In this document: positions 1 to 64,000 of the stretch, piece after piece
How the letters are laid out: each line of letters opens with the position of its first letter
Numbering within the stretch: the stretch's first letter is position 1
NCBI RefSeq assembly: GCF_018623055.1
Contig: NZ_CP076019.1
Span: forward strand, 2,790,001 to 2,854,000
Length of the DNA stretch: 64,000 bases
Direction: 5' to 3'
Origin: Halorubrum sp. 2020YC2
Lineage (GTDB): Archaea > Halobacteriota > Halobacteria > Halobacteriales > Haloferacaceae
The notes under the pieces: generated by a model
The model's input: only the letters and a program-made list of their open reading frames with translations
Database searches by the model: none
What the model was told of the DNA's origin: nothing
Made by a program: the position numbers and the translations under genes

Positions 1-31
1 GCTCCGTCCGTCGCGACCCTTCGTCCTCTCG

Positions 32-646
32 ATGCCGTCGCACGACCACGACCACGACGATCACGACACGCACCGCGAGAAACTCGACGCCGCCGTCGAC
101 GAGCGAAGCGACTGGGCGCGCCGCCGCCGCGAGGGGATCCCGACCGACGAGAACCTCCTCGTCGTCGCCTGTATGGACGAGCGAATCCCGATCGAGGAGG
201 CGCTCGGCATCGACTTGGGCGACGCGCAGGTGTTCCGCAACGCGGGCGGGAAGGTGACCGACGACGTGATCCGCTCGGCCGCGCTCACGACGAACTTCTT
301 CGACACCGACGAGATCGTCGTGATCAACCACACCGACTGCGGGATGATGAGCGCCCCCGACGAGGCGGTCCGCGAGGGCCTCGAAGCGCAGGCCGGCGAC
401 CTCGACGCCGCCGACCTCGACCCCTCGCTGCCGGAGCTGACCGTCGGGGACGCCGACCTCCTCGACTGGGTGAAGATGACCGACGACATCGACGCCGCCT
501 GCGCCGCGCAGGTCGAGTACCTCCGCGAGTCGGAGTTCATCCCGGACGACACGACCGTCTCCGGCTACGTCTACGAGGTCGAGTCCGGCGAACTCCGCCG
601 TCCCGACGAGCGCATCGCCGAGGAGATCAGCGAGCGCCGGGCCTGA
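32..646 (+). CDS. Beta-class carbonic anhydrase
   Basis: Predicted zinc enzyme interconverting CO2 and bicarbonate in the cytoplasm; no signal peptide or membrane segment is visible. The zinc-binding and catalytic motif CMDER (Cys47, Asp49, Arg51) and the HTDC motif (His100, Cys103) give the Cys-His-Cys ligand set and the Asp-Arg dyad of beta carbonic anhydrases. At 204 aa it fits the short prokaryotic members. The N-terminus has a His/Asp-rich stretch (residues 4-14) that is not part of the family core and might bind metal; that is inference. The ATG lies 32 bases from the window edge, so the promoter is not visible. The gene is alone on its strand before the methyltransferase. Confidence 0.88.
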   Translation: MPSHDHDHDDHDTHREKLDAAVDERSDWARRRREGIPTDENLLVVACMDERIPIEEALGIDLGDAQVFRNAGGKVTDDVIRSAALTTNFFDTDEIVVINHTDCGMMSAPDEAVREGLEAQAGDLDAADLDPSLPELTVGDADLLDWVKMTDDIDAACAAQVEYLRESEFIPDDTTVSGYVYEVESGELRRPDERIAEEISERRA

Positions 647-782
647 CCACGGCCGCGAGAGCTCGACTCGCCGCCCGGCGCCGCCTCCCGCCGCCCGAGG
701 TGTGACGTTTTTATGCGCCCGCGGCGAACCGAGCGACAGATGGACCGAGCACGCACGCCCGCCCCGGCGCGAGGTGGTGTCG

Positions 783-1958
783 GTGGGCGCTGACGGCGGC
801 TCCGCCCCCGAGTCGGACGCCACGAGCGACGACGCCGACGCGCCGGTCGTCGCCGGCTTCTTCTCCGGCTGCGGCGGCCTCGACTTGGGCTTCGAGCGGG
901 CCGGCTTCGACGTGGCCCTCGGGAGCGACCAGTGGGAGCCGGCCGCGGAGACGTACCGCCGCAACTTCTCGGACGTGGAGTTCATCGAGGAGGATGTCCG
1001 CGGGCTCGACGCCCCGGCGATCCGCGAGACCGTCGAGCGCGCCGGCTACGAACCCGACGGGATCGACGTGGTGATCGGCGGCCCGCCGTGTCAGGGGTTC
1101 AGCCGGCTCAACAACGAGCAGATCGAGCTGGACGAGATGGAGAAGGACCGGCGGAACACCCTCTTCGAGGAGTTCCTCCGGGTCGTCTCCGTCCTCGAAC
1201 CGCAGCTGGTGTTGATGGAGAACGTCCGCGACCTGATCAACCGGCAGACCAGCGACGACCGGTACGTGAAAGACCTCATCGTCGACGAGTTCGCGGCCCA
1301 CGGCTACAAGTGCGAGTACCGCGTGCTGGAGGCCGAGCAGTACGGCGTTCCCCAGAAGCGCCGCCGGATCTTCTTCGTGGGGACCGACCGCGACGTGCCG
1401 ATCCGCTTCCCCGAGCCGACGACCCCGGAGGGGAACTGGCGAACCGCGGGCGAGGCGCTCGCGGACGCGAGCGACGACCTCCCGAACATGAGGTACGCGA
1501 ACACCGGAGAGAAGACGCTCGAACGCATCCGGCACGTCCCGCCTGGCGGCTACTACCGAGACCTCCCGGACCGCCTGAAGACGAAAAAGTACCAGTGCGA
1601 CTGCGAGGACACCGACACCTGCCCCCACGAGCCGGAAATAGTCAAGCGGTACGGGACGTACCTCCGCCGGCTTGACCCCGACGAGCCCTCGCTAACGGTG
1701 AGCACGAACGTCTTCATCCACCCGACCGAGGACCGCTACCTCACCCCCCGCGAGATGGCACGGCTCCAGACGTTCCCGGACGAGTTCGCGTTCGAGGGGA
1801 CGAAGACCGACGTGATGAAACAGATCGGCAACGCGGTCCCGGTCCGACTCGGCGAGGAATTGGCGAACCAACTCCGGGAGTACTTCCCCGAGATCCGGGA
1901 CGCGCCCCCCGCCGACCCCGACGTGTACGAACAGCAGTCGCTTACGGATCTGGCCTGA
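783..1958 (+). CDS. DNA (cytosine-5-)-methyltransferase, host-like composition
   Basis: Transfers a methyl group from SAM to C5 of cytosine in DNA. The C5-methylase motifs appear in order: FSGCGGLDLGF (motif I, SAM binding), GGPPCQGFS (motif IV, catalytic Cys), MENVRD (motif VI), YGVPQKRRRIFF (motif VIII) and QIGNAVPV (motif X). The start is uncertain. The reading frame is open back to a GTG at 702, but a TATA-like GTTTTTAT sits at 707-714. I prefer GTG 783, which follows a GAGGTGG at 771-777; GTG 774 or 777 are alternatives. Base composition matches the host, unlike the second methylase at 2208. It may be a solitary methylase or an older partner of the neighbouring island. The recognition site cannot be read from the sequence. 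Confidence 0.9.
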   Translation: MGADGGSAPESDATSDDADAPVVAGFFSGCGGLDLGFERAGFDVALGSDQWEPAAETYRRNFSDVEFIEEDVRGLDAPAIRETVERAGYEPDGIDVVIGGPPCQGFSRLNNEQIELDEMEKDRRNTLFEEFLRVVSVLEPQLVLMENVRDLINRQTSDDRYVKDLIVDEFAAHGYKCEYRVLEAEQYGVPQKRRRIFFVGTDRDVPIRFPEPTTPEGNWRTAGEALADASDDLPNMRYANTGEKTLERIRHVPPGGYYRDLPDRLKTKKYQCDCEDTDTCPHEPEIVKRYGTYLRRLDPDEPSLTVSTNVFIHPTEDRYLTPREMARLQTFPDEFAFEGTKTDVMKQIGNAVPVRLGEELANQLREYFPEIRDAPPADPDVYEQQSLTDLA

Positions 1959-2207
1959 GCGCGATATCGTTTTGAATCACACACATACTGCTCTTTTCGC
2001 AGTCTCTGGGCGTCGCTGTACTGCTTGTCTGCCGACCCAAACACCCGCCTCCCCATCTACGCCGAAAAATTCTCATCCTCAGCTATCCACATATGGAATA
2101 ACCACTTGCGGTACTGCTGTGTGAGCGAAACTGTCAAGCAACCCCACTCGCTTACACAAGTATGATGATGTCTCCTTTGAACAATCAGGACGCACACGAT
2201 CTAACGT
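1959..2207. other. Composition boundary at left edge of restriction-modification island
   Basis: This 249-base gap holds no convincing gene. Base composition falls here from the host's high GC to clearly AT-richer DNA, and stays lower until about 5750. I looked for a copy of the tRNA-Pro 3' end, which would mark an attachment site, and found none. A promoter for the downstream methylase-fusion gene is expected here; AT-rich stretches near 2155-2185 are possible but not decisive. Confidence 0.5.
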
Positions 2208-4043
2208 ATGTCTGACGTTTGGGATCCCGAATCCGAGATCGAGGAAAACCGTCATAACTGGTCGGGTGAGCCGAAGCACTTCGAACCCGTAGACGCCGCA
2301 CAACGAGACGAAAGCGAGCCTAAAGCTATCGACCTCTTTTGCGGTCCCGGCGGGATCTCTGCCGGACTGGAGTGGGCGGGTTTTGAACCCGTTCTCGGTG
2401 TGGACATTCACGAGCCTTCAGTCGAGACATACCGGCGGAACCACCCCGGCGCACACGCTATTCTCGGAGATATCCGGCGGATCAACAAGCGGAACGATGA
2501 CGATCGGGATATCTTCGAGGTCATCGAAAGCAATAGTTCGGTTGAGTCAACGCTGCTCGCGGAAGTCGCAGAAGAGGCGCTCGCCGGCGACGAGCTCAGC
2601 CTACTCACGGCGGGAATCCCCTGTCAAGGGTTCTCGATCGCCAACCGAAAGCAGCACGACGAGGACGAGAGGAACTATCTCTTTGAGGAATTCATCCGCG
2701 GTGTCCGACTGCTAAATCCGAAGCATATCCTCATCGAAAACGTCTCAACGATGAAATCCGCCGACGACGGTGGATTTGTCGACGCTATCGAGGAGTGTCT
2801 CGATATACTCGGATACAGCGTCGACCATCGAATTCTCAACGCCGCTGATTTCGGGGTTCCACAGAAGCGTCGCCGTCTCTTTTTCCTCGGGACACGAACA
2901 GATGCGCCTCTTATATGGCCCGAACCGACACACGAGGGTACCCCGCGGTCGACCGAGGACGCGCTTGCGGACCTTCCGCCGCTCGACGCCGACGAGGAGT
3001 CCGCCACTTACGATCGGGAGGGCAATCCCACGGAGTTCCAGCGCCTCATGCGGGAGGGAGTGAAATCCGAGGACGACCTCTGGAACCACAAAGCGCCGAA
3101 CCACCGTCAGACGACTATCGATAGGGTCAAAGAGACGGACCCGGGAGAGCCAATGTACGATCGCTTTAGACAGCGAATACGGCTCCACCCGGATGAGCCC
3201 GGGCCCACAATCATCGCAGGTGGAATTCGCCCGCAGTTCCAATACGGACACTTTTCTCAATCTCGTGGACTGTCCGTCCGAGAGCGGGCTCGGCTACAGT
3301 CGTTCCCCGACCAGTTTAAATTCGAGGGCGGAACCGTCCAAGGACGGGTTCAGACAGGGATGGCCGTCCCCCCACTCCTCGCGAAGCATATCGGTGAAGC
3401 GATCCGAACGTCTCAGGATGCCGAACTGTTCGTTCGCACCGTCCTCGATGAGTACGGGGACAAGACCGCTTCCCGCCCGTGGAGGAGCACGGATTCGACC
3501 CCATACGAGGTTCTCGTCGGAGAGATACTCGAGAGGGACACTCCGTCTGAAACGGTAGAAGCCGTGTTCTCGAAGTTCATCGAAAAATATCCGGACGAAA
3601 GGTCGCTCACGGAGGCGGATGTCAGTCAAGTCACGGACCTTCTAGCGGAGTTCGGCGTCGACGGAACGGTCGCCCGGAATCTCCGAGATATCATGAGCCA
3701 AGTGATGTTCTCGGGGGTTCCCGAAAGCGAAGGAGAACTCACTAAATTACCCCATATCGACCGAGCTATCGCCTATACGATCCTCTGTTTCGGTCACGGG
3801 AAGCGCTGTCCAGCCGTTGACGAGAACGTCACACGCATCTACGAGCGGTTCTTTGACATTTCCGTTAGCGATCCCTTCCAAGAAGACGACCATCTCTGGG
3901 ACTTCGCGAGAGCGATACTTCCGGAAGACGACTATCTGCGATACAACCGGGCGGTCATCGAGTTCGCGTCGGACTACTGCGTAGACGATTCCCTCGACTC
4001 TACCGGCGGTCGGGTCTCCTCACTATCACACCTCCTCGGCTGA
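2208..4043 (+). CDS. C5 DNA methyltransferase fused to HhH-GPD (EndoIII/MutY-like) glycosylase domain
   Basis: Residues about 38-400 form a C5-cytosine methyltransferase: IDLFCGPGG (motif I, about 41-49), GIPCQGFS (motif IV, catalytic Cys139), LIENVS (motif VI), FGVPQKRRRLFFLG (motif VIII), RARLQSFPDQF (motif IX) and TGMAVPP (motif X, with Met where Asn is usual). Residues about 420-590 then look like a HhH-GPD base-excision glycosylase: LPHIDRAIAY matches the hairpin region and AVDENV keeps the catalytic Asp. The lysine of bifunctional EndoIII is replaced by Ala, and the four-Cys iron-sulphur loop is missing, so any activity would be monofunctional. Inference: the second domain repairs the T:G mismatches that arise when the enzyme's own 5-methylcytosine deaminates. 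It begins the operon with the two nuclease-like genes. Low GC and relaxed codon use suggest transfer. Confidence 0.88.
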   Translation: MSDVWDPESEIEENRHNWSGEPKHFEPVDAAQRDESEPKAIDLFCGPGGISAGLEWAGFEPVLGVDIHEPSVETYRRNHPGAHAILGDIRRINKRNDDDRDIFEVIESNSSVESTLLAEVAEEALAGDELSLLTAGIPCQGFSIANRKQHDEDERNYLFEEFIRGVRLLNPKHILIENVSTMKSADDGGFVDAIEECLDILGYSVDHRILNAADFGVPQKRRRLFFLGTRTDAPLIWPEPTHEGTPRSTEDALADLPPLDADEESATYDREGNPTEFQRLMREGVKSEDDLWNHKAPNHRQTTIDRVKETDPGEPMYDRFRQRIRLHPDEPGPTIIAGGIRPQFQYGHFSQSRGLSVRERARLQSFPDQFKFEGGTVQGRVQTGMAVPPLLAKHIGEAIRTSQDAELFVRTVLDEYGDKTASRPWRSTDSTPYEVLVGEILERDTPSETVEAVFSKFIEKYPDERSLTEADVSQVTDLLAEFGVDGTVARNLRDIMSQVMFSGVPESEGELTKLPHIDRAIAYTILCFGHGKRCPAVDENVTRIYERFFDISVSDPFQEDDHLWDFARAILPEDDYLRYNRAVIEFASDYCVDDSLDSTGGRVSSLSHLLG

Positions 4044-4094
4044 CGTTCACGCTAGCTTTTTTAATTACCCCTGAGATGCGATTCTTAGAACCCA

Positions 4095-5318
4095 ATGTTC
4101 CGGATCTGGAACGACAGCGAGCGCTTTGCGAGATATATGATCGAGAACACCGCCCTCTCGAATCACAAACCTGACGTCAGTACCCAACACCTTCCAAAAA
4201 GTGATGCTGGTGACCCAAAGGAGTTCCATCGGGTTCCGGATCACATCAAGGAGATCCTCTATCTAGACTCGCCGGATCTCATCGTCGAGGCCAACGGAGA
4301 GCCTCTGTTCACCGTCGAAATTTCGGAGGAAGCAGGGACCGGACATAACGCGTTCCAGCGGTTTCCCCGGATCGCCGCGTCCGTGGAGGCCTCCGTTCCA
4401 GCGCTTTACATCTACCCCGAAGCGACGTTCATCACGAGGAAAAACAGTCAAGACTGGGACGAACTGAACCCTCTTATCTTCCGAGCGTTGGAAAGCGCGA
4501 TGCAGATTCACGAGGTGCCCGCGCTTCTATACTACTATCCGTCTGACTTCGATGGAACGAGCGATCCGCCGGGTCACCGCTCGTCTCAAAACGGACTCCG
4601 GTACGACGACGAAATCAACGGGCAACCGGATCGCGACGACGCCGAGATGCAGTCCATGTTCGACGTCGTGGACACGTTCATCGAACGGGCGACCGGGTCG
4701 ACGGAGTTGGACTTCATAAAGAACCGGGCCGTCAGAGAGCGTCGGAACTGGATGCAAAACCAGTTTGCCGACAAAGAGGGCCCGGGCAAAACGTGGTCTC
4801 CCTTGACGAGCGTGAAGACGGTCCCGACCGAGAAAGTGGTTGACTACCTGGAGGAGGCCAATCCCACTTGCCGGCCCGAACTGCTGACGCGAAGGGACGA
4901 GACCGTCATCTACTCGGCCAACGCGAAAATTCGCGGAGACCCCTACCCCGGTGCGCTGGCGGCGATCGACTATCTGAAGGCTCGTATCGGTGAATCGTAC
5001 CGTGACCGCGATCGGAATCTCGTTTTCTGTTGGGGAGAAGTCTCGCAGACCGAGAGTGGTGAACTCGACGTAACAGCGCGGAATGAGTCCGGGTCATCCG
5101 TCGAGGCGTTTGTCGAGGAGGCCAACAAAGTCGCAAACGTCAACAGGCGCCTGCTCCTCGGAAAGGACTACTCGGAACTGAAAGACAGCGAGATCCCTCG
5201 GTACTATATGCAGGTCCGACACGGCACACGGTTCACACAGCGAAAACTCGTCCGCTGCTACGCGTACTTCGCGGACGCAATCCTCTTTCACGACGGTGCC
5301 CTCTGGCGGGAAGGGTAA
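4095..5318 (+). CDS. Putative restriction endonuclease or partner subunit (unrecognised family)
   Basis: I do not recognise this 407-aa protein by family. It lies 51 nt after the methylase-glycosylase gene and ends directly before the ATG of a PD-(D/E)XK gene, in the same AT-richer DNA, so a restriction role is the best inference. A nuclease-like patch is visible near residues 59-80: SPDLIVEA, then about 8 residues on, FTVEISEEAGTG. This resembles a PD-(D/E)XK core but lacks the usual lysine after the Glu. It has no signal peptide or membrane segments. It could be the DNA-recognition subunit, with the 5319 gene supplying cutting, or a divergent type II enzyme. A search with HHpred would be needed to name it. 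Confidence 0.6.
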   Translation: MFRIWNDSERFARYMIENTALSNHKPDVSTQHLPKSDAGDPKEFHRVPDHIKEILYLDSPDLIVEANGEPLFTVEISEEAGTGHNAFQRFPRIAASVEASVPALYIYPEATFITRKNSQDWDELNPLIFRALESAMQIHEVPALLYYYPSDFDGTSDPPGHRSSQNGLRYDDEINGQPDRDDAEMQSMFDVVDTFIERATGSTELDFIKNRAVRERRNWMQNQFADKEGPGKTWSPLTSVKTVPTEKVVDYLEEANPTCRPELLTRRDETVIYSANAKIRGDPYPGALAAIDYLKARIGESYRDRDRNLVFCWGEVSQTESGELDVTARNESGSSVEAFVEEANKVANVNRRLLLGKDYSELKDSEIPRYYMQVRHGTRFTQRKLVRCYAYFADAILFHDGALWREG

Positions 5319-5747
5319 ATGAACGAAGAGCAGGTCACCGAAGCGGTCGAGGAGTACCTCGAAAGAGAGGGATGGACGATGTTCGCGGTCGACTACCCGA
5401 CAAGCGGCTCCGGGTTACGCCTCCATCCCAATGACAGGGAAGCCGGTACCAAACACTCCGGTTCCATCGTCCCCGACATCGTCGCTCACCGAGACGGAAC
5501 TGTCCTCATCGTCGAGTGTAAGCCCCACTTCGATCGACACGACGCACGGAAACTCGACGAGGTCGCTGAGGGCAGATACTCCGACAGCCTCGAACGACGC
5601 GTCTATTCGACGGACGTACGCGAGGTCGCCACCGCGCTTGCGTTTCCGAAGAGCGACGAGTCCTCCGTCGAACCGGAGCTACTCAGTCAGATCGACTCTC
5701 TCCTTCTCGTGGGCGACGACTCTCTGGTTTTCGAGAAAGAGGCGTAG
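5319..5747 (+). CDS. Small PD-(D/E)XK nuclease-like protein
   Basis: A 142-aa protein with a textbook PD-(D/E)XK core: IVPDIVAHRDG (Asp about residue 52), then VLIVECK (Glu and Lys about residues 66-68), followed by a helical segment. This fold covers many restriction and repair nucleases. The ATG is at the base after the stop of the 4095 gene, so the two are probably made together and may form one enzyme. The order methylase, large protein, small nuclease suggests a type II or type IV-like restriction module. No DNA-recognition domain is visible in this small protein, which supports a two-subunit reading. It ends the AT-richer island, about 165 nt before tRNA-Pro. Confidence 0.7.
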   Translation: MNEEQVTEAVEEYLEREGWTMFAVDYPTSGSGLRLHPNDREAGTKHSGSIVPDIVAHRDGTVLIVECKPHFDRHDARKLDEVAEGRYSDSLERRVYSTDVREVATALAFPKSDESSVEPELLSQIDSLLLVGDDSLVFEKEA

Positions 5748-5798
5748 GGACTCTGTAAGCGACGACCGGGGTTCAACAGCTATCGAACCGAAATCGTG

Positions 5799-5909
5799 AT
5801 GGGACCGCCCGGATTCGAACCCCAGTCGCTCCGCTCGCGTCGCTCGCTCCGCTCCCTGCTTCGAATCCGCTCCACGGCTGCGGCGCTCGCGGAGTTGCTT
5901 GCGCCGCAG
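5799..5909. repeat. tRNA-Pro 3'-end copy and hairpin pair downstream of the tRNA
   Basis: Bases 5799-5821 repeat exactly the last 23 bases of tRNA-Pro and its edge (5912-5934). GGATTCGAA (5811-5819) is then matched by its inverted copy at 5860-5868, giving a stem around a loop rich in CGCTC units. A second 9-bp perfect inverted repeat follows (5878-5886 with 5901-5909). A direct repeat of a tRNA 3' end next to imported genes is the usual mark of site-specific integration, but the added inverted copy is not explained by that. The same arrangement lies beside tRNA-Arg and tRNA-Asp. Confidence 0.75.
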
Positions 5910-5912
5910 AAA

Positions 5913-5983
5913 TGGGACCGCCCGGATTCGAACCGGGGTCACGGGCACCCAAGGCCCGGAGTATACCACTAACCCACGGTCCC
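5913..5983 (-). tRNA. tRNA-Pro (UGG)
   Basis: Read on the minus strand, the 71-base sequence folds as a tRNA. The acceptor arms are GGGACCG and CGGTCCC with discriminator A, and the T arm is CCGGTTCGAATCCGG. The anticodon stem CGGGC/GCCCG encloses the loop CTTGGGT, giving anticodon UGG (codon CCA, proline). CCA is not encoded. There is no intron. The 3' end faces the restriction-modification island. Confidence 0.93.
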
Positions 5984-6037
5984 GCGTCCGTACCTACCCC
6001 GAAGAGCCGCTAAAGGGTTTCGTTGCGCTCCGCGCCG

Positions 6038-8092
6038 TCATTCCTCGTCGTCGCGCCGTTCGAGGTCGGCGACGATGTCGAACGGGTCAGTCCCCTTCCG
6101 GACCGAATCGAGGATGAAGAACGCCTCGTCGGGCGCGAGGAAGTGTCTGGTGACGCCGCGGCCGAGCGGCGTGGGCTCGAAGCCGTCGATGAAGTTCCAC
6201 TCCAGTAGCTTCCCGAGCGCGTGCTTGGTGGGGACCTCGCCGATCATGCGGTCGTTGAGGCGCTTGGCCTTCTTGCCGGCCACGACGACGTTCGCGAGCG
6301 TCTCCTCGGCGGCCGCGGTCTCGTCGTAGTGGGTCGCCACGTCCTCCATCTCGCCTTTCAGGAGGGTGAACGCCACCTCGTCCTCCGTGCGGTCCATCGA
6401 GCCGTGGTAGACGCCGTCGGGCTCGACGAGGAGGTAGACGCGGCCGCGGTCGTGGTAGTCCGGTCGCCCGGCGCGCCCGAGCATCTGCGAGAACTCCTGG
6501 ACGGAGAGCCACTCGATCCCCATCGCCAGCGAGTCGAAGATCACCTGCGAGGCGGGGAAGTCGACCCCGGCCGCCAGCGCCGCGGTGGTGACGACCGCCG
6601 AGAGGTCCTGGTTCCCGAACATGCGCTCGACCTTCTTCCGGCGCCCGTAGTCGAGCCCGGCGTGGTACGGCGCCGAGTCGTACCGGAGCTTGCGGCTGAT
6701 CTCGTGGCATCGCCGCCGCGAGTTCGTGAAGATGATCGTCTGCCCGCGGTACCCCTTCGACGATTTCGTGTCGAACTCGCGTTTCACGAGCTTGTCGGCG
6801 ATCTGGGCCTTCTCGCGGCCGTCAGCGAACGTGACGTGGCGCTCGATGGGGACGGGACGCTCCTCGTACTCGATGAGCGTCGCCCGGAGCCGCTCCGCGA
6901 GCCACTCGGGGTTCCCGACCGTCGCGGAGAGGTAGACGAACTGCGTGCCGTCGTAGCCCGCGTGGGTCTCCATCCGATCCTCGCTGTAGTATTTCAGCCG
7001 CGAGATGAGCCCGTCGAGCCGGTGGCCGCGCTCGCCCTCCTTCAGCGTGTGGACCTCGTCGATGACGACCGTCCCAACGTCGCCCAGATCCTTGCCGGTC
7101 CGGAGCGCGTGGTCTATCCCCTCGTAGGTGCCGACGATCACGTCGGCGTTCGGATCGAAGCGGTTGCCGTCGTCGTTCACCCGCGAGGAGCCGACCCGGA
7201 TGGAGACGTCGAGCAGGTCGCCGTAGCGGTCCTCGAAGTCCTCGTGTTTCTGGTTGGCGAGCGCGACGAGCGGGACCAAGAAGAGCAGCTTCCCGTCCCC
7301 CTTCAGCGCGCGGTCGATCCCGGTCAGCTCGCCCACGAGCGTCTTCCCCGTCGCGGTCGCGCTCACCACGAGCTGGTCGTCGCCGTCGAGCAGCCCGTTC
7401 CGCACGGAGAGGCTCTGAACCGGCAGCAGCTCCTCGAACCGCCCCTGAAGATGCGAAGACAGGTCCGGGTGTAAATCGAGGTCCGCGGTCTCGACCGGCG
7501 AGACATCGTCGACGTTGGCGGACACCTCGTCGTACTTCGTGAGGTCCGGGTCGAGTCCGCCTTGGAGCAGGCTCACGATCCGGTCTAAGTCGCCCGACTC
7601 GTACAGCAGCTCTTCGAGGCGCTCCTCGGCCGCGCCCGTGAACTCGCCTTTGTACGACAGCTCCCGCTCTAGCTCTCGGCGGGCGCAGTCCCGGCAGATC
7701 AGCTCGCCGTTGTGCTCGACGGCGTCCTCGCTCGTGATCGGGCCGTACCGGCCGTCGCTCGCGCAGCGCCGGCAGGTCCGGACCGCCGTCGCCTCCAGCT
7801 GGTAGCCGTCGAGCATCTCCTTCAGCCGCGTCCGGTTCTCGGGGGTGGTCTGCTCGGAGATGCGAATCCGGCCGGCTGCGCGGGCGAGGTCGACGAACTC
7901 GTCCGGCTGGCGGGGGTGGTCCTCGCCGTCGCGGATCACCCGGAACTTCCCCGGGCGCGGGCCGGCGGACGTCTCCTTGAGTTCGAGCCGCCCGCGGAGC
8001 ACGCGGTTGCCGTCGCGGTTCGCGACGACGGTGTAGTCGCTCCGCGCCTCGTGGAGGAACAGCGTCTCGACCTCGGCCAACTGCTGTGACAC
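6038..8092 (-). CDS. Ski2-like DEAD/DEAH-box helicase with zinc-ribbon insert
   Basis: ATP-dependent nucleic-acid helicase of superfamily 2. Visible motifs: SATATGKT (Walker A, about residue 240), VIDEVHTL (DEVH box), YLSATVGNP (motif III) and QMLGRAGRPDY (motif VI). The RAGRP form is typical of the Ski2/Hel308/Lhr-like group. Before the helicase core, CRRC (107-110) and CRDC (133-136) form a zinc ribbon. The 684-aa length matches haloarchaeal relatives, although the cellular role is not established; DNA repair is a fair guess. It is monocistronic and its stop lies 55 nt from tRNA-Pro. No substitution in key motifs is seen. Confidence 0.88.
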   Translation of the reverse strand: MSQQLAEVETLFLHEARSDYTVVANRDGNRVLRGRLELKETSAGPRPGKFRVIRDGEDHPRQPDEFVDLARAAGRIRISEQTTPENRTRLKEMLDGYQLEATAVRTCRRCASDGRYGPITSEDAVEHNGELICRDCARRELERELSYKGEFTGAAEERLEELLYESGDLDRIVSLLQGGLDPDLTKYDEVSANVDDVSPVETADLDLHPDLSSHLQGRFEELLPVQSLSVRNGLLDGDDQLVVSATATGKTLVGELTGIDRALKGDGKLLFLVPLVALANQKHEDFEDRYGDLLDVSIRVGSSRVNDDGNRFDPNADVIVGTYEGIDHALRTGKDLGDVGTVVIDEVHTLKEGERGHRLDGLISRLKYYSEDRMETHAGYDGTQFVYLSATVGNPEWLAERLRATLIEYEERPVPIERHVTFADGREKAQIADKLVKREFDTKSSKGYRGQTIIFTNSRRRCHEISRKLRYDSAPYHAGLDYGRRKKVERMFGNQDLSAVVTTAALAAGVDFPASQVIFDSLAMGIEWLSVQEFSQMLGRAGRPDYHDRGRVYLLVEPDGVYHGSMDRTEDEVAFTLLKGEMEDVATHYDETAAAEETLANVVVAGKKAKRLNDRMIGEVPTKHALGKLLEWNFIDGFEPTPLGRGVTRHFLAPDEAFFILDSVRKGTDPFDIVADLERRDDEE

Positions 8093-8221
8093 TAGCCGTC
8101 GGTACGCGAGGTAGGTATTTCAGGAGTTCGGCTCGGGAGTCGCCGCGTGCGCGGCGCTGCGGCTCGACGGGACGGTCGCACGGAGAAGAACCCGCCTCGC
8201 GGACGGGGACGCGGTCGGTCG

Positions 8222-8752
8222 TTACGAGACGAGCAGCTTCTCGCCGCGGTCGACCGTGATCCGGCACGGCGGGGAGAGCTTGTTGTACGCGCGGCGGAAC
8301 GCCTCCTTCACGACGGACGCCTGCTCGACGTCGCAGTACGCCGTGAAGACGACGTCGTCCTTGCTGAGCCGCGCGGCGGTACCGACCGGCTTGCCGAACG
8401 CCTGGCGCATCCCGTCGGAGACGCGGTCCGCGCCGGCGCCGGTCGCCTGCTTGTTCTCCCGGATGACCTGATGGGGGAACTTGCGGAGGGTCATCTTGTA
8501 GTTGCCCTCGCCCAGCTCCTTGATCAGGTGGCGGTTCGCGGAGAGGCGCGCGCTCTCTAGGGAGCCGTGTCGCACCTGAAGCTCCTCCTCGACGCGGAGG
8601 CTGATCTGGACGGGGTAGTCGTCCGGCTCCGCGGAGAGGTCGCCCATGTTGTGCTGGGCGATCTTCGAGCCGGGGATGCCCGTGATGTACTCGCGGCGGG
8701 TGTACGACGGCTTGTCGATCGTCCGATACATAGAGGCGGGTTTGTCAGACAT
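8222..8752 (-). CDS. rpl10e: 50S ribosomal protein L10e (uL16)
   Basis: Universal large-subunit protein (L16 family, archaeal L10e form) near the A site and central protuberance. The 176-aa protein begins [10 protein letters not shown] and contains the family signature near [13 protein letters not shown], then the [16 protein letters not shown] stretch and [11 protein letters not shown]. The reading frame is open 44 codons further upstream, but ATG 8752 gives the conserved N-terminus. It is transcribed alone, with the NucS gene upstream on the same strand. Confidence 0.95.
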
Positions 8753-8880
8753 GGCTACTTGTCCGATGTAGCCCCCGCTGCGGCGATAAAGCCTTCGATA
8801 GCGAGGCGCCTTCGGCGGCTCGTTCGGCGCCAGCGCCGGCGCTCCGCCGGATCGCGGCCCGCGTTGACACGCCGCTCGGC

Positions 8881-9630
8881 TCACTCCGTCGGCGTCGGGT
8901 CGAGCGCGACGTGGTCGAACCCGCGGTCAGCGAGCCGCTCCGCGGCCCGGTCGGTGACCGAGGGCGCGACGAGTATCCCGCGGACGGCCGGCGGGTCGCC
9001 GGAGTCGCTCCCGCCGTCGACCCCCAGTTCCTCTCCGAGCGCCCGCACGTACCGGGCGAGCTGCCCGACCGCGTCCGGGCCGACCCGGCGGCGTTTCAGC
9101 TCGACGACGACCGGCGTCCCCTCGTCGTCGACGCCGAAGACGTCCATCGGACCGGCGCTGGAGGAGCGCTCGGTCTCTCTCGGCTCGAACCCGGGTTCGA
9201 CGAGGTCGGGACGTTCCAAGATTCGGGTTCGGAGGTCCTCCTCGCTGCCGTGGAGTTCGAGGTCTCGGCCGCCCGTCACGGCCATCGCTGAGAGCTGGTG
9301 AACGTCGGAAAAGCGGACCGTCAGCGTCTCGTCGGGGTTATCCCGGGTCGAGACCACGCGGAGCCGCCCCTCGCGGACCGCGGCGCGGTGTTGCGACCCC
9401 GGCGGCTGCCAGTTGACCGGCTGGCGCCCCTCGTCGGTGTGGACGAGGGCGGCGCCGTCGGGCTTCAACACCAGCAGGCGGTCGCCCGCGCCGAGGTCCG
9501 AGGCGGCCCGTCCCTCGTAGGTGACCGTACAGCGGCCGAAGGCGCTGACGAGGTCGCCGCGCTCGAAGGCGTCCTCCAGCTCCCAGAGGGCCTCGCGGTG
9601 GCTCGGGTCGTGGACGCTCGTGACTGTCAC
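8881..9630 (-). CDS. nucS: Endonuclease NucS
   Basis: Archaeal/actinobacterial RecB-fold nuclease that cuts branched or mismatched DNA and is linked to mismatch repair through the sliding clamp. The C-terminal half has the PD-(D/E)XK core: [12 protein letters not shown], then [11 protein letters not shown] (catalytic Glu and Lys), followed by AVGQLARYV. The N-terminal half is the beta-rich DNA-binding and dimerisation domain. GTG 9630 gives [10 protein letters not shown] and 249 aa; an upstream TTG (9657) would add nine basic residues and is less likely. Notably the window also holds MutS (39435). The extreme C-terminus does not show an obvious PCNA-interacting motif. Confidence 0.88.
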
Positions 9631-9684
9631 TAACCGTCGTAAGCGCCGGCGGCTCAAAAAGGACGCGAGCCGAGGAGTCCGGTC

Positions 9685-9834
9685 TCAGTCCCCCCGCCGC
9701 GACACGACGATGCCGGCGACGAAGAGGACCGCCCCGAGCGCGAAGGCGGCGATACGAAGCGTCGTGTCCGAGACGAGGAATCCGGCCAGGACCGAGACGC
9801 CGAATCCGGAGTGTAACACCGCTGTGAGGTTCAT
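9685..9834 (-). CDS. Small two-helix membrane protein
   Basis: A 49-aa open frame starting MNLTAVLHSG and ending SRRGD. It has two hydrophobic stretches (about residues 9-21 and 28-45) separated by a short polar turn, and basic residues at the end. This fits a small membrane protein of two short helices. Codon use matches host genes, with strong G/C at third positions. No function is suggested by neighbours: NucS lies 54 nt downstream on the same strand. I think it is a real gene, but it is small enough that conservation should be checked. Confidence 0.55.
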   Translation of the reverse strand: MNLTAVLHSGFGVSVLAGFLVSDTTLRIAAFALGAVLFVAGIVVSRRGD

Positions 9835-9980
9835 ACGACCAGTACGGTCGCGTCGCACAAAAGCCGGTCGGACCCGTTACCGCGACGGTCCGATCGCCTC
9901 GCGCGGATCGTTCATGCTGTCACAGTCGCTCACGACTCCGCGTCGTTCCGTGAAGCGCGTTTAGCGTCGAAAATCCGTCC

Positions 9981-10370
9981 TCAGTAGCTTTCGATCTCGA
10001 CGTCCAGTCGCTCGAAGTCGTCGACGTTTCGGGTCAGGACCGGTTCCTCGACGACCTCGGCGGTTGCGGCGATGATCACGTTGCCGTCGCCAACCGGTGT
10101 TCCTTCGTTCTGTAGCTCACCCGCGAGTCGACCGGCCTTCCGCATGACAGCGGTGTCGGCCGGGTGGATCGGCTTCGAGGCGAGGATGTCTTCGACCTTT
10201 TGACGCTCGCTCTCTGACTCGGTCGCTCGGGCGATACCGCAGTACAGTTCGAACAGCGTCACCGAGGAGATGCGCTGCCGGACCAGTTCCGTTTCCAACT
10301 CCCGAGCTTTCTCGACGGCGTCCCCGTCTCCGTTCATCAGGTCGATGAGAAACGACGTGTCCAGCAGCAC
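9981..10370 (-). CDS. vapC: VapC-family PIN-domain toxin
   Basis: Ribonuclease toxin of a VapBC pair. The PIN fold acidic residues are visible: LLDTSFLIDL (Asp4), the Glu in SSVTLFELYCG, and PVGDGNVIIAATA (Asp near residue 95), then VLTRNVDDFERL at the C-terminal end. At 129 aa it is the usual length. The GTG start lies one base after the stop of the antitoxin gene, so the two are co-transcribed and coupled. Known family members cut tRNA or rRNA; the target here cannot be read from sequence. Confidence 0.88.
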   Translation of the reverse strand: MLLDTSFLIDLMNGDGDAVEKARELETELVRQRISSVTLFELYCGIARATESESERQKVEDILASKPIHPADTAVMRKAGRLAGELQNEGTPVGDGNVIIAATAEVVEEPVLTRNVDDFERLDVEIESY

Positions 10371-10371
10371 G

Positions 10372-10608
10372 CTACGCCTCCCGAAGCCGGTCGGCGGTGT
10401 CCTCTAGCTCGGCGGCGCGTCGATCACGTCGTTCCTCGACGGCTTCTCGGAGCGCATCGGCCTCCTCGTCGCTCAGGACCCCCGCGAGTTCCAGCAGCGA
10501 TCGCTCGCCGGCGAGCCGGAGAACGACGTCGGAGAACGTCTCGTCGTCTCGCTTGTGAGCGGCGAGCCGCTCGTAGGCCTCCTCGGAGAGACGGATGCTC
10601 TTCGACAT
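10372..10608 (-). CDS. vapB: VapB-type antitoxin
   Basis: A 78-aa antitoxin. MSKSIRLSEEAYERLAAHK is a ribbon-helix-helix-like start; the acidic tail (EERRDRRAAELEDTADRL) should wrap the toxin. It comes first in the operon and its stop lies one base before the vapC start. It likely represses its own promoter through the inverted repeat directly upstream (10613-10624). ATG 10608 is the first start after that site. Confidence 0.85.
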   Translation of the reverse strand: MSKSIRLSEEAYERLAAHKRDDETFSDVVLRLAGERSLLELAGVLSDEEADALREAVEERRDRRAAELEDTADRLREA

Positions 10609-10612
10609 GTGT

Positions 10613-10624
10613 ATACGGTCGTAT
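10613..10624. promoter_or_regulatory. Inverted repeat, likely VapB operator
   Basis: ATACG-gt-CGTAT is a perfect 5-bp inverted repeat with a 2-base spacer, four bases upstream of the vapB start. Its position and symmetry fit binding of a ribbon-helix-helix dimer for autorepression. This is inference from position only. Confidence 0.45.
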
Positions 10625-10665
10625 GCTGCTCACAAAGGCTTTTTTCAGGAACCGACGCTGCCCGT

Positions 10666-11955
10666 CTACGTCCCGTGTTCCCAGCTACCCATGTACTTGC
10701 GCTGCTCGTCGGTGAGGTCGTCGTACTCGACGCCCTCGGCGGCCAGCTTGATGTCCGCGACCTCGCGGTCGAGCTCGTCGGGCACGTCGTGGACGCCGGC
10801 GTCGTACGCGTCGCCGTTGGCGGCCAGTTCGCGGACGACGACCGCCTGAACGCCGAAGCTCTGGTCCATCACCTCGACCGGGTGGCCGAGGGCGATGGGG
10901 GCGGCGAGGTTGACGAGCCGCCCTTCGGCGATCACGTTCAGGACCCGGCCGTCGGGCATCTCGAACCCCTCGACGCCGTCGCGGACCTCGTAGCGGTCCA
11001 CGGCGAGATCGTCGAGGTGGTCGAGGTTCACCTCCACGTCGAAGTGGCCGGCGTTCGCGAGGAGGACGCCGTCGTCCATCTCCTCGAAGTGCTCGCGGGT
11101 GATCACGTCGCGGTTACCCGTCGTCGTGATGAACACGTCGCCCTTCTTCGCTGCCTCTGTCATGGGGAGCACCTCGTACCCCTCCATGTGCGCTTCGAGC
11201 GCCTTGCGGGGGTCGACCTCGCAGACGATGACGTTCGCGTTCTGCCCGGACGCCTTCTTGGCGACGCCCTTCCCGCACTGGCCGTACCCGCCGACGACGA
11301 CGTTCTTGCCGGCCCACGAGAGGTTCGTCGTCATCGCGATGGTCGCGAGCGACGACTCGCCCGTCCCGTGGACGTTGTCGAACAGCTGTTTCATCGGCGT
11401 GTCGTTCACGGCGAAGACGGGGTAGTCGAGCTCGCCGTCGGCGTCCATCGCGCGCAGGCGGTCGACGCCCGTGGTCGTCTCCTCGGCGCCGCCGACGACG
11501 GAGTCGATCAGGTCGGGGTACTCCTCGTGGACGAGCTTCACCATGTCCATCCCGTCGTCGACGGTGATGGTCGGCTCGTGGGCGATACAGGCGTGCATCG
11601 CGTCGTAGTACTCCTCGTCGTCGACGCCGCGGACGGCGTAGGAGGTGATCGACTCGTGCGCGTCGAGCGCGGCCGACACGTCGTCGTGCGTCGAGAGCGG
11701 GTTACAGCCGGTGATCGCGACCTCGGCGCCGCCCTCCGCGAGCAGCTCGACGAGGTTCGCCGTCTTCGCCTCGACGTGCATCGCCATCGCGATCGTCTCG
11801 CCTTCGAGCGGCTGCTCCTCGGCGAACTCCTCGCGGAGCGCGTTCAGTATCGGCATGTGCTGGAGCGCCCAGTCCATCTTCCGGCGCCCCTCCTCTCGGG
11901 CCGCCTCGACGTCCGAGAGGTGCTGTGACACCGGCGGGTACGCGGTTTCGCTCAT
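10666..11955 (-). CDS. ahcY: Adenosylhomocysteinase (SAH hydrolase)
   Basis: Splits S-adenosylhomocysteine into adenosine and homocysteine, removing the inhibitory product of SAM-dependent methylation. The NAD-binding Rossmann loop VVGGYGQCGKGVAKK is clear; MAMHVEAKTANLVELL and the SSLATIAMTTN region fit the substrate domain, and the C-terminus ends near QRKYMGSWEHGT. The 429-aa length is normal. ATG 11955 is chosen over a GTG six codons upstream. An MTA/SAH deaminase lies 2.3 kb away (14229), so this cell may have two routes from SAH, or the two may act in sequence as in methanogens. Confidence 0.93.
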   Translation of the reverse strand: MSETAYPPVSQHLSDVEAAREEGRRKMDWALQHMPILNALREEFAEEQPLEGETIAMAMHVEAKTANLVELLAEGGAEVAITGCNPLSTHDDVSAALDAHESITSYAVRGVDDEEYYDAMHACIAHEPTITVDDGMDMVKLVHEEYPDLIDSVVGGAEETTTGVDRLRAMDADGELDYPVFAVNDTPMKQLFDNVHGTGESSLATIAMTTNLSWAGKNVVVGGYGQCGKGVAKKASGQNANVIVCEVDPRKALEAHMEGYEVLPMTEAAKKGDVFITTTGNRDVITREHFEEMDDGVLLANAGHFDVEVNLDHLDDLAVDRYEVRDGVEGFEMPDGRVLNVIAEGRLVNLAAPIALGHPVEVMDQSFGVQAVVVRELAANGDAYDAGVHDVPDELDREVADIKLAAEGVEYDDLTDEQRKYMGSWEHGT

Positions 11956-12075
11956 ACCACTTGGTTCGCTCACGGCGCACTAAACCCTGCCGACACCGGA
12001 GTGCGCACCGAAAAGGGAAATTCGGTCGTCAGCGACCGTCGCTCGCGTCACCGAACCGAACTGCGGACCGGACCG

Positions 12076-13392
12076 TCAGTTACCGCCGGGACCGCCCGCG
12101 TGGTCCGGCGGGCCGCTCTCGCCGTCGTCCTCGTCATCCTCGTCGTCTTCCTCATCCTCTTCGTCTTCCTCGGATTCGCTCTCCTCCGCGTCGTCTTCTT
12201 CGGCGTCATCCTCGTCTGCGTCGTCTTCCTCGTCCGCGTCGTCGCCGCCCGGGCCGGCGTGGGCCGGCGGGCCGCCCTCGCCGCTCTCGTTGTCGCTATC
12301 GGGGCCCGCGTGGTCGGGGGCGTTCCCCGGCGCGCTCTCGTTCTCGTCGGTCTCGTTGCCGTCCGCGTCGCCGGGACCGCCCGCGTGGTCGGGGGCGTTA
12401 CCGGGGTTGTTCTCCGTCGCGAAGTCGGAGACGGCCGCGCCGATGCCGCCCTCGCGGTCGCTGATGTCCTCGATGAAGTCGCGCATCAGCTGGCCGAACG
12501 GCGTCTCCTCGACCGCCTCCTCCTCCCCGTCGGCCGTCAGCTCGACGGTCGTCGAGGCGCTCCGGTCGCCGTCGCTCGCGGTCACGTCGACCGAGACGTC
12601 CTCCTCGGCGGCGGGCAGGTCGACGGTGCCGTTCTCGTCCGTCTCGTACTCGCCCGTCCCCGCGTACGACGCGTTCTCGTCGGCGTCGTCCGCGAGGGCG
12701 ACGTCGACGGTCGCGTTCCCGAGCGGCTCGTCGTCGTCGGTCACCGTCACCGTTGGTTCCTCGTCGGTGTCGTCGACGTCGAGTTCGAGCCCGTCGGGCG
12801 CTTCGAACTCGGCCGTCTCGGAGACGCTCTCGTTCTCGTACTCCGCGGTGACCTCGACGGTCACGTCCTCCTCGGCGGCGGGGAGGCCGACGGTGCCGTT
12901 CGCGTCGGTCTCGTACTCGCCCTCGCCGGCGTAGGTGGCGTTCTCGTCGGCGGTCGTCACGTTCACCGACGCGTTCTCGACCGGCTCGTCGTCGTTCGTC
13001 ACCGTGACGACCGGCTCGCCGTCGGTGTCGTCGACGTCGAGTTCGAGCCCGTCGGGCGCTTCGAGGTCGACCGTCGTCGCGGCGGTGTCGTTACCGGCGG
13101 CCGCGACCTCGACGGTCACGTCCTCCTCGGGCGCTTCGAGGTCGACGGTGCCGTTGGCGTCCGTCTCGTACTCGCCCGCTCCCGCGTACGACTCGTTCTC
13201 CGCGTCGACCACGCTCACGTCGACCGTGGCGTTCTCGACCGCGGTTCCGTTATCGGTCACCGTGACCGTCGATGTCCCGTCCGCGTCCTCGTCGACGGCC
13301 ACTTCGAGGTGGCCGTCGGCGGCCGCGACGCCGGTCATCGCGCCGAGCGCGACGACCGCGATCAGTAGGATGGCTGTCGTGCGTTCGCTCAT
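12076..13392 (-). CDS. Secreted acidic protein with three Ig-like repeats and HAG-rich tail
   Basis: A 438-aa exported protein of unknown function. A Sec-type signal peptide (MSERTTAILLIAVVALGAM..., cut probably after AAA near residue 24) is followed by three repeats of about 90 aa, each with the sequence YAG-GEYETD-NGTV and APDGLELDVDDTD between them. These look like beta-sandwich (Ig/CARDB-like) modules. Then comes a short helical region (QLMRDFIEDI) and a very acidic tail containing four P-x-HAG motifs, for example PGNAPDHAG. There is no C-terminal membrane anchor or PGF-CTERM signal, so it is probably secreted or bound non-covalently to the S-layer. Many N-x-S/T sites could be glycosylated. 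A clear TATA box lies upstream. Confidence 0.85.
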   Translation of the reverse strand: MSERTTAILLIAVVALGAMTGVAAADGHLEVAVDEDADGTSTVTVTDNGTAVENATVDVSVVDAENESYAGAGEYETDANGTVDLEAPEEDVTVEVAAAGNDTAATTVDLEAPDGLELDVDDTDGEPVVTVTNDDEPVENASVNVTTADENATYAGEGEYETDANGTVGLPAAEEDVTVEVTAEYENESVSETAEFEAPDGLELDVDDTDEEPTVTVTDDDEPLGNATVDVALADDADENASYAGTGEYETDENGTVDLPAAEEDVSVDVTASDGDRSASTTVELTADGEEEAVEETPFGQLMRDFIEDISDREGGIGAAVSDFATENNPGNAPDHAGGPGDADGNETDENESAPGNAPDHAGPDSDNESGEGGPPAHAGPGGDDADEEDDADEDDAEEDDAEESESEEDEEDEEDDEDDEDDGESGPPDHAGGPGGN

Positions 13393-13419
13393 GTCCACTC
13401 GGGTCCAATCCCCGTTACC

Positions 13420-13430
13420 GTATAAAAAGG
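13420..13430 (-). promoter_or_regulatory. TATA box of the secreted repeat protein gene
   Basis: On the minus strand this reads CCTTTTTATAC, about 30 bases before ATG 13392. With the usual 25-base spacing, transcription would start within a few bases of the ATG, giving a leaderless or nearly leaderless mRNA. The following gap to 13639 shows no gene. Confidence 0.65.
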
Positions 13431-13639
13431 CGACTCGGTTAAGGCGGTTTAATTCGGTTTGTTATCGGGTTAACGGCGCTGAGGCGTTTCTTTTGGGAGA
13501 TCGGAGGTTCGGTGGGGGTTTCGCCGGTTATCGGCCCCCGATTCGCCCCCGGTTTCGGGTCGAACCTCACTCGCGCGCGATACGTGGTGTACGTTCGGGT
13601 CGCTGGCGAAGCACCCACTACCGAAGCTCCAGTCGCTCA

Positions 13640-14180
13640 TTTATAAATAGACGATGACGGATCGACGGAGAACACCTCCAAAGCCCCAGCCGCGAGGGCG
13701 ACGTACTCTCGCTGCGCGCTTCACTCAGTCGCTCACTGCGTTCGCTCCCTCGTTCCAGTGCTTACGTCGCCTACGTCGCCCTCGCGGCAGCGTGGCGCTA
13801 CGCGCCACGGGCAGCGAGGGACTCCGTCCCTCTGGCAACCGGGCTTCGCCCGGTGACAGCCGGCGGCTTCGCCGCCGGCGACTGCCCCTTTCAGTCCCAC
13901 CCCGCCCCGCACAGCAACCGTCGGAAGACGTTCCTGCTCGCTCACTCCGTTCGCTGCGCGGGCTGCGACTTCCGTGCTCCCGCTCGCTCCCGCCGGTCGC
14001 TCGCGGGACCGCACCTCACGCCTCCCCAGCCTCGCGGCTCACGGCTCGCGGCTTCGCCGCTCGCGTTCGCCGCGTCCCTCGCGCGTGCGGTTCGCGGCCT
14101 GCGGCCGCTCACCGGCACGCGCCACCGCGGTTCATTCATAAGAAGTACGTCAAACTCAGCTGCTCTATTTAAATACTGCC
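13640..14180 (+). repeat. Dispersed structured element, copy A (candidate ncRNA)
   Basis: The longest of four copies. It opens with the TATA-like TTTATAAAT (13640-13648) about 26 bases before CTCCAAAGCCCCAGCC. A 16-bp perfect stem (13690-13705 with 13772-13787) encloses a CGCTC-rich loop. Four short perfect hairpins with three-base loops follow back to back: 13792-13808, 13816-13832, 13838-13854 and 13859-13879. Then come the conserved single-stranded blocks TGCCCCTTTCAGTCCC and CACCTCACGCCTCCCCAGCC, and a long terminal hairpin at 14081-14122. The right end has CATTCATAAG and TTTAAATACTG. Neither strand has a convincing protein. It is either a transcribed structured RNA or a non-autonomous mobile repeat. 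Confidence 0.75.
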
Positions 14181-14228
14181 ACGTGGGTCGGCTTTGCGCG
14201 TCGCGTTCGGTCGCGGTCGCGCTGCGCG

Positions 14229-15548
14229 CTACGCCGATTCGACCCGCTCGACGAGGTCGCTCGCGGCGCCCGCGGCGCGCTCCTTGACCGCCTCCGCGTC
14301 GAGCGTCAGGACCTCGCAGTCGCGCATGAGGACTTCGCCGTCACAGACCGTGTGGCGCACGTCGCTCCCGCGGGCCGCGTACGCGAGATGGGAAACGGGG
14401 TCGTGGACCGGGGTGAGGTGCGGCGCGTCGAGGTCGACGACGGCGAGGTCGGCGGCCGCGCCTTCCTCGATCCGACCGCCGGGGAGGTTCAGGGCGTCCG
14501 CGCCGCCGGCCGTCGCCATCTCCACGACGGCCGCCGCGGGGACCGCGCTCGCGTCGTCCGCGGCCAGCTTCCCGAGCATCGCGGCGTCGCGCATCTCGTC
14601 GAACACGTCGAGGTCGTTGTTCGAGGCCGCGCCGTCGGTGCCGAGCGCGACGGTCACGCCCGCCTCGCGGAGGCGCCGGACCGGGGCCATCCCGCTCGCG
14701 AGCTTCATGTTCGAGGCCGGGCAGTGAACGATCGCGGTCCCCGCCTCCGCGAGGCGGTCGACCTCGGAGCCGTCGACGTGGACGCCGTGCGCGAAGAAGT
14801 CGTCCGGGCCGAGCGCGTCGAGGTCCTCGGCGTACGCGATCGGTCGCTCCCCGCGCTCGTCGACGATCGGGCCGACCTCGTCGGTCGTCTCGTTCGCGTG
14901 GAGGTGGACCGGAACGCCCGCCTCTCGCGCCTGCGCGACCCCTTCGCGGAGGTACTCCTCCCCGACCGTCGTCAGCGAGTGCGGCATGAACGCGGTGCGG
15001 ATCCGGCCGTCAGCGGCGCCGTCGAGTTCGCGGGCGACCGCGACGCTCTCCTCGACGTCCGCGCGGGCGTCCGCGTCGCCTTTGCCCACGGTCACGGCGC
15101 CGTGGCCGAGCCGAGCGCGCAGCCCCGCGCGGTCGACGGCCTCGGCCACTCGGTCCATCGCGAAGTACATGTCCGCGAACGCGGTCGTCCCCGACCGGAT
15201 CATCTCCAAGACGCCGAGCTCGGCGCCCGCCTCGATATCATCGGGCGTCAGTTCGGCCTCCGCCGGCCAGATGTCCTCTCGGAGCCACGGGTCGAGCGGC
15301 TTGTCGTCGGCGTAGCCGCGGAGGAGCGTCATCGCGACGTGCGTGTGCGCGTTGACGAGCCCGGGGATCACGAGCGACCCCGTCGCGTCGAGCGTCTCGT
15401 CGGCCGCCCCGCCGACCGCGTCGTCGACGTCGCTCGGTGCCCCGACGGCCCGGATCGTCCCCTCGTCTCGGTCGGCCGCGACGTCCGCCCGCTCGACCCG
15501 ACCGTCGGGTCGGAGCACTCGCCCGCCGCTGACGCGGAGCTGGTTCAT
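14229..15548 (-). CDS. mtaD: 5-methylthioadenosine/S-adenosylhomocysteine deaminase (amidohydrolase)
   Basis: Metal-dependent amidohydrolase that deaminates 5'-methylthioadenosine and/or SAH to the inosine forms. Metal and catalytic motifs are in order: NAHTHVAMTLLRG, IRSGTTAFADMY, HLHANETTDE, FAHGVHVD and ALGTDGAASNNDLD. The 439-aa length fits the MtaD/DadD group. ATG 15548 gives MNQLRVSGGRVL, the normal beta-rich start; the frame is open further upstream but that part overlaps mptD. Its substrate could also be 5'-deoxyadenosine or cytosine-like bases. It lies just after element A, whose right end is about 50 bases beyond its stop. It is divergent from mptD. Confidence 0.87.
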   Translation of the reverse strand: MNQLRVSGGRVLRPDGRVERADVAADRDEGTIRAVGAPSDVDDAVGGAADETLDATGSLVIPGLVNAHTHVAMTLLRGYADDKPLDPWLREDIWPAEAELTPDDIEAGAELGVLEMIRSGTTAFADMYFAMDRVAEAVDRAGLRARLGHGAVTVGKGDADARADVEESVAVARELDGAADGRIRTAFMPHSLTTVGEEYLREGVAQAREAGVPVHLHANETTDEVGPIVDERGERPIAYAEDLDALGPDDFFAHGVHVDGSEVDRLAEAGTAIVHCPASNMKLASGMAPVRRLREAGVTVALGTDGAASNNDLDVFDEMRDAAMLGKLAADDASAVPAAAVVEMATAGGADALNLPGGRIEEGAAADLAVVDLDAPHLTPVHDPVSHLAYAARGSDVRHTVCDGEVLMRDCEVLTLDAEAVKERAAGAASDLVERVESA

Positions 15549-15639
15549 ACCGGTCCGTTCCGGCCGCCGCACCAAACGCCTTCGGTTCCCGGCTCGCCCG
15601 CGCCAGAAGCTTCTTGCCCGCCGGCGGCCGCGTTCCGGC

Positions 15640-15984
15640 ATGGCAACCGACGCCCAGCAGGCGTGCTTCGAGGCGGGGATCAAGTTCGGCTCGCTGTATC
15701 ATCAGTTCGCCGGCACGCCGGTCAGCCCGTCGAGCACGCGGAGCCTGGAGACCGCGATGGCGGAGGCGATAGAGAACCAGCCGCACTGCGAGGCGGTCGA
15801 CGTGACGATCCACAACGACCGCGTCGCGGACGACATCGACCACGAGAACGGCTACACCGAACTCACCGGCTCGCTGATGGACGTCGAGATGCGGATCGAG
15901 CACGAGGGCGTCACCGTCCGTACCCGGATGGCGATGGCGGACGGCTACCCCCTGATGGAGTTGGTCGAGGTGCTCGACGGCTGA
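15640..15984 (+). CDS. mptD: Archaeal dihydroneopterin aldolase MptD
   Basis: Converts 7,8-dihydroneopterin to 6-hydroxymethyl-dihydropterin in archaeal folate/methanopterin synthesis. The 114-aa protein carries the DUF381/MptD signature: ACFEAGIKFGSLYHQF and GTPVSPSS near the N-terminus, then EAVDVTIHND. Length matches the family. ATG 15640 starts MATDAQQACFEAG. It stands alone between the divergent deaminase and the ABC importer. Confidence 0.9.
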   Translation: MATDAQQACFEAGIKFGSLYHQFAGTPVSPSSTRSLETAMAEAIENQPHCEAVDVTIHNDRVADDIDHENGYTELTGSLMDVEMRIEHEGVTVRTRMAMADGYPLMELVEVLDG

Positions 15985-16074
15985 GCTACCCGCGGCCCCA
16001 CCGGGCTTCGCCCATTTTGGACGCCCGCTTCGTGTCAAATTATTCCGCAAGTGGCCGGGAACATGGAGGAAGAT

Positions 16075-16082
16075 TTTAGTAT
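16075..16082 (+). promoter_or_regulatory. TATA box of the peptide-type ABC importer operon
   Basis: TTTTAGTA lies about 27 bases before ATG 16105, in an AT-rich gap. The spacing predicts a start at or near the ATG (leaderless mRNA) for the 16105-23625 operon. Confidence 0.55.
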
Positions 16083-16104
16083 TGGCTATCTGAATTGACA
16101 CTAC

Positions 16105-17982
16105 ATGTCCGATCCAGCAAACGACGAATCGGTCGGAAGTACGAAGCGACGCAAGCTGCTCAGTCTCCTCGGCGGCGGCGCCGCGGTGACTCTCGCCGGC
16201 TGTTCTGGCGATCAAGGGTCCTCCGACGGCGGTGACGGCGAGGACGGCGAAGACGGCGGTGACGGCGAGGATGGCGGCGACGGCGAGGACGGTGGCGACA
16301 GCGGCCCTACCTTCGCCGACCAGGCACAGGCCGCGTGGGGGCGTGCGGTGAACAACCCGCTTCCGGAAGACGAGGAGCTCCGTCAGGAGGCGTACGTCGA
16401 GATGGAGGAGGCGGTCCGCGACGACATGGCCCTCCTCCCGCTGTACCACGGCCTCACCGAGCTGTTCTGGTACGACTACGTCGACGTCCCGCTGACCGGC
16501 GCGCTCGGTAAACACTGGCAGCAGCTCAACACGACGGAGGTCGAGGGGAAGGACAGCCTCAACCTCATCAACAGCACCTTCGACGAGCTGGACCCGATCA
16601 TGTCGACCGACACGGCGTCGTCGATCGTCATCACCCAGATCTACGAGAACCTCACCGCGTTCCCGAACGGGGTTCCCGAAATCGAAAACCAGCTGCTGGA
16701 GGAGTACGAGGTCTCCGAGGACGGGACCACGTGGACGTTCACGCTCAAAGAGGACGTCCAGTTCCACGGGGGAGAGACCGTGACCGCACAGGACGTGAAG
16801 TACTCCTGGCGGCGCACCGTCGAGTCGGGTAACTCCGAGCGCGCGACCTTCACCCTCAACCAGCCCACCGGGCTCGGGATCGAGGTCGAGACGGACGACG
16901 AGGGCGACCCGGTGCCCGACTCGCTCGCGATCGAGGTCGTCGACGATCAGACCCTAGAGATCCAGCTCTCCGGCCCGAACCCGGACGTGCTCGACATCAT
17001 CGCGTACAGCAGCTTCGCGGTGCTTCCCGAGGGGTACGTCGGAGATATCGAGGGGTACGACGGCGAGGTCTCGCACGACGAGTTCATCACTAACGTGGCG
17101 AACGGGACCGGTCCGTTCGAGCTCGACGAGTTCAACGTCGACGAGGACGTCAGCGTCGTCCGCAACGACGACTACTGGGGCGAGACCGCGAGCGTCGAGG
17201 CCGTCAACTGGGAGATCATCGAGGACGACCAGGCCCGGTGGACGTACGCGCTCGAACAGAACGCCGACCGGTTCGAGATCCCGACGTTCGCCTACGAGCA
17301 GGACGCGATCAGCGCCGAGACCGACGACCGCGGCCGCGAGGTCGGGACGTACGGTCCGGCCGGCGACCTCGAAGAGGAGGTGAACTACCTCGGGGTCTCG
17401 GAGATCAGTACGTACTACTTCGGGTTCAACATCTCGAACACGCCGCGGGCGGCCCGACAGGCGGTCGCGTACGCCCTCAACAAGGAACAGATCGTCCAGC
17501 AGGTGTTCGCGGGCCGCGGTACGCCGGCGTACAGCTTCCTCCCGCCGGCGATCTGGCCCACCGGGCAGGACGGGTACCAGTCGTTCCTCGACGACTACCC
17601 GTACAGCCTCGGCGAGAACGACTCGCAGGGCGCGCAGACGGTTCTCAGCGAGGCGGACTACACGCAGGACAGCCCGTTCGAGATGACGCTCACCACCTAC
17701 GAGAGCGAGGTGTTCCAGACCGCAGGGGAGCTCGTCCGCGACCTGCTGTCCGGCACCGGACTCGACCTGTCGCTGGAGACGTCGCAGTTCTCGACGCTCC
17801 AGAGCCGCGGCGAGGACGGTGACCTACAGATGTACTCGCTCGGATGGATCTGGAGCTGGCCCGCCGTCCCGTACGGCATGTTCCAGCTCGAGCCGCGCAA
17901 CACCGACACCTCGACGATGCCGGGCGAGACCAACGGGTTCTACCTCGACTGGCAGACGAACCTCGAGGAAGAAGCCGAGTAA
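16105..17982 (+). CDS. Tat-exported lipoprotein, SBP_bac_5 family, apparently circularly permuted
   Basis: Substrate-binding protein of a dipeptide/oligopeptide-type importer, anchored outside the membrane. TKRRKLLSLLGGG is a twin-arginine signal, and LAGC puts the lipid Cys at residue 33; an Asp/Gly-rich tether follows (34-68). The oddity is the domain order. Residues about 70-147 (QAQAAWGRAVNNP, YVEMEEAVRDDMALLPLYHG) are the segment that normally ends these proteins. The usual N-terminal start comes only afterwards (STFDELDPIMSTDTASS, about 158-174), and the protein stops at DWQTNLEEEAE, just where that segment would continue. So the last ~78 residues have moved to the front. It heads the operon with two permeases and two ATPases. 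Confidence 0.9.
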   Translation: MSDPANDESVGSTKRRKLLSLLGGGAAVTLAGCSGDQGSSDGGDGEDGEDGGDGEDGGDGEDGGDSGPTFADQAQAAWGRAVNNPLPEDEELRQEAYVEMEEAVRDDMALLPLYHGLTELFWYDYVDVPLTGALGKHWQQLNTTEVEGKDSLNLINSTFDELDPIMSTDTASSIVITQIYENLTAFPNGVPEIENQLLEEYEVSEDGTTWTFTLKEDVQFHGGETVTAQDVKYSWRRTVESGNSERATFTLNQPTGLGIEVETDDEGDPVPDSLAIEVVDDQTLEIQLSGPNPDVLDIIAYSSFAVLPEGYVGDIEGYDGEVSHDEFITNVANGTGPFELDEFNVDEDVSVVRNDDYWGETASVEAVNWEIIEDDQARWTYALEQNADRFEIPTFAYEQDAISAETDDRGREVGTYGPAGDLEEEVNYLGVSEISTYYFGFNISNTPRAARQAVAYALNKEQIVQQVFAGRGTPAYSFLPPAIWPTGQDGYQSFLDDYPYSLGENDSQGAQTVLSEADYTQDSPFEMTLTTYESEVFQTAGELVRDLLSGTGLDLSLETSQFSTLQSRGEDGDLQMYSLGWIWSWPAVPYGMFQLEPRNTDTSTMPGETNGFYLDWQTNLEEEAE

Positions 17983-18088
17983 CGGTCGGTCCCGTCCCCT
18001 TATCGAAGGATTTAGTTAGACAACCGGCTTCCCCTCCGATACTGACTCGACGTATGCCCACCATACCCCACCGAATACGTTTCACCCC

Positions 18089-19159
18089 ATGAGTCGCTGG
18101 GAGTACTTCGTCAAACGACTGCTGCTCACGGTCCCTGTGCTGTTTCTGGTGTTGAGCTTCCTGTTCGTCATGCTCCGGCTGGGACCGATCGACCCGGTCG
18201 CGGCCCGGCTCGGCCCACAGGCGACCGGCGGCGACAGACAGGCGATCCGCGAGCGCCTGGGTCTCGACGACCCGCTCTGGGAGCAGTACGTGGACTTCAT
18301 CACTAGCTTCCTGACGTTCGATCTCGGCCAGTCGTGGGTCGTCCAGGCCGGCCGTCCGATAACCGAGATCGTGCTCAACGCGGCCCCGGCGACCCTCTGG
18401 CTCGGGTTCTGGGCGATCCTGTTGCCGCTCTTCATCGGGATCCCACTCGGCTTCTACGCCGGGCTCAACCCGAACTCGCTGGGCGACTACACCGCCTCGC
18501 TCGGCGGGATCCTCTGGCAGGCGCTCCCGAACTTCTGGCTGTCCGTCATCGCGCTGGCGACGCTCCGCCAGACCCGAAACGGGGGCGGTCCGTTCGGGTT
18601 CGACTGGTACTCGCTCGGTCCCGACTTCCTGACGCGGAACCTCAGCATCACCGGGACACCGAATCTCACGTGGTTCTCGACGACCGACATACTGTTTTTC
18701 CCGGTGCCGTACATCTCCGACTGGACGGCGCTCGCGATCGACATCAAGCTAATCTTACCCCCCGCGCTCATCCTCGGGTCGGCGTCGATGGCCGCAGAGC
18801 TCCGGATCGGTCGGACGGCGATGCTCGAGACGGTCAACGCGAACTTCGTCGAGACGGCGCGTGCGAAGGGGTTGAGCGAACGCGTGATCGTCTGGAAACA
18901 CATCTTCCGGAACGCCCTGATTCCGCTCCTCCCGGTCATCACGAGCGAGGCGTTCCTCCTCATCGGCGGCTCCGTGATCGTCGAGCAGATCTTCAACATC
19001 AACGGACTCGGTCGGATCTTCTTCCAGTCGCTGACGAGCGGCGACATCCCGATGGCGGGGGCGCTGCTTTTCATCTTCACTCTGATCATCCTGTTTTTGA
19101 ACATCCTTCAGGACTTCCTGTACACGATTATTGACCCGCGTGTGGGGTACGACCAATGA
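18089..19159 (+). CDS. ABC transporter permease, DppB type
   Basis: First membrane subunit of the importer. About six membrane helices are visible in 356 aa, beginning LLLTVPVLFLVLSFLFVM. The EAA-type loop that contacts the ATPases is in ETARAKGLSERVIVWKHIFRNA. The C-terminal DFLYTIIDPRVGY is typical of the DppB family. The stop overlaps the start of the next gene (ATGA), so translation is coupled. A 106-base gap separates it from the binding-protein gene; I see no terminator there. Confidence 0.92.
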   Translation: MSRWEYFVKRLLLTVPVLFLVLSFLFVMLRLGPIDPVAARLGPQATGGDRQAIRERLGLDDPLWEQYVDFITSFLTFDLGQSWVVQAGRPITEIVLNAAPATLWLGFWAILLPLFIGIPLGFYAGLNPNSLGDYTASLGGILWQALPNFWLSVIALATLRQTRNGGGPFGFDWYSLGPDFLTRNLSITGTPNLTWFSTTDILFFPVPYISDWTALAIDIKLILPPALILGSASMAAELRIGRTAMLETVNANFVETARAKGLSERVIVWKHIFRNALIPLLPVITSEAFLLIGGSVIVEQIFNINGLGRIFFQSLTSGDIPMAGALLFIFTLIILFLNILQDFLYTIIDPRVGYDQ

Positions 19160-20895
19160 GCACGACACAGATCGACGACGGCCTCGACGACCCGGACCGC
19201 GAGAACAGACCGTTCAGCGATCGGCTCCGTCGGAATCCGCGGCCGGCGCTGGTGTGGTTCGGCGTTTTCGGACTGTTGCTCTTGCTCGAGATCGGCCGCG
19301 TGTTCGCCGGCGTGAGCACGCTGTTCGGCGTCGTCGGCTTCGTCGTCAACGTGGTGGCGATGACCCCCGCATCGATCGGCGGCAACGTCTCCGGAACGCT
19401 GGGCCCGATCGCCGGCGGGGTCGTGACGGCGCTCGTCGCGGTCGCGCTCGCCTTCGCGCTCGTGGTCCCGTTCTCCGAGTACGTGCCGGACAGGGCGGTC
19501 GACGTCCTCGGACTGGACCTGACGCGCCGCGGCCACCGCTGGGCGAAGCGGGCGGAGCTGACGTTCGCGCTCGTCGCGGTCGGCGCGCTGATCGCGTACA
19601 CCCCGGTCGGCGGTGCGTTCTCAGCGTTCGTCGCTGCGGTCACCGGCGGCGTCGAGACGCTCTCGACGACCCTGCCGTCTCTCACGAGCCGTGAGCTGAT
19701 CCCGAACACGGGTCATCGCCTCCCCGGCGGCGGCTGGGACGACACGTTCCTCGGTCTCTCGCCCGCGGTCGCGTGGGCGATTCGCACCGGTCTCGTCTTC
19801 GCGTACGCGCTGACGGTCCTCGCGTGGCTGTGGCGCGGCTTCGAGACGTACCGAACTCACTACCGCAGCGCGGACTGGACGCCGACGGACGACACGATCC
19901 GGCGCTTCCGGAACAACTACTGGGGGCTGTTCGGGTTCGCCATCGTGTTCCTCTTCGTCGTGCTGGCGCTGTGGGCGCCCGCGGTCAGCCCGGTCGAGGC
20001 GGAGCACAACATCTACGAGCCGAACGCGAACACCTTCGAGTACCTGAGCGAAGACGGCGAGGTGACGGAGGTTAACCACGTGTTCGCGAACCTCGAAAGC
20101 CGCTCGGACGGGCAGACCACCGTCGGTCCGCTGAGCTACGACGACTACGGGAGGTGGGCGCCGCTCGGCACCACCAACCGGGGGCAAGACATGATGACAC
20201 ACCTCTCGTACGGGGCCCGAACGTCGCTGACAATCGGGGCCACGGCGATCGGCATCGGCGCGCTGATCGCGGTCGTGCTCTCCCTCCTCTCCGCGTATTA
20301 CAAGGGGATCACCGACATCGCGTCGGTCGTGGCGAGCGACACCATACAGGCGATCCCGGCGCTGCTCTTAGTCATGCTCGTCTCGGTCATCTTCCAAGAC
20401 GCCAATCACCCGATCGCACAGCCGCTAGACGGCGGACTACTGCTGGCGTTGATCTTCGCGTTCGCGTACTGGCCCGGCATGTGGCGCGCGATCCGCGGCC
20501 CGTCGCTTCAGGTCTCGGAACAGGAGTGGGTCGACGCCGCCAAGAGCTACGGACAGACGCCCCTGCGGACGATGCGGAAGCACATGGCTCCGTACATCGC
20601 CGGCTACATCCTGATCTACGCGTCGCTGCTCATCGGCGGGGTGATCATCTCGACGGCCGCCCTGACGTTCCTCGGGCTGGGGATCAACCCGCCGACGCCG
20701 GAGTGGGGACGCCTCATCAACGGCGGGCAGTCGTACGTCGCGACCTCCTCGTGGCACGTCGCCACCGTGCCCGGGATCGCGATCGTCCTCGTCGTCGTCG
20801 CGTTCAACGCCCTCGGTGACGCCCTCCGTGACGCGATCGATCCGGAGGCCGACGTCGACGAGAGCGAGGCGGCGACCACCGGAGGTGGTGCCTGA
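19156..20895 (+). CDS. ABC transporter permease, DppC type, with long N-terminal membrane extension
   Basis: Second membrane subunit. The C-terminal half (about residues 240-560) is a normal DppC permease: TTNRGQDMMTHLSYGARTS, the EAA loop WVDAAKSYGQTPLRTMRKH, and FNALGDALRDAIDPEAD at the end. At 579 aa it is nearly twice the common bacterial length, because residues about 1-240 add several extra hydrophobic helices (for example FGVFGLLLLLEIG and ALVAVALAFALVVPF). The extra helices may interact with the unusual binding protein; this is a guess. It overlaps both neighbours by 1-4 bases. Confidence 0.9.
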   Translation: MSTTQIDDGLDDPDRENRPFSDRLRRNPRPALVWFGVFGLLLLLEIGRVFAGVSTLFGVVGFVVNVVAMTPASIGGNVSGTLGPIAGGVVTALVAVALAFALVVPFSEYVPDRAVDVLGLDLTRRGHRWAKRAELTFALVAVGALIAYTPVGGAFSAFVAAVTGGVETLSTTLPSLTSRELIPNTGHRLPGGGWDDTFLGLSPAVAWAIRTGLVFAYALTVLAWLWRGFETYRTHYRSADWTPTDDTIRRFRNNYWGLFGFAIVFLFVVLALWAPAVSPVEAEHNIYEPNANTFEYLSEDGEVTEVNHVFANLESRSDGQTTVGPLSYDDYGRWAPLGTTNRGQDMMTHLSYGARTSLTIGATAIGIGALIAVVLSLLSAYYKGITDIASVVASDTIQAIPALLLVMLVSVIFQDANHPIAQPLDGGLLLALIFAFAYWPGMWRAIRGPSLQVSEQEWVDAAKSYGQTPLRTMRKHMAPYIAGYILIYASLLIGGVIISTAALTFLGLGINPPTPEWGRLINGGQSYVATSSWHVATVPGIAIVLVVVAFNALGDALRDAIDPEADVDESEAATTGGGA

Positions 20896-22268
20896 TGCCG
20901 ACCGACGAGCGCTCCGGCCCGACCGGCACGTCCGGGTCGACCGCCGCGGGTGCGGAGGGAGACGGCGATCCGCTCATCGACGTCCGAAACCTCCAGACGA
21001 CCTTCTTCACCGACAAGGAGACGATCCGCGCGGTCGACGAGATCAGCTTCACGATCAACCCCGGCGAGACGGTCGGTATCGTCGGCGAGTCCGGCAGCGG
21101 TAAAAGCGTCACCGCGCGGTCGCTGATGGGGCTGATCGAGTCGCCCGGCCGCGTGCTGGAGGGGAGCAGCGTCCGGTACCGCGACGTCGCGACCGTCCGG
21201 GAGTTCGCCGGCGAGTACCCGGGGCGGACGGTCGCCGTCGACGACCTCGCGGCGAGGTACGACCCGGACGCGGTGTTCGACCGGACGGACGCGACGCCGC
21301 GGGAGTTCGGGTACGCCGCTCCCGAGGACGTCCCATTGGTCGACGTCCTCGCCGCCGGCTACGGCGACGAGGTCGGCCTCACGGACGGCGACGACTGCGT
21401 GTTCGTTCTGGAGGGCGATCCGGACGACCCGAGTGCCATCCGCCGCGGCTTCGTCGAGCTCACGCGCGTCTCGGGCGAGGTCCAACGGAAGATGCGGGGC
21501 GGCCGCATCTCGATGGTGTTTCAGGACCCGCTCACGAGCCTCAATCCGGTGTACACGGTCGGCAACCAGATCAAGGAGGCGCTCCGGCTCCATCAGGGTA
21601 TCACGGGTCAGGAGGCCACCCAGGAGGCGGCCGACCTCCTCGAAGCGGTGGGGATCCCCGACGCCCGGCGTCGGGTCAACGAGTACCCCCACCAGTTCTC
21701 CGGCGGGATGCGCCAGCGCGCCGTGATCGCGATGGCGCTCGCCTGCGAGCCGGACATGCTGATCTGCGACGAGCCGACGACCGCGCTCGACGTGACGATA
21801 CAGGCGCAGATCCTCGACCTGATAGCTGACATTCAGGAGACCCGCGACGTCGCGGTGATGTTCATCACCCACGACATGGGCGTGATAGCCGACGTCTCCG
21901 ACCGGGTGAACGTGATGTACGCCGGTGAAATCGTCGAGTCCGCCCCCGTCGAACCGCTGTTCGCGGACCCGAAACACCCGTACACCAACGGGCTGCTCGA
22001 GTCCATTCCGGGCGGACAGGTCGGCGAAAAGCTCACGACGATCGAGGGCAGCGTGCCGACCCCGAACGAGGAGCCGACGTACTGCCGGTTCGCGCCGCGG
22101 TGTCCCAAGGCGTTCGACGAGTGCGAGGCGGTACACCCCGAACCGGTGCCGATCGACGGCGACACCGACGACCACACGGCGGCGTGCCTCCTCTATCCGG
22201 AGGACGAATCGACCGAGGCGGCGATCGCCCGTCATCGCGGGCGAACGGAGCGAGGTGACAGTAAATGA
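20895..22268 (+). CDS. ABC transporter ATP-binding protein, DppD type
   Basis: First ATPase of the importer. Walker A is GESGSGKS, the Q-loop is MVFQDPLTSLNP, the signature is FSGGMRQR, Walker B is MLICDEPTTALD, and the C-terminal oligopeptide-transporter extension carries the Cys set CRFAPRCP...C. Roughly 110 residues, more than usual, lie between Walker A and the Q-loop (about residues 75-190), including ATVREFAGEYPG and VFVLEGDPDDPS. The ATG overlaps the previous stop (TGATG). Confidence 0.92.
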   Translation: MPTDERSGPTGTSGSTAAGAEGDGDPLIDVRNLQTTFFTDKETIRAVDEISFTINPGETVGIVGESGSGKSVTARSLMGLIESPGRVLEGSSVRYRDVATVREFAGEYPGRTVAVDDLAARYDPDAVFDRTDATPREFGYAAPEDVPLVDVLAAGYGDEVGLTDGDDCVFVLEGDPDDPSAIRRGFVELTRVSGEVQRKMRGGRISMVFQDPLTSLNPVYTVGNQIKEALRLHQGITGQEATQEAADLLEAVGIPDARRRVNEYPHQFSGGMRQRAVIAMALACEPDMLICDEPTTALDVTIQAQILDLIADIQETRDVAVMFITHDMGVIADVSDRVNVMYAGEIVESAPVEPLFADPKHPYTNGLLESIPGGQVGEKLTTIEGSVPTPNEEPTYCRFAPRCPKAFDECEAVHPEPVPIDGDTDDHTAACLLYPEDESTEAAIARHRGRTERGDSK

Positions 22269-23625
22269 GTTCGAACACGGTTTCGACGGCGACTGAGACG
22301 ACCGAGCCGGAACCAGAGCCGATGGTGAAGGTGCGGGATCTGAAAACGTACTACGACAGCGGCGGCCTCTTCGACGACCGTCCGGTGAAGGCGGTCGACG
22401 GCGTCAGCTTCGACATCCACCGCGGCGAGACGCTGGGTCTCGTCGGCGAGTCCGGCTGCGGGAAGACGACGCTCGGCCGGACGCTGATCCAGCTCGAAGA
22501 CGCCACGGACGGGCAGATCCTCTTCGACGACACCGACATCACGACGCTCCGAGGCGACCAGCTGTACGAGTGGCGCCAGAACGCCCAGATGGTGTTCCAG
22601 GACCCCGACTCCAGCCTCAACGACCGGATGACGATCGGCGAGATCGTTCGGGAGCCGCTCGACGTCCACGAGTGGAAGACGCCGGCCGAGCGGCGAGAGC
22701 GCGTGAAGAACCTGCTCGATCAGGTCGGTCTCGAGGCCGAGCACTACTACCGGTACCCGCACCAGTTCTCCGGCGGACAGCGTCAGCGGGTCGGGATCGC
22801 CCGCACGCTCGCGCTCAACCCCGAGTTCATCGTGCTCGACGAGCCGGTGTCGGCGCTCGACGTCTCCGTCCAAGCCGAGATCATCAACCTGCTCGAAGAG
22901 CTCCAAGCGGAGTTCGATCTCACGTACCTGTTCATCGCGCACGACCTCTCCGTGGTGCGTCACATCTGCGACCGGGTCGCCGTGATGTATCTCGGTAACA
23001 TCATGGAGATCGGCCCCACCGAGGAGCTGTTCACCGACCCGGCGAACCCGTACACCCACGCTCTACTGTCGGCGATCCCGAAGCCGGACCCGACCGAGCG
23101 CCGCGATCGAATCACGCTCCACGGGACGCCGCCGAACCCGCGGTACCCCCGAGCGGCTGTCCGTTCAGCACGCGCTGTCCGGCGCGTATCCGACCGTCGG
23201 ACCACGAGGACCTCGACGACGAGATCTGGGACGGGATCAACTCGTTCCGCGAGATCCTCCGCGAGCGAATGCGAGCGAGCCGCTCGATACGCGAACGGGT
23301 CCGCGAGCGGCTCGGCTGGGAGACCCGGTTCGCGACGATCGGAGAGACGTACGAGGAGCTGTTCGGTGACCTCGACGTTCCCCCCGGCGTCGAGGAAGTG
23401 CTCACGGCGGTCGCGGACACCGCGCGGGATCACGACGAACAGGCCGCGATCGACGAGCTCAACGCGGAGTTCGGGAGCGTCTGTGACGGGGTCGACCCGG
23501 AGGGCGGCTCCGACTCGGTCGAGCCCGACTACTTCACCGTCAGCGAGAGCGGCCGCCTGAGCTACTGTCACCGGCACGACGACGCGCACCGAGAGACGAG
23601 CGCCGTCCTCGACGACCGGGCCTGA
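22265..23625 (+). CDS. ABC transporter ATP-binding protein, DppF type, interrupted by a -1 frameshift
   Basis: Second ATPase. Walker [11 protein letters not shown]-loop [12 protein letters not shown], signature FSGGQRQR and Walker [13 protein letters not shown] are intact in the first frame. After GTPPNPRYP the frame breaks at a run of five Cs (23146-23150). With one extra base the sequence would continue as [10 protein letters not shown], the conserved Cys motif of this family. The rest ([17 protein letters not shown] to YCHRHDD) is present in the shifted frame to the TGA at 23625. Read straight on, the first frame ends at 23560 with an Arg/Ser-rich nonsense tail. The nucleotide-binding core is complete, so a truncated product may still work. 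A sequencing error, a recent mutation and programmed slippage are all possible. Confidence 0.85.
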
Positions 23626-23631
23626 GACGCG

Positions 23632-24039
23632 ATGAGCCCGTCCCGGCGCCGGCTTTCGACGCTCGTCCGCGCGTGGACCGACGCGGTCGCGTACGCCGTG
23701 TTCCACGCGGTCGCCGTCGTGTTCACCGCGGTCGCGCTCGGAATCGCGACCGGCGGCGGCTTCGTCCGGGGAAAGGTGCTCGCGTTCGTCGCCGGGCTGG
23801 TGGTGATCGGATACGCGACGGTCCGGCTGTGGCCCACCTCGGTCGAGGACCTCGACGGGCCGACGATAAGCGCGCGCGGGACCCGCTTCGAGGGAGTCGT
23901 CCGGTCGCTCCCGCCGGTCCGCTGGATCCGGCTCCCGCGGCCGCCGAACCGCGTACGAGTCGCGACCAAGCTGTTCCTCGCCGGGATCGGCGCCCTCGCG
24001 GCGTCGTTATTCATGGAGGTCGGTCTCGGCGTCGCGTGA
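23632..24039 (+). CDS. Haloarchaeal conserved membrane protein
   Basis: A 135-aa protein with hydrophobic helices at about residues 17-40 and 45-65 and another at the C-terminus (FLAGIGALAASLFMEVG). A polar loop (SVEDLDGPTISARGTRFEG) lies between. It looks like a haloarchaeal family of unknown function. It starts six bases after the ABC operon stop and may be co-transcribed with it. I cannot name a role. Confidence 0.75.
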   Translation: MSPSRRRLSTLVRAWTDAVAYAVFHAVAVVFTAVALGIATGGGFVRGKVLAFVAGLVVIGYATVRLWPTSVEDLDGPTISARGTRFEGVVRSLPPVRWIRLPRPPNRVRVATKLFLAGIGALAASLFMEVGLGVA

Positions 24040-24089
24040 GACCGGGCTCGAAAAGAGTTATCTCTCTGCCCTGATCAGACGTAGACGAC

Positions 24090-24638
24090 ATGGCCCCCGA
24101 GACGGACCCGTTCGTTCAGAACCGCGAGCGGCTCGGCGACGAGCACATTCAGGCGTGGGAACAGACAATCGAGGAGACGAAGCTCCTCGCCGACGAGCGC
24201 CGCGAAGACGGCTGGGAGACGACGACCGTCATGGCGCCGCACACCGACACGGTGAGCAGGGACATGAACGCCCACGACCGGTTCGGGCTGATGCACGTGC
24301 TCCCGAACAACTACGCCGACGACTTCCGGGAGGCGTTCGACGACGAGGCGTTCACCGAGTACCTCGTGTACGGCAGCGCCATCGAGGGAGTGATGTACGT
24401 CGCCATCGAACTGATCGATCCCGAGGCGGAGCGGTCGATCCTGGTCCCCTGTAAGTACGACATGACGATGGCGGAGGGGATGACCAAGTCGGCACTCGAC
24501 GAGGGCGCGCTCTACAGCTACTTCAAGCTGATCTCGGGCGAGATTCTCGGCCGGTTCCGGTACGAGGAGTTCGAGCCCCTCGTCACGCCGCCGGACGGGG
24601 CGGCGGCATCCGGCGCGGCGGGTCCGACCGACACCTGA
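24090..24638 (+). CDS. Haloarchaeal conserved protein, unknown function
   Basis: A 182-aa soluble acidic protein starting MAPETDPFVQNRERLG. Its middle is well ordered (FGLMHVLPNNYADDFREAF, FTEYLVYGSAIEGVMYVAIE), while the last 20 residues are Ala/Gly-rich and probably disordered. I recall close relatives only in haloarchaea, without a known function. It stands alone and converges with the GTPase gene, five bases between the two stops. Confidence 0.8.
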   Translation: MAPETDPFVQNRERLGDEHIQAWEQTIEETKLLADERREDGWETTTVMAPHTDTVSRDMNAHDRFGLMHVLPNNYADDFREAFDDEAFTEYLVYGSAIEGVMYVAIELIDPEAERSILVPCKYDMTMAEGMTKSALDEGALYSYFKLISGEILGRFRYEEFEPLVTPPDGAAASGAAGPTDT

Positions 24639-24642
24639 CCGC

Positions 24643-26271
24643 TCACCGTTCGCCCGTCGAGACCACGGTGCCGACGCCCTTGCTCGACCCCTCGCGGAAG
24701 ACGAACCGCTGTCCCTCCTCGATCAGGTACGGTCGGAACTTGAACCGAACGCGCGCCCGGCCCGTGTCGCCCGGGAGCAGTCGCCCGTTCTCCGGGAAGA
24801 ACGCGGCCGCCTCGGACAGGGTTTCGAGGTGGACCACCGGCTCGTACCCCTCCTGAATCCGGGTCGGGTGGTTCAACACCATCACCTCGGCGTCGAACTC
24901 GCGGACCGGCTCCGGTTCGCTCCCGCGGGGAACCAGCGCCATCCCGCGCTGGATCTCCGACTCGTCGACGCCTTTCAGCGCGATGCCGACGATCCGGCCC
25001 GCGGTCGCCTTATCAACCCGGTGGTAGTGCATCTCAATCGACCGCACCTCCACCTCGCGGAAGGAGCCGTCTGGCATGGGCCCGAGCAGGAGTTCGTCGC
25101 CGCTCTCGACGGTCCCCGAGTTCACCGTCCCGGAGGCAACGGCGCCCACGCCCGTCACCTTGTAGCTGCGGTCGACGTACAGCCGGAACGTCTCGCGGTC
25201 GGGCGTCGCGCGCTTCGGGAGGCGCTCGAACAGGCGGTCGAGCGTCTCGATCCCCTCTTTCGTCACCGCGCTGGTTCGCAGCAGGGGGACGACCCCGTCG
25301 CCGACCTCCGCGACCGCGGTGTCGACCCCGTGGCGGTCGATGAGGAGCGGCGTCTGGCCAGCGTCCCGGAGCATCGACTCGACCTCGCGCTCGACGTCGG
25401 CGAGCCGGTCGTCGCTCACGGCGTCCGCCTTCGTGATCGCGACGACGGTCGGGAGCTCGGTGGCGAGGAGGATCCCGAGGTGCTCGCGGGTCGTCTTCGT
25501 CGGGCCGTCGTCGGCGGCGACGACGAGGAGTCCGTAGTCGAGCTTCTGGCCGACCAGCCCGCGGATCGTCGTCCGGAGCCACGGCTCGTGGCCGACGGTG
25601 TCGACGAATGAGACGAGCCGGTCCGCCTCCTCGACGACCCCGGCGCGGTCGGCCTTGCGGTGGGGGTTGTCCATGCGGACCGGCTCGTCGGCGTCGTCGA
25701 CGAAGCCGTACACCGCGTACGAGAGGTCCGCCGAGAGGCCGCGCTCGACCTCGTGCGGTTGGACGTCGAGGAAGCCGCGCGTGCCGCCCTGCCCGTCGTC
25801 GGCGCGTCCGGTGACGAGCGTGCCGACGAGCGTTGACTTCCCGTGGTCGACGTGGCCGGCGGTGCCGACGACGAGGTGGTCCTCGTCGGCCTCGAAAACG
25901 CCACCGTCCCGCAGCGTCGCGAGCCCGACGAGCCCCGCGTCGTCGGCGTCGCCGCCGGAGCCGGCGCTCCACGTCTCGACGTCGGCGATGTGGGCGTCCG
26001 CCTCGTCGGCTAAAAGCGACAGCACGTCCATCGTCTCCGAGAAGGCCTCGGGGTCGACGCCGGCGAGCCCCCCGTCGTCGGTGACACCGAGGACGTAGGT
26101 CGCCTCGCCGTCGCCGGAGAGGACGCGGTGGCGGAGCTGCGCCACGAGCGACTCCATGCGCCCGTCGGCCAGGTGGACCTCGCGCGTCAGTCGCTCCTTG
26201 AACTCGATGGCGCCGCCGTCCCGCTCGCCGCGCTCGATGGCCCGCCGGAGGGCGGACCTATCAGCGCTCAT
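24643..26271 (-). CDS. GTPBP1-like translational GTPase
   Basis: EF-Tu-related GTPase of the GTPBP1 type, with a proposed role in mRNA surveillance or ribosome-associated control. An N-terminal domain of about 135 aa is followed by the G domain: G1 GTAGHVDHGKST, G3 FVDTVGHE, G4 AITKAD. Two beta-barrel domains follow, including YKVTGVGAVASGTVNSG and GMALVPRG. ATG 26271 gives MSADRSALRR; the frame is open 18 codons upstream without matching the family. The 542-aa length is normal. Confidence 0.88.
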   Translation of the reverse strand: MSADRSALRRAIERGERDGGAIEFKERLTREVHLADGRMESLVAQLRHRVLSGDGEATYVLGVTDDGGLAGVDPEAFSETMDVLSLLADEADAHIADVETWSAGSGGDADDAGLVGLATLRDGGVFEADEDHLVVGTAGHVDHGKSTLVGTLVTGRADDGQGGTRGFLDVQPHEVERGLSADLSYAVYGFVDDADEPVRMDNPHRKADRAGVVEEADRLVSFVDTVGHEPWLRTTIRGLVGQKLDYGLLVVAADDGPTKTTREHLGILLATELPTVVAITKADAVSDDRLADVEREVESMLRDAGQTPLLIDRHGVDTAVAEVGDGVVPLLRTSAVTKEGIETLDRLFERLPKRATPDRETFRLYVDRSYKVTGVGAVASGTVNSGTVESGDELLLGPMPDGSFREVEVRSIEMHYHRVDKATAGRIVGIALKGVDESEIQRGMALVPRGSEPEPVREFDAEVMVLNHPTRIQEGYEPVVHLETLSEAAAFFPENGRLLPGDTGRARVRFKFRPYLIEEGQRFVFREGSSKGVGTVVSTGER

Positions 26272-26389
26272 GTCCGCTCGTAGGCGACAGCCGGGCTTAA
26301 CGGTTTTCGTGCTATGAGTCCCCACGTCACGTGATCGGTGCCGAGCGCTCCGGCAGGCTATTTAACCGGTTGCCGCGGACAACGACCGT

Positions 26390-27238
26390 ATGGACACCTC
26401 GGTCCCCAGCGTCGCCGAACGCCGCGTCCACGTGGTCCCGCTCGGCTACGAGCGCGACCGGATCGTCGAACCCCTCCGCCGCCACGGCGCCGACGTCGCG
26501 TACCTGCTCGTCGACGCCCCCGACCGCGACGGGGCCCGCGGCGACGTGGACTTCGAGGCGGCGAGCGCCTCGGACCCCGGTTACACCCGGGTCGAACCCG
26601 ATGAACTCACCGACTACCAGCGCGACGCGTGGACGGCCATCGCGGAGTTCGCCGCGGTCCGTCCGATCCCCGTCTCGCTCGCGGACGTGTACGACGTGCT
26701 CGGTGTGACGACGACCGTCGCGGCCCGCCACCAGTCCGGTGCGGAGGACGGCGACCGGCTCTTCGGGAACGTCTCGACGGGGCCGCGGATCGCCGCGGTC
26801 GGCGTCGCGATGGCCTGTATGATCGTCGGCGCGCGGCCCTACAGCGTCGAGCCGGAGCGCCACCGCCACGACCCGCGCGAGGAGCCGCTCACCGAGGGCG
26901 TCCAGCGCACCGTCGACCTCCCGATCTACCCGATGGACGCCCCGACGACCGACCAAGTCGCGGTGCTCGGTCGGCTCCACGAGCGCGCCGAGGGGAACCT
27001 GACCACGGACAAGTGGAACCTGATCGAGTGGGCGCGCGAGCGCGACCTCACGTTCCTCCGCGAGGCGGGCGAGAGCCGGACGGCGAAGTACCGCGCCCTA
27101 GAGACGCACGTGCTCTCGCCGCTGCGCGAGCGCGGCTACGTCGAACTGGAGGACATCGGGCGCTCCGACACCGTCCGGATCACGGAGACCGGTCGCCGCG
27201 TCTTCTTCGCGTTCAAACACAAGATAGACGAGTCGTGA
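26390..27238 (+). CDS. HFX_2341-type transcriptional regulator (CARF-like domain plus wHTH)
   Basis: A 282-aa regulator. Residues about 10-140 (RRVHVVPLGYERDRI, then RIAAVGVAMACMIVG) form a Rossmann-like DUF6293 domain related to CARF sensors. The C-terminal part (DQVAVLGRLHERAEGNLT, YRALETHVLSPLREREGYVE-like region, VRITETGRRVFF) is a winged helix-turn-helix. CARF domains bind cyclic nucleotides in CRISPR systems, but no CRISPR array or cas gene is near, so its ligand is unknown. It is divergent from the GTPase gene. The 270-base gap downstream to the TFB gene holds no gene; an inverted repeat near 27479-27495 may end transcription. Confidence 0.82.
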   Translation: MDTSVPSVAERRVHVVPLGYERDRIVEPLRRHGADVAYLLVDAPDRDGARGDVDFEAASASDPGYTRVEPDELTDYQRDAWTAIAEFAAVRPIPVSLADVYDVLGVTTTVAARHQSGAEDGDRLFGNVSTGPRIAAVGVAMACMIVGARPYSVEPERHRHDPREEPLTEGVQRTVDLPIYPMDAPTTDQVAVLGRLHERAEGNLTTDKWNLIEWARERDLTFLREAGESRTAKYRALETHVLSPLRERGYVELEDIGRSDTVRITETGRRVFFAFKHKIDES

Positions 27239-27507
27239 CCGGTCGGCACGCACGCCGCGACTCGTCCGACCGGCCCACATTGTTCGGTCTGTCCGTACTA
27301 TCGACGGCTAACGTAGAATTATCCCCCGCACCTCGATTGAGATGCGTGACGCCTGCCGGGCGGTCGGGGCGCCCTCCCTGCCCTCCGCTCCGCCTGTCCG
27401 CTATCAGCCGCCGGCTCCCTCCCGCGGCGGTCGGCCCCCGCTGACGCCGCCCGGCCCGCCCGGCGGACCGTCACGGCCGACGGGTCTCCCGTCGGTGTTT
27501 CTCCGAC

Positions 27508-28494
27508 TTACTCCTCGGTCAGGTCGACGTACGTCCGCCGGACGGTCACCGGCGTCACGTCGGCCACGTCGGCGGCCTCCTGCTGGGTGTACTCCGCGTC
27601 CAGTTCGCGGGCCGCGGTGTAGAGGCAGGCGGCGGCGACGCCGACCGGGTTGCGGCCGTTGGCGATCCCCTCCTCGACGGCGCGCTCGGCCAGCTCTCCC
27701 GCGCGGCGCTCGACGGCGGGGTCGCAGCCGAGGTCGCTGGCGAACCGCGGGAGGTACTCCGCCGGGCCGCTCGGCGCGATCGGGAGGCCGAGTTCGCGGT
27801 TCATCGCGTCGAAGGCGGCCTGATGCTCGTCTTCCGTCGCCTTCGCCTCGGCGCACACCTCCCCGACGGTGCGGGCGACGTCGGCGGTCCGGCAGGCGAC
27901 GTAGACGCAGGCGGCCGCGAAGCCCTCCAGCGAGCGCCCGCGCAGCAGGCTCTCGTCCTGCGCGGAGTCGAACAGCGCGCAGGCGGCGTCGCGCACGCTG
28001 TCCGGCAGCCCCATGACGCCGGTGAGCCGCCGGATCTCGGTGTAGGCGTACACCTTGTTGCGGTCGCGCTTCGTCGAGATCTGCGCGCGGTTGTGCTGGG
28101 TCCGCATCCGGGCGAGCCGCCGGCGCTTGCGGCCCTTCACCTTCGTCGACCGCCCGATCTCCGTCGAGAGGCCGCGGTCGTGGCGGGAGCGCGTCAGCGG
28201 CGCGCCGGTGCGTTTGGGGTCCGTGTCGTCGTCGTCGAACGACCGCCACTCCGGCCCGTGGTCGATCCGATCGGCCTCGACGACCAGCCCGCAGTCGGCA
28301 CAGACGCGCTCCGCGCTCTCGACGCGCGTGCGACCGCCGCACTCCGGGCAGGTCTCGTGGTCGCCGGTCTCTTCGGTCGTTTCGGTCTCGTCATCTGCCG
28401 GGACCTGCTCCGCGGCCGCGGCGCGGTCGGCGGTCGCGACGTCGTCGGTCTCGGTGCGGGGCGTGCGGGTTCGAGTCGAGCGTGCCTCACTCAT
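27508..28494 (-). CDS. tfb: Transcription initiation factor TFB
   Basis: Archaeal TFIIB homologue that joins TBP on the TATA/BRE and recruits RNA polymerase. An acidic disordered start (about 45 aa) is followed by the zinc ribbon CPECGG...CADCG, the B-finger region GPEWRSFDDDD, and two cyclin folds (RSLEGFAAACVYVACR and RNPVGVAAACLYTAAREL). At 328 aa it is complete. Haloarchaea carry several TFBs, so this may be a specialised one. ATG 28494 is preferred over the GTG one codon upstream. Confidence 0.93.
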   Translation of the reverse strand: MSEARSTRTRTPRTETDDVATADRAAAAEQVPADDETETTEETGDHETCPECGGRTRVESAERVCADCGLVVEADRIDHGPEWRSFDDDDTDPKRTGAPLTRSRHDRGLSTEIGRSTKVKGRKRRRLARMRTQHNRAQISTKRDRNKVYAYTEIRRLTGVMGLPDSVRDAACALFDSAQDESLLRGRSLEGFAAACVYVACRTADVARTVGEVCAEAKATEDEHQAAFDAMNRELGLPIAPSGPAEYLPRFASDLGCDPAVERRAGELAERAVEEGIANGRNPVGVAAACLYTAARELDAEYTQQEAADVADVTPVTVRRTYVDLTEE

Positions 28495-28520
28495 CACACG
28501 TCGAACTCCGGCCCGATGCC

Positions 28521-28530
28521 TTACTTAAAC
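28521..28530 (-). promoter_or_regulatory. TATA box of the TFB gene
   Basis: Minus-strand GTTTAAGTAA, about 30 bases before the TFB ATG at 28494, consistent with a nearly leaderless transcript. Confidence 0.6.
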
Positions 28531-28626
28531 CCGGGCGAATCGGGGGTCGATCGCACCGATCGCGGCGCTCGAACCGACCGGTTATCGGTCGGTGGTTCGG
28601 CGGCTCACCCCGACGCAGTACGGTGG

Positions 28627-28633
28627 TTTTAAC
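28627..28633 (+). promoter_or_regulatory. TATA-like box of the 28658 gene
   Basis: GTTTTAACC spans this site about 27 bases before ATG 28658. It supports that start over an in-frame GTG at 28592, which would lie upstream of the promoter. Confidence 0.5.
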
Positions 28634-28657
28634 CCTCCGCCCGAGCCATCGACTCGC

Positions 28658-29179
28658 ATGACGCTGTCGGAGATCGCGGCCGGGGTCGAGGTGACGTCCC
28701 GCCAGCGCGATCGGGGGGTCGCCCTCGCGGACGACACGGAGACGCCGCTCGTCGACCGCCTGTCTGAGCACGCCGAGTCGCTCCCGTGTACGCCAGAGGC
28801 GACCGCCACGCTCGTCGACGCCTACACAGCCGGCCGGAGCGTCGGAGACGCGGCCCGCGAGGCGGGCGTCTCACCGATGACGGCCGCGAAGACGCTCCAC
28901 CGGTGCGGCGTCGCGGGCGTCTGTCCGGTCTCCCCGACCGGCCGCGACGTCGTCCGGGACTGGCTCGCGGGCCGGACCGCCCGCAGCGACGCCGTCGAAC
29001 TCGCCGGCGGCGACGAGGCGGACTTCGCGCTGGCGACCTACGTCGAGACGCACGACCCGATCGACGCGGTCGCGGAGGCGGTCGACGCGCAGGTCGCGGG
29101 GTCGGCCCCGCTCGGTGACGGACTCGGCGCCGACGACCCCCTCGGCGACGCGCTCGGCTCCACCGACGGGCTCCGCTGA
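28658..29179 (+). CDS. Haloarchaeal HTH-like conserved protein
   Basis: A 173-aa soluble acidic protein of a haloarchaeal family without known function. It begins MTLSEIAAGVEV. A helix-turn-helix-like stretch is visible at about residues 50-85 (TAGRSVGDAAREAGVSPM then AAKTLHRCGVAG), so DNA binding is possible. The C-terminus repeats LGDGLG/LGDALG and is probably disordered. It converges with the MinD-like gene, 12 bases between stops. The divergent TFB gene suggests a regulatory context, but no partner is clear. Confidence 0.75.
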   Translation: MTLSEIAAGVEVTSRQRDRGVALADDTETPLVDRLSEHAESLPCTPEATATLVDAYTAGRSVGDAAREAGVSPMTAAKTLHRCGVAGVCPVSPTGRDVVRDWLAGRTARSDAVELAGGDEADFALATYVETHDPIDAVAEAVDAQVAGSAPLGDGLGADDPLGDALGSTDGLR

Positions 29180-29191
29180 GGGTCGCCCGCT

Positions 29192-30034
29192 TCAGGGTGT
29201 GAACCGGTCGATCAGTCCTTTCTCCGGGAACTCCACGCCGAGAGACGCGTCGAACGCGGTCTCGTAGGCGGCCGCCATCGCCCGCGCGTACGCGCCGTCC
29301 TCGCCCGCCGCGGTCGGCGCGGCCCCCACCGCGGGGTCCGTCGCCGGCACGCGGACGACGCCGGCGTCGCCGTCGTCGGGGTCGTCGTCGCCTCCGTCGC
29401 CGCCGGAACCGGGGCGCTCGACCGCGAGCGTCGCGTCGAGGCTCCCGCCGACATCGGCGATCCGCCCGCGGAGTCGCTGGGCGGCATCGCGCCCGTGGGC
29501 CGTCGCCGGCCTGACCGCGACCGCGCGGTCGACGCTCGTCGCGGCCGCGACCGCCTCGTTCGAGCCGACCGGCGCGGCGTCGACGACCACCGCGTCGTAC
29601 GTCGTCGCCGCCTCGTCGATCCGCCGCTCCAACTTCCGGGCGGCCTCCGCGGTCTTCGCCCGCGCGACGCGCTCGAACGGCGACCTCGCGGGTATCGCGT
29701 CGACGCGTCCCGAGAGGTCCGGCGCGTCGCCCTCGCTCCCGTCGCCTCTGCTCCCGGCGGTGCCGGATCCGGACCACTCGGCGTCCCCGCCGGTCCCGGC
29801 GAGAGGGTACGCCGCCGCCGACAGCGCCGCGTCCGGGTCGTCCGTGAGGAGCGCGGTGAGGTCCGGATCGATCCGGCCGGCCACGTACTCTGAAAGGCCC
29901 TGGGTCGTGAACGCGGCGTCGACGACCGCGACGTCGTCGCCGTCGCGCGCGCCCATCGCCGCCAGTTCGACCGCGGTCCGCGTCGTTCCCGCGCCCCCGG
30001 TCGCCCCGACGAGCGCGAGCGTCGTCGCCTGCAT
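29192..30034 (-). CDS. MinD/ParA-like protein with degenerate P-loop
   Basis: Deviant-Walker NTPase fold of the MinD/ParA group, 280 aa. The N-terminal strand and loop TLALVGATGGAGTTRTAVEL align with the KGGxGKT P-loop, but neither the signature lysine nor the lysine before Thr is present (GGAGTTRT). VAVVDAAF and YDAVVVDAAPVGSN match the later switch regions. A disordered Gly/Ser/Asp-rich stretch sits in the middle (about 85-105). It may bind nucleotide weakly or not at all, and could be a partner or inhibitor of a true MinD. It is a single gene, upstream of the HIT gene's stop in the opposite direction of reading order on the same strand. Confidence 0.78.
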   Translation of the reverse strand: MQATTLALVGATGGAGTTRTAVELAAMGARDGDDVAVVDAAFTTQGLSEYVAGRIDPDLTALLTDDPDAALSAAAYPLAGTGGDAEWSGSGTAGSRGDGSEGDAPDLSGRVDAIPARSPFERVARAKTAEAARKLERRIDEAATTYDAVVVDAAPVGSNEAVAAATSVDRAVAVRPATAHGRDAAQRLRGRIADVGGSLDATLAVERPGSGGDGGDDDPDDGDAGVVRVPATDPAVGAAPTAAGEDGAYARAMAAAYETAFDASLGVEFPEKGLIDRFTP

Positions 30035-30110
30035 GTCTCGGTCTCGCCGGAGCCGATTGTTAAAAAGAGCGAAGCCGAGCGGCGGCGCGGTCGCGGCTCC
30101 GTCGCGTCTC

Positions 30111-30542
30111 CTACCTGTCGATCGCGGCCGCGACCTCGTCCGCGACGTCGTCGAGTTCGTCGTCCGAGAGGTCGGGCCGCTCGCCTGCCACCGCGTGGAT
30201 CGGCGCGCCGCCGTCCCCCTCGAACCGCGGCACCACGTGGGCGTGGACGTGCGGGACCTCCTGGCCGGCCGCCTCGCCGTCGTTGACGCCGACGTTCGCG
30301 CCGTCGGCGTCGACCGCGTCCTGGATCTTCGGCGTCAGCGACGCGACCGCGTCGAACAGGTCGCCCGCGAGGGCGGCGTCGAGGTCACCGACGTGCTGCG
30401 CGTGCGACTTGGGGATCACGAGCGTGTGCCCGCGAGCGAGGGGGTTCGCGTCCAGGAACGCCAGCACCGAGTCGGTCTCGTACACCGTTCGCGCCGGGAT
30501 GTCGCCGGCGACGATCGAACAGAAGACGCAGTCGTCGGACAT
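30111..30542 (-). CDS. HIT-family hydrolase
   Basis: Histidine-triad nucleotide hydrolase, 143 aa. CVFCSIVAGDIPA is the N-terminal signature (two Cys may bind zinc). The catalytic triad is HVHAHVVPR, preceded by NVGVNDGEAAGQEV. Members hydrolyse dinucleoside polyphosphates or AMP-lysine type adducts. ATG 30542 is chosen over upstream in-frame ATGs because it begins MSDDCVFCS, the family start. Confidence 0.9.
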   Translation of the reverse strand: MSDDCVFCSIVAGDIPARTVYETDSVLAFLDANPLARGHTLVIPKSHAQHVGDLDAALAGDLFDAVASLTPKIQDAVDADGANVGVNDGEAAGQEVPHVHAHVVPRFEGDGGAPIHAVAGERPDLSDDELDDVADEVAAAIDR

Positions 30543-30657
30543 ACGCGACCGATCGCTCGGGCGTCCCATCAAGGTTTCCCGGGGGCGGCGGGTGCCACGC
30601 CGAGGTTCCCGGGGGCGACGGCCCTCGCGCGGTCTTCCGGCTCCGGACCGCCAACGG

Positions 30658-30667
30658 ACATATATCC
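30658..30667 (+). promoter_or_regulatory. TATA box of the 30689 gene
   Basis: ACATATATCC about 27 bases before ATG 30689, the expected spacing for a leaderless transcript. Confidence 0.55.
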
Positions 30668-30688
30668 GCCGCGCCGAAACGGGCGGGC

Positions 30689-30991
30689 ATGGACGACCGG
30701 TTCGAACGGCTCATCCGCCAGAAGCTCCGGAAGGCGGGCAGGCAGTTCGAGGAGGCTAGACGCGCCTACGCCGAGGGGCGCGACGACCCCGAGGGGGACG
30801 CGGCCGCCGCGGCGCGGTTCGACCTCCCGACCGACGGGGACGGCCGCGCGCGGATCGTCTGCCGCCGCCACGCGGAGCGCCGGAGCGTGCCCGTCGACGG
30901 CGAGGGGCGCCCCGCCTGCTTCGAGTCGGGCCACCCCGACTGCGAGGGCTGTGCGGAGGACGTCCGCGACGGCGTCGTCGAGACGTGGTGA
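30689..30991 (+). CDS. Small haloarchaeal protein with Cys/His cluster
   Basis: A 100-aa soluble protein. The first half is a charged helix (RFERLIRQKLRKAGRQFEEA); the second half has CRRHAERR, then CFESGHPDCEGC, a Cys/His set that could bind one zinc ion. I recall it as a haloarchaeal family of unknown function (DUF7091-like). Alone on its strand, next to the membrane-protein gene at 31075. Confidence 0.78.
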   Translation: MDDRFERLIRQKLRKAGRQFEEARRAYAEGRDDPEGDAAAAARFDLPTDGDGRARIVCRRHAERRSVPVDGEGRPACFESGHPDCEGCAEDVRDGVVETW

Positions 30992-31074
30992 CCTCCGAGG
31001 CGGTCGAACTCTCCCCGCGGTAGCGCGCCGACGCCACCCGAACAGGTTTGTGCTCCGCGGTTCTCGTGGGCCGC

Positions 31075-32265
31075 ATGAACCGGCTTCGGGTCGTCGTCGC
31101 CCTCCTCGCCGTCGTCGGGGCGGGTCTCGTTCTCTCCGGATTCTTCGCCGGGGCGGCCGATGAGCCGGCCGTCGACGACGTCGACGACGACCACCTCATC
31201 GCGGTCGACGGCGACTACCGGCTCTGGCCGTACACGAGCCGAAGCAGGACCGTCGACGGGCGGACGCTCGCGATCAACGTCGCCTTCCGCGCCGACGCCG
31301 AGGCGACGCGGGCCGCCATCGAGGGCGACCCGGCCGCGGACTGGCAGGAGACCGACCCCGACGAGGCCGCGGCGACGGCCGGCGACGACCAAGTCCGGGA
31401 GTTCGTCGGTCGCGACTGGCGGGACGCGCACAGCTCGCTCCGCTACTCGTACGTCGAGGGGCCGAACGGCGGCGCGTGGCTGACCGAGACGTTCGAGCTC
31501 CACGACGGGGCGTACCTCGGCGTCCGCGACCACCTCCGCGCCTACGAGTCGCCCGACGGCGCCTACACCGCGGTGCAGGCCCACGAGGAGTACTACGACT
31601 GGTTCCGGCTCCGCCACACCGTCCCCGACATCGACGCGCCCGCGACGCGGTTGGAAGACGAGTTCGTCGAGTCCGACCGCGCGACCGACGTCCGCCGCGA
31701 GTACCGCGGCATCGACGGCGGCCGCAGCGACGGCTGGCTCTCCGTGATCGAACTGGCGACGGCGGCGGCGCTCGCCGGAGCGCTGCTCCGGCGGCGCACC
31801 CGCGAGGCGGCCGTCGACCTCGTCCGCAGGCTCCGCGCCGACGCGAGCCGACACGCCGCGGCCGCGACGCTGGGCGTCGCGCTCGGCGCCGTCCCCCTCG
31901 GCGTCCGCTTCGCGGGCGTGACGCTGGAGACGGCGCTGCCGGGCGTGCCCCCGAAGGCCATCGCGGCGCCGCTGTACCTCGTCCTCGCCGTCGGGCTGCC
32001 CGCGCTGGTCGTCCGGCGCGCCCCGCGGTCGGACCCGGCGGCCGTCTCGGTGAGCGTCGTCGTCGGTCTCGGCGCCGGCTTCCTCGCTGACTTCGCCGCG
32101 CTCGGGGCGGCGGTTCCCCCCGACCTCATCGTCCACCGGATGGCGCTCCTCGCCGCGCTCGGCCTCGTCGCCGTCGGGCGGGCGGCCGCCGACCGCCCGG
32201 TCGCGGTCGCCGGCCTCGCGGCGTGGGCCGTCGGACTGGCGCTCCCGCTGGCGGACGTGATCTGA
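31075..32265 (+). CDS. Haloarchaeal membrane protein with large external domain
   Basis: A 396-aa membrane protein. The N-terminal helix (VVVALLAVVGAGLVLSGFF) is followed by about 190 residues of acidic, probably external sequence (DYRLWPYTSRSRTVDG, WLTETFELHDGAYLGV). Several helices then fill residues 225-396, such as VIELATAAALAGALLL-like and LYLVLAVGLPALVV. I know of no function. ATG 31075 is preferred; a GTG nine codons upstream only adds an unlikely leader. Confidence 0.78.
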   Translation: MNRLRVVVALLAVVGAGLVLSGFFAGAADEPAVDDVDDDHLIAVDGDYRLWPYTSRSRTVDGRTLAINVAFRADAEATRAAIEGDPAADWQETDPDEAAATAGDDQVREFVGRDWRDAHSSLRYSYVEGPNGGAWLTETFELHDGAYLGVRDHLRAYESPDGAYTAVQAHEEYYDWFRLRHTVPDIDAPATRLEDEFVESDRATDVRREYRGIDGGRSDGWLSVIELATAAALAGALLRRRTREAAVDLVRRLRADASRHAAAATLGVALGAVPLGVRFAGVTLETALPGVPPKAIAAPLYLVLAVGLPALVVRRAPRSDPAAVSVSVVVGLGAGFLADFAALGAAVPPDLIVHRMALLAALGLVAVGRAAADRPVAVAGLAAWAVGLALPLADVI

Positions 32266-32313
32266 GTGGTCGGCCGCGGCGACGCGCCGTCTCACCCCGG
32301 GGACAGCACAGAA

Positions 32314-32322
32314 GAGATATAC
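32314..32322 (+). promoter_or_regulatory. TATA-like box of the 32354 gene
   Basis: AGATATACC lies about 35 bases before ATG 32354 in the 88-base gap; it allows a short leader. Confidence 0.45.
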
Positions 32323-32353
32323 CGTCCGGCTGAAAACAAGGCGAAACGAACGG

Positions 32354-34381
32354 ATGACGCGACCGATCAGTCGACGGACGGCGCTCGCCGGTCTCGGCCT
32401 CGCGGCCGGCAGCGCCGGCTGTCTCGGTCGAGCGGAGAACATCGCCGGACGGGACCCCCACACGCAGCTGACCCTCGAGATCAACGCCCTCCCCGCAGAC
32501 GCCGACCCGAACGGGATCCGCATCGCGAGACAGCTCGAAGAGCACCTGACCGCGGTCGGCATCGACGTCCAACTCAACACCGTCGGACAGACGGACCTCT
32601 GGCGGAAGGTCCTCATCAACCAGAACTTCGACGTCTACGTCGGCCAGTTCGTGGAGACGGAGCCGTTCGACCCCGACGCCCTGTACGGCCTGACCCACTC
32701 GAAGTTCGTCGCTGAGTCCGGGTGGCAGAACCCCTTCGGGCTCACGGAGATTGCGGTCGACGACCTCCTCGACCGACAGCGTCGGGCCGCCGGCGCCGAG
32801 CGCTCCGACGCCGTCGACGCGTTACAGGAGACGGTGTGCGAGCTTCAGCCCTTCTCCGTCGTCGCGTTCCCCGACGCGCTCACCGCCGTCCGGAAGAGCC
32901 GCTTCGAGGGGTGGACAGAGGACCGCCAGCCGCTCTCGGTCACCGGGCTGCTCGAACTCGACGGCGTCGCCTCCGACGGCGGGTCGGGGAGCGGCGCCCC
33001 GGGAGGCGACGGCTCCGGAACCGACGGGTCGGTGGACGACAACGAGACTGACGGGAACGACTCGACGGACGGCGACGATTCGGCGTACGACAACGAGACG
33101 GACGGGAACGACTCGACGGACGGCGACGATTCGGCGGACGGCACTGGGTCGACGGACGGCAACGTGACCAGCGGGGACGCGGGCGCCGACGGCGCGGACG
33201 TCCTCCGGATCGTGACGACCGACGGCCGGATCACCGAGAACTGGAACCCGATCGCCGCGGAGTATCGGAAGCACGGCACGTTTACGGGGCTGCTGTACGA
33301 CCCGCTCGTCCGTGCGGACGGCGACTCCGCCGTTCCGTGGCTGGCGGCCGGCTGGGAGCGGGTCGACGACGAGACGCTCGACGTCTCGCTCCGCGACGCC
33401 CGGTGGCACGACGGCGAACCCGTGACGGCGGCCGACGTCGCGTTCACCTACGAGTTCCTCCGAGACACGTCGCTGGGGAGCGTCGAGACGGCGGTGCCGG
33501 CCCCGCGGTTCCGCGGGCGTAGCTCCCTCGTCGAGGACGAGCGGGCCCTCGACGACGCGACGGTCCGGCTCACCGTGCCCGCCGTCAACGAGACGGTCGC
33601 CCTCCGGGCGCTTCAGGTGCCGATCCTCCCGGAACACGTCTGGTCGGACCGGACCGACCCGGCGACGATCGCCGGCTTCGAGTTCGACTTCGAGACGACC
33701 GAGGCGATCGTCTCGAACAACCCCGAGCCGGTCGGCAGCGGGCCGCTGCGCTTCGTCGAGGCGACCGCGGGGGAGTCGGTCGTCCTCGAACGCAACCCCG
33801 ACCACTTCCTCGTTCGCTCGGCACCGGCGGGCGACGCGGACGCGTCCGACGAGACGGCGGCCCCCCGAGCGGGGATCCCGTCTCGGTACCACGGGAAGCC
33901 GGCGTTCGACCGGCTCCAGGTGGACGTGTTGCCCTCGGACATCTCCGCCGTGGAGTCGGTCGCCGAGGGGCTCGCGGACGCGACCGCCTCGAACCTCGGC
34001 CCGGCGGCGGTCCCGCGGATCGGCCGCTCGACCGACGCCCGACTCGTGAGCGGTCGGTCGGCGGCGTTCTACCACGTCGGGTACAACGCCCGGCGGAGCC
34101 CGCTGTCGAACCCCCGGTTCCGGACGGTGATCGCGCGGCTGATCGACAAGTCCGCGGTCGTCGACGACGCCTTCGAGGGATACGCGCAGGCGGCCGCCTC
34201 CCCGCTCGCGGCGTCGCCGGAGGCGGTCCCCGACTCGCTGGCGTGGACCGACGGCACCGACCCCGTCCACCCGTTCTTCGACGACGGGGGGGAACTCGAC
34301 GTCGGGGGCGCCCGCGCGGCGCTGCGGGATATCGGGTATCGCTACGACGACGAGGGACGGCTGCTCGCCCGGGGGCAATGA
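32354..34381 (+). CDS. Tat lipoprotein, SBP_bac_5 family, circularly permuted with long linker
   Basis: Second peptide-type binding protein, 675 aa. SRRTALAGLGLAAGSAGC gives a Tat signal and lipid Cys23. Residues about 35-203 (LTLEINALPADADPNG, RQLEEHLTAVGIDVQL, FDVYVGQFVETEPFDPDALY, GLTEIAVDDLLDRQRR) are what normally forms the C-terminal lobe. A Ser/Gly/Asp/Thr-rich linker with repeated NETDGNDSTDGDDS units follows (about 206-280). Only then comes the normal N-terminal lobe (NWNPIAAEYRKHGTFTGLLY, WHDGEPVTAADVAFTY). The protein ends in LRDIGYRYDDEGRLLARG, which normally leads into the first block. So the two lobes are swapped in order. No permease or ATPase is adjacent; the PAP2 gene is translationally coupled. 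Confidence 0.85.
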   Translation: MTRPISRRTALAGLGLAAGSAGCLGRAENIAGRDPHTQLTLEINALPADADPNGIRIARQLEEHLTAVGIDVQLNTVGQTDLWRKVLINQNFDVYVGQFVETEPFDPDALYGLTHSKFVAESGWQNPFGLTEIAVDDLLDRQRRAAGAERSDAVDALQETVCELQPFSVVAFPDALTAVRKSRFEGWTEDRQPLSVTGLLELDGVASDGGSGSGAPGGDGSGTDGSVDDNETDGNDSTDGDDSAYDNETDGNDSTDGDDSADGTGSTDGNVTSGDAGADGADVLRIVTTDGRITENWNPIAAEYRKHGTFTGLLYDPLVRADGDSAVPWLAAGWERVDDETLDVSLRDARWHDGEPVTAADVAFTYEFLRDTSLGSVETAVPAPRFRGRSSLVEDERALDDATVRLTVPAVNETVALRALQVPILPEHVWSDRTDPATIAGFEFDFETTEAIVSNNPEPVGSGPLRFVEATAGESVVLERNPDHFLVRSAPAGDADASDETAAPRAGIPSRYHGKPAFDRLQVDVLPSDISAVESVAEGLADATASNLGPAAVPRIGRSTDARLVSGRSAAFYHVGYNARRSPLSNPRFRTVIARLIDKSAVVDDAFEGYAQAAASPLAASPEAVPDSLAWTDGTDPVHPFFDDGGELDVGGARAALRDIGYRYDDEGRLLARGQ

Positions 34382-35244
34382 CGCCGCTCCTGTCCGTCCT
34401 CACGTCGGTCGTGGGGTGGGTCACGGTGATGCTGATCGCCGCGAGCGTCGGGATCATCGGTCCCGCCCGGCTCCGCGAGACGTGGAGCGAACTCAGCGGC
34501 CGGCTCTGGGACGCCCGTCGGGTCGTCGCGGTCCTCTGCGTGGTGCTGATCGCCAGCGCCCTCGGTCGGTCGTGGCTACTGGACGTCTCTCGGCTGTTCG
34601 GGCTTCAGGCGACGGCGTTCATCTACGGGCTGGAGGGCGGGTTCGTCGCGTGGATTCAGGCGACGTTCGCCACGCCGGAACTGACCGCGTACTTCTCGTG
34701 GGTGTACGTGTACGGCTACGCGTTCCTGCTCTCGTTCCCCGTGATCGCGTACCTCGCGTTACCTCGCACCGTGACGCTCAGGCGCGTCCTCGTCGCGTAC
34801 GCGCTCAACTACGCGATCGGGCTGGCCCTGTACACGCTGGTGTTCGCCCACGGGCCGCGCAACGTGATGCCCGACATGGTGACGCCGCTACTGTTCGCGA
34901 CCCGGCCCGACGTGATGGCGCTGACGAGCGAGGTGAACGTGAACTCGAACGTCTTCCCGTCGCTCCACACCTCGCTTTCGGTCACCGTGGGGACGTTCGC
35001 GGTGCTGACCCGGGAGGCGTACCCGCGGTGGACGCTCGTCGCGGTCCCGCTCTCGCTTTCGGTCGTCGTCGCGACGATGTACCTCGGGATCCACTGGCTC
35101 ACCGACGTCGTCGCCGGGTTCGCGCTCGCGTTCGGCTGCGTCGCGCTCGCGTACCGGCTCGTGGACGCCCACGGCGACGCCGTCGGAGCGAGCGACGACG
35201 CGGAGGGAGAGCGTCCCGGGTCCGGTGCCGGCGCGGACGACTAA
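34378..35244 (+). CDS. PAP2-family membrane phosphatase-like protein
   Basis: A 288-aa membrane protein with about six helices. PAP2 motifs: VFPSLHTSLSV (motif 2, catalytic His) and GIHWLTDVVAGFAL (motif 3, nucleophilic His and Asp). Motif 1 is weak, near HGPRNVMPDM, as in the Aur1/inositol-phosphoryl-transferase branch. The likely role is dephosphorylation or transfer on a lipid phosphate at the outer membrane face. ATG overlaps the stop of the binding-protein gene (ATGA), so the pair is made together. Confidence 0.85.
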   Translation: MTPLLSVLTSVVGWVTVMLIAASVGIIGPARLRETWSELSGRLWDARRVVAVLCVVLIASALGRSWLLDVSRLFGLQATAFIYGLEGGFVAWIQATFATPELTAYFSWVYVYGYAFLLSFPVIAYLALPRTVTLRRVLVAYALNYAIGLALYTLVFAHGPRNVMPDMVTPLLFATRPDVMALTSEVNVNSNVFPSLHTSLSVTVGTFAVLTREAYPRWTLVAVPLSLSVVVATMYLGIHWLTDVVAGFALAFGCVALAYRLVDAHGDAVGASDDAEGERPGSGAGADD

Positions 35245-35282
35245 CTCGCGGGGCCTCCGGTCGGCGCCGCGTCCGGACCGGG

Positions 35283-35942
35283 CTAGACGCCCTCGACGAG
35301 CCGTTCGAGCTGCTCCGGCGGGACCGCGCCCCGAGCGGCGTGGCCCTCGTACGCGAACGTCGGGACGCCGGTGACGCCCTGTCGCCGCGCGGCGTCGAAC
35401 ATGTCGGTCACGCGCTCGCGGAGGTCGTCGTCACCCAGCGCCTCGTCGACGACCGCCGGGTCGAGCCCGTCGATCTCCGTCGCGATATCGGCCAGCACGT
35501 CGCGGTCACCGATGTCGCGTCCCTCCAGCCAGAGCGCGTCGAAGACGGCCTCGTCGAACGCGAGCCACGCGTCGGGCGCGGTCTCGCGCACCCGGACCGA
35601 AACGATCTGCGCGGGCAGCGAGTCGACCTCGGTCGCGAGTTCGAGGCTCATCTCGTCGGCGCCGTACTCCTCCTGGAGCCGGCGCACGTTCTCGCGAGCC
35701 TGCTCGTAGTACTCCTCGTCTTTCCCGGTGTCGGCGTCGTGGTCGATTTCGCCGTCCGGCCCGCGCTGGCCCGCGCGGAGGTCGAACGGGTGCCAGTCGA
35801 TGTCGAGCGGCTCCTCGCGCGTCTCCTGATAGTTCGCGAGCGACCGCCGTCCGAGGAAGCAGAACGGACAGACGTAATCGGAGTAGACGGTGATCGCCTC
35901 GGGCTCGTCGGCGCCGGCCGCGGTGTCGGAGTCGGTTGCCAT
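35283..35942 (-). CDS. DsbA-family (FrnE-like) oxidoreductase
   Basis: Thioredoxin-fold protein of 219 aa with the active-site motif VCPFCFLG (CxxC, about residues 25-28) and the cis-Pro region GVTGVPTFAYEGH. The inserted helical domain and the DWHPFDLR stretch match FrnE-type disulfide isomerases. No signal peptide, so it acts in the cytoplasm. ATG 35942 gives an acidic, disordered start of about 15 residues. It is divergent from thiD. Confidence 0.88.
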   Translation of the reverse strand: MATDSDTAAGADEPEAITVYSDYVCPFCFLGRRSLANYQETREEPLDIDWHPFDLRAGQRGPDGEIDHDADTGKDEEYYEQARENVRRLQEEYGADEMSLELATEVDSLPAQIVSVRVRETAPDAWLAFDEAVFDALWLEGRDIGDRDVLADIATEIDGLDPAVVDEALGDDDLRERVTDMFDAARRQGVTGVPTFAYEGHAARGAVPPEQLERLVEGV

Positions 35943-36071
35943 ACCCTCGCCTACGCCGCGGAGCCGAAAAGGTCGTTCGACGACGGAAGCCGGCGGCCGG
36001 GGCCGGCGAGGCCGTCGCCGCGAGCGCCCCAGACCACGACCGATTAATACTACCACGTTGTACCACCGGGT

Positions 36072-36920
36072 ATGCCCGAGTACGACCCGGTCGACCCGCC
36101 CGTCGCGCTGACGATCGCCGGCAGCGACAGCGGCGGCGGGGCCGGAATTCAGGCCGACCTGACCGCGATGACCGCACACGGCGTCTTCGGGACGGCGGTC
36201 GTGACGGCGACGACCGCCCAGAACACGCGGGGCGTCGAGGACGTGACCCCCGTCCCGGTGGACCACGTCGCGAGCCAGTACGCGGCGGTCGCCGGCAACT
36301 TCGACGTCGGCGCGGTCAAGACGGGGATGCTGGCGACCGCCGAGATCGTCGACGCGGTGACCGAGGCGGTCGCGGACGCGGACGCCCCGCTCGTCGTCGA
36401 CCCGGTGATGGTCGCGGCCACCGGCGACCGGCTGCTCTCGCCCGCCGCCGAGGAGGCCTACGAGGACCTGATCGCGGCCGCGACGCTCGTCACGCCGAAC
36501 GCCGACGAGGCCGCGGTGTTGACCGGCGAGCCGGTCGAGACCCCGGCCGACGCCGAGGCGGCCGGACGGGCGCTCGTCGCGCTCGGCGCGGACGCGGCGC
36601 TGGTGAAGGGCGGCCACCTCGACGGCGAGTCCGTCGAGGGAGACGTCGTCGTCGACACGCTCGTTCGGTCCGACGGGGCGGGCGGGGGTGAGACAGGGCT
36701 GACTGTCGACCGCTTCGAGACCCCGCGCATCGACACCGACGCGACCCACGGCTCCGGCTGCGCGTTGTCGAGCGCGATCGCGGCGCGGCTGGCGAGAGGA
36801 GAGTCGGTTCGTGAAGCGGTCGGCGTCGCGGTCGAGGAGATGACCGAGGCAGTCCGGCGCGGTTACGACGTGGGCGTGGGCCCGGGCGCGGTCAACCCGA
36901 CGGCGCTGGGCGGGGAGTAA
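36072..36920 (+). CDS. thiD: Hydroxymethylpyrimidine/phosphomethylpyrimidine kinase ThiD
   Basis: Phosphorylates HMP and HMP-P in thiamine synthesis. Ribokinase-type motifs: TIAGSDSGGGAGIQAD at the N-terminus, VKTGML, VVDPVMVAATGDRLL, LVTPNADEA and the anion-hole THGSGCALSSA. At 282 aa it is the single-domain length, without the ThiN extension common in archaea. A TATA-like ATTAATAC lies about 28 bases upstream. I see no TPP riboswitch in the 129-base leader region. Confidence 0.92.
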   Translation: MPEYDPVDPPVALTIAGSDSGGGAGIQADLTAMTAHGVFGTAVVTATTAQNTRGVEDVTPVPVDHVASQYAAVAGNFDVGAVKTGMLATAEIVDAVTEAVADADAPLVVDPVMVAATGDRLLSPAAEEAYEDLIAAATLVTPNADEAAVLTGEPVETPADAEAAGRALVALGADAALVKGGHLDGESVEGDVVVDTLVRSDGAGGGETGLTVDRFETPRIDTDATHGSGCALSSAIAARLARGESVREAVGVAVEEMTEAVRRGYDVGVGPGAVNPTALGGE

Positions 36921-36940
36921 GCCGTCGAATCGGGTTGAAG

Positions 36941-37310
36941 TTTATAAATGATTGATCTCGGATCGGCGGTGAGCAGTTCCAAAACCCCAGTCGCGAGGAC
37001 GCCGTACGCTCGCTGCGCTCCTCACTCGGTCGCTCACTTCGTTCGCTCCCGCGTTCCGGTGCTTACGTCGTCATCAGAACGCGAAGCGTTCTGATTGGCT
37101 CACGAGAGCTTTGCTCTCGTGAACGCCTACGTCGTCCTCGCGACTGCCCCTTTGAGCCCCGCCCCGCACAGCACCGCACAGCGCCTCACACCTCCCCAGC
37201 CTCGCCGCTCGCTCCCTTCGGTCGCTCGCGGCGTCCCTCGCGCGTGCGACTCGCGCCCTGCGGGCGCTCGTCGGCACGCGCCACCGCATTGTCATTTATA
37301 AGTGATCGTT
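36941..37310 (+). repeat. Dispersed structured element, copy B (candidate ncRNA)
   Basis: TTTATAAAT at 36941-36949 opens the element, about 35 bases before TTCCAAAACCCCAGTCGC. Stem 1 pairs 36989-37001 (AGTCGCGAGGACG) with 37133-37145 (CGTCCTCGCGACT). Two perfect hairpins, 37073-37095 and 37101-37121, are inserted inside this stem's loop. Then follow TGCCCCTTTGAGCCCCGC and CTCACACCTCCCCAGCC, and the terminal hairpin 37240-37281. The right end is CATTTATAAG. Stem 1 differs from copy A at several positions but stays fully paired. It lies between the converging thiD and ZIP genes. Confidence 0.75.
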
Positions 37311-37325
37311 GCTATCATGCTCTCC

Positions 37326-38123
37326 TCATAAGTACGCCAACGGGATCATTAGCGCGACGCCGAGCGCGACGCCGCCGGCAAGGACCCGCTTGCCGCCGTG
37401 CGGGAGGTCGGCGCCCGTTTCGAGCGCCTCGGGGACGAACTCCGAGACGACGAGGTAGATCATCGCGCCCGCCGCGAAGCCGAAGCCGTACGGGAGGAAC
37501 TCGCGGGCGTACCGCACGAACGCGAACGCGATCACGGCGCCGATCGGCTGCGGGAGGCTGGAGAAGATCGACCACCACACCATCTTCCACTTCGAGACGC
37601 CCATCGCGCGGAGGGGGATCGAGATGGCGGTCCCCTCGGGGACGTTGTGGATCGAGATGGCGACGGTCATGAACACGGCCAAGAGCGGGACCGTGAAGCC
37701 GAACAGCGCGGTCCCGCCCTCCAGCCCGAGGTCCGCGAAGGAGACGCCGACGGCGATCCCCTCGGGGAAGCTGTGGACCGTTAACACGCCGAGGATCAGG
37801 AGCAGCTTCTTGAAGTCCGCCTCCTCGTACTCCCGGGGGTCGATCTCGGCGTCGGTCAGCACCTCGTGCGCGAGGACGACCAGGACGACGCCCGCGAGCA
37901 TCCCGGCCCCGATCTCGACCGGCGTCCCCTCCGCGAGCCCCTCCTGAATCAGCCCGAACAGCGACGCGGAGACCATGATCCCGGACGCGAACCCCCACAG
38001 CGCCACGTTCCCGCGGTCGCTGATCGTCTCGAAGAAGAAGAACGGGAGCGCGCCGATCCCCGTCGCCAGCGCCGTGATCAGGCCGGCGACGAAGACGAAC
38101 GCGTAGGCGTCGAGGGCGACCAT
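37326..38123 (-). CDS. ZIP-family divalent metal transporter
   Basis: Metal importer (zinc, iron or similar), 265 aa, about eight membrane helices. The two metal-binding helices show TVHSFPEGIAVG and SIHNVPEGTAI, the standard ZIP signatures. A charged cytosolic loop (DAEIDPREYEEADFKK) lies between helices 3 and 4. Single gene; its stop is 15 bases from the right end of element B. No metal-regulator site is obvious. Confidence 0.9.
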   Translation of the reverse strand: MVALDAYAFVFVAGLITALATGIGALPFFFFETISDRGNVALWGFASGIMVSASLFGLIQEGLAEGTPVEIGAGMLAGVVLVVLAHEVLTDAEIDPREYEEADFKKLLLILGVLTVHSFPEGIAVGVSFADLGLEGGTALFGFTVPLLAVFMTVAISIHNVPEGTAISIPLRAMGVSKWKMVWWSIFSSLPQPIGAVIAFAFVRYAREFLPYGFGFAAGAMIYLVVSEFVPEALETGADLPHGGKRVLAGGVALGVALMIPLAYL

Positions 38124-38214
38124 CTGCGTGGCGACACTACGCCGGTCTGAGTGATAACTCCGGCGAGCGCATCCACGGGCTGAGAACCCCGTCCCGGCCG
38201 CGCCGTCGGCCAGT

Positions 38215-38379
38215 TCACCCGAGCGTCCGAGCGAGGCCCGCGACGAACGCGAGGAGGACCAGCGCGACGAGGAGCAACAGCGCGGCGAGTTTCGCTCCCG
38301 GCGGGGAGCGACGCACGCAGGGCCGCCCGTCGCGCTCCGAGAGACGCCCCCGCGGTCGGCTCGGCGGAGGCACGTTCAC
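38215..38379 (-). CDS. Small single-helix membrane protein
   Basis: A 54-aa frame with a basic N-terminal half and one strong membrane helix (LAALLLLVALVLLAFVAGL). The GTG start overlaps the stop of the upstream gene in GTGA, which supports translation coupled to the 38376 gene. No family is recognised. Topology by the positive-inside rule puts the N-terminus in the cytoplasm. Confidence 0.5.
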   Translation of the reverse strand: MNVPPPSRPRGRLSERDGRPCVRRSPPGAKLAALLLLVALVLLAFVAGLARTLG

Positions 38380-39023
38380 GCCCCGCGTCCGGACCCCGAC
38401 GGACCCGGCGGGCGAGAGACCCCGACCGCGTTGAGGCCGTTCGCATCGGGCGCGGCCGAGCCTTCCCCGGTCGCGCTCCCGGTCGATGCCGACCCGTTCG
38501 TCACCGGTTCCGTCGGGTCACCCGGGGGGTCCGACCGGTCTCGCGCCGGATCGGTCGGCGTCGAGTGGTTGCCGTCCGTCTCCGCGTCGCCCGTGGGTGC
38601 GGAGTGGTTGCCGTCCGTCTCCGCGTCGCCCGTGGGTGCGGAGTGGTTGCCGTCCGTCTCCGCGTCGCCCGTGGGCGGTTCCGAGCGGTTCTCATCCGCT
38701 TCCGTATCGTCCGTGGGTGGCACCGGGCCGTTCCCGTCTGTCGACGGTACGGAAGCGTTCCCGTCTGTCTCCGTGCCGTTCGCCGCGGGTGCGGTCCCGT
38801 TCTCCTCCCCGGCGGCCGTCCCGTTCTCGACGGGGGCGGTCGCCACGGCGAACCCGCCCCCGCTCGACTCGTCGATCTGGGCCAGTTCGTGGGGCGTCTC
38901 GAACGTCGTCGCCACGTCGGCCGTCGACGTGAAGAGGGCGAGCGTAACCCCCCCGGAGAACGCGACTCCCCACACCAACACGGTGAGCGCGAGGAGCGCG
39001 ACGACTCCGCGGTCCGCGGTCAT
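38376..39023 (-). CDS. Exported Thr/Asn-rich protein with 13-aa tandem repeats
   Basis: A 215-aa protein. The N-terminus (ALLALTVLVWGVAFSGGVTL then LFTSTADV) is a hydrophobic export segment whose SGG...ALF(T/S) pattern resembles TasA/camelysin-type leaders cut by SipW-like peptidases. The rest is low-complexity and acidic, with three tandem copies of TGDAETDGNHSAP (39-bp DNA repeats at about 38560-38680) and many N-x-S/T sites. It is probably an extracellular, glycosylated filament or coat component, which is inference. It starts inside the stop of an upstream open frame (ATGA) and ends in the start of the 38215 gene. Confidence 0.7.
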   Translation of the reverse strand: MTADRGVVALLALTVLVWGVAFSGGVTLALFTSTADVATTFETPHELAQIDESSGGGFAVATAPVENGTAAGEENGTAPAANGTETDGNASVPSTDGNGPVPPTDDTEADENRSEPPTGDAETDGNHSAPTGDAETDGNHSAPTGDAETDGNHSTPTDPARDRSDPPGDPTEPVTNGSASTGSATGEGSAAPDANGLNAVGVSRPPGPSGSGRGA

Positions 39024-39409
39024 CGGCCCCCCTCCCCGACGCCGTCGGGCTTCGCGGGCGGCGTCGTCGGCGCCGGGAGACCCCGCTCCGGCTCCTCGAC
39101 CGCCGCGCTGCGCTCGGCCGATCCCTCGTCGGAATCTCTCCGCTCAGCGGTCTCTCCCGGATCGTCGGTCTCTTTCGACTCTCCGTCGCTCTCGGTCAGC
39201 TCTCCGTCCGATTCCGGCGCCCCTCCGTCGACGGCGGCTCGCGCCGGCGCCCCGGATGCGTCCCGGTCGACGGGCGGCTCCGCGGCCGGTTCGCTTCGGT
39301 CGAGGACCCCGCTCGCCGGAATCCACGCCGCGAGCGCGCCGAGCCGCCTCGCGACTCGCAGCGGCGCGCCGCCCGACGCTCCGCCGCCCGCGGACCCGCA
39401 GGGTTTTAG
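39020..39409 (-). pseudogene. Open frame without visible start, coupled to the 38376 gene
   Basis: An open minus-strand frame of at least 125 codons ends at TGA 39022-39020, overlapping the ATG of the 38376 gene. Its composition looks coding: a short basic/hydrophobic part (RVARRLGALAAWIPASGVL) then a Pro/Glu/Asp-rich tail (ERGLPAPTTPP, KPDGVGEGG). No ATG, GTG or TTG occurs in frame before it runs under mutS. It may be the 3' remnant of a membrane-protein gene cut off when mutS or its promoter was placed here, or a gene with a rare start or a frameshift. The right boundary given is approximate. Confidence 0.3.
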
Positions 39410-39434
39410 CCGCGCACGGCGGGAGTACGGACAT

Positions 39435-42224
39435 ATGGCAACGGGGATCGTCGGGGAGTTCCTCGATCTTAAGGCGGAGACGGACGCGGACGTCCTTGCG
39501 ATGCAGTGCGGCGACTTCTACGAGTTCTTCGCGGACGACGCCGAGCTAGTGGCCGACGAGCTCGACCTCTCTATCTCACAGAAGTCCTCCCACGGCTCGT
39601 CGTACCCGATGGCGGGCGTGCCGCTCTCGGAGCTGACGCCGTACGTGAACGCCTTGGTCGAGCGCGGCTACCGGGTCGCGGTCGCGGACCAGTACGAGAC
39701 CGAGGGGGGCGACCACGCCCGCGAGATCGTCCGCGTCGTCACGCCCGGCACCGTCCTCGAAACGAGCGACGACGACGCGCGCTACCTCGCGGCGGTGGTC
39801 CGCGAGGAGGGCGGGTCCGGCGGGGCCGGGGCGACCGGCGGAACCGGAGACGCCGACGGCCCCTACGGGCTCGCCTTCGCCGACGTGACCACGGGGCGGT
39901 TCCTCGCGACGACGGTCGACGACGGGGGCGACCTGCGCGCCGAACTGTACCGCTTCGACCCTGCGGAGGTGCTCCCCGGCCCGCGGGTGCGCAACGACGA
40001 CCGCCTGCTCGGTGCGGTCCGCGAGGACCTCTCCGGGCGCGTCACCGCCTTCGACGCGGAGGCGTTCGCGACGGGGCGCGCGAAACACGCCGTCCGCGAG
40101 CAGTTCGGCCGCGAGACGACCGACAGCGTCGGGCTGGACTCGGCGCCGGCGGTCCGGGCCGCGGGCGCGGTCCTCTCGTACGTCGAGGAGACCGGCGCGG
40201 GCGTGCTGGCCTCGATGACCCGCCTGACGGCGTACGGCGCCGACGGCCGGGTCGACGTGGACGCGACGACGCAGCGCAACCTCGAGATAACCGAGACGAT
40301 GCGGGGCGACGCCGACGGCTCGCTTTTCGACACCGTCGACCACACCGTCACCGCCGCCGGCGGCCGGCTGCTCCGCGAGTGGCTCACCCGCCCGCGGCGC
40401 GACCGCGAGACGCTCGCGGCCCGCCTCGACGCGGTCGAGGCGCTGGCGTCGGCGGCGCTCGCGCGCGACCGGATCCGCGAGGTCCTCGGTGACGCCTACG
40501 ACCTCGAACGCCTCGCGGCGCGGACGACGAGCGGGAGCGCGGGCGCGCGCGAACTGCTCTCGGTCCGCGACACGCTCGCGCTGCTCCCGGACCTCGCGGA
40601 CGCGGTCGACGGCACGGCCCTCGCGGACTCGCCCGCGGCGGCCGTCCTCGACCGGGTCGACCGCGAGCGGGCGGCCGGACTCCGGGAGGAACTTGCGGAC
40701 GCGCTCGCGGAGGACCCGCCGAAGGCGAAGACGGGCGGCGGGCTGTTGAACGAGGGGTACGACGAGGAACTCGACGAGCTGATCGAGCGCCACGAGGCGG
40801 CCAAGTCGTGGCTCGACGGGCTGGCGGAGCGCGAGAAGCGGAAGCACGGGCTCAGCCACGTCACCGTCGACCGCAACAAGACGGACGGCTACTACATCCA
40901 GGTCGGGAAGTCGGTGGCGGATCAGGTGCCCGAGCACTACCGCGAGATCAAGACGCTGAAGAACTCGAAGCGGTTCGTCACCGACGAGTTGGCGGAGAAG
41001 GAGCGGGAGGTCCTCCGACTCGAGGAGGCCCGCGGTGACTTGGAGTACGAGCTGTTCGAGGCGCTCCGCGAGCGCGTGGCCGAGCGCGCGGAACTGCTCC
41101 AGGACGCCGGGCGGGCGGTCGCGGAGCTCGACGCGCTCGCCTCGCTCGCGACCCACGCGGCCCGGCGAGACTGGACGCGCCCGGAGCTGACCGGGGAGCG
41201 CCGGCTCGACGTCGAGGCCGGGCGCCACCCCGTCGTCGAGGGGACGACCGACTTCGTCCCGAACGACCTGCGGCTCGACGCGGAGCGCGGCTTCCTCATC
41301 GTCACCGGCCCGAACATGAGCGGGAAGTCGACGTACATGCGGCAGGCCGCGCTGATCCAGCTGCTCGCGCAGGCCGGCTCGTTCGTCCCCGCCCGCGCGG
41401 CCGAGGTGGGGCTCGTCGACGGCATCTACACCCGGGTCGGCGCGCTCGACGAGCTCGCGCAGGGCCGGTCGACGTTCATGGTCGAGATGCAGGAGCTGTC
41501 GAACATCCTCCACTCCGCGACCGAGGACTCCCTGGTCATCCTCGACGAGGTCGGTCGCGGCACCGCCACCTACGACGGCATCTCCATCGCGTGGGCGGCG
41601 ACCGAGTACCTCCACAACGAGGTCCGCGCGCGCACCCTCTTCGCCACCCACTACCACGAGCTGACGACGCTCGCGGACCACCTCCCGCGCGTCGAGAACG
41701 TCCACGTCGCCGTCGACGAGCGCGACGGCGAGGTGACGTTCCTCCGCACCGTCCGCGACGGCCCGACGAACCGGTCGTACGGCGTCCACGTCGCGGACCT
41801 CGCGGGCGTCCCCGACCCCGTCGTCTCCCGCGCGGACGAGGTCCTCGACCGGCTCCGCGAGGAGAAGGCCATCGAGGCCCGCGGCTCGCGGAGCGGGGGG
41901 ACCGGCGGCGAGGGCCCCGGCGGCGAGGGCTCCGGCGGCACCCAGCAGGTCGTCTTCGACCTCTCGTCTGGGTCGTTCTCGGAGGGCGACGGCGCCGACG
42001 AGGGGACGGCGGCGAACGCTCCGGCCTCGGAGGCGGGTCGAAACGGAGCGGCCGCCCGGTCGACGTCGGCCGCCTCCGCTGAGCCCGCGGAGGACGCGGC
42101 GGCCGGCCGACTCGACCCCGAGACCCGGGCCGTGATCGAGGAGCTGAGCGACGTCGACGTCGCGGAGACCCCGCCGGTGGAGTTGCTCTCGCGGGTTCAG
42201 GAGTGGCAAGAGCGGCTGGACTGA
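39435..42224 (+). CDS. mutS: DNA mismatch repair protein MutS
   Basis: Mismatch sensor, 929 aa. The mismatch-reading Phe-x-Glu is present in CGDFYEFF (about residue 30). The ATPase core has TGPNMSGKSTYMRQ (Walker A), VILDEVGRGTATYDG (Walker B/signature) and FATHYHELT. A disordered acidic/Ala-rich linker (about 815-890) precedes a short conserved C-terminus (IEELSDVDVAETPP, LLSRVQEWQERL). ATG 39435 begins MATGIVGEFLDLK; GTTTTAGCC about 25-30 bases upstream is a fitting TATA box. MutL is not next to it, although the pair are often neighbours. Confidence 0.95.
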   Translation: MATGIVGEFLDLKAETDADVLAMQCGDFYEFFADDAELVADELDLSISQKSSHGSSYPMAGVPLSELTPYVNALVERGYRVAVADQYETEGGDHAREIVRVVTPGTVLETSDDDARYLAAVVREEGGSGGAGATGGTGDADGPYGLAFADVTTGRFLATTVDDGGDLRAELYRFDPAEVLPGPRVRNDDRLLGAVREDLSGRVTAFDAEAFATGRAKHAVREQFGRETTDSVGLDSAPAVRAAGAVLSYVEETGAGVLASMTRLTAYGADGRVDVDATTQRNLEITETMRGDADGSLFDTVDHTVTAAGGRLLREWLTRPRRDRETLAARLDAVEALASAALARDRIREVLGDAYDLERLAARTTSGSAGARELLSVRDTLALLPDLADAVDGTALADSPAAAVLDRVDRERAAGLREELADALAEDPPKAKTGGGLLNEGYDEELDELIERHEAAKSWLDGLAEREKRKHGLSHVTVDRNKTDGYYIQVGKSVADQVPEHYREIKTLKNSKRFVTDELAEKEREVLRLEEARGDLEYELFEALRERVAERAELLQDAGRAVAELDALASLATHAARRDWTRPELTGERRLDVEAGRHPVVEGTTDFVPNDLRLDAERGFLIVTGPNMSGKSTYMRQAALIQLLAQAGSFVPARAAEVGLVDGIYTRVGALDELAQGRSTFMVEMQELSNILHSATEDSLVILDEVGRGTATYDGISIAWAATEYLHNEVRARTLFATHYHELTTLADHLPRVENVHVAVDERDGEVTFLRTVRDGPTNRSYGVHVADLAGVPDPVVSRADEVLDRLREEKAIEARGSRSGGTGGEGPGGEGSGGTQQVVFDLSSGSFSEGDGADEGTAANAPASEAGRNGAAARSTSAASAEPAEDAAAGRLDPETRAVIEELSDVDVAETPPVELLSRVQEWQERLD

Positions 42225-42271
42225 CTGCGTCTGACGTAAGAACTAATGTCCGACCTCGTCGTGTGGTGTGT

Positions 42272-42622
42272 ATGGGCATCATGAGCAAGATCCTCGGCGG
42301 GGGTGGGAGCCGCTCCGTCGACGACTACGTCGAACTCGACACGGACGACTTCGCGGACGCGCACGCGGAGACGGGCACGCAGGTACACTTCGCGGAGATA
42401 GCCGATCAGGGCGACGTCATCCCGATCAAAGACGCGGTGTACGACGGCGACTTCGTCATCGCGGACATCACCCGCCACTCCACCTCGGACCGGACGATAG
42501 AACACGTCTACGACGAACTCCGCCAGGTGGTCCAGGAGGTCGACGGCGACATCGTCCAGAAGGGCGACGACCAGATAATAGTCACCCCGGCGGGCGTCAA
42601 GGTGTCGCGACAGAAGCTGTAA
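42272..42622 (+). CDS. sepF: Cell division protein SepF
   Basis: Membrane anchor for FtsZ in archaea lacking FtsA. The short N-terminal amphipathic segment (MGIMSKILGG) should bind the membrane. The rest is the SepF beta-alpha core (FVIADITRHSTSDR, HVYDELRQVVQEVDGD, IIVTPAGVKVS). The 116-aa length is typical for haloarchaea. ATG 42272 gives the amphipathic helix at the very N-terminus. It starts 47 bases after mutS on the same strand. Confidence 0.92.
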   Translation: MGIMSKILGGGGSRSVDDYVELDTDDFADAHAETGTQVHFAEIADQGDVIPIKDAVYDGDFVIADITRHSTSDRTIEHVYDELRQVVQEVDGDIVQKGDDQIIVTPAGVKVSRQKL

Positions 42623-42707
42623 GCGCCGCGTTCCGGCGGCCTCGTCCCGCCCCTCGGCCCGCCGTCCCGCTTTTCCGCCCCGAATTCGGTCCCACCGGTC
42701 GAACCGT

Positions 42708-42717
42708 GTCATATATG
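42708..42717 (+). promoter_or_regulatory. TATA box of the Azf-like gene
   Basis: TCATATATGC about 27-30 bases before ATG 42744, with spacing that fits a leaderless transcript. Confidence 0.55.
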
Positions 42718-42743
42718 CCGTTCTCTCGCCCACGTAGAGTCGA

Positions 42744-43658
42744 ATGGACGAGCCGGTCCTGCTGACTGGCGCCGGCGGACGGGTGGGACAGGCCATCCTC
42801 CGCGGCATCGGGGACGACTACGAGTGGCGGCTCCTCGACCGCGAGCCGCTCCCCGCCGCGAAGGTGCCCGACGGGGTCACCGACGCCGACCGGTACGTCG
42901 CGGACATCACCGACGAGCGCGCCGTCCGCGAGGCGGTCGAAGACGTCGGAGCGGTGATCCACCTCGCCGGCGACCCGCGGAAGACGGCGCCGTGGGACTC
43001 CGTCCTCCGGAACAACATCGACGGGACGCAGGTCGTGATGCGCGCGGCCGCCGAGGCCGGCGTCGAGCGGTTCGCGTTCGCCTCCTCGAACCACGCCGTC
43101 GGCGGCTACGAGACCGAGGAACGCACGCCGGACCTCTACCGGACCGACGACGAGTACCGGCTCGACGGCAGCGAACTCCCCCGCCCCGGCAACCTCTACG
43201 GCGTCTCGAAGGCGGCCGGCGAGTCGCTCGGACGCTTCTATCACGACGAGTTCGACATGCGCGTCGTCTGCGTCCGGATCGGGAACCTCACCAAGGACCA
43301 CCCGCCCCGCGAGTACGAGCGCGGGCAGGCCATGTGGCTCTCCCACCGCGACTGCGCGCACCTGTTCGACCGCTGTCTCCGCGCCGACTACGGCTACGAG
43401 GTCGTGTACGGCATCTCGAACAACGACCGCCGCTACTACTCGATCGAGCGCGCCCGCGAGGCGCTCGGCTACGACCCGGCCGACAACTCCGCCGACTACA
43501 CCTTCGAGGGCGAACCCAAGCCGGACCGCGACACCGACGCGGACGAGGACCCCTACGCCGCCGACTCGTCCGCGTCGGACGCCGCTCGGCCCGAAGACGA
43601 GTCTCCCGCCGAACCCAACTTCCCCGCCGACCCCGACGCGCCGAGCGACGACGCCTGA
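42744..43658 (+). CDS. azf: NAD-dependent sugar dehydrogenase/epimerase, probable Azf-type glucose-6-phosphate dehydrogenase
   Basis: Extended short-chain dehydrogenase, 304 aa. LLTGAGGRVGQAIL is the NAD-binding glycine motif, VIHLAGDPR the second fold landmark, FASSNHAVGGYE the Ser region and LYGVSKAAGE the catalytic Tyr-x-x-x-Lys. From memory the sequence is close to haloarchaeal Azf, an NAD-dependent glucose-6-phosphate dehydrogenase feeding the oxidative pentose phosphate route; uronate dehydrogenase is the alternative. The last 45 residues are an acidic disordered tail not usual for the family. Confidence 0.78.
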   Translation: MDEPVLLTGAGGRVGQAILRGIGDDYEWRLLDREPLPAAKVPDGVTDADRYVADITDERAVREAVEDVGAVIHLAGDPRKTAPWDSVLRNNIDGTQVVMRAAAEAGVERFAFASSNHAVGGYETEERTPDLYRTDDEYRLDGSELPRPGNLYGVSKAAGESLGRFYHDEFDMRVVCVRIGNLTKDHPPREYERGQAMWLSHRDCAHLFDRCLRADYGYEVVYGISNNDRRYYSIERAREALGYDPADNSADYTFEGEPKPDRDTDADEDPYAADSSASDAARPEDESPAEPNFPADPDAPSDDA

Positions 43659-43689
43659 CCGGACCGACGGATCTTCCCTCCCGACTCCG

Positions 43690-44355
43690 CTAAAACAGGC
43701 CGTCGACGTCGCGCCGCTTCCGCTCCTCTCGCTCCACGTGATCGCCCAGCCGCGCGGCCACCTGCGGCCGCGCGTCCGGCGTCCGGAGGTACGCGAACAG
43801 GAGTTCCGCGAACTCCGTCCGACCCGTTCCGCGCTCCTCGCGGGCGAGGTCGGTCGCGGTCGCGAACACCGTCGGGTCGCCCGGTTCGTCCGCTCCCGCG
43901 AGCGCCGTCGCCGCGAGTCCGGCCGCCGCGAGCGACAGCCCGTCGAAGCCCGACGTCCCGTCGTCGACGCGAACCCGCGGCGCGGCCGCCGAACCCGCGT
44001 CCTCTGGAGCCGCAGCGAGCCGCTCCGCCCACTCCCGGACGGGACCCAGCGCGACCCCGCGCGGATCGGAGACGCTCGCCAGCGCCACGACGGCGTCGTC
44101 CGCGCGCTCCGCCGCCCCGGACCGGTCGCCGTCGCCCGCCCGGTGCGTCGCCGCCGCGGTCGCGGCCAGTCCCCGAAGCAGCCGCTCGGCGTCGTCGCTC
44201 TCGTCGTCGTCCGGCGGTCGCCGTTTCCCTTCCCAGACGTCGCGGGCCGCGAGGAAGCGCTCCTCGTCGAACAGCGCGGCGCCGGCGGCGATTGCGGCCG
44301 ACGCGGACGGCGCGTCGCGCGCGTCTCGGCTCGGACCGGAGTCGCGGTCGGTCAC
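43690..44355 (-). CDS. DUF309-family protein
   Basis: A 221-aa helical protein. The N-terminal part (LFDEERFLAARDVWEGKRRP) matches the DUF309 helix pattern; the rest is Ala/Arg-rich helices with a C-terminal FAYLRTPDARPQVAARL and DHVEREERKR. The biochemical function of the family is unknown. Its stop is 31 bases from the Azf-like gene's stop (convergent). ATG 44355 starts MTDRDSGPSRD. Confidence 0.78.
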   Translation of the reverse strand: MTDRDSGPSRDARDAPSASAAIAAGAALFDEERFLAARDVWEGKRRPPDDDESDDAERLLRGLAATAAATHRAGDGDRSGAAERADDAVVALASVSDPRGVALGPVREWAERLAAAPEDAGSAAAPRVRVDDGTSGFDGLSLAAAGLAATALAGADEPGDPTVFATATDLAREERGTGRTEFAELLFAYLRTPDARPQVAARLGDHVEREERKRRDVDGLF

Positions 44356-44416
44356 GCCTCGCGGTCGGCGGCGACGACTGATAAATGACAGTTCCGCGAC
44401 CGGGGAGGCCGGAGCG

Positions 44417-44734
44417 TCAGCGGGGACAGGGCGGGGAGCCGCCCGCGGCGGACGGGTCAGGCCTCACGGGCGGCGCCGCCGTCGTCCGGGGGCGGAGCGT
44501 TCGGTCGACCGCGTTCGGGTGTCGCCGGTGAAGCGCCGCGCCGGCGACCGCGCCGCAGAGGGCAGCCAGCGCGACCGCGGCCGCGGTCGGGAACGAGAGG
44601 GCCGCGACGGTCGCCACCGGCAGCGCCGCGAAGGCGACCGCGACGCCGAGCGACGGGAGCGCCGCCGACCGGTGGCGGCTCGCGTGTAGATCGGGGCGAA
44701 CGGTGCGTCTGGAGGGGGGTCGGTCTGGTCTCAT
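44417..44734 (-). CDS. Small membrane protein, two helices
   Basis: A 105-aa frame from ATG 44734 with a basic start (MRPDRPPSRRTVRP), two adjacent membrane helices (LGVAVAFAALPVATVAALSF and AAVALAALCGAVAGAAL) and a Pro/Arg-rich tail. Such short two-helix proteins are common in haloarchaea. No family or function is recognised. Upstream codons stay open but become implausibly Arg/Pro-rich. Confidence 0.55.
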   Translation of the reverse strand: MRPDRPPSRRTVRPDLHASRHRSAALPSLGVAVAFAALPVATVAALSFPTAAAVALAALCGAVAGAALHRRHPNAVDRTLRPRTTAAPPVRPDPSAAGGSPPCPR

Positions 44735-45172
44735 ATCGGATGTGGATCGCGGCGCGAGTCGCTCGCGCCGTGTCGGAGTCGGTTCGACCGACGGAGGCCG
44801 CGCGGCGCGGCCTCCGAGCGGTGAGCGGGGCCGGAGCGTGTCCGGCGGAGGCGTCGCTCGTCTCGGTGAGCGAGCCGCCCGTCTCCGCGTCGGGGTCACG
44901 CGGCGACGGCGCCGAGGAGAGCGGCGACCGGCCCGCGGGCCCGTTTCCGGGCGCTCCGGCGGGGGGCGAACGTCGGAGTGGGGTCGCGGACGGTCATGGG
45001 TCCGACCCGGCGGTGGGGGACCGGCCGGGCGTATGTCCACCGAGCGACGCAACCGAATTAACAGTTGCTCGCGTGTGCGACTCAATAGCGCGGTTCGACC
45101 GCCGCGGCGACCCGATCGACCGCCGCGACCACCAGTACACTAACGAGTGGGGAGCGCGTACCGACGGTAGAC
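44735..45172. other. 438-base gap without convincing gene
   Basis: This GC-rich gap separates the minus-strand small membrane protein from the antiporter. A plus-strand frame from ATG 44740 runs through it and into the antiporter start, but its composition is Arg/Gly/Ser-rich and it lacks the acidic bias of real genes here. The AT-richer stretch around 45050-45095 and the TACACTAACG region near 45135 could hold the antiporter promoter. No repeat or stable hairpin stands out. Confidence 0.4.
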
Positions 45173-47029
45173 GTGTCTAGTAGCCTCCTGCCGGTGATCG
45201 CGGCGATACTCGTGTCGGGGCTGGCGGTACAGCTACTCGCTCACCGGCTGCGGGTGCCGAGCGTCATCTTCTACCTCGCGATCGGGGTGGTGTTGGGTCC
45301 GGAGGTGTTGGGACTCGTCACGCTGGAGACGTTCGGTGACGGGCTGGAGATCATCGTCGGCCTGAGCGTCGCGATCATCGTCTTCGAGGGCGCGTTCGCG
45401 CTCCGGGTCGACCGGATCCGGCGCGCGTCGACGGTGTCGCTCCGGCTGGTGACCGTCAGCGCGGTCGTGATGTTCCTCGGCACCACGGCGGCGGTCCGCG
45501 CCTTCACCGACGGCACGTGGGAGGTCGCGCTGCTGATCGGGGCGCTGCTGGTGGCCACCGGGCCGACCGTCATCACGCCGATCCTCAACGTGGTCCGGGT
45601 GCGAGACCACGTCGCGACCGCGTTAGAGACCGAGGGGATCGTCAACGACGTGACCGCCGCGATCGTCGCGGTCGTGATCTTCGAGACGCTGCTGCTCGAC
45701 GACCTCGGCGTCCCCGCGACGGTGCTGTCCTTCCTCCAGCGGTTCGGCGTCGGGATCGCCGCGGGGCTGCTCGCCACCGTCGCCATCTACGCGCTGCTGG
45801 AGAGCGACCTCGTCCCCGAACGCGACGTACAGGCGTCGCAGTTCCTCGTGTTGTCGGCCGCGATCGGATCCTTCGCGGCCGCCGAAGCCGTCGCCGCGGA
45901 GGCGGGCATCGCGGCGGCGGCGACGAGCGGGATCCTCCTCGGCAACCTCGGGCTGGACAACCGCGAGGAGATAGAGAGCTTCGCAGAGAACACCACCACG
46001 ATCGTCCTCTCGTTCGTGTTCATCTCGCTCGCCGCGCTGATCGACGTCGAGGCGATCGCCGCGCTCGGCGTCGGCGTGATCGCGATCGTCGCGGTCATCA
46101 TGCTCGTCCTCCGACCGCTGGGCGCGTTCATCGCGACCCTCGGCGTCGAGCGGTTCACCCGGCCCGAGCGGCTATTCATCGCGAGCGTCGGGCCGCGGGG
46201 GATCATCCCGGCGAGCGTGGCGACGCTGTTCGCCATCGAGTTGGAGCTCGCGGGCAGCGTCGCGGCCGGCGAACTGCTCGTCGGCACGGTGTTCGCGGTC
46301 ATCTTCGCGACGGTCCTCGTCGAGGCGGGGTTCGCGCGACAGATCGGAGAGTTCCTCGGAGTGTCACCAATGCGCACGATAATCATCGGCGGGGGTCGGG
46401 TCGGCCAGGCGCTCGCCACGCGACTGGAGAACAGGGGCGAGTACGTCGTTATCGTCGAGACGGACCCGGAAGTCGTCGAGCGGGCGCGCTCGGAGGGGTT
46501 CACGGTCTACGAGGGAGACGGGAGCGACACGGAGGCGCTCCGCGGCGTCAACATCGGGGATGCCAAGCGGCTCATCGCCACGACGAGCGACGACGACATC
46601 AACCTCCTCGCGTGTCAGCTCGCGATCACTAAGTTCGACGTCGAATCGGTGTACTCCCGGGTGAACGACCCGAACAACGTCGACGCCTTCGACAGCATCG
46701 GCGTCACCGGAATCGACGCCTCGACGGCGACCGCAGTCGCCATCGACGACGAGATCGAGCGGCCCGCGCTCACCCACTGGATGAATGAACTCGGTGACAA
46801 CCACGACGTTCAGGAGGTGGAGGTGACCTCCGAGAAACTCGCGGGGAAGACCATCCGCGACCTCAACGCTCAGATCCCCGACGGCACCTTCGTCGCCGTC
46901 GTCAGCCGCGACGGCGAGAACCACGTGCCCTCGGCGGATACCGTCCTCGAAATCGGAGACCACGTCACGTTCATCGGCAACACCGACGCGGTCCGCCGGG
47001 CGATGGACCGGTTCCATCCGCACGATTAA
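45173..47029 (+). CDS. CPA-family Na+/H+ (or K+/H+) antiporter with C-terminal RCK domain
   Basis: A 618-aa cation antiporter. About twelve membrane helices fill residues 1-400 (VIAAILVSGLAVQLLAHRL, VGLSVAIIVFEGAFAL, ALLVATGPTVITPIL, IVNDVTAAIVAVVIF). An RCK/TrkA_N domain follows (MRTIIIGGGRVGQAL then VVIVETDPEVVERA), and a TrkA_C-like end (ELGDNHDVQEVEV, VLEIGDHVTFIG). The RCK part binds NAD(H) or nucleotides and gates transport; this suits a halophile managing Na+ and K+. The start is GTG 45173. It is monocistronic, with element C downstream. Confidence 0.9.
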   Translation: MSSSLLPVIAAILVSGLAVQLLAHRLRVPSVIFYLAIGVVLGPEVLGLVTLETFGDGLEIIVGLSVAIIVFEGAFALRVDRIRRASTVSLRLVTVSAVVMFLGTTAAVRAFTDGTWEVALLIGALLVATGPTVITPILNVVRVRDHVATALETEGIVNDVTAAIVAVVIFETLLLDDLGVPATVLSFLQRFGVGIAAGLLATVAIYALLESDLVPERDVQASQFLVLSAAIGSFAAAEAVAAEAGIAAAATSGILLGNLGLDNREEIESFAENTTTIVLSFVFISLAALIDVEAIAALGVGVIAIVAVIMLVLRPLGAFIATLGVERFTRPERLFIASVGPRGIIPASVATLFAIELELAGSVAAGELLVGTVFAVIFATVLVEAGFARQIGEFLGVSPMRTIIIGGGRVGQALATRLENRGEYVVIVETDPEVVERARSEGFTVYEGDGSDTEALRGVNIGDAKRLIATTSDDDINLLACQLAITKFDVESVYSRVNDPNNVDAFDSIGVTGIDASTATAVAIDDEIERPALTHWMNELGDNHDVQEVEVTSEKLAGKTIRDLNAQIPDGTFVAVVSRDGENHVPSADTVLEIGDHVTFIGNTDAVRRAMDRFHPHD

Positions 47030-47096
47030 GACGGAGAGCGGGTGGTTCGGGCCGTTCGTGAGCGAGGGTATGAGAGGTCGGATCGTTGGTCGGACA

Positions 47097-47276
47097 TTTA
47101 TAAATGGACGATGCTGATTCGGTGACTCCGGCTCAATCTCCGACACCTCGCTTATAAATAGCGAGCCGAGAAACGGCGATGACGGCCGCCTAACCTCCAG
47201 CCGGACACTTATAAATAGTTGACCACGAATCGGCGGCGAACACCGCCAAAGCCCCAGCCACTCAGTTATAAACAAC
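47097..47276 (+). repeat. Tandem TATA-box units in front of element C
   Basis: Four TTATAAA boxes occur at about 47097, 47152, 47209 and 47266, spaced 55-57 bases. The units between them end in related sequence, the last two with CGGCGGCGAACACCGCC and AAAGCCCCAGCC. This is the promoter-plus-leader part of the dispersed element, repeated as a ladder. The first two units have drifted. It implies repeated partial duplication or insertion at the element's left end. Confidence 0.7.
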
Positions 47277-47550
47277 CGACTACGGATCGGCGGCGAACAC
47301 CGCCAAAGCCCCAGCCGGGAGGGCGCCGTACGCTCGCTGCGCTCCTCGGTCGCTCACTCCGTTCGCTCCCTCCGGTGCTTGCGTCGCCTACGGCGCCCTC
47401 GCGGCTGCCCCTTTGAGTCCCGCCCCGCACAGCCCCGCAGTCTCACGCCTCCCCAGCCTCGTCAGTCGCCTCCGCTTCGCTCCGGCGACTGACTCCCTCG
47501 CGCGTGCGACTCGCGCCCTCCGGGCGCTCGTCGGCACGCGCCACCGCTCT
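47277..47550 (+). repeat. Dispersed structured element, copy C (candidate ncRNA)
   Basis: Compact copy without hairpin inserts. After CCAAAGCCCCAGCC, stem 1 pairs AGCCGGGAGGGCGCCGTA with TACGGCGCCCTCGCGGCT (one mismatch). Then come TGCCCCTTTGAGTCCCGC and CACGCCTCCCCAGCC, a 10-bp perfect hairpin at 47461-47493 (GTCAGTCGCC/GGCGACTGAC) that differs in sequence from copy D at the same place, and the terminal hairpin 47500-47541. The right TATA-like end is missing or decayed. It lies between the antiporter and the tRNA-Arg locus, which converge. Confidence 0.75.
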
Positions 47551-47629
47551 TCAAAACCACAACTGACTGAGCGTGTCGCGCTGGACCGAAACACGACTCG
47601 CGGTGCTTACCGTCTGGTGTGTCCGAAAA

Positions 47630-47864
47630 CGTCCTGACGGAGTCCTGCGCGAGCGAAGCGAGCGCAGGGCACGTCAGGACGTGAACGCAGCGGCTGTCGA
47701 ACGAAGTGAGACAGCCGCAAAGTGAACGTCCTGACGGAGATTTGAACTCGGAAAGACGGTCGGCCTCGCTTCGCTCGGCCGCTGCGACTTTTCTGCTCAA
47801 ATCTCCGCGGAGTTTCTTTCAACACGTACTGCTCGCTACGCTCGCAGTATTGTGCTGAAAGAAA
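47630..47864. repeat. tRNA-Arg 3'-end copies and nested hairpins
   Basis: Bases 47727-47749 copy the 3' end of tRNA-Arg, and CGGAGATTTGA (47735-47745) has its inverted copy at 47797-47807. A shorter copy at 47630-47639 pairs with 47672-47681 (10 bp), with an inner CCTGCGC/GCGCAGG stem and a GAGCGAAGCGAG loop. Further stems lie around CGGCTGTC (47690-47715) and CTTTCAACAC (47818-47864). Everything sits immediately downstream of the tRNA, as at the tRNA-Pro and tRNA-Asp loci. Confidence 0.75.
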
Positions 47865-47937
47865 CGTCCTGACGGAGATTTGAACTCCGGTCCCTGGCTC
47901 CGCAAGCCAAGAGGATAGTCCACTACCCTACCAGGAC
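47865..47937 (-). tRNA. tRNA-Arg (GCG)
   Basis: On the minus strand, 73 bases fold as a tRNA: acceptor GTCCTGG with TCAGGAC and discriminator G, T arm CGGAGTTCAAATCTCCG, anticodon loop TTGCGGA with anticodon GCG (codon CGC, arginine). No intron and no encoded CCA. Confidence 0.92.
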
Positions 47938-48184
47938 TCATCTCTACGTATCGCGGTGGAACTTAAGACGGTTACGGTCCGGCGGCCGCGTGCCTGCGGT
48001 CCCCACGCTCCCCGGGTCGGGATGAACACCTTTTGTATCGACGGGACCCATGATCCGCTATGAGGCGCCTTCGAGCCGCGACCGCGACCCGAGCCGGTCG
48101 CTCTCCCGACCGGCCGGACTCCGGCGCGAACCCCGGACAACGGCAACGCTTATCCGCGAACTCGTCGACCACGGAGGTACGCGT

Positions 48185-49681
48185 ATGGGAGCCATAGAGG
48201 AGGTGTACGAGGACCTCGACACGGACGTCGAGTTCGAGGAGTTCGAGGCCGCCGTTGAGGACAAAGTCGAGCAGATGGGCGGACTGGCGGACGAGGAGAC
48301 CGCCGCGATGCTCATCGCGCACGAGCTACGCGACGAGGAGGCCGACACCATCGCGGACATCGAGCCGGGGATGAACGAGGTGAAGTTCCTGGGGAAGGTG
48401 ACCGCCATCGGCGAGGTTCGGACCTTCGAGCGCGACGACGACGAGGCCGAGGAGGGCCGGGTGTGTAACGTCGATGTCGCGGACGCCTCCGGCTCCGTCC
48501 GGGTCGCGCTGTGGGACGACATGGCCGCGGCGGCCGAGGAGGAGCTCGAAGTCGGGCAGGTCCTCCGCGTCATGGGCCGCCCCAAGGAGGGGTACAGCGG
48601 CCTCGAAGTGAGCGCCGATAAGGTCGAACCCGACGAGGACGCCGAGGTCGACGTCCAGGTGCTCGACACCTACCGGGTCGAGGATCTCACGCTCGGCGCG
48701 TCCGACGTGGACCTCGTCGGACAGGTGCTCGACACGGACTCGATCCGGACGTTCGACCGCGACGACGGCAGCGAGGGCCGCGTGGCCAATCTCACCGTGG
48801 GCGACGAGACCGGCCGCGTGCGCGTCACGCTGTGGGACGGCAAGGCCGACCTCGCCGGGGAGTTCGAGGCCGGCGAGGTCGTCGAGGTCGGGGACGGCTA
48901 CGTCCGCGAGCGCGACGGCGACCTGGAGCTGCACGTCGGCGACCGCGGCACCGTCGAGCGCGTCGACGAGGACGTGGAGTACGTCCCGGAGACGACCGAT
49001 GTCGACGACCTCGAGATCGGGCAGACGGTCGATATCGCCGGCGGCGTCATCGAGACCGACCCGAAGCGGACGTTCGACCGCGACGACGGCAGCGAGGGGC
49101 AGGTGCGCAACGTTCGGATCAGAGACGAGACGGGCGAGATCCGCGTCGCGCTGTGGGGCGACAAGGCCGACCGCGAGATAGAGCTGGCCGACCGCGTCGT
49201 CTTCACCGACGTCGAGATTCAGGACGGCTGGCAGGACGACCTGGAGGCGTCCGCGAACTGGCGCTCGACCGTTTCCGTCCTCGACGGGGGAAGCGACGCG
49301 GCGGCCGGGGCCGCGAGCGGAGCGTCGGGATCCGCCGCCGGGAGAGACGGTAGCGACGGGGGCGACCGCGGCGCGGACGAGACCGGGCTCGGCGCCTTCG
49401 CCGAGGACGGACAGAAGGCGGCCGCCGAGGCGGTCGCGGGCGAGTCCGGCGGGGACGACGAGAGCGGCGCGAGCGGCGGCGCCGCCGCCGCGACGACGGA
49501 ACGGTCGGCCGAGGACGTCGAGTTCACCGGGACGGTGGTCCAGACGGGCGACCCGGTCGTGCTCGACGACGGCCAGCAGACGAAGTCCGTCGACACCGAC
49601 GCGAGCCTCCGGCTCGGGGAGGAGATCACGGTCCGAGGGCCGGAGCGCGACGGCACCATCGACGCGGACGACGTCTTCTGA
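48185..49681 (+). CDS. rpa: RPA-like single-stranded DNA-binding protein with three OB folds
   Basis: Archaeal replication protein A type, 498 aa. After a helical start (MGAIEEVYEDLDTDVEFE) come three OB-fold modules, each with the same core: KFLGKVTAIGEVRTFERDD, DLVGQVLDTDSIRTFDRDD and VDIAGGVIETDPKRTFDRDD, each followed by a (V/I)RVALW- or VRVTLW-type strand. A Ser/Gly/Ala-rich linker (about 375-445) leads to a short C-terminal beta domain (VEFTGTVVQTGDPVVLDDG). It protects single-stranded DNA in replication and repair. ATG 48185 follows a CTTATCC TATA-like box at about 48149. Histone and deacetylase genes follow on the same strand. Confidence 0.9.
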   Translation: MGAIEEVYEDLDTDVEFEEFEAAVEDKVEQMGGLADEETAAMLIAHELRDEEADTIADIEPGMNEVKFLGKVTAIGEVRTFERDDDEAEEGRVCNVDVADASGSVRVALWDDMAAAAEEELEVGQVLRVMGRPKEGYSGLEVSADKVEPDEDAEVDVQVLDTYRVEDLTLGASDVDLVGQVLDTDSIRTFDRDDGSEGRVANLTVGDETGRVRVTLWDGKADLAGEFEAGEVVEVGDGYVRERDGDLELHVGDRGTVERVDEDVEYVPETTDVDDLEIGQTVDIAGGVIETDPKRTFDRDDGSEGQVRNVRIRDETGEIRVALWGDKADREIELADRVVFTDVEIQDGWQDDLEASANWRSTVSVLDGGSDAAAGAASGASGSAAGRDGSDGGDRGADETGLGAFAEDGQKAAAEAVAGESGGDDESGASGGAAAATTERSAEDVEFTGTVVQTGDPVVLDDGQQTKSVDTDASLRLGEEITVRGPERDGTIDADDVF

Positions 49682-49748
49682 CGCGGGCGACAGCTTCTGT
49701 CCCCGACGGTCTCCGTCCGGATCCGGCGGCGATGCGGGTAACGGAAAG

Positions 49749-49757
49749 CGTTATACG
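49749..49757 (+). promoter_or_regulatory. TATA box of the histone gene
   Basis: GCGTTATACGA spans this site about 27 bases before ATG 49780, the usual distance for leaderless transcription. Confidence 0.6.
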
Positions 49758-49779
49758 ATACACGGACGCGTCTGTGTGT

Positions 49780-50211
49780 ATGAGTGTCGAGTTGCCGTTC
49801 GCGCCGGTCGACGGCATAATCCGGCGGAACGCGGGGGAACTCCGCGTCAGCGCGGACGCCGCCGAGGAGTTGGCCCGCCGGATCCAATCGCACGGCGCCG
49901 AACTGGCCGTCGACGCGGCCGAGCGGGCGACCGCGGACGGCCGGAAAACCCTGATGGCGGCGGACTTCGGCGTCGAGCAGGTCGTCAGCCGGGAGGGCCT
50001 CACGCTCCCGGTCGCGCCGATCGACCGGATCGCTCGGCTCCGGATCGACGACCGATACCGGGTCGGCGTCGACGCGCGGGTCGCGCTGGCCGACATCCTA
50101 GAGGACTACGCCGACAACGTTGCGAGCGCGGCCGCGACGCTGGCGCGCCACGCGGACCGGCGAACGGTACAGGCCGAGGACATCGAGACGTACTTCGCGC
50201 TATTCGAGTAG
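49780..50211 (+). CDS. hstA: Archaeal histone, two fused histone folds
   Basis: A 143-aa doublet histone as found in haloarchaea. The first fold runs from PFAPVDGIIRRNAG to KTLMAADFGVEQVV, the second from LPVAPIDRIARLR to RTVQAEDIETYFALF. Both have the three-helix pattern and the terminal helix with the AxD/AED motif. Charge is strongly acidic, as usual in high-salt cytoplasm, so it may act more like a regulator than a packager. ATG 49780 is right after a good TATA spacing. The deacetylase-family gene starts at the next base after its stop. Confidence 0.9.
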   Translation: MSVELPFAPVDGIIRRNAGELRVSADAAEELARRIQSHGAELAVDAAERATADGRKTLMAADFGVEQVVSREGLTLPVAPIDRIARLRIDDRYRVGVDARVALADILEDYADNVASAAATLARHADRRTVQAEDIETYFALFE

Positions 50212-51216
50212 ATGCGGTTCGGCTACAGCGAGCGGTGTCTCGAACACGACACCGGCGAGCGACACCCGGAGAATCCGGACCGGCTGCGCGCGATCCGCCG
50301 CGGGCTCACGAAGCGCCACGGCGTCGAGTACGTCGAAGCGGACCCGGCCGAGAAGGCCGCGGTCGCGGCGGTCCACGACGCTGACTACGTCGACGAACTG
50401 GAGTCGTTCGTGGCCGACGGCGGCGGGAGCTGGGACCCCGACACCGTCGCCAGCGAGGGGACGTGGGACGCCGCGCTCACCTCGGCCGGACTCGCCCAGT
50501 GGGCGGCCCGCGAGGCGCTCGACGGGCTGACCGGCCGGCAGACGCCGTTCGCGATCGGCCGACCCCCGGGCCACCACGCGGTCACCGACGACGCGATGGG
50601 GTTCTGCTTTTTCAACAACGCCGCGGTCGCGGCCCAGACCGTCCTCGACGAGGACCTCGCGGACCGCGTCGCGATCTTCGACTGGGACGTCCACCACGGG
50701 AACGGCACGCAGGACATCTTCTACGACCGCGGCGACGTCTTCTACGCGTCGATCCACGAGGACGGCCTGTACCCGGACACGGGCGCCCTCGACGAGACCG
50801 GCGAGGGAGACGGCGAGGGGACCACCGCGAACCTCCCCTTGGCGGCCGGCGCCGGCGACGCCGACTACCTGTACGCGGTCGATGAAGGGATTGCGCCCGC
50901 GGTCGACCGGTTCGACCCCGACCTGCTGATAGTCTCCGCGGGCTTCGACGCGCACCGCCACGACCCGATCTCTCGGATGCGCGTCTCCTCTGAGGGGTAC
51001 GCGCTGTTGACCGACCGGATCCGGACGCTCGCGGACGACGTCGGCGCCGCCGACGCGTACGTCCTCGAAGGCGGCTACGGCCTCGACACGCTCGCCGAGG
51101 GGGTCTCCATGGTCCACGAGACGTACGACGGGCGGACGCCCGTCGACGCCGACGAGGACCCGGACGCGAAGACCGAGACGCTCGTCGACGACCTGCTGGC
51201 GGAACTGGACCTTTGA
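50212..51216 (+). CDS. Histone deacetylase-family protein (class II-like/AcuC-like)
   Basis: Zinc-dependent deacetylase, 334 aa. Motifs: AIGRPPGHHAVTDDAMGFCFFNN (His pair), AIFDWDVHHGNGTQDIFY (Asp and His zinc ligands), SAGFDAHRHDP (Asp ligand) and VLEGGYGLDTLAEG. Family members remove acetyl groups from lysines or polyamines. The ATG touches the histone stop, so the two are co-translated. This fits, but does not prove, that the histone or another chromatin protein is a substrate. The insertion sequence ends directly at its stop codon. Confidence 0.9.
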   Translation: MRFGYSERCLEHDTGERHPENPDRLRAIRRGLTKRHGVEYVEADPAEKAAVAAVHDADYVDELESFVADGGGSWDPDTVASEGTWDAALTSAGLAQWAAREALDGLTGRQTPFAIGRPPGHHAVTDDAMGFCFFNNAAVAAQTVLDEDLADRVAIFDWDVHHGNGTQDIFYDRGDVFYASIHEDGLYPDTGALDETGEGDGEGTTANLPLAAGAGDADYLYAVDEGIAPAVDRFDPDLLIVSAGFDAHRHDPISRMRVSSEGYALLTDRIRTLADDVGAADAYVLEGGYGLDTLAEGVSMVHETYDGRTPVDADEDPDAKTETLVDDLLAELDL

Positions 51217-51219
51217 CAT

Positions 51220-51330
51220 CCTCCCCGCGCTGAAGCGCGAGGATTCCCACGGCACCGCACCGTTGGGTTGGGATATTGTGGTTTACGACGTGACCCGTTC
51301 TTGAGGTGCGAACGCACCAGTTTCTTTGTC
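51220..51330 (-). ncRNA. Candidate omega-RNA (reRNA) of TnpB
   Basis: TnpB proteins use a guide RNA that covers the 3' end of tnpB and the right end of the IS. Here that region holds the terminal hairpin (51220-51243), with a second pairing possible around 51250-51300. The guide would be the host sequence just past the end, that is, the last codons of the deacetylase gene read backwards. This is placed by analogy; the 5' end is not known. Confidence 0.4.
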
Positions 51331-52563
51331 AAACAAGAACGTCGATGGCTGTGCCAACCAGCCGTTACTCCTATTCACCGAGAGAGTCGGTGAACTCGGA
51401 GATACTTTCTGCCGAATGTTCTCAGCCCCATTCACATCCGCGTTCGCCACTGTACCGCACTCATCGCAGACATACAGTCCACGTTCAACACGGTTCGCGT
51501 CACGCTTCCGGCCACAGCACGAACACGACTTCGAGGTATCCCGCTCAGACACTTGTTCAACCGTGATATCTTTCATCTCGGCTTTGTATTCGAGGAGGTC
51601 GGTGAACCGGTCGAACGCCCACGAGTGTAGGTCAAGATTGCCGTGTTTACCCCAGTCTTTCGACTCGCCGTTCTCCGCATCCTCACGGATACCGGAGAGA
51701 TTGCCCACCACGATCGTTCCAATTTCCTCGTCAACACACCGCTGGACGATATGCTTCGAGAGGGTGTGCAAGTAGTGGGTGCGGCGGGCCGACTTCTTCT
51801 GATTCAGCCGAGTGGTCTGCTCGGAGTCCGAATCGTCACACCGAGCGATTCGCTTGCTGAAGTAGTAGTCGTCCTGTTTCAAGCAGTTCAGCGGGTACAA
51901 CTCGCTGTGACCGTCTTCATAGGCGAGCGCGGCGAAGTTGTTGATCCCGAGATCAACACCCACAGTCTTCTCACCGGGGGTTTCAGCCACGTCGATTTCG
52001 ACCTTACAGACGAAGTGTAGTTCCCATTCGTCTCCTGTCCAGACAATCTTGACTTGTTGGACGTCCTCTACGGTGGAGAGGTCAACGTCCGGGCGAGTTT
52101 GGTACTTACACAGGACGAAATCCGACCAGTACTCTTTCAGGTTCGAGCCTTTGGAGAGTCGAACTCGGTCGTACTGCGTGTCGAGTTTGAAGCCTTTCTG
52201 CTTGAATGTGACTGTGGAACGCGGATGCTCGTCGCCGTGTTTGCGGTAGCCGGGCGGGTTCGCTTTCGTATCCCCGTTTTGTCGTTTACCGTACCAGCTG
52301 TTGAACGCTTCAGCGAGTTCTTGAAGGACTCGCTGACTTGACTGAGAATGTAGGTCATCGTAGCGTTCGTGGGTTTTGAGGTACGCGGTGAGTTCGGTAT
52401 GGTTGGGAATGTGGTCGATTTCGTCCCAGATCCGACTACACGTCCACCGTCCGATGTTCCAGAGTTTCGAGGCGGCGAACCCGAGCGAATCAAGGTCATC
52501 TTGTACCCGCGACTGGTTCCGTATGGAAGCAGCGTAGGTGCGGGTAACGACCTGTTTCGCCAT
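51283..52563 (-). CDS. tnpB: TnpB (OrfB) RNA-guided nuclease-like protein
   Basis: A 426-aa IS605 OrfB protein. RuvC-I is intact (VGVDLGINNFAAL). The RuvC-II region reads IVVGNLSGIRED, where other TnpBs have a Glu in VEDL and most haloarchaeal relatives I recall have VGDL; both acidic positions are missing here. RuvC-III (NADVNGAENI) keeps its Asp, and the zinc ribbon CSCCGRK...CDECG is present. So nuclease activity is in doubt, while RNA and DNA binding may remain. The C-terminus GWLAQPSTFLFDK is typical. The protein is full length with no frameshift. Confidence 0.9.
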   Translation of the reverse strand: MAKQVVTRTYAASIRNQSRVQDDLDSLGFAASKLWNIGRWTCSRIWDEIDHIPNHTELTAYLKTHERYDDLHSQSSQRVLQELAEAFNSWYGKRQNGDTKANPPGYRKHGDEHPRSTVTFKQKGFKLDTQYDRVRLSKGSNLKEYWSDFVLCKYQTRPDVDLSTVEDVQQVKIVWTGDEWELHFVCKVEIDVAETPGEKTVGVDLGINNFAALAYEDGHSELYPLNCLKQDDYYFSKRIARCDDSDSEQTTRLNQKKSARRTHYLHTLSKHIVQRCVDEEIGTIVVGNLSGIREDAENGESKDWGKHGNLDLHSWAFDRFTDLLEYKAEMKDITVEQVSERDTSKSCSCCGRKRDANRVERGLYVCDECGTVANADVNGAENIRQKVSPSSPTLSVNRSNGWLAQPSTFLFDKETGAFAPQERVTS

Positions 52564-52711
52564 ACGTAACCTATGTAGATAATATTACTTGAATGTGTGT
52601 ATTGGAGCAGCGTGGAATATCCAGCCGTGCCACCGAACAGTGGACCGTGAAGGGTAGTGTCGGATTCATCTCCGCGCTAAAGCGCGAGGCTTTCTCCTCG
52701 ATTCTCGGTAA

Positions 52712-53193
52712 GTTGCGGCGTTGCGGCTGGCTGTCGCTCCTTGTTGCGGTAGCGAAAGACGCCCGGAGCGGGATTTGAACCGAAATCAGACGTGCTCGCT
52801 CCCGTCGGTCGCTGCGCGCGACTGATAGGGTTCAAATCCCTTCGTCTGGGTTCGTCGACGCCGGACTCGCTCGTCGCTGGCGCTCCTCACTCGTAGTCGG
52901 CGTCGACAGGAACGTCCGGAGCGGGATTTGAACCTCGGTCGTTCCGCTCGTTTCACTCGCTTCACTCCCTGGTTCAAATCCCTCGACGCTTCGCTGCCGC
53001 AGCACTCACTCGTCGCTGTCGCTCCTCGTTCGTTGTTGCGGCAGCGAAAGACGCCCGGAGCGGGATTTGAACCCGGAGGACTTCGCTCACTGCGTTCGCT
53101 CGTCCTCAGATTCAAATCCCTTCAGTCTGGGTTCGTCGACGCCGGACTCGCTCGTCGCTACCGCTCCTCGCTCGTAGTCGGCGTCGACAGGAA
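52712..53193. repeat. Array of tRNA-Asp 3'-end copies and hairpins
   Basis: Three partial copies of the tRNA-Asp 3' end (about 52760-52782, 52914-52934 and 53053-53073) stand 140-155 bases apart downstream of the real genes. Each begins a hairpin: GGGATTTGAACC at 52770-52781 pairs with 52829-52840, at 52923-52934 with 52971-52982, and 53062-53071 pairs with 53111-53120. Between them are other perfect inverted repeats, such as GTCGACGCCG with CGGCGTCGAC (52854 and 52898) and GCTGCCGCA with TGCGGCAGC (52993 and 53037). Two spacer types alternate, so the array repeats with a period near 285 bases. No gene is present. Confidence 0.8.
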
Positions 53194-53266
53194 CGCCCGG
53201 AGCGGGATTTGAACCCGCGTCACGACCGTGACAGGGTCGTATGATGGGCCACTACACCATCCGGGC
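53194..53266 (-). tRNA. tRNA-Asp (GUC), first copy
   Basis: Minus-strand 73-base tRNA: acceptor GCCCGGA with TCCGGGC and discriminator G, T arm GCGGGTTCAAATCCCGC, anticodon loop CTGTCAC with anticodon GUC (codon GAC, aspartate). Identical to the second copy. Confidence 0.95.
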
Positions 53267-53295
53267 AAACAGCGACAGCGCCCCGAAAGAGGGGA

Positions 53296-53368
53296 CGCCC
53301 GGAGCGGGATTTGAACCCGCGTCACGACCGTGACAGGGTCGTATGATGGGCCACTACACCATCCGGGC
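53296..53368 (-). tRNA. tRNA-Asp (GUC), second copy
   Basis: Same sequence and fold as 53194-53266, 102 bases apart start to start, separated by 29 bases. Two adjacent copies probably share one transcript. Because the mature sequence is identical, recent duplication or gene conversion is likely. Confidence 0.95.
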
Positions 53369-53644
53369 TTGTCGCATCAGTCCGTACCCCTGTCTGGCAA
53401 ATAAGGCTTGTCATCCCCGACGAGGATGCGGGTCGGTGACAGGAAATTTCGGACCCCGAGCGGCGACGGCGACTCACGACGCTGGCCTCGTCCGGTATCC
53501 TTTTGTGGGAACCTCGCGTGTGTGAGAGTGTCGAACGCCCCGGACTCGTGAGCCGCGCGCGGCGGCGCTTGGTAAGTCTTATGCCGCTGGCGCATGTATC
53601 TACCTGTAGTATCTCGTGATAGCTTCTCCCCACCACCAGCACCC

Positions 53645-53875
53645 ATGGTAGACGTAAGCCAACACGAACTCGTCCCGGACCACGTGCTCCTCGACGACCC
53701 CGAGGAGGTCGAGTCGGTCCTGGCGGAGTACGACGTGAAGAAGACTGACTTACCGAAGATCAAACGCACGGATCCCGCGCTCCCCGACGAGGCCGAAGTC
53801 GGTGACGTGGTGAAGATCGTTCGAAACTCCCGCACGACCGACGAGGCGGTCGTGTACCGACTGGTCGTCTCATGA
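53645..53875 (+). CDS. rpoH: DNA-directed RNA polymerase subunit H
   Basis: Archaeal homologue of the C-terminal part of Rpb5, 76 aa, a structural subunit near the downstream DNA. Conserved features are [10 protein letters not shown] at the start and [11 protein letters not shown] in the middle. ATG 53645 is chosen over an upstream frame extension. TCTTATGCC at about 53577-53585 is a fitting TATA box with a leader of about 35 bases. It opens the polymerase operon, and its stop overlaps the rpoB'' start (ATGA). Confidence 0.95.
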
Positions 53876-55437
53876 ACAGGCAAGACCGACGCGTGGTTTC
53901 ACGCGAATACTTCTCCGACGAACGGCTCGCAGAACACCACTTCCGCTCGTTCAACAACTTCCTGGACCGCGGCATGCAGGAGGTCGTCGACGAGAAGGAG
54001 ACGATCGAGACGGACATCGGCGACAAGGAGGGCCAAGAGCCGGTGTACGTCGAACTCGGTGACGTGCGGATGGTCACCCCGCGCGTCCGCGAGGCCGACG
54101 GCTCCGAGGAACTGCTGTACCCGCAGGAGGCGCGGCTCCGCAACATCACCTACTCGGCGCCCGTGTTCATGGAGATGTCCATCGTGCGCGGCGGCGAGGA
54201 CGAGCCGGAGCAGGTCGTCGACACGACCGAGACCAAGGTCGGCCGGATGCCGATCATGGTCGGCTCGAACAAGTGTAACATGGCGGGCTTCTCCGACGAG
54301 GAGCTCATCGACATCGGCGAGGACCCCGTCGACCCCGGCGGCTACTTCATCGTCAACGGCTCCGAGCGCGTGCTGATGACCTCGGAGGACCTGGCGCCGA
54401 ACAAGATCCTCGCGGAGTACGACTCGAAGTACGGCGACGAGATTCAGGTCGCGAAGACGTTCTCCCAGCGCCGCGGGTACCGCGCGCTGGTGCTTTGCGA
54501 GCGCAACCGCGAGGGGCTGCTCGAGGTGTCGTTCCCCTCCGTGTCGGGTTCGATCGACTTCGTGACGCTGGTCCGCGCGCTCGGGCTGGAGTCGGACGAG
54601 GAGATCGTCCACCGCGTCTCGGACGACCCCGAGATAGTGAAGTTCATGCTGGAGAACTTAGAGGAGGCGGACGTCCAGACGACCGAGGGGGCCATCGAGA
54701 CCCTCGGCGAGCGCGTCGCCTCCGGGCAGGGGAAGAACTACCAGCTCAAGCGGGCGAACTACGTCATCGACCGCTACCTCCTGCCGCACCTCCACGAGGA
54801 GGGCGTCGACGAGGAGGACGTGCGGATCAACAAGGCGTACTACCTCTGCCGGATGGCCGAGGCGTGCTTCGAGCTCGCCTTGGACCGCCGGGAGGCCGAC
54901 GACAAGGACCACTACGCGAACAAGCGCCTGAAGGTCTCCGGCGACCTGATGCGCGACCTGTTCCGCACCGCCCTCAACAAGCTGGCGCGCGACGTGAAGT
55001 ACCAGCTCGAACGGGCCAACATGCGGAACCGGCAGCTCACGGTCAACACGGTCGTCCGCTCGGACGTGCTGACCGAGCGGCTCGAACACCCGATCGCGAC
55101 GGGCAACTGGGTCGGCGGCCGCTCGGGCGTCTCCCAGCTCGTCGACCGGACGGACTACATGGGCGTGCTCTCGCACCTCCGGCGCCTGCGCTCGCCGCTG
55201 TCGCGGTCGCAGCCGCACTTCGAGGCGCGGGACCTCCACGCGACCCAGTGGGGTCGCATCTGTCCCTCCGAGACGCCGGAGGGACCGAACTGCGGGCTGG
55301 TGAAGAACTTCGCGCAGGCGATGGAGCTGTCACAGACCGTCGAGGACGAACAGGGGCTGAAACGAGAACTGGCGTCGATGGGTGTCGAGGGGATCCCCGG
55401 CATCGAGGGCGTCGAACGACAGACGGCGGACGACTAA
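53872..55437 (+). CDS. rpoB2: DNA-directed RNA polymerase subunit B''
   Basis: N-terminal half of the split beta-like subunit, 521 aa. Recognisable stretches include [39 protein letters not shown], the fork region [20 protein letters not shown] and [20 protein letters not shown] (typical of the B''/B' split point). It folds with B' to form the polymerase's DNA-holding half. Directly followed by rpoB' after one base. Confidence 0.96.
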
Positions 55438-55438
55438 C

Positions 55439-57268
55439 ATGGCACAAGCAGAACGCGAAGCGAAGGTGTACGTCAACGGGAGCCTCGTGGGCACCCACGA
55501 GAACCCCGACGAGCTCGCAGAACAGATCCGCGAGGCGCGCCGCCGCGGCGACGTGAGCGAGATGGTGAACGTCTCGGTGAAAGACCGGACCCGCGAGGTC
55601 ATCGTCAACGCCGACGCCGGGCGGGCTCGGCGCCCGCTCATCGTCGTCGAGAACGGCGAGCCGCTGCTGGGCGACGAGGAGATCGAGGCGCTCGAACGCG
55701 GCGACGTCGAGTTCGAGGACCTCGTCGAGCGCGGCTACGTCGAGTTCATCGACGCCGAGGAGGAAGAGGACATCCTCGTCGCCGTCGACGAGGAGGACGT
55801 GAGCGATGACCACACGCACCTCGAGATCGACCCGCAGCTCGTGTTCGGTATCGGCGCGGGGATGATCCCGTACCCCGAGCACAACGCGAGCCCCCGGATT
55901 ACGATGGGCGCGGGGATGATGAAACAGTCGCTCGGACTCCCCTCGGCCAACTACCGGATCCGGCCGGACACGCGTCAGCACCTGCTACACTACCCGCAGC
56001 TGGCGATGGTGAAGACGCAGACGTCCGACCAGATCAGCTTCGACAAGCGGCCGGCGGCGCAGAACTTCGTCGTCGCCGTGATGTCCTACGAGGGGTTCAA
56101 CATCGAGGACGCGCTGGTGATGAACCAGGGCTCCGTCGACCGCGCGCTCACCCGCTCGCACTTCTTCCGAACCTACGAGGGCGAGGAGCGCCGCTACCCC
56201 GGCGGCCAGGAGGACCGCTTCGAGATCCCCGACCAAGACGTCCGCGGTGCCCGCGGCGAGGACGCGTACACCCACCTCGACGAGGACGGCCTCGTCAACC
56301 CCGAGACGAAGGTGGACGAGTCCTCGGTGCTGCTCGGCAAGACCAGCCCGCCGCGCTTCCTCGAGGAGCCGGACGACATGGGCGGGCTCTCCCCGCAGAA
56401 GCGGCGCGAGACCTCGGTCACGATGCGCTCGGGCGAGTCGGGCGTCGTCGACACGGTGACGCTGATGGAGGGTGAGGACGGCTCCAAGCTCTCGAAGGTG
56501 AAGGTGCGCGACCAGCGCGTCCCCGAGCTGGGAGACAAGTTCGCGTCCCGCCACGGCCAGAAGGGCGTCGTGGGCCACCTCGCGCCACAGGAGGACATGC
56601 CGTTCACCGAGGAGGGGGTCGTCCCCGACCTCGTGATGAACCCGCACGCGCTGCCGTCGCGGATGACGGTCGGCCACGTGCTGGAGATGCTCGGCGGGAA
56701 GGTCGGTTCCCTGCGCGGCTCCCGGGTCGACGGGACGCCGTTCCAGGGCGAAGACGAGGAGGAGCTCCGCGACGGGTTAGAGGACCACGGGTTCAAGTCC
56801 TCCGGCAAGGAGGTCATGTACTCCGGCGTCACCGGCGAGAAGATCGACGCCGAGATCTTCGTCGGGACGATCTTCTACCACAAGCTGTACCACATGGTGT
56901 CGAACAAGCTCCACGCTCGCTCGCGCGGGCCGGTCCAGGTGCTCACGCGCCAGCCGACCGAGGGGCGCGCCCGCGAGGGCGGGCTACGCGTCGGGGAGAT
57001 GGAGCGCGACACGATCATCGGCCACGGCGCGTCGATGGTGCTCAACGAGCGGCTGTTGGAGTCCTCGGACGCCGAGACGGTCCACGTCTCCGCGGAGACC
57101 GGGCTGGTCGCCGTCGAGGACCGCGAGCAGCGCCGCGTGTACGACCCGGTCACGGGCGACGAGGACGACATCCACGAGCTGGAGGTCAGCTACGCGTTCA
57201 AGCTGCTGCTCGACGAGATGATCGCTCTCGGCATCCGACCGAAACTCGAACTGGAGGACGCGATTTAG
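55439..57268 (+). CDS. rpoB1: DNA-directed RNA polymerase subunit B'
   Basis: C-terminal half of the beta-like subunit, 609 aa. [19 protein letters not shown] (active-site wall), [20 protein letters not shown] (flap/hybrid-binding) and [11 protein letters not shown]-like DNA-clamp stretch are present. ATG 55439 gives [14 protein letters not shown]; codons before it overlap rpoB''. No intein is present, unlike some archaeal relatives. The stop touches the rpoA' start. Confidence 0.96.
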
Positions 57269-60202
57269 ATGTCAATGCAAACACCGAAAGTGCTCGGCGG
57301 GATCGACTTCGGACTCATGGACCCGGAGACGTACCGGGACATGTCCGCGACGAAGGTGATCACGGCCGACACGTACGACGACGACGGCTATCCGATCGAC
57401 ATGGGGCTGATGGACCCGCGGCTGGGCGTCATCGACCCCGGACTTGAGTGCCGGACCTGCGGCTCGCACTCCGGCTCCTGTAACGGCCACTTCGGCCACA
57501 TCGAGCTGGCGGCGCCCGTCATCCACGTGGGCTTCACGAAGCTCATCCGGCGGCTGCTCCGCTCGACGTGCCGCGAGTGCGGCCGGCTCGCCTTGGACGA
57601 CGCGCAGCGCGACGAGTTCCGCGACCGCTACGAGCGGGCGAAGGAGCTGGGCGACGACGAGCACGACGTGTTGAAAGCCGCCGTCCGGCAGGCCCGCAAG
57701 GCGTCCACCTGCCCGTTCTGCGGCGAGCCGCAGGCGGACATCAAACACGAGAAGCCGACCACCTACTACGAGGTCCAGGACGTGCTCTCGGGCGACTACT
57801 CCGAGCGCATCGCGGCCGCGATGCAGCCCGACGAGGAGGAGGACGACCCGGGCACCTCGCCGCAGGAGCTCGCGGAGAAGACGGACATCGCCGTAGACCG
57901 GATCAACGAGATCATGGCCGGCGAGTTCCGCCCGCGCAAGGAGGACCGCCGCGCCATCGAGACGGCGCTCGACGTCGACCTCACCGAGGAGGACATGAAC
58001 AAGCTGATGCCCTCGGACATCCGCGACTGGTTCGAGAACATCCCGGACGAGGACCTCGAGGTGCTCGGCATCGACTCCGAGCACTCCCGTCCGGAGTGGA
58101 TGATCCTGACGGTGCTGCCGGTCCCGCCGGTCACCACCCGACCCTCCATCACGCTCGACAACGGCCAGCGCTCTGAGGACGACCTCACGCACAAGCTGGT
58201 CGACATCATCCGGATCAACCAGCGGTTCATGGAGAACCGCGAGGCGGGCGCCCCGCAGCTTATCATCGAGGACCTCTGGGAGCTGCTCCAGTACCACGTC
58301 ACCACGTTCGTCGACAACGAGATCAGCGGGACGCCGCCGGCGCGACACCGCTCCGGCCGCCCCCTCAAGACCCTCAGCCAGCGGCTGAAGGGCAAGGAGG
58401 GCCGCTTCCGCGGCTCGCTGTCGGGGAAGCGCGTCAACTTCTCCGCCCGGACCGTCATCTCGCCGGACCCGACCCTCTCGCTGAACGAGGTCGGCGTCCC
58501 GGACCGCGTCGCCAGGGAGATGACCCAGACGCTCAACGTCACCGAACGCAACGTCGAGGAGGCGCGTCAGTACGTCCGGAACGGGCCGGAGGCCCACCCC
58601 GGCGCGAACTACGTGCGCCGCCCCGACGGTCGCCGGCTGAAGGTGACCGAGAAGAACTGCGAGGAGCTGGCCGAGAAGGTCGAGGCCGACTGGGAGGTCA
58701 ACCGCCACCTCGTCGACGGCGACATCGTGATCTTCAACCGGCAGCCCTCGCTGCACCGGATGTCCATCATGGCCCACGAGGTCGTGGTGATGCCGTACAA
58801 GACGTTCCGGCTCAACACCGTCGTCTGTCCGCCGTACAACGCCGACTTCGACGGCGACGAGATGAACATGCACGCGCTACAGAACGAGGAGGCCCGCGCC
58901 GAGGCCCGCGTTCTCATGCGCGTGCAAGAGCAGATCCTCTCGCCCCGCTTCGGCGGGAACATCATCGGCGCGATTCAGGACCACATCTCCGGGACCTACC
59001 TGCTCACCCACTCGAACCCCGAGTTCACCGAGACGCAGGCGCTCGACCTCCTGCGCGCGACGCGCGTGGACGAGCTGCCCGAGGCCGACGGCGTCGACGA
59101 CGACGGCCGCGAGTTCTGGACCGGTCGGACCCTGTTCTCCGAGCTGCTCCCGGACGACCTCGACCTCTCCTTTACCTCCTCTGCCGGCGACAGCGTCGTC
59201 ATCGAGCACGGCCAGCTGATCGAGGGGACCATCGACGAGGACGCGGTCGGCGCGTTCGGCGGCGAGGTCGTTGACACGCTCACGAAGGAGTACGGCGAGA
59301 CGCGCTCGCGCGTGTTCATCAACGAGATCGCGTCGCTGGCCATGCGCGCGATCATGAACTTCGGGTTCTCGATCGGGATCGACGACGAGTCGATCCCGCC
59401 GGAGGCCGAAGAGCAGGTCGACGAGGCGATCGAGAGCGCCTACGACCGCGTTCAGGAGCTCATCGCGACGTACGAGGCCGGCGAGCTGGAGTCGCTGCCG
59501 GGTCGCGGCGTCGACGAGACGCTGGAGATGAAGATCATGCAGACGCTCGGGAAGGCCCGCGACTCGGCCGGGGAGATCGCCGACCAGCACTTCGGCGACG
59601 ACAACCCGGCGGTCGTGATGGCCCGCTCGGGCGCGCGTGGCTCGATGCTGAACCTGACACAGATGGCCGGCTCGGTCGGCCAGCAGGCGGTCCGCGGCGA
59701 GCGGATCAACCGCGGCTACGAGGACCGGACGCTCTCGCACTACCGACCGAACGACCTCTCCTCGGAGGCGCACGGCTTCGTGGAGAACTCCTACCGCGGC
59801 GGGCTCACGCCCGAGGAGTTCTTCTTCCACGCGATGGGCGGCCGCGAGGGGCTGGTCGACACGGCGGTCCGGACCTCCAAGTCCGGCTACCTCCAGCGCC
59901 GGCTCATCAACGCGCTCTCGGAGCTGGAAGCGCAGTACGACGGCACGGTCCGGGACACCTCGGGCCGCATCGTCCAGTTCGAGTTCGGCGAGGACGGCAC
60001 CTCGCCGGTGAAGGTCTCCTCCGGCGAGGAGGACGGCATCGACGTCGACGGTATCGTCGACCGCGTCGTCGACGCCGAGTTCGCCTCCGACGAGGAGAAA
60101 GAGCGGTTCCTCGGCGAGCGCGAGCCGCCGACGAACCTCTCGGAGCACGCCGGGCCGGGCCTGAACAAGGCCGCGGAACTGGAGGTGGAGTCGGATGACT
60201 GA
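57269..60202 (+). CDS. rpoA1: DNA-directed RNA polymerase subunit A'
   Basis: Large catalytic subunit, 977 aa. A zinc-binding site [17 protein letters not shown] and a second CRECG...CPFCG lie near the N-terminus. The catalytic [12 protein letters not shown] holds Mg2+; the bridge-helix region is [17 protein letters not shown]. The region around residues 180-230 carries an acidic insert ([24 protein letters not shown]) also seen in halophiles. No intein. It overlaps rpoA'' by 8 bases, so the two halves are co-translated. Confidence 0.96.
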
Positions 60203-61409
60203 GTACGACCACGTCACCGAGGACATGGAGGCGGTCGTGGAGGCGACGGAGCTCCCCCGCCGGCTCAAGACGAAGGTGTATGAGGCGATAGACCGCAAGG
60301 CCGACGAGGCCGGTGCGGTCTCCATCGAGCAGGCGACCGACATCGTCGACGGCGTCGTGAACCGCTACGAGAAGACGCGAGTCGACCCACTCGATCCGGT
60401 CGGGACGGTCTCGGCGCAGTCGATCGGCGAGCCCGGGACGCAGATGACGATGAACACGTTCCACTACGCCGGCGTCGCAGAAATCGACGTCACGCAGGGG
60501 CTCCCCCGGCTCATCGAGCTGGTGGACGCCCGGAAGACGCCGGACACGCCGATGATGACTGTCCACCTCGACGGGGAGTACGCGACCGACCGCGAGAAGG
60601 CCCACGAGGTCGTCTGGTCGATCGAGGCGACGCGCATCCTTGCGCTCGGAGACGTGTCCACGAACGTCGCGGACATGCTGGTCCGGATCGACTTGAACGA
60701 CGACACGCTGTTGGAGCGGTGGCCGACCCACTCCGACCCCACGGAGGTCGCTGAGATCATCGCCGAGACGATCGAGGATTCGCTGGGCGTCGACGCCCGG
60801 CAGGCCGGTACCGTGATCGAGTTCGGTCCCAACGAGCCGAGCTACCGCGAGCTGCTCCAGCTCGTCGAGCGGCTCCGGGAGATCGTGTTCAAGGGGATAG
60901 AAGAGATCGAGCGCGTCGTCATCCGCAAAGAGGAGATCGACGGCGACGAGGAGTTCGTCCTCTACACCGAGGGGTCGGCCTTTGGCGACACCCTCGCGAT
61001 CGAGGGCGTCGACGCCTCGCGGACGACGTGTAACAACATCCACGAGATCTACCGCAACCTCGGCGTCGAGGCGGCCCGCGAGACGATCATCGACGAGACG
61101 AAGAACACGCTCGAAGAGCAGGGCCTCGACGACGTGAACGTCCGCCACCTCATGCTCGTCGCCGACATCATGACGAACAACGGCGAGATCGAGTCCATCG
61201 GCCGGCACGGCATCTCCGGCAACAAGGACTCGGTGCTCGCGCGCGCGGCGTTCGAGGTGACGGTCAACCACCTGCTCGACGCCGCGATCCACGGCGAGTA
61301 CGACGAGCTGGACGGCGTCATCGAGAACGTCATCGCCGGCAAGCCCATCTCGATGGGGACCGGCGACGTCGACCTCCGGATGGGGTCGCGCGTCGTGAGC
61401 GACGACTGA
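60195..61409 (+). CDS. rpoA2: DNA-directed RNA polymerase subunit A''
   Basis: C-terminal part of the largest subunit, 404 aa. It contains the trigger loop/jaw region: [20 protein letters not shown] and [17 protein letters not shown], then [19 protein letters not shown] and the final [16 protein letters not shown]. Its stop overlaps the nusA ATG (TGATG). Confidence 0.96.
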
Positions 61410-61828
61410 TGCGCGTCGAGCTCTCCGACGAGGCGCGGCGCTACATCGGTCGGTTCGACGAGCTGACCGGGGTCACGCCGACCGACTGCCTCGTGGAGAG
61501 CGACCGGCTCGTGTTCGTCGTCCCGGCCGGCGAGATGGCGGCCGCGATCGGGCAGGGCGGCGAGACGGTCGCGGAGGCCGAACGCAGGCTCGCGAAGTCG
61601 ATCGAACTGGTCGAGGACGCCGACACCGCCGAGGCGTTCGTCGCGAGCGCGCTCGCGCCCGCGGCCGTCAACGCCGTCACCATCTCGGAGCAGAACGACC
61701 GGGTGGCGTACGTCGAGGTGCCCGAGGCGGACCGCGGCGTCGCCATCGGCGCGGACGGCGCGAACATCGAGACCGCGCGCCGGCTCGCGGAGCGGCACTA
61801 CGACGTCGACGACGTTCAGCTGACCTGA
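61409..61828 (+). CDS. nusA: NusA-like transcription elongation/termination factor
   Basis: Archaeal NusA of 139 aa made of two KH domains, without the bacterial N-terminal polymerase-binding domain. The KH loops show AIGQGGETVAEAE and AIGADGANIETARRLA (GxxG). It binds RNA and stays linked to the polymerase and ribosomal-protein genes, as in most archaea. ATG 61409 overlaps the rpoA'' stop. Confidence 0.93.
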   Translation: MRVELSDEARRYIGRFDELTGVTPTDCLVESDRLVFVVPAGEMAAAIGQGGETVAEAERRLAKSIELVEDADTAEAFVASALAPAAVNAVTISEQNDRVAYVEVPEADRGVAIGADGANIETARRLAERHYDVDDVQLT

Positions 61829-61932
61829 CGAGGCGGGCGTCGCTTCGACCCGGCCGCGTGAACCGCGGAAACGACGACGTTTCGCGGCGGCTTATCGGCT
61901 CAGCGCCTTTTTGCGGTCGTCGTTTCATCACC

Positions 61933-61986
61933 GAAACGCCCTCAGATCTCCCAAGCGGTACCTCTCGACGGATCTGAGGGCGTTTC
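61933..61986. promoter_or_regulatory. 16-bp perfect inverted repeat between nusA and rpsL
   Basis: GAAACGCCCTCAGATC (61933-61948) is exactly complementary to 61971-61986, with a 22-base loop. No T-run follows, so a simple terminator is doubtful. It lies about 20 bases before the rpsL TATA-like box (GCTTAAGTA, 62004-62012). It could be a protein operator, an mRNA hairpin in read-through transcripts, or a processing site. Shorter GAAACG/CGTTTC pairs also lie in the same gap (61866-61935). Confidence 0.6.
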
Positions 61987-62037
61987 ACGGCGGAGAAAGA
62001 CGACGCTTAAGTAGCTCCGTTCGGAAGTAGACGTACG

Positions 62038-62466
62038 ATGGCGAACGGCAAGTACGCGGCCCGTAAGCTCAAAAAGGACCGGCAGAAGCGCCGCTGGTCC
62101 GACTCCGAGTACGCTCGGCGCGAGCGCGGGCTCAAAAAGAAGTCCGACCCCCTGGAGGGTGCCCCGCAGGCGCGCGGCATCGTCCTCGAAAAGGTCGGCA
62201 TCGAGGCAAAGCAGCCGAACTCGGCGATCCGAAAGTGCGTTCGGGTTCAGCTTATCAAAAACGGGAAGCAGGTCACCGCGTTCTGTCCCGGCGACGGCGC
62301 GATCTCGTTCATCGACGAGCACGACGAGGTCACGATCGCCGGGATCGGCGGCGCGAAGGGTCGCGCGATGGGCGACCTCTCCGGCGTCAACTACAAGGTC
62401 GAGAAGGTCAACGGCGTGTCGATGATCGAACTGGTTCGCGGTAACGCGGAGAAGCCGGTCAGATGA
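62038..62466 (+). CDS. rpsL: 30S ribosomal protein S12
   Basis: Decoding-centre protein uS12, 142 aa. [21 protein letters not shown] is followed by [20 protein letters not shown], with PNSA and the conserved Lys that give streptomycin resistance when changed. The family's archaeal N-terminal extension ([18 protein letters not shown]) is present. A TATA-like box lies about 27-30 bases upstream, giving its own promoter after nusA. Its stop overlaps rpsG (ATGA). Confidence 0.96.
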
Positions 62467-63116
62467 GCGGCGAGGAGACCGAGGCGCCGTCCGAGGAGGA
62501 CGTCGCCGCCGAAGAGCCGGATCCGGACGCGCCCGCGTCCAGCGAGGCCGCCAACGAGAACGCCAAGCTGTTCGACGTCTGGGACGTCACCGAGATCGCC
62601 TACGAGGACCCCTCGACGAAGCGCTACATGACCGTGACGCCCATCGCGCACACGATGGGTCGCCACGCGTCTAAGCAGTTCAAGAAGTCCGAAATCTCGC
62701 TGGTCGAGCGCCTCATCAACCGTCTGATGCAGACGGACGAGAACACGGGCAAGAAACAGCAGGCGACGCGGATCGTTCGCGACGCCTTCGACATCGTCCA
62801 CGAGCGGACCGAAGAGAACCCGGCCCAGATCCTCGTGACGGCCGTCGAGAACGCCGCGCCCCGAGAGGAGACGGTCCGCCTGAAGTACGGCGGCATCTCC
62901 GTCCCGAAGGCGGTCGATGTCGCGCCCCAGCGCCGCGTCGATCAGGCGCTGCTTTTCATCTCCGACGCCGTCGCCAGCGCGACGTACAAGTCGACGACCT
63001 CGGCCGCCGAGGCGCTCGCGAACGAGCTCACCACGGCCGCGGACTACGACGCCGAGCGCTCGTACTCCATCTCGCAGAAGGAGGAGCGCGAGCGCGTCGC
63101 CGCCGCGGCCCGTTAA
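62463..63116 (+). CDS. rpsG: 30S ribosomal protein S7
   Basis: Primary 16S rRNA-binding protein uS7, 217 aa. An acidic halophile-specific start (about 35 aa) precedes the conserved part: [35 protein letters not shown] and the C-terminal [18 protein letters not shown]. In many archaea elongation factor 2 (and Tu) follows; here element D and the aconitase gene follow instead. Confidence 0.95.
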
Positions 63117-63310
63117 CGCCGGTTCCGACGCCGGACCGACCGGACGCGTTTTCGCGGTTTTCCGTTTTGACTCCACCCGCGCAGCGGTGGCGCTGTTTGG
63201 CGTTGAGGTGTGTGGATCGGCTTGGAGGACCCTCGATCGATACCGGGAGTATGTGTATCAATGCGATTGATCGGTAGTTTATAACTGATTGAGTGGTGTC
63301 GCCGTCGGCT

Positions 63311-63634
63311 GTTTATACGTGATCAACGACGCGGTGAGGATCTCCAAAGCCCCAGCCGCGACGACTCGCGCGGCTTGCTGCGCTCCTCAGTCGCTCGTTC
63401 CACTCGCTCCCTGCGGTGCTTACTGCGCCGGGCTTCGTCTTCGCGGCTGCCCCTTTGAGTCCCACCCGACCACAGCCGCACAGCACCTCACGCCTCCCCA
63501 GCCTCGTCGCTCGCTTCGCTCGCGACTCCCTCGCACCGGCGGTTCGCGCCCTTCGGGCGCTCACCGGGGCGCGCCACCGCCTCATTCATTTATAAGCGAT
63601 TGTCGGCGTCGCTCATGGCTGTTTAAATACTGTA
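63311..63634 (+). repeat. Dispersed structured element, copy D (candidate ncRNA)
   Basis: GTTTATACG at 63311 (another TATA-like TTTATAAC lies at about 63278) precedes TCTCCAAAGCCCCAGCC by about 30 bases. Stem 1 pairs CAGCCGCGACGAC with GTCTTCGCGGCTG (one mismatch). Conserved blocks TGCCCCTTTGAGTCCCAC and CACCTCACGCCTCCCCAGCC follow. A perfect 9-bp hairpin GTCGCTCGC/GCTCGCGAC-like stem and the terminal hairpin (63533-63572, with mismatches) end the core. The right end has CATTTATAAG and TTTAAATACTG as in copy A. It lies between the converging rpsG and aconitase genes. Confidence 0.75.
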
Positions 63635-63781
63635 CCGTTGCGACCGGTCTGTAACACCCACTCCCGCTCTCGTTCACACCGGAATCGACGACACTCCACC
63701 GATCCACACAACCGCCGCTGAAAGAGCGGACACGTCGAAAAATTCGGGAAGCGAATCGCTGAGTCTCGCGGAACAGCGCGC

Positions 63782-64000
63782 TCAGTCGTCGGCCGGCGCC
63801 GCGCCGGAGCCGTCGTCGGCGTGCTGCTGTTTGACCCACGAGAGCTTGCCGCCGGCCGCGAGGATGTCGCGCTCGCGCTCGGAGGCGTCGAGGTCGGCGG
63901 TGAACTCCCACTCGCCGTTGACGCTCACGGTGAACTCCTCCTGCCCGGAGCGGACGCCCGCGGGCACGTCGTCGACGATCTCGAGGTCGTCGCCCTGGTC
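63782..64000 (-). CDS. acn: Aconitate hydratase, C-terminal end (cut by window edge)
   Basis: The last 72 residues of a larger protein, reading from the right edge to TGA 63782. GDDLEIVDDVPAGVRSG and FTVSVNGEWEFTADLDASER followed by ERDILAAGGKLSWVKQQH match the C-terminal swivel domain of haloarchaeal aconitases. It would convert citrate to isocitrate in the citric acid cycle. The start and catalytic domains are outside the window, so the identification rests on the tail only; a 3-isopropylmalate dehydratase-type relative is the alternative. Confidence 0.75.
   Translation of the reverse strand, partial: DQGDDLEIVDDVPAGVRSGQEEFTVSVNGEWEFTADLDASERERDILAAGGKLSWVKQQHADDGSGAAPADD

What the first reader, a model, noticed from the sequence alone, without database searches (positions are those of the whole stretch)
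2208..4043. C5 methyltransferase fused to a DNA-glycosylase-like domain: a self-repairing modification enzyme?
5-methylcytosine deaminates to T, giving T:G mismatches. Some restriction-modification systems carry a separate repair gene (Vsr in enteric bacteria; the Mig.Mth T:G glycosylase beside a methylase in Methanothermobacter). Here the methylase motifs (Cys139) are followed in one 611-aa protein by a HhH-GPD domain that keeps the catalytic Asp (AVDENV) but lacks the EndoIII Lys and the iron-sulphur Cys loop. Mig.Mth also lacks that Lys. The fusion would deliver repair to the very sites being methylated.
Basis: partly seen in the sequence, partly recalled or inferred. Interest (0 to 1): 0.8.

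Follow-up and report, generated by a model that had tools for sequence, protein, structure and literature searches.

The report
DNA methylase fused to eroding repair domain
A DNA-methylating enzyme of a salt-loving archaeon carries, on the same chain, a domain descended from the repair enzymes that fix the mutations methylation causes, but in this copy the repair site is so altered that it may no longer do that job.

Summary
Window 2208-4043 (+) encodes one 611-aa protein: an intact C5-cytosine methyltransferase (39-399) joined to a HhH-GPD domain (about 404-611) with a MutY/Mig fold. The same fusion occurs in three other Haloferacaceae genomes (4 of 391 haloarchaeal genomes searched), always followed by a nuclease gene and a Hjc-like nuclease gene: a restriction-modification cassette. 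The domain descends from Mig-type T:G glycosylases. In trees the fused domains form one clade next to haloarchaeal stand-alone Mig-like enzymes, many of them beside C5 methylases. The closest unfused methylase found, on a Thermus plasmid, has a Mig-like ORF directly downstream.
The 'self-repairing enzyme' reading is only partly supported. Stand-alone relatives keep Tyr126, Leu45, HhH Gly124, Asn146, Asp191 and four Fe-S cysteines almost without exception. This copy keeps Asp538 and Asn540 but has Ala520, Glu442, Asp518, Glu585, Arg581 and one cysteine. The hydrophobic core is conserved (43 of 46 positions). I read it as a folded but remodelled glycosylase domain, probably not a normal T:G glycosylase; the relative in G099 (L019), with Tyr and all cysteines, is the better candidate for self-repair. 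No assay exists, and weak or altered activity is not excluded.

The parts
2208..4043 (+). Fusion gene: C5-cytosine DNA methyltransferase plus C-terminal HhH-GPD (Mig-like) domain, 611 aa
2322..3404 (+). Methyltransferase part, residues 39-399; PCQ catalytic Cys139 at 2622-2624; motifs FxGxG, PCQ, ENV, QxRxR read directly from the sequence (motif names recalled)
   Evidence: Pfam PF00145 1e-63; codon position
3417..4040 (+). HhH-GPD domain, residues 404-611, directly after the methylase with almost no linker
   Evidence: Pfam PF00730, PDB hits, AF2 model and fold match
3819..3821 (+). Asp538, equivalent of catalytic Asp144 of Mig.Mth / Asp138 of E. coli MutY
3765..3767 (+). Ala520 at the EndoIII Lys120 / Mig Tyr126 position; HhH hairpin reads LPHIDR (His516, Asp518 in place of the Gly residues)
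3978..3980 (+). Cys591, the only remaining Fe-S ligand of four
4095..5318 (+). Putative restriction endonuclease, 407 aa (weak hit to a PADLOC 'Type II nicking endonuclease' model; PD..ExS-like motif)
   Evidence: (7.9e-7); conserved partner in 8 of 391 genomes
5319..5747 (+). Small Hjc/AHJR-like PD-ExK nuclease, 142 aa, starts on the base after the previous stop
   Evidence: (Hjc 2.2e-4); conserved with the RE gene

Best explanation
The gene is the modification enzyme of a mobile restriction-modification cassette in which an intact C5 methyltransferase has captured a Mig-type T:G glycosylase gene that once lay directly downstream of it. The methyltransferase half marks the host's sites (inferred). 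The C-terminal half still folds as a HhH-GPD domain, but its base pocket, HhH hairpin and Fe-S loop have been remodelled since the fusion, one lineage (L019) keeping most of the ancestral set. I think the most likely state of this copy is a folded DNA-contacting appendage of the methylase with lost, weak or altered glycosylase activity, while the ancestral fusion and perhaps the L019 protein repaired T:G at the enzyme's own sites. Shown here: the fusion, the predicted fold, the ancestry, the cassette, the residue changes, the conserved core. Inferred: the loss of normal T:G activity and the present role in DNA binding or stability.
For: Fusion in four genera with the same two downstream genes. 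Fused domains are one clade (100/99), grouped with haloarchaeal stand-alone Mig-like enzymes (97/79) and away from MutY and EndoIII. Sister of the fused methylases is a Thermus plasmid methylase (SH-aLRT 100) followed by a Mig-like ORF in another frame. Residue table: window departs at L45, A50, G122, G124, Y126, L187, D191 and three Cys; stand-alones are nearly invariant at L45, G124, Y126, D191 and the Cys. 14 of 24 conserved columns kept against 22 of 24 in MutY. At 68-78% methylase identity the fused domains are 37-50% identical, while haloarchaeal stand-alone pairs at 72-79% methylase identity are 54-62% identical. Core kept: 43 of 46 hydrophobic columns; 20 of 23 changed ones still hydrophobic, p 2e-8. 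In PMC2714593 (passages read) the loss of T activity in TthMutY Y112S is taken to support importance of Mig Tyr126.
Against: Asp538, Asn540 and Glu439 are kept. HhH glycosylases without the cluster exist: the PDB title of 8uuc is a 'clusterless MutYX', and hMBD4, a T:G enzyme, lacks the cluster (recalled). The excess of loss at catalytic over other equally conserved columns is modest (pooled p 0.010, 0.023 and 0.057 at three thresholds, rows not independent). No assay, no dN/dS (relatives too far apart), and the full-length model failed.
Confidence: 0.58

Rival explanations
1. Self-repairing methylase: the fused domain is an active T:G (and U:G) glycosylase that the methylase half delivers to its own deaminated sites.
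For: Mig-like ancestry and fold; catalytic Asp kept in 4 of 4 fusions; Mig-like genes sit next to C5 methylases in 21 of 27 archaeal loci; the L019 fusion keeps Tyr, Asn, Asp and all four Cys; no stand-alone Mig-like gene seen among the other 5 HhH-GPD matches of the window's genome: L001, L002 and L004 fall with EndoIII or MutY, L003 and L005 gave no match to the query domain.
Against: Window copy has Ala for Tyr126, Glu for Leu45, Arg for Leu187, Asp for HhH Gly124, Glu for Asp191 and no Fe-S loop. Four sister restriction cassettes do without any glycosylase in the stretches fetched.
Confidence: 0.27
2. Altered-specificity glycosylase: the pocket was rebuilt (Ala520 plus Arg581) for another base, such as a modified pyrimidine on invading DNA or the methylase's own product.
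For: Ala at 126 and Arg at 187 (Mig numbering) occur together in the three fusions of one subclade and His122 in all four (tree); core conserved.
Against: No substrate hint in the sequence; the shared states may be inherited without selection; the same group varies at E42, L45, N146 and D191.
Confidence: 0.08
3. Decaying remnant: a once useful domain now drifting neutrally.
For: Long branches in the domain (window 0.75, L020 1.61, median 0.41) and Fe-S loss.
Against: Reading frame open in four genomes; changed core positions stay hydrophobic in 20 of 23 (window), 16 of 20 (L007), 14 of 17 (L019) and 24 of 29 (L020) cases.
Confidence: 0.07

Closest known systems
Mig.Mth (mig of plasmid pFV1, Methanothermobacter thermautotrophicus; PDB 1kea), T:G/U:G mismatch glycosylase
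   Same: HhH-GPD fold, no C-terminal MutY domain, catalytic Asp, genetic association with a C5 methylase and a restriction enzyme.
   Different: Mig is a separate gene about 1.4 kb from its methylase on the other strand; it has Tyr126, Ala50, Leu187 and a complete Fe-S loop, which the window protein lacks.
Thermus plasmid pairs: pTthSNM7-6d (L008), pAA1-1c (L085), pPS18 (L086)
   Same: C5 methylase followed on the same strand by a Mig-like glycosylase ORF, overlapping by 28 to 61 bases as open frames; L008 methylase is the nearest unfused relative in the tree.
   Different: Two separate genes; glycosylase has intact Tyr, Asp and Cys residues.
Haloarchaeal stand-alone Mig-like genes (L009, L010, L037-L039, L052, L053, L087)
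   Same: Nearest relatives of the fused domain in the tree.
   Different: Not fused; partner methylases are only distantly related to the fused one.
Vsr (V.) nucleases with Dcm-type methylases
   Same: Same biological problem, T:G mismatch at 5mC sites (recalled).
   Different: Unrelated nick-based nuclease fold, separate protein (recalled).
MBD4
   Same: Glycosylase domain of HhH-GPD fold tied on one chain to a domain that finds methylated sites (recalled; PMC9266487 passages); fold match Z 12.9.
   Different: Carries a methyl-CpG reader, not a methylase; eukaryotic.

Membership tests
C5-cytosine DNA methyltransferase (PF00145) | Family profile over cut-off with PCQ, ENV and QxRxR motifs | tested here: met
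   1e-63, 216 bits against 22; motifs read, Cys139 located
HhH-GPD superfamily | Profile over cut-off and fold | tested here: met
   31.0 bits against 26.2; AF2 pLDDT 76.7 and Foldseek/VIA matches to MutY, Mig, EndoIII
Mig-type T:G glycosylase | Common descent with Mig-like enzymes rather than MutY | tested here: met
   Tree, 97/79 with haloarchaeal Mig-like rows and MutY elsewhere; position of Mig.Mth itself is unresolved in that tree
Mig-type T:G glycosylase | Catalytic Asp (D144) | tested here: met
   Asp538
Mig-type T:G glycosylase | Tyr126 | tested here: not met
   Ala520; Tyr in all 42 stand-alone Mig-like rows counted
Mig-type T:G glycosylase | Ala50 and Leu187 pocket residues | tested here: not met
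   Ser447 and Arg581; role of the pair from PMC2714593, passages read
Mig-type T:G glycosylase | Four-cysteine Fe-S loop | tested here: not met
   Only Cys591 left
Mig-type T:G glycosylase | Excision of T or U opposite G | not testable with these tools
   No assay
MutY adenine glycosylase | Val45 and Gln182, C-terminal 8-oxoG domain | tested here: not met
   Ser447, Arg581; protein ends at the HhH-GPD domain
Endonuclease III | Catalytic Lys120 | tested here: not met
   Ala520
Type II restriction-modification system | Methylase linked to a nuclease gene | tested here: met
   Same nuclease pair next to a C5 methylase in 8 of 8 genomes with the RE family
Type II restriction-modification system | Sequence-specific cleavage blocked by the methylation | not testable with these tools
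   No assay; site unknown

The most novel reading that the evidence does not exclude
A single enzyme that writes 5-methylcytosine at its site and, with a rebuilt glycosylase domain of new base preference, removes a base at the same site: a writer and excision editor in one chain.
Probability: 0.09. Interest if true: 0.85.

Novelty: new variant of a known kind. Interest (0 to 1): 0.52.

Why it matters
The cost of 5-methylcytosine is its deamination to T. Separate repair genes beside methylases are known (Vsr, Mig). Here the stages can be compared: distant genes (pFV1), overlapping neighbours (Thermus plasmids), fusion with a largely intact repair site (L019) and fusion with a remodelled one (window). 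That makes it testable whether linking repair to methylation pays, and why a fused repair domain is kept after its chemistry changes. If L019-type proteins are active, they are natural site-directed repair enzymes.

Tried and rejected
Considered and rejected: (1) sequencing or assembly artefact joining two genes: four genomes carry the fusion. (2) MutY or EndoIII identity: tree and residues disagree, although NCBIfam's best HhH model is mutY. (3) A two-methylase asymmetric system with the neighbour 702-1958: no second methylase beyond the fused one was found in the stretches of L007, L019 and L020, and its GC3 of 0.93 differs from 0.66-0.73 in the cassette. (4) Asp retention as proof of activity: about 19% by chance's rates.

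Led nowhere: viral scans gave two distant loci (L049, L050). The full-length structure model failed (pLDDT 37), so domain arrangement is unknown. The recognition site was not determined. dN/dS was not attempted because relatives are too divergent. Literature searches listed no paper, by title and start of abstract, on a methylase fused to a HhH-GPD glycosylase; passages of PMC6471742, PMC10609329, PMC12707154, PMC4081073, PMC9266487 and PMC8307549 were searched by term only. The library holds open-licence papers only, so 'not in print' is not claimed.

Full report
The observation. Pfam puts a C5 methyltransferase at residues 39-399 (1e-63) and HhH-GPD at 437-553 (3.5e-7, over its cut-off). NCBIfam gives dcm and, below its cut-off, mutY. 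Sequence comparison of residues 404-611 with the PDB gives MutY (1.1e-18) and Mig.Mth (1.8e-18) almost level. The window lies in a 3.06-Mb haloarchaeal genome; a 'same genus' genome, G006, has a contig of 101,378 bases, the length of the Halorubrum hochsteinianum plasmid found separately, so the genus is probably Halorubrum (inference).

How common the fusion is. Full-length searches found it in 4 of 391 genomes of the class and 4 of 392 of the order, and a search with the domain alone found the same four fusions among 11 matching genomes of 170 in the family: the window's G000, G039, G087 and G099. These sets overlap. They are four genera of one family. Two further matches (G219, G319) cover the methylase only. 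No fusion was seen in plasmid records: the best, Thermus pTthSNM7-6d, matches in two pieces because methylase and glycosylase are separate ORFs; of the 3,068 plasmid records matched, only the best 25 were listed.

The cassette. In all four fusions the gene is followed on the same strand by a nuclease gene (window 4095-5318) and a Hjc-like nuclease gene (5319-5747). The nuclease family was found in 8 of 391 genomes: the four fusions, plus G219, G319, G353 and G372, which have an unfused C5 methylase and no glycosylase in the 7.5 to 11.5 kb fetched. So the restriction cassette exists with and without the repair domain. Its third-position GC is 0.66-0.73 against 0.93-0.94 for the neighbouring methylase and helicase genes, which points to import. 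Seven of the eight cassettes lie 124 to 425 bases from a tRNA gene.

Ancestry of the domain. A stand-alone haloarchaeal relative (L009) has Mig.Mth as its best solved relative by far, 3.7e-41. In a tree of 54 HhH-GPD domains the four fused ones form a clade (100/99), placed with haloarchaeal stand-alone rows (97/79) and apart from MutY and EndoIII; deeper branches, including the place of Mig.Mth, are unresolved. In the methylase tree the fused enzymes are sister to the Thermus L008 methylase (SH-aLRT 100), and the next neighbours are the three tested methylases of the cassettes without a glycosylase (93) (quick search, no bootstrap; the broken G353 methylase was left out). Among the 27 loci that were fetched and are not MutY-like (28 loci L051-L078, less L075), 21 have a C5 methylase within the 1.5 kb held on either side; the MutY rows L075, L079, L080 have none. 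The other matches were not examined for this. Of the seven stand-alone genes, five have a C5 methylase in the stretch fetched around them and two (L035, L040) have none. In many the two genes are on the same strand and touch or overlap. A co-directional overlapping pair, as in Thermus, is the natural precursor of the fusion (inference).

State of the active site. Using Mig.Mth numbering, the 42 stand-alone Mig-like rows are nearly uniform at E42, L45, G124, Y126, D144, N146, D191 and the cysteines. The L053 row, truncated at its C-terminus, was left out of that count. The fusions differ: window E, E, D, A, D, N, E with one Cys; L007 H, H, D, A, D, A, D with three of the four ligand columns; L019 Q, L, E, Y, D, N, D with four; L020 E, L, T, A, D, R, A with four. 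Position 187 is Arg in window, L007 and L020 and Met in L019; position 122 is His in all four. Of 24 columns at least 90% identical in stand-alones, window keeps 14, L020 15, L007 17, L019 18; five MutY rows keep 22 each; ten haloarchaeal stand-alones tested by leave-one-out keep 24 of 24 or 24 of 25, and three distant ones (L008, L081, L085) 23 of 25, 21 of 24 and 21 of 24.

Not simple decay. Of 46 columns hydrophobic in at least 90% of stand-alones, window keeps 43, L007 42, L019 43, L020 41; of 23 changed ones in window 20 are still hydrophobic against 25% hydrophobic elsewhere in that row (the p of 2e-8 used 30%). The AF2 model of residues 397-611 (3 sequences, mean pLDDT 76.7, the last 18 residues and a loop under 50) matches Mig.Mth at TM 0.70 and Z 18.3, rmsd 3.6 over 202 residues. 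A clusterless MutY structure, 8uuc, scores Z 17.3, so loss of the cluster alone would not exclude activity. The statistical excess of loss at catalytic over equally conserved other columns is modest: 13 of 28 against 42 of 56 (p 0.010), 13 of 28 against 64 of 92 (0.023), 13 of 28 against 93 of 144 (0.057), with related rows.

What it does. The sequence shows an intact methylase and a domain predicted to fold, with a remodelled glycosylase site. Established knowledge of Mig and MutY says that the residue at the Lys/Ser/Tyr position and positions 45/50 and 182/187 shape base choice (PMC2714593, passages read; there, a Tyr-to-Ser change in a Thermus MutY removed its thymine activity). From this I infer that the window copy is unlikely to be a normal T:G glycosylase. 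The host has other base-repair enzymes (six HhH-GPD matches including this one, and three UDG-family matches, in the genome) and a NucS gene about 5 kb away, so repair need not depend on this domain.

Novelty. The parts are known and so is their neighbourhood; the one-chain form and its graded remodelling were not found in the papers searched (open-licence library only). I rate it a new variant of a known kind.

Noticed in passing
window 5800-5821 and 5913-5983: The cassette ends 166 bp from a tRNA-Pro gene whose 3' end is repeated exactly over about 22 bp at 5800-5821; 7 of 8 cassettes lie 124-425 bp from a tRNA gene (L020 has none in 12.5 kb). Looks like tRNA-targeted integration.
   Followed up: partly
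window 702-1958: A second C5 methylase directly upstream, about 35% identical, with native-like GC3 of 0.93, not part of the cassette in other genomes.
   Followed up: partly
L008 5035-5712 (Thermus pTthSNM7-6d): A Mig-like glycosylase ORF, not listed in PLSDB's (incomplete) gene table, directly after the annotated methylase, with intact Tyr, Asp and four Cys.
   Followed up: yes
window 4095-5318; L007 9023-9997: Two nuclease lineages only about 29% identical stand behind methylases that are 68% identical, which suggests partner swapping or fast nuclease divergence.
   Followed up: no
window 8881-9657: NucS/EndoMS mismatch endonuclease gene about 3-5 kb from the cassette, beside L10e ribosomal protein and a DEAD helicase; the helicase also neighbours the cassette in L007.
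   Followed up: no
L090 5433-6511 (G353): The methylase of one glycosylase-free cassette reads as two ORFs overlapping by 4 bases.
   Followed up: no
L053 1483-2043 (G008): A stand-alone Mig-like gene cut short by a TAG before its Fe-S loop, with Lys in place of Glu42.
   Followed up: no

Follow-up and report, generated by a model that had tools for sequence, protein, structure and literature searches.

A dispersed, strongly structured intergenic repeat family of Halorubrum and other haloarchaea, apparently undescribed, that resembles a stripped-down mobile element more than it does a conventional RNA gene

The window analyzed in the present study is a stretch of 64,000 nucleotides (G000:C1:2790001-2854000) from a 3.06 Mb chromosome, placed in Halorubrum because its rpsG is 95-98% identical to that of named species. 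Four similar elements, A to D, lie in this window, and reading of the sequence confirmed the positions and the block order assigned to them in the initial annotation. The parts of the four elements are as follows.

13640..13677, + strand: promoter-like unit of element A (TTTATAAATA box, then ...GGATCGACGGAGAACACCT), from the unit consensus of 101 copies
13678..13898, - strand (the constrained strand): stem 1 core of element A (CCAAAGCCCCAGCC ... GCCCCTTTCAGTCCC), with nested mini-hairpin inserts
13899..14128, no strand assigned: linker and extra hairpin, CCTCACGCCTCCCCAGCC block, stem 2, terminal hairpin and GCACGCGCCACCGC end block of element A
14133..14176, no strand assigned: AT-rich tail of element A (CATTCATAAG, then TATTTAAATAC)
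36942..36978, + strand: promoter-like unit of element B
36979..37160, - strand: stem 1 core of element B (CCAAAACCCCAGTC ... GCCCCTTTGAGCCCC), with two nested hairpins
37161..37287, no strand assigned: linker, stem 2, terminal hairpin and end block of element B
47186..47302, + strand: tandem 57-bp promoter-like units of element C, lying 5' of the last CCAAAGCCCCAGCC; Tandem Repeats Finder gives a period of 57 over 47186-47318
47303..47421, - strand: stem 1 core of element C, a row of alignment A1 (model match G000:C1:2837303-2837421)
47422..47547, no strand assigned: linker, stem 2, terminal hairpin (TC/TC; on the minus strand a tandem G.A internal loop) and end block of element C
63307..63343, + strand: promoter-like unit of element D (TTTATACGTGATC...)
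63344..63463, - strand: stem 1 core of element D, also in alignment A1
63464..63580, no strand assigned: linker, stem 2, terminal hairpin and end block of element D
63589..63633, no strand assigned: AT-rich tail of element D (TTTATAAG, then GTTTAAATAC 33 bases on)

Read on the plus strand, the layout comprises one to six tandem promoter-like units, stem 1, GCCCCTTTGAGTCCC, a C-rich linker, CCTCACRCCTCCCCAGCC, stem 2, CTCCCTCGCGCGTGC, the terminal hairpin, GCACGCGCCACCGC and an AT-rich tail. The middle block is corrected herein to CTTTCAGTCCC in A and CTTTGAGCCCC in B, and the TATA-like box does precede the conserved start, at approximately 37 bases before CCAAAG rather than the 26-35 bases first given. 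The part common to the genera is a foldback module of approximately 110-120 nt, which on the minus strand reads GGGYGGGACTSAAAGGGGC, an extended stem that has both internal loops of tandem G.A and the motifs GYAAGCACCRCAG and GAGGAGCGCAGCGAG, and then GGGGCTTTS. In Halorubrum, a second hairpin, the terminal hairpin and one to six tandem promoter-like units of 51-57 bp are attached to this core. Stem 1 is mostly 112-127 nt long including its end blocks, which are CAAAG/CTTTG or GAAAG/CTTTC, and its length has no preference for multiples of three, so a coding sequence was rejected. Copies A and B contain additional nested hairpins. A second small hairpin insert (CTCTGGCARCCGG...) that leaves the outer pairing intact is observed in the stems of 20 of 103 copies, at 13790-13885 in the window. 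Elsewhere in the window, a tRNA gene lies on the minus strand at 47865-47937, after which its end (GTCCTGACGGAGATTTGAACTC) recurs in partial copies with GAGCGAAGCGAG-type hairpins between them (47600-47937), and the minus strand at 51222-52563 encodes a TnpB protein (OrfB_IS605, Cas12f1-like TNB), with an Rfam sot0042 RNA at 51222-51407.

The initial observation holds, and the family extends well beyond what was first noted. The middle block GCCCCTTTGAGTCCC, searched with at most one mismatch, occurs 146 times in this genome, compared with 0 for the reversed pattern, and thus the resemblance among A to D is not due to chance. All four elements share one orientation in the window, as first described, but this does not hold genome-wide, where 81 matches are forward and 65 are reverse; 103 copies were extracted from this genome as stretches around matches. 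A total of 59 relatives were screened. Element copies were present in 34 of the 35 genomes screened from the same genus, with 1 to 179 middle-block matches per same-genus genome, and the remaining genome (G034) had a single match (L102) within a coding sequence and no element. A covariance model built from stem 1, with at most 24 candidates per genome scored so that the counts are lower bounds, matches at least 87 of 146 genomes and at least 38 of the 56 genera of the order. The exact pattern was detected in 81 of the 146 genomes, with up to 164 copies in a genome (control 0-1), and the full range from 0 to 164 occurs inside one family. The module takes three forms in other genera: solitary, paired with an inverted copy, or within the complete Halorubrum-like layout. 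Inverted pairs in which two stem-1 modules lie approximately 30 bases apart were observed at L256, L261, L264, L266, L269 and L271-L274, and L266 and L274 also have short inverted ends outside the arms (AACAGC.. / ..GCTGTT). The Rfam search revealed nothing at the gathering score for these elements apart from a chance miRNA match with an E value of 2.8, so a known RNA family was rejected, and literature searches found no description of the repeat family. The elements therefore constitute an apparently undescribed dispersed family with a strongly structured fold.

The paired changes that drew attention to these elements are correct: stem 1 reads CCGCGAGGGCG in A and TCGCGAGGACG in B, each with its partner; the terminal hairpin pair GGT/ACC of A and D is GAC/GTC in B and C; and the inner stem GCGGCC/GGCCGC of A is GCGCCC/GGGCGC in B and C. 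Alignment A1, comprising 58 stem-1 sequences on the minus strand with 29 pairs, extends this result far above shuffled expectation. Double-sided changes are observed in 20 of the 29 pairs, with 217 double-change cells compared with 57 in shuffles, 97.8% pairing compared with 84.6%, and a covariation score of 0.366 compared with 0.124; none of 500 shuffles was as high on pairing, double changes or covariation score, and the signal collapses when the stem partners are slid. In the set from other genera, whose alignment was fitted to the model, covariation is found in 24 of 29 pairs. The end blocks also pair with each other and covary, from CAAAG/CTTTG to CGAAG/CTTCG in some Halorubrum copies and to GAAAG/CTTTC in other families. 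It might be argued that no selection is involved, that DNA repair keeps the palindromes perfect, whether by quasi-palindrome correction or by template switching, and that homologous recombination alone spreads them. The exchange of hairpins as entire units is consistent with this idea, as are the similar GAGCGAAGCGAG palindromes common in this genome, e.g. at 47600-47860. However, such copy-correction would erase fixed mismatches, yet 67 of 86 copies retain the TC/TC of the terminal hairpin (a tandem G.A on the minus strand), and stem 1 still has its tandem G.A and A.A sites; it also predicts no strand bias, whereas stem 1 has one, and leaves the conserved loop motifs in 38 genera unexplained. 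This explanation is already disfavored, and we consider it very improbable.

To determine the strand bias, the 12 outermost pairs of stem 1 were tallied from both ends, a count that uses neither alignment nor energy. A.C on the plus strand is equivalent to G.U on the minus strand. On the plus strand, A.C far exceeds G.T over 101 copies, with 19 A.C and 0 G.T among distinct copies, and at the third pair, where the arms carry C/T and G/A, the combinations are CG in 52, TA in 26, CA in 19 and TG in 0. The same tally over 13 positions in 47 matches, drawn from low-copy Halorubrum genomes and from other genera, gives 28 minus-strand G.U compared with 8 A.C. Stem 2 shows a trend opposite to that of stem 1 (G.T 8, A.C 2, misparsed rows excluded) and the terminal hairpin count of 13 to 8 decides neither strand, so the strand claim is limited to stem 1. 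Folding energy also makes the minus strand of stem 1 more stable in 60 of 61 copies; this evidence was set aside because of the bias from G-rich loops, and the alignment-free pair counts were used instead. For copy C, the z-score is approximately -5 for RNA of either strand and -3.3 for minus-strand DNA, and therefore fold energy by itself cannot pick the strand or the molecule. Thus, stem 1 is constrained on the minus strand, opposite to the strand of the initial annotation.

This result bears directly on the proposal, put forward with the first description, that the elements are a family of non-coding RNA genes transcribed on the plus strand from the TATA-like box. Of 101 Halorubrum copies, 67 have the box in a constant position, compared with 2.9 expected from shuffles, and it is accompanied by an AT approximately 17 bases beyond it and a conserved A about where the start is expected, in units of 57, 54 or 51 bp. 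This spacing of box, AT and start agrees with the haloarchaeal promoter layout reported for halovirus HF2 (PMC8707807). However, transcription from such a unit would oppose the stem-1 strand, since stem 1 avoids plus-strand G.U (0 to 19) and tolerates it on the minus strand only; the TATA sequence has been lost from several unit arrays; and promoter units were not evident by eye in the 22 loci inspected from other genera. A promoter of its own is therefore not a general trait of the family, and the units appear to be a Halorubrum addition among the genera inspected. Taken together, the first interpretation is partly supported, and a plus-strand RNA gene appears quite improbable. In 13 of 85 copies there is also a TTTAAA box, at a constant distance of 31-34 bases from the TTTATAA box, which is a candidate start for a minus-strand transcript; judged from sequence, neither box is general and both promoters are putative.

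The same counts can be taken to favor a multi-copy functional RNA from the minus strand, with its structure selected for a cellular job and its dispersal secondary. Stem 1 accepts G.U on that strand only and folds more stably there, the internal motifs, like the tandem G.A loops, are conserved from one family to another, and the TTTAAA box provides a possible start. Nevertheless, the candidate promoter is present in only approximately 15% of copies, with no consistent promoter visible in other genera; copy number ranges from 0 to 164 among relatives; the minus strand is not placed preferentially at the 3' end of a sense gene; and the lower energy of the G-rich strand alone is not decisive. We therefore regard a minus-strand cellular RNA as possible but unlikely. 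A combined form, in which a large structured minus-strand RNA would occur order-wide in up to approximately 180 copies per genome, have its conserved loop motif bound by a haloarchaeal protein and be mobile without a reverse transcriptase, is regarded with slightly greater doubt.

The genomic context points in another direction. First, at the site downstream of rpsG, many species lack the element; it has the plus orientation in L140, L165 and the window copy, and the minus orientation in L134, L135, L152 and L153, with the flanks inverted along with the element (L134 compared with L140); at the same site, L144 (H. yunnanense) retains a core-less remnant consisting of only a unit, fused at TTTATAA. 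Second, at the thiD site, the element is found in approximately nine genomes and is absent from several others, and different but fully paired hairpins, some of which recur genome-wide, are observed across species inside alignable flanks. In this genome, an identity of 98% between two copies spans only part of the element; both results fit the exchange of hairpins between dispersed copies. Third, chromosomal spacing is random (gap CV 1.01), and intergenic sites are convergent in 38 cases and divergent in 14 (p 0.0012, with gene calls from a home-made codon scorer). Replication-linked orientation was ruled out, as forward and reverse copies are intermixed along the chromosome, and no excess of inverted or direct repeats was found in the flanks of 86 Halorubrum copies. 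Because of the presence and absence at orthologous sites, both orientations, the core-less remnant, the copy-number range and the random spacing, we favor, with a probability of roughly 0.6, the reading that A to D belong to a non-coding repeat family that is dispersed, mobile but non-autonomous, and present in most of the order; such a family is closer in character to a stripped-down mobile element than to a typical RNA gene. Losses combined with inversion could imitate gain at the rpsG and thiD loci, and any present activity is hypothetical, as the copies of this genome include no pair that is recent and nearly identical over its full length.

No helper gene was found, and several candidate helpers and origins were rejected. 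No Y1 transposase (PF01797) was detected in 7 of the 39 genomes searched, among them several with 58-104 copies, and as its presence does not track copy number, an IS200/RAYT-like helper was discarded. A retroelement was likewise discarded, since reverse transcriptase (RVT_1) was detected in 0 of the 39 genomes. Among element pairs less than 3 kb apart, 8 of 10 are in -,+ order with their promoter-unit sides facing across unrelated genes, e.g. G000:C1 947738/948877 and 2733114/2733828. A helper gene between close pairs was also rejected, as the ORFs there, judged by eye, look like unrelated cellular genes. In IMG/VR, two middle-block patterns match 31 stretches and the stem-1 model has one marginal match (E 0.08); no phage record matches the element and only 4 plasmid records match. 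On the marginal IMG/VR match and the phage result, a viral origin was rejected.

Herein, we propose a scheme for the mobile repeat. First, as observed, the intergenic, randomly spaced copies are gained or lost and inverted at orthologous sites, in Halorubrum without detectable target duplication. Second, also as observed, compensatory change keeps the pairing, and stem 1 behaves as though the minus strand folds. Third, we infer that a trans-acting factor, possibly a partner protein, may recognize the folded minus strand and spread or maintain it, with single-stranded DNA during mobility, or RNA, as the putative substrate, which would provide the step from fold to function. Fourth, homologous exchange would swap entire hairpins between copies, consistent with one locus at which differing yet perfectly paired hairpins are found across species with alignable flanks.

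The nearest systems, in our best reading, are the SMRs (small/short mobile repeats) of Haloquadratum walsbyi and the PATEs (palindrome-associated transposable elements), both from PMC3119063, which, compared by description, are not reported to have a strand-specific covarying core or order-wide spread. SMRs are approximately 110 bp, with inverted ends and many copies, lack a transposase gene and target duplication, and move in a way that is unexplained; members of one type are reportedly mostly more than 95% identical, and SMR-A inserts preferentially into PATEs and IS605-type elements (PMC3119063). By comparison with the published description of the SMRs (HqIRS40-43/55), the present family is similar in the length and inverted ends of stem 1, in its many copies, in having no transposase gene and in the absence of target-site duplication (no direct-repeat excess), but its stems diverge with compensatory change, and in Halorubrum each copy forms one section of a larger composite. 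Insertion into PATE or IS605-type elements was not seen, the four block motifs being absent at the few sites compared, one TnpB locus and six Y1 loci. The palindromes of PATEs resemble the ends of IS605-type transposons (PMC3119063). The present elements are likewise non-coding, palindromic, heterogeneous and free of target duplication, and one case (L144) resembles PATEs in a core deletion between short direct repeats; unlike PATEs, they share none of the four conserved blocks with the examined IS605 loci, where local matches are weak and mostly palindrome-driven. In genome G167 (164 copies), the copies at L306-L335 have a common flank approximately 45 bases out, GGTGTTTAGT ... ACCAAACAC, with an imperfect inverted-end look. 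The family resembles MITEs in being short, dispersed and transposase-free, with this hint of inverted ends, but the Halorubrum copies have no terminal inverted repeat or target duplication around them, and the inverted ends suggested by eye in G167 were not significant when tested. Bacterial REP/BIME sequences are dispersed intergenic palindromes biased to convergent gene pairs. The elements described herein share this bias but are much larger, multi-helical and do not track Y1 transposases. Class I intergenic repeats of halovirus HF2 are AT-box repeats of 56-58 bp that act as promoters (PMC8707807); the present units are of a similar kind, but the motifs differ (TCTTTAAGTC in HF2) and HF2 is viral, whereas the element has no phage match.

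With well above 100 copies in some Halorubrum genomes and a presence in most haloarchaeal genera sampled, this family represents a large unexplained intergenic fraction. The covariation supplies a ready consensus fold and model, and the exchange of hairpins among dispersed copies can inflate apparent covariation in repeat families. Moreover, from the strand bias one would expect the folded minus strand to have a binding factor, making the movement of transposase-free haloarchaeal repeats testable.

Follow-up and report, generated by a model that had tools for sequence, protein, structure and literature searches.

An apparent circular permutant of a Dpp/Opp-type receptor in Halorubrum, and recurrent changes of chain order among SBP_bac_5 proteins

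The importer operon and its receptor gene

The window, i.e. the whole stretch of 64,000 nucleotides of Halorubrum sp. 2020YC2 DNA analysed here, carries a gene for a binding lipoprotein, followed on the same strand by four importer genes. The features of this locus are as follows.

16105..17982, + strand: permuted SBP_bac_5 lipoprotein of 625 aa, order A-B-C, in a single open frame
16105..16203, + strand: Tat-type signal with R15 and R16, and lipobox LAGC ending at Cys33 (read from the sequence)
16204..16311, + strand: acidic Asp/Gly/Glu-rich linker, residues 34-69, about 36 residues (read from the sequence)
16312..16545, + strand: segment A, residues 70-147, N-terminal here and C-terminal in canonical relatives (segment and profile comparison)
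16546..17562, + strand: segment B, residues 148-486, N-terminal in canonical relatives (segment and profile comparison)
17563..17979, + strand: segment C, residues 487-625, with the new C-terminus DWQTNLEEEAE (segment and profile comparison)
18089..19159, + strand: DppB/NikB-type permease
19156..20895, + strand: DppC-type permease with a long N-terminal extension
20895..22268, + strand: DppD/OppD-type ATPase
22265..23560, + strand: DppF-type ATPase, its frame disturbed near the 3' end

The protein is predicted to be exported by the Tat pathway and anchored by a lipid, as is typical of haloarchaeal receptors, and R15, R16 and C33 are invariant across 13 aligned homologues. Its match to Pfam SBP_bac_5 (PF00496) spans residues 192-593 and scores 227.8 bits against a curated cut-off of 32.4. 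This match and the operon of DppB, C, D and F-type genes are what it has in common with DppA, OppA and NikA, and they bear out the original prediction of an SBP_bac_5-type binding protein in an ABC importer operon.

The neighbourhood is conserved. Twelve loci of a named collection were compared, and the gene order SBP-B-C-D-F is complete in ten of them, the contigs of the remaining 2 ending early. In the DppC-type permease the matched permease domain is preceded by an N-terminal extension of ~240-300 residues, which is conserved in relatives too. The dppF gene looks frameshifted in the window: the usual C-terminal part lies in a separate frame, as ORF 23269-23625 (gene region 22265-23625), while both parts are in a single frame in the eight relatives compared by coordinates (L044-L046 and L049-L053). 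The apparent frameshift reflects either a sequencing error or recent damage, and because of it the importer encoded here may be non-functional.

Segment order in the receptor

In canonical relatives the three segments run B-C-A, and in the window protein A-B-C. A profile HMM built exclusively from 54 canonically ordered proteins (HMM length 622) matched the window protein in two pieces, residues 147-620 corresponding to HMM positions 71-539 (656 bits) and residues 71-147 to positions 543-621 (77.7 bits, E 4.7e-25). The two pieces thus cover the circular order once, leaving a gap of 3 profile positions at the cut. E. coli DppA matches the same HMM as one collinear piece, and its canonical N-to-C order, which forms no part of the definition of PF00496, is absent from the window protein. 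The difference from DppA, OppA and NikA lies in their C-terminal ~78 residues: these are residues 70-147 here, moved to the front behind the anchor and linker, as had been anticipated. It had also been noted that the protein stops at DWQTNLEEEAE, where the moved segment would otherwise continue, and the open frame, the coordinates and the residues all agree with this.

Very few additional residues stand at the junction of the old N- and C-termini (...HWQQLNTTEVEG-KDSLNLINST...), and the new termini are located in the loop ahead of the helix QAQAAW, the cut aligning near residue 464 of the 535-residue E. coli DppA precursor. Column hydropathy of segment A correlates at 0.89 between the A-B-C and the B-C-A proteins. 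Judged by the chain itself, the protein thus qualifies as a circular permutant, with each segment present once, the circular order kept, the old termini joined and a single site of new termini. Duplication of segment A was considered and rejected, as a second A segment was found in 0 of 171 fully classified ORFs, which upholds the original choice of permutation over duplication. No remnant of segment A or of the parental arrangement was found in the flanks searched around the loci; apparent A matches outside the main ORFs came from these proteins themselves, each listed again with another locus id, apart from a weak match in L223 (13 bits).

Distribution and recurrence of changed chain orders

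Homologues were searched in 59 related genomes and 391 Halobacteria genomes. The A-B-C order of the window protein, in full length, was found in at least 44 of the 391 genomes, covering six family codes among the matches listed, with weak ones omitted. It was also found in 12/12 loci of the named collection; most of these come from Halorubrum, and a Haloferacaceae MAG, one Halovenus and one Halapricum are also among them. A scan of viral contigs yielded no further homologue. Classification of 206 distinct ORFs by segment profiles gave 48 A-B-C, 27 C-A-B and 96 B-C-A proteins, the last being chosen rows (54 at first, 96 after further retrieval) and no random sample, and 35 partial matches, which are partial or more distant binding proteins. 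A dppB-like permease lies downstream in 45/48 A-B-C loci (2 without, 1 with too little flank), in 27/27 C-A-B loci and in 70/96 B-C-A loci (25 without, 1 with too little flank). Relative to five relatives, dN/dS was 0.21-0.42 for segment A, 0.21-0.28 for B and 0.21-0.38 for C. The A-B-C order is therefore old and retained, under purifying selection.

The C-A-B order was met in 27 proteins, from 26/391 genomes and G052, which form one separate haloarchaeal clade with support 100/100 in a 70-row tree. Here the chain is cut between ...PPQVFPGGxxxYxxHWQGE and SYPYGxNE..., i.e. between segments B and C, and the N-terminus corresponds to residue ~487 of the window protein. These permutants (P0002, L134) resemble the window protein in their SBP subfamily, in the downstream permease and in the fusion of the canonical termini, but differ from it in the cut loop and in belonging to a distinct clade.

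A third cut, near Pfam position 275-298, puts Pfam positions ~288-366 first and ~2-290 last. It was found in haloarchaea, in a further group of archaea within the phylum (family code f21) and in Alphaproteobacteria, the reversed Pfam pairs being those of G000, G017, G095 (two), G323, G494, Nitratireductor (two), Ketogulonicigenium and Halalkalicoccus. Of these, the one in G000 is a second permuted gene of the window itself:

32354..34381, + strand: second permuted SBP_bac_5 protein, third cut site, with reversed Pfam pieces
32474-32701, + strand: its Pfam 288-363 piece (Pfam)
33332-34357, + strand: its Pfam 3-284 piece (Pfam)

A long Asp/Ser/Gly-rich stretch separates its reversed halves and would fit a linker retained from a tandem copy, although we offer this as a suggestion only. 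L220 and L223-L225 likewise show two Pfam stretches apiece. L239 (Nitratireductor), L240 (Ketogulonicigenium) and L241 are annotated single CDSs with permease genes next downstream, and their records read simply 'ABC transporter substrate-binding protein'. The third-cut permutants (L220, L224, L239, L240 and the protein of 32354-34381) share with the 16105-17982 protein the SBP_bac_5 domain in changed order, but have another cut and a distant sequence.

Two further proteins were noticed on the way. L032, from the same genome (G000:C1:402122-406090), is an SBP_bac_5 protein whose C-terminal Pfam match extends no further than profile position 282; it is probably of the third-cut type, as its N-terminus reads so, with only one Pfam stretch matched. 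L219 (G560; ORF 1506-3269, - strand) is an archaeal binding protein with C-segment likeness ahead of B, and it ends in a hydrophobic stretch followed by arginines, for which reason it is probably anchored at the opposite end. Streptomyces matches in two joined pieces also appeared permuted; the one that we checked proved collinear against the canonical HMM.

Permutation is thus more widespread and more recurrent in this family than was originally seen, with further cut sites, one of them inside the window.

The history of the A-B-C order was followed in a quick 134-row and a careful 70-row tree, with the segments rearranged into canonical order. Four changes of the A-B-C label are needed in both trees, of which the starred branches force 2 in the 134-row and 4 in the 70-row tree. 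A tree of segment B only, devoid of junction columns, needs five changes, 3 of them forced; support in its mixed group is weaker than in the full tree, and its deep backbone is weakly supported. A single A-B-C clade was rejected with AU p 5e-126, and with AU p 0.0026 without L112, for groups that in both cases had been defined once the order was known. L112 has the A-B-C order, yet it falls within the canonical rows and its segments have canonical proteins as their nearest matches, so that it represents a separate origin of the order. Conversely, L095 has the canonical order, but its identity to the permuted L080 is 74% in B, 79% in C and 78% in A. We considered whether a distant canonical gene had supplied its segment A through recombination; this is not supported, as all three segments are nearest to the same permuted rows; in L010 the nearest rows of segments C and A are mixed, and the case regarding recombination is less clear there. 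The A-B-C order has thus been gained or lost several times in haloarchaea, the trees requiring several independent changes of it.

Origin and meaning of the changed order

We consider the Halorubrum protein to be a true circular permutant of a Dpp/Opp-type receptor, Tat-exported, anchored at Cys33 and serving the downstream DppBCDF-like importer, with a probability of about 85%. That an assembly error, a pseudogene or chance likeness lies behind the order of the gene is hardly credible: nothing of the kind was found for the receptor gene itself, and although the neighbouring dppF does look frameshifted, the order is shared by at least 44 of the 391 genomes and by all 12 named loci, the moved segment has a highly significant profile match, and the gene is under purifying selection. 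The changes of order can be counted in more than one way. It is possible, at slightly less than even odds, that A-B-C arose once in its main clade and that L010, L095 and L105/L106 returned to the canonical order. This fewest-change reading takes few events, and these canonical proteins do nest inside or beside A-B-C rows, to which their segments are close. However, their C-termini resemble those of other canonical clades, so that retained ancestry with several gains fits equally, and the deep backbone is weakly supported.

Whether the recurrence reflects selection is a separate matter. We give an even chance to the view that changes of order are neutral, a long flexible linker making the position of the anchor irrelevant and permutants drifting in and out. 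Permuted and canonical relatives occupy similar operons, the linker is ~36 residues long, and the canonical L095 is 74-79% identical per segment to a permuted protein. Against this stands the stability of the order in a pure A-B-C clade of 38 proteins from several families (134-row tree) and in the C-A-B clade of 27 proteins; moreover at least three cut sites exist, none of them near the original termini, and this could also be a sign of selection. An adaptive permutation, in which moving the anchor to the other lobe would alter the contact of the cleft with the permease or lower the strain on the binding site, is conceivable but rather doubtful. It would account for independent recurrence within an anchored family, and PMC4990184 proposes the same idea for the unrelated permuted lipoprotein TpMglB-2. 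Neutrality appears to us at least as likely as adaptation.

Returning to the permutant itself, the most likely course would be a duplication or recombination of the anchored gene that placed the signal and the linker before segment A. The usual models of permutation, as given in PMC3320104, are duplication, in which the start and the stop are new, and fission with subsequent fusion; among the 171 classified ORFs and the flanks searched, we found no duplicated intermediate that would reveal the route. With a long acidic linker, and with original termini that lie close together, such re-ordering would be tolerable, which could explain its recurrence at several loops. Segment A presumably fills its canonical place in the fold, to judge from the sequence, and it is plausible that the nearness of the original termini lets the protein fold while its anchor is presented differently. 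AlphaFold2, with only 13 homologues, gave pLDDT 37.9 for the full protein and 34.9 for residues 69-625, both too low for a usable model. From the domain limits of DppA and OppA, we take all three cuts to lie probably in lobe II and the original termini in lobe I, in which case each cut would shift the anchor from lobe I to lobe II.

The best PDB sequence matches of the window protein are DppA/OppA/NikA-like, presumably a different cluster from the Type Ic / Cluster Bc of TpMglB-2. A natural permuted binding protein is indeed already known, in that different class: TpMglB-2 (Tp0684) is a circularly permuted glucose-binding lipoprotein of Type Ic / Cluster Bc, for which anchoring was raised as a possible reason (PMC4990184). 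It resembles the window protein in being a tethered receptor of an ABC importer that was circularly permuted in nature, but belongs to the Type I / Cluster B class, has another cut and, in the available text of that paper, appears as one permuted topology without repeated changes. Our literature search, with subscription papers largely outside its scope, found no published natural permutation within SBP_bac_5.

Natural circular permutations are usually regarded as old, single events. In the present family, chain order varies between close relatives (74-79% identical per segment), and the chain is cut at three different sites. The Pfam 'Middle' model creates an annotation blind spot here: it omits the C-terminal ~78 residues, and a permutation of the window type is consequently invisible to a Pfam scan. 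The natural pairs make the route and the cost of circular permutation directly testable, as well as the effect of relocating the lipid anchor on an ABC-importer receptor. Our broader proposal is tentative, and we put it somewhat below an even chance: in anchored SBP_bac_5 receptors, chain order would change repeatedly and reversibly, at three or more preferred cut loops of one lobe, with several gains and possible returns, in archaea and bacteria. If this is true, the order of the chain would evolve freely in this family and, in doing so, shift the lipid anchor between the lobes of the receptor.
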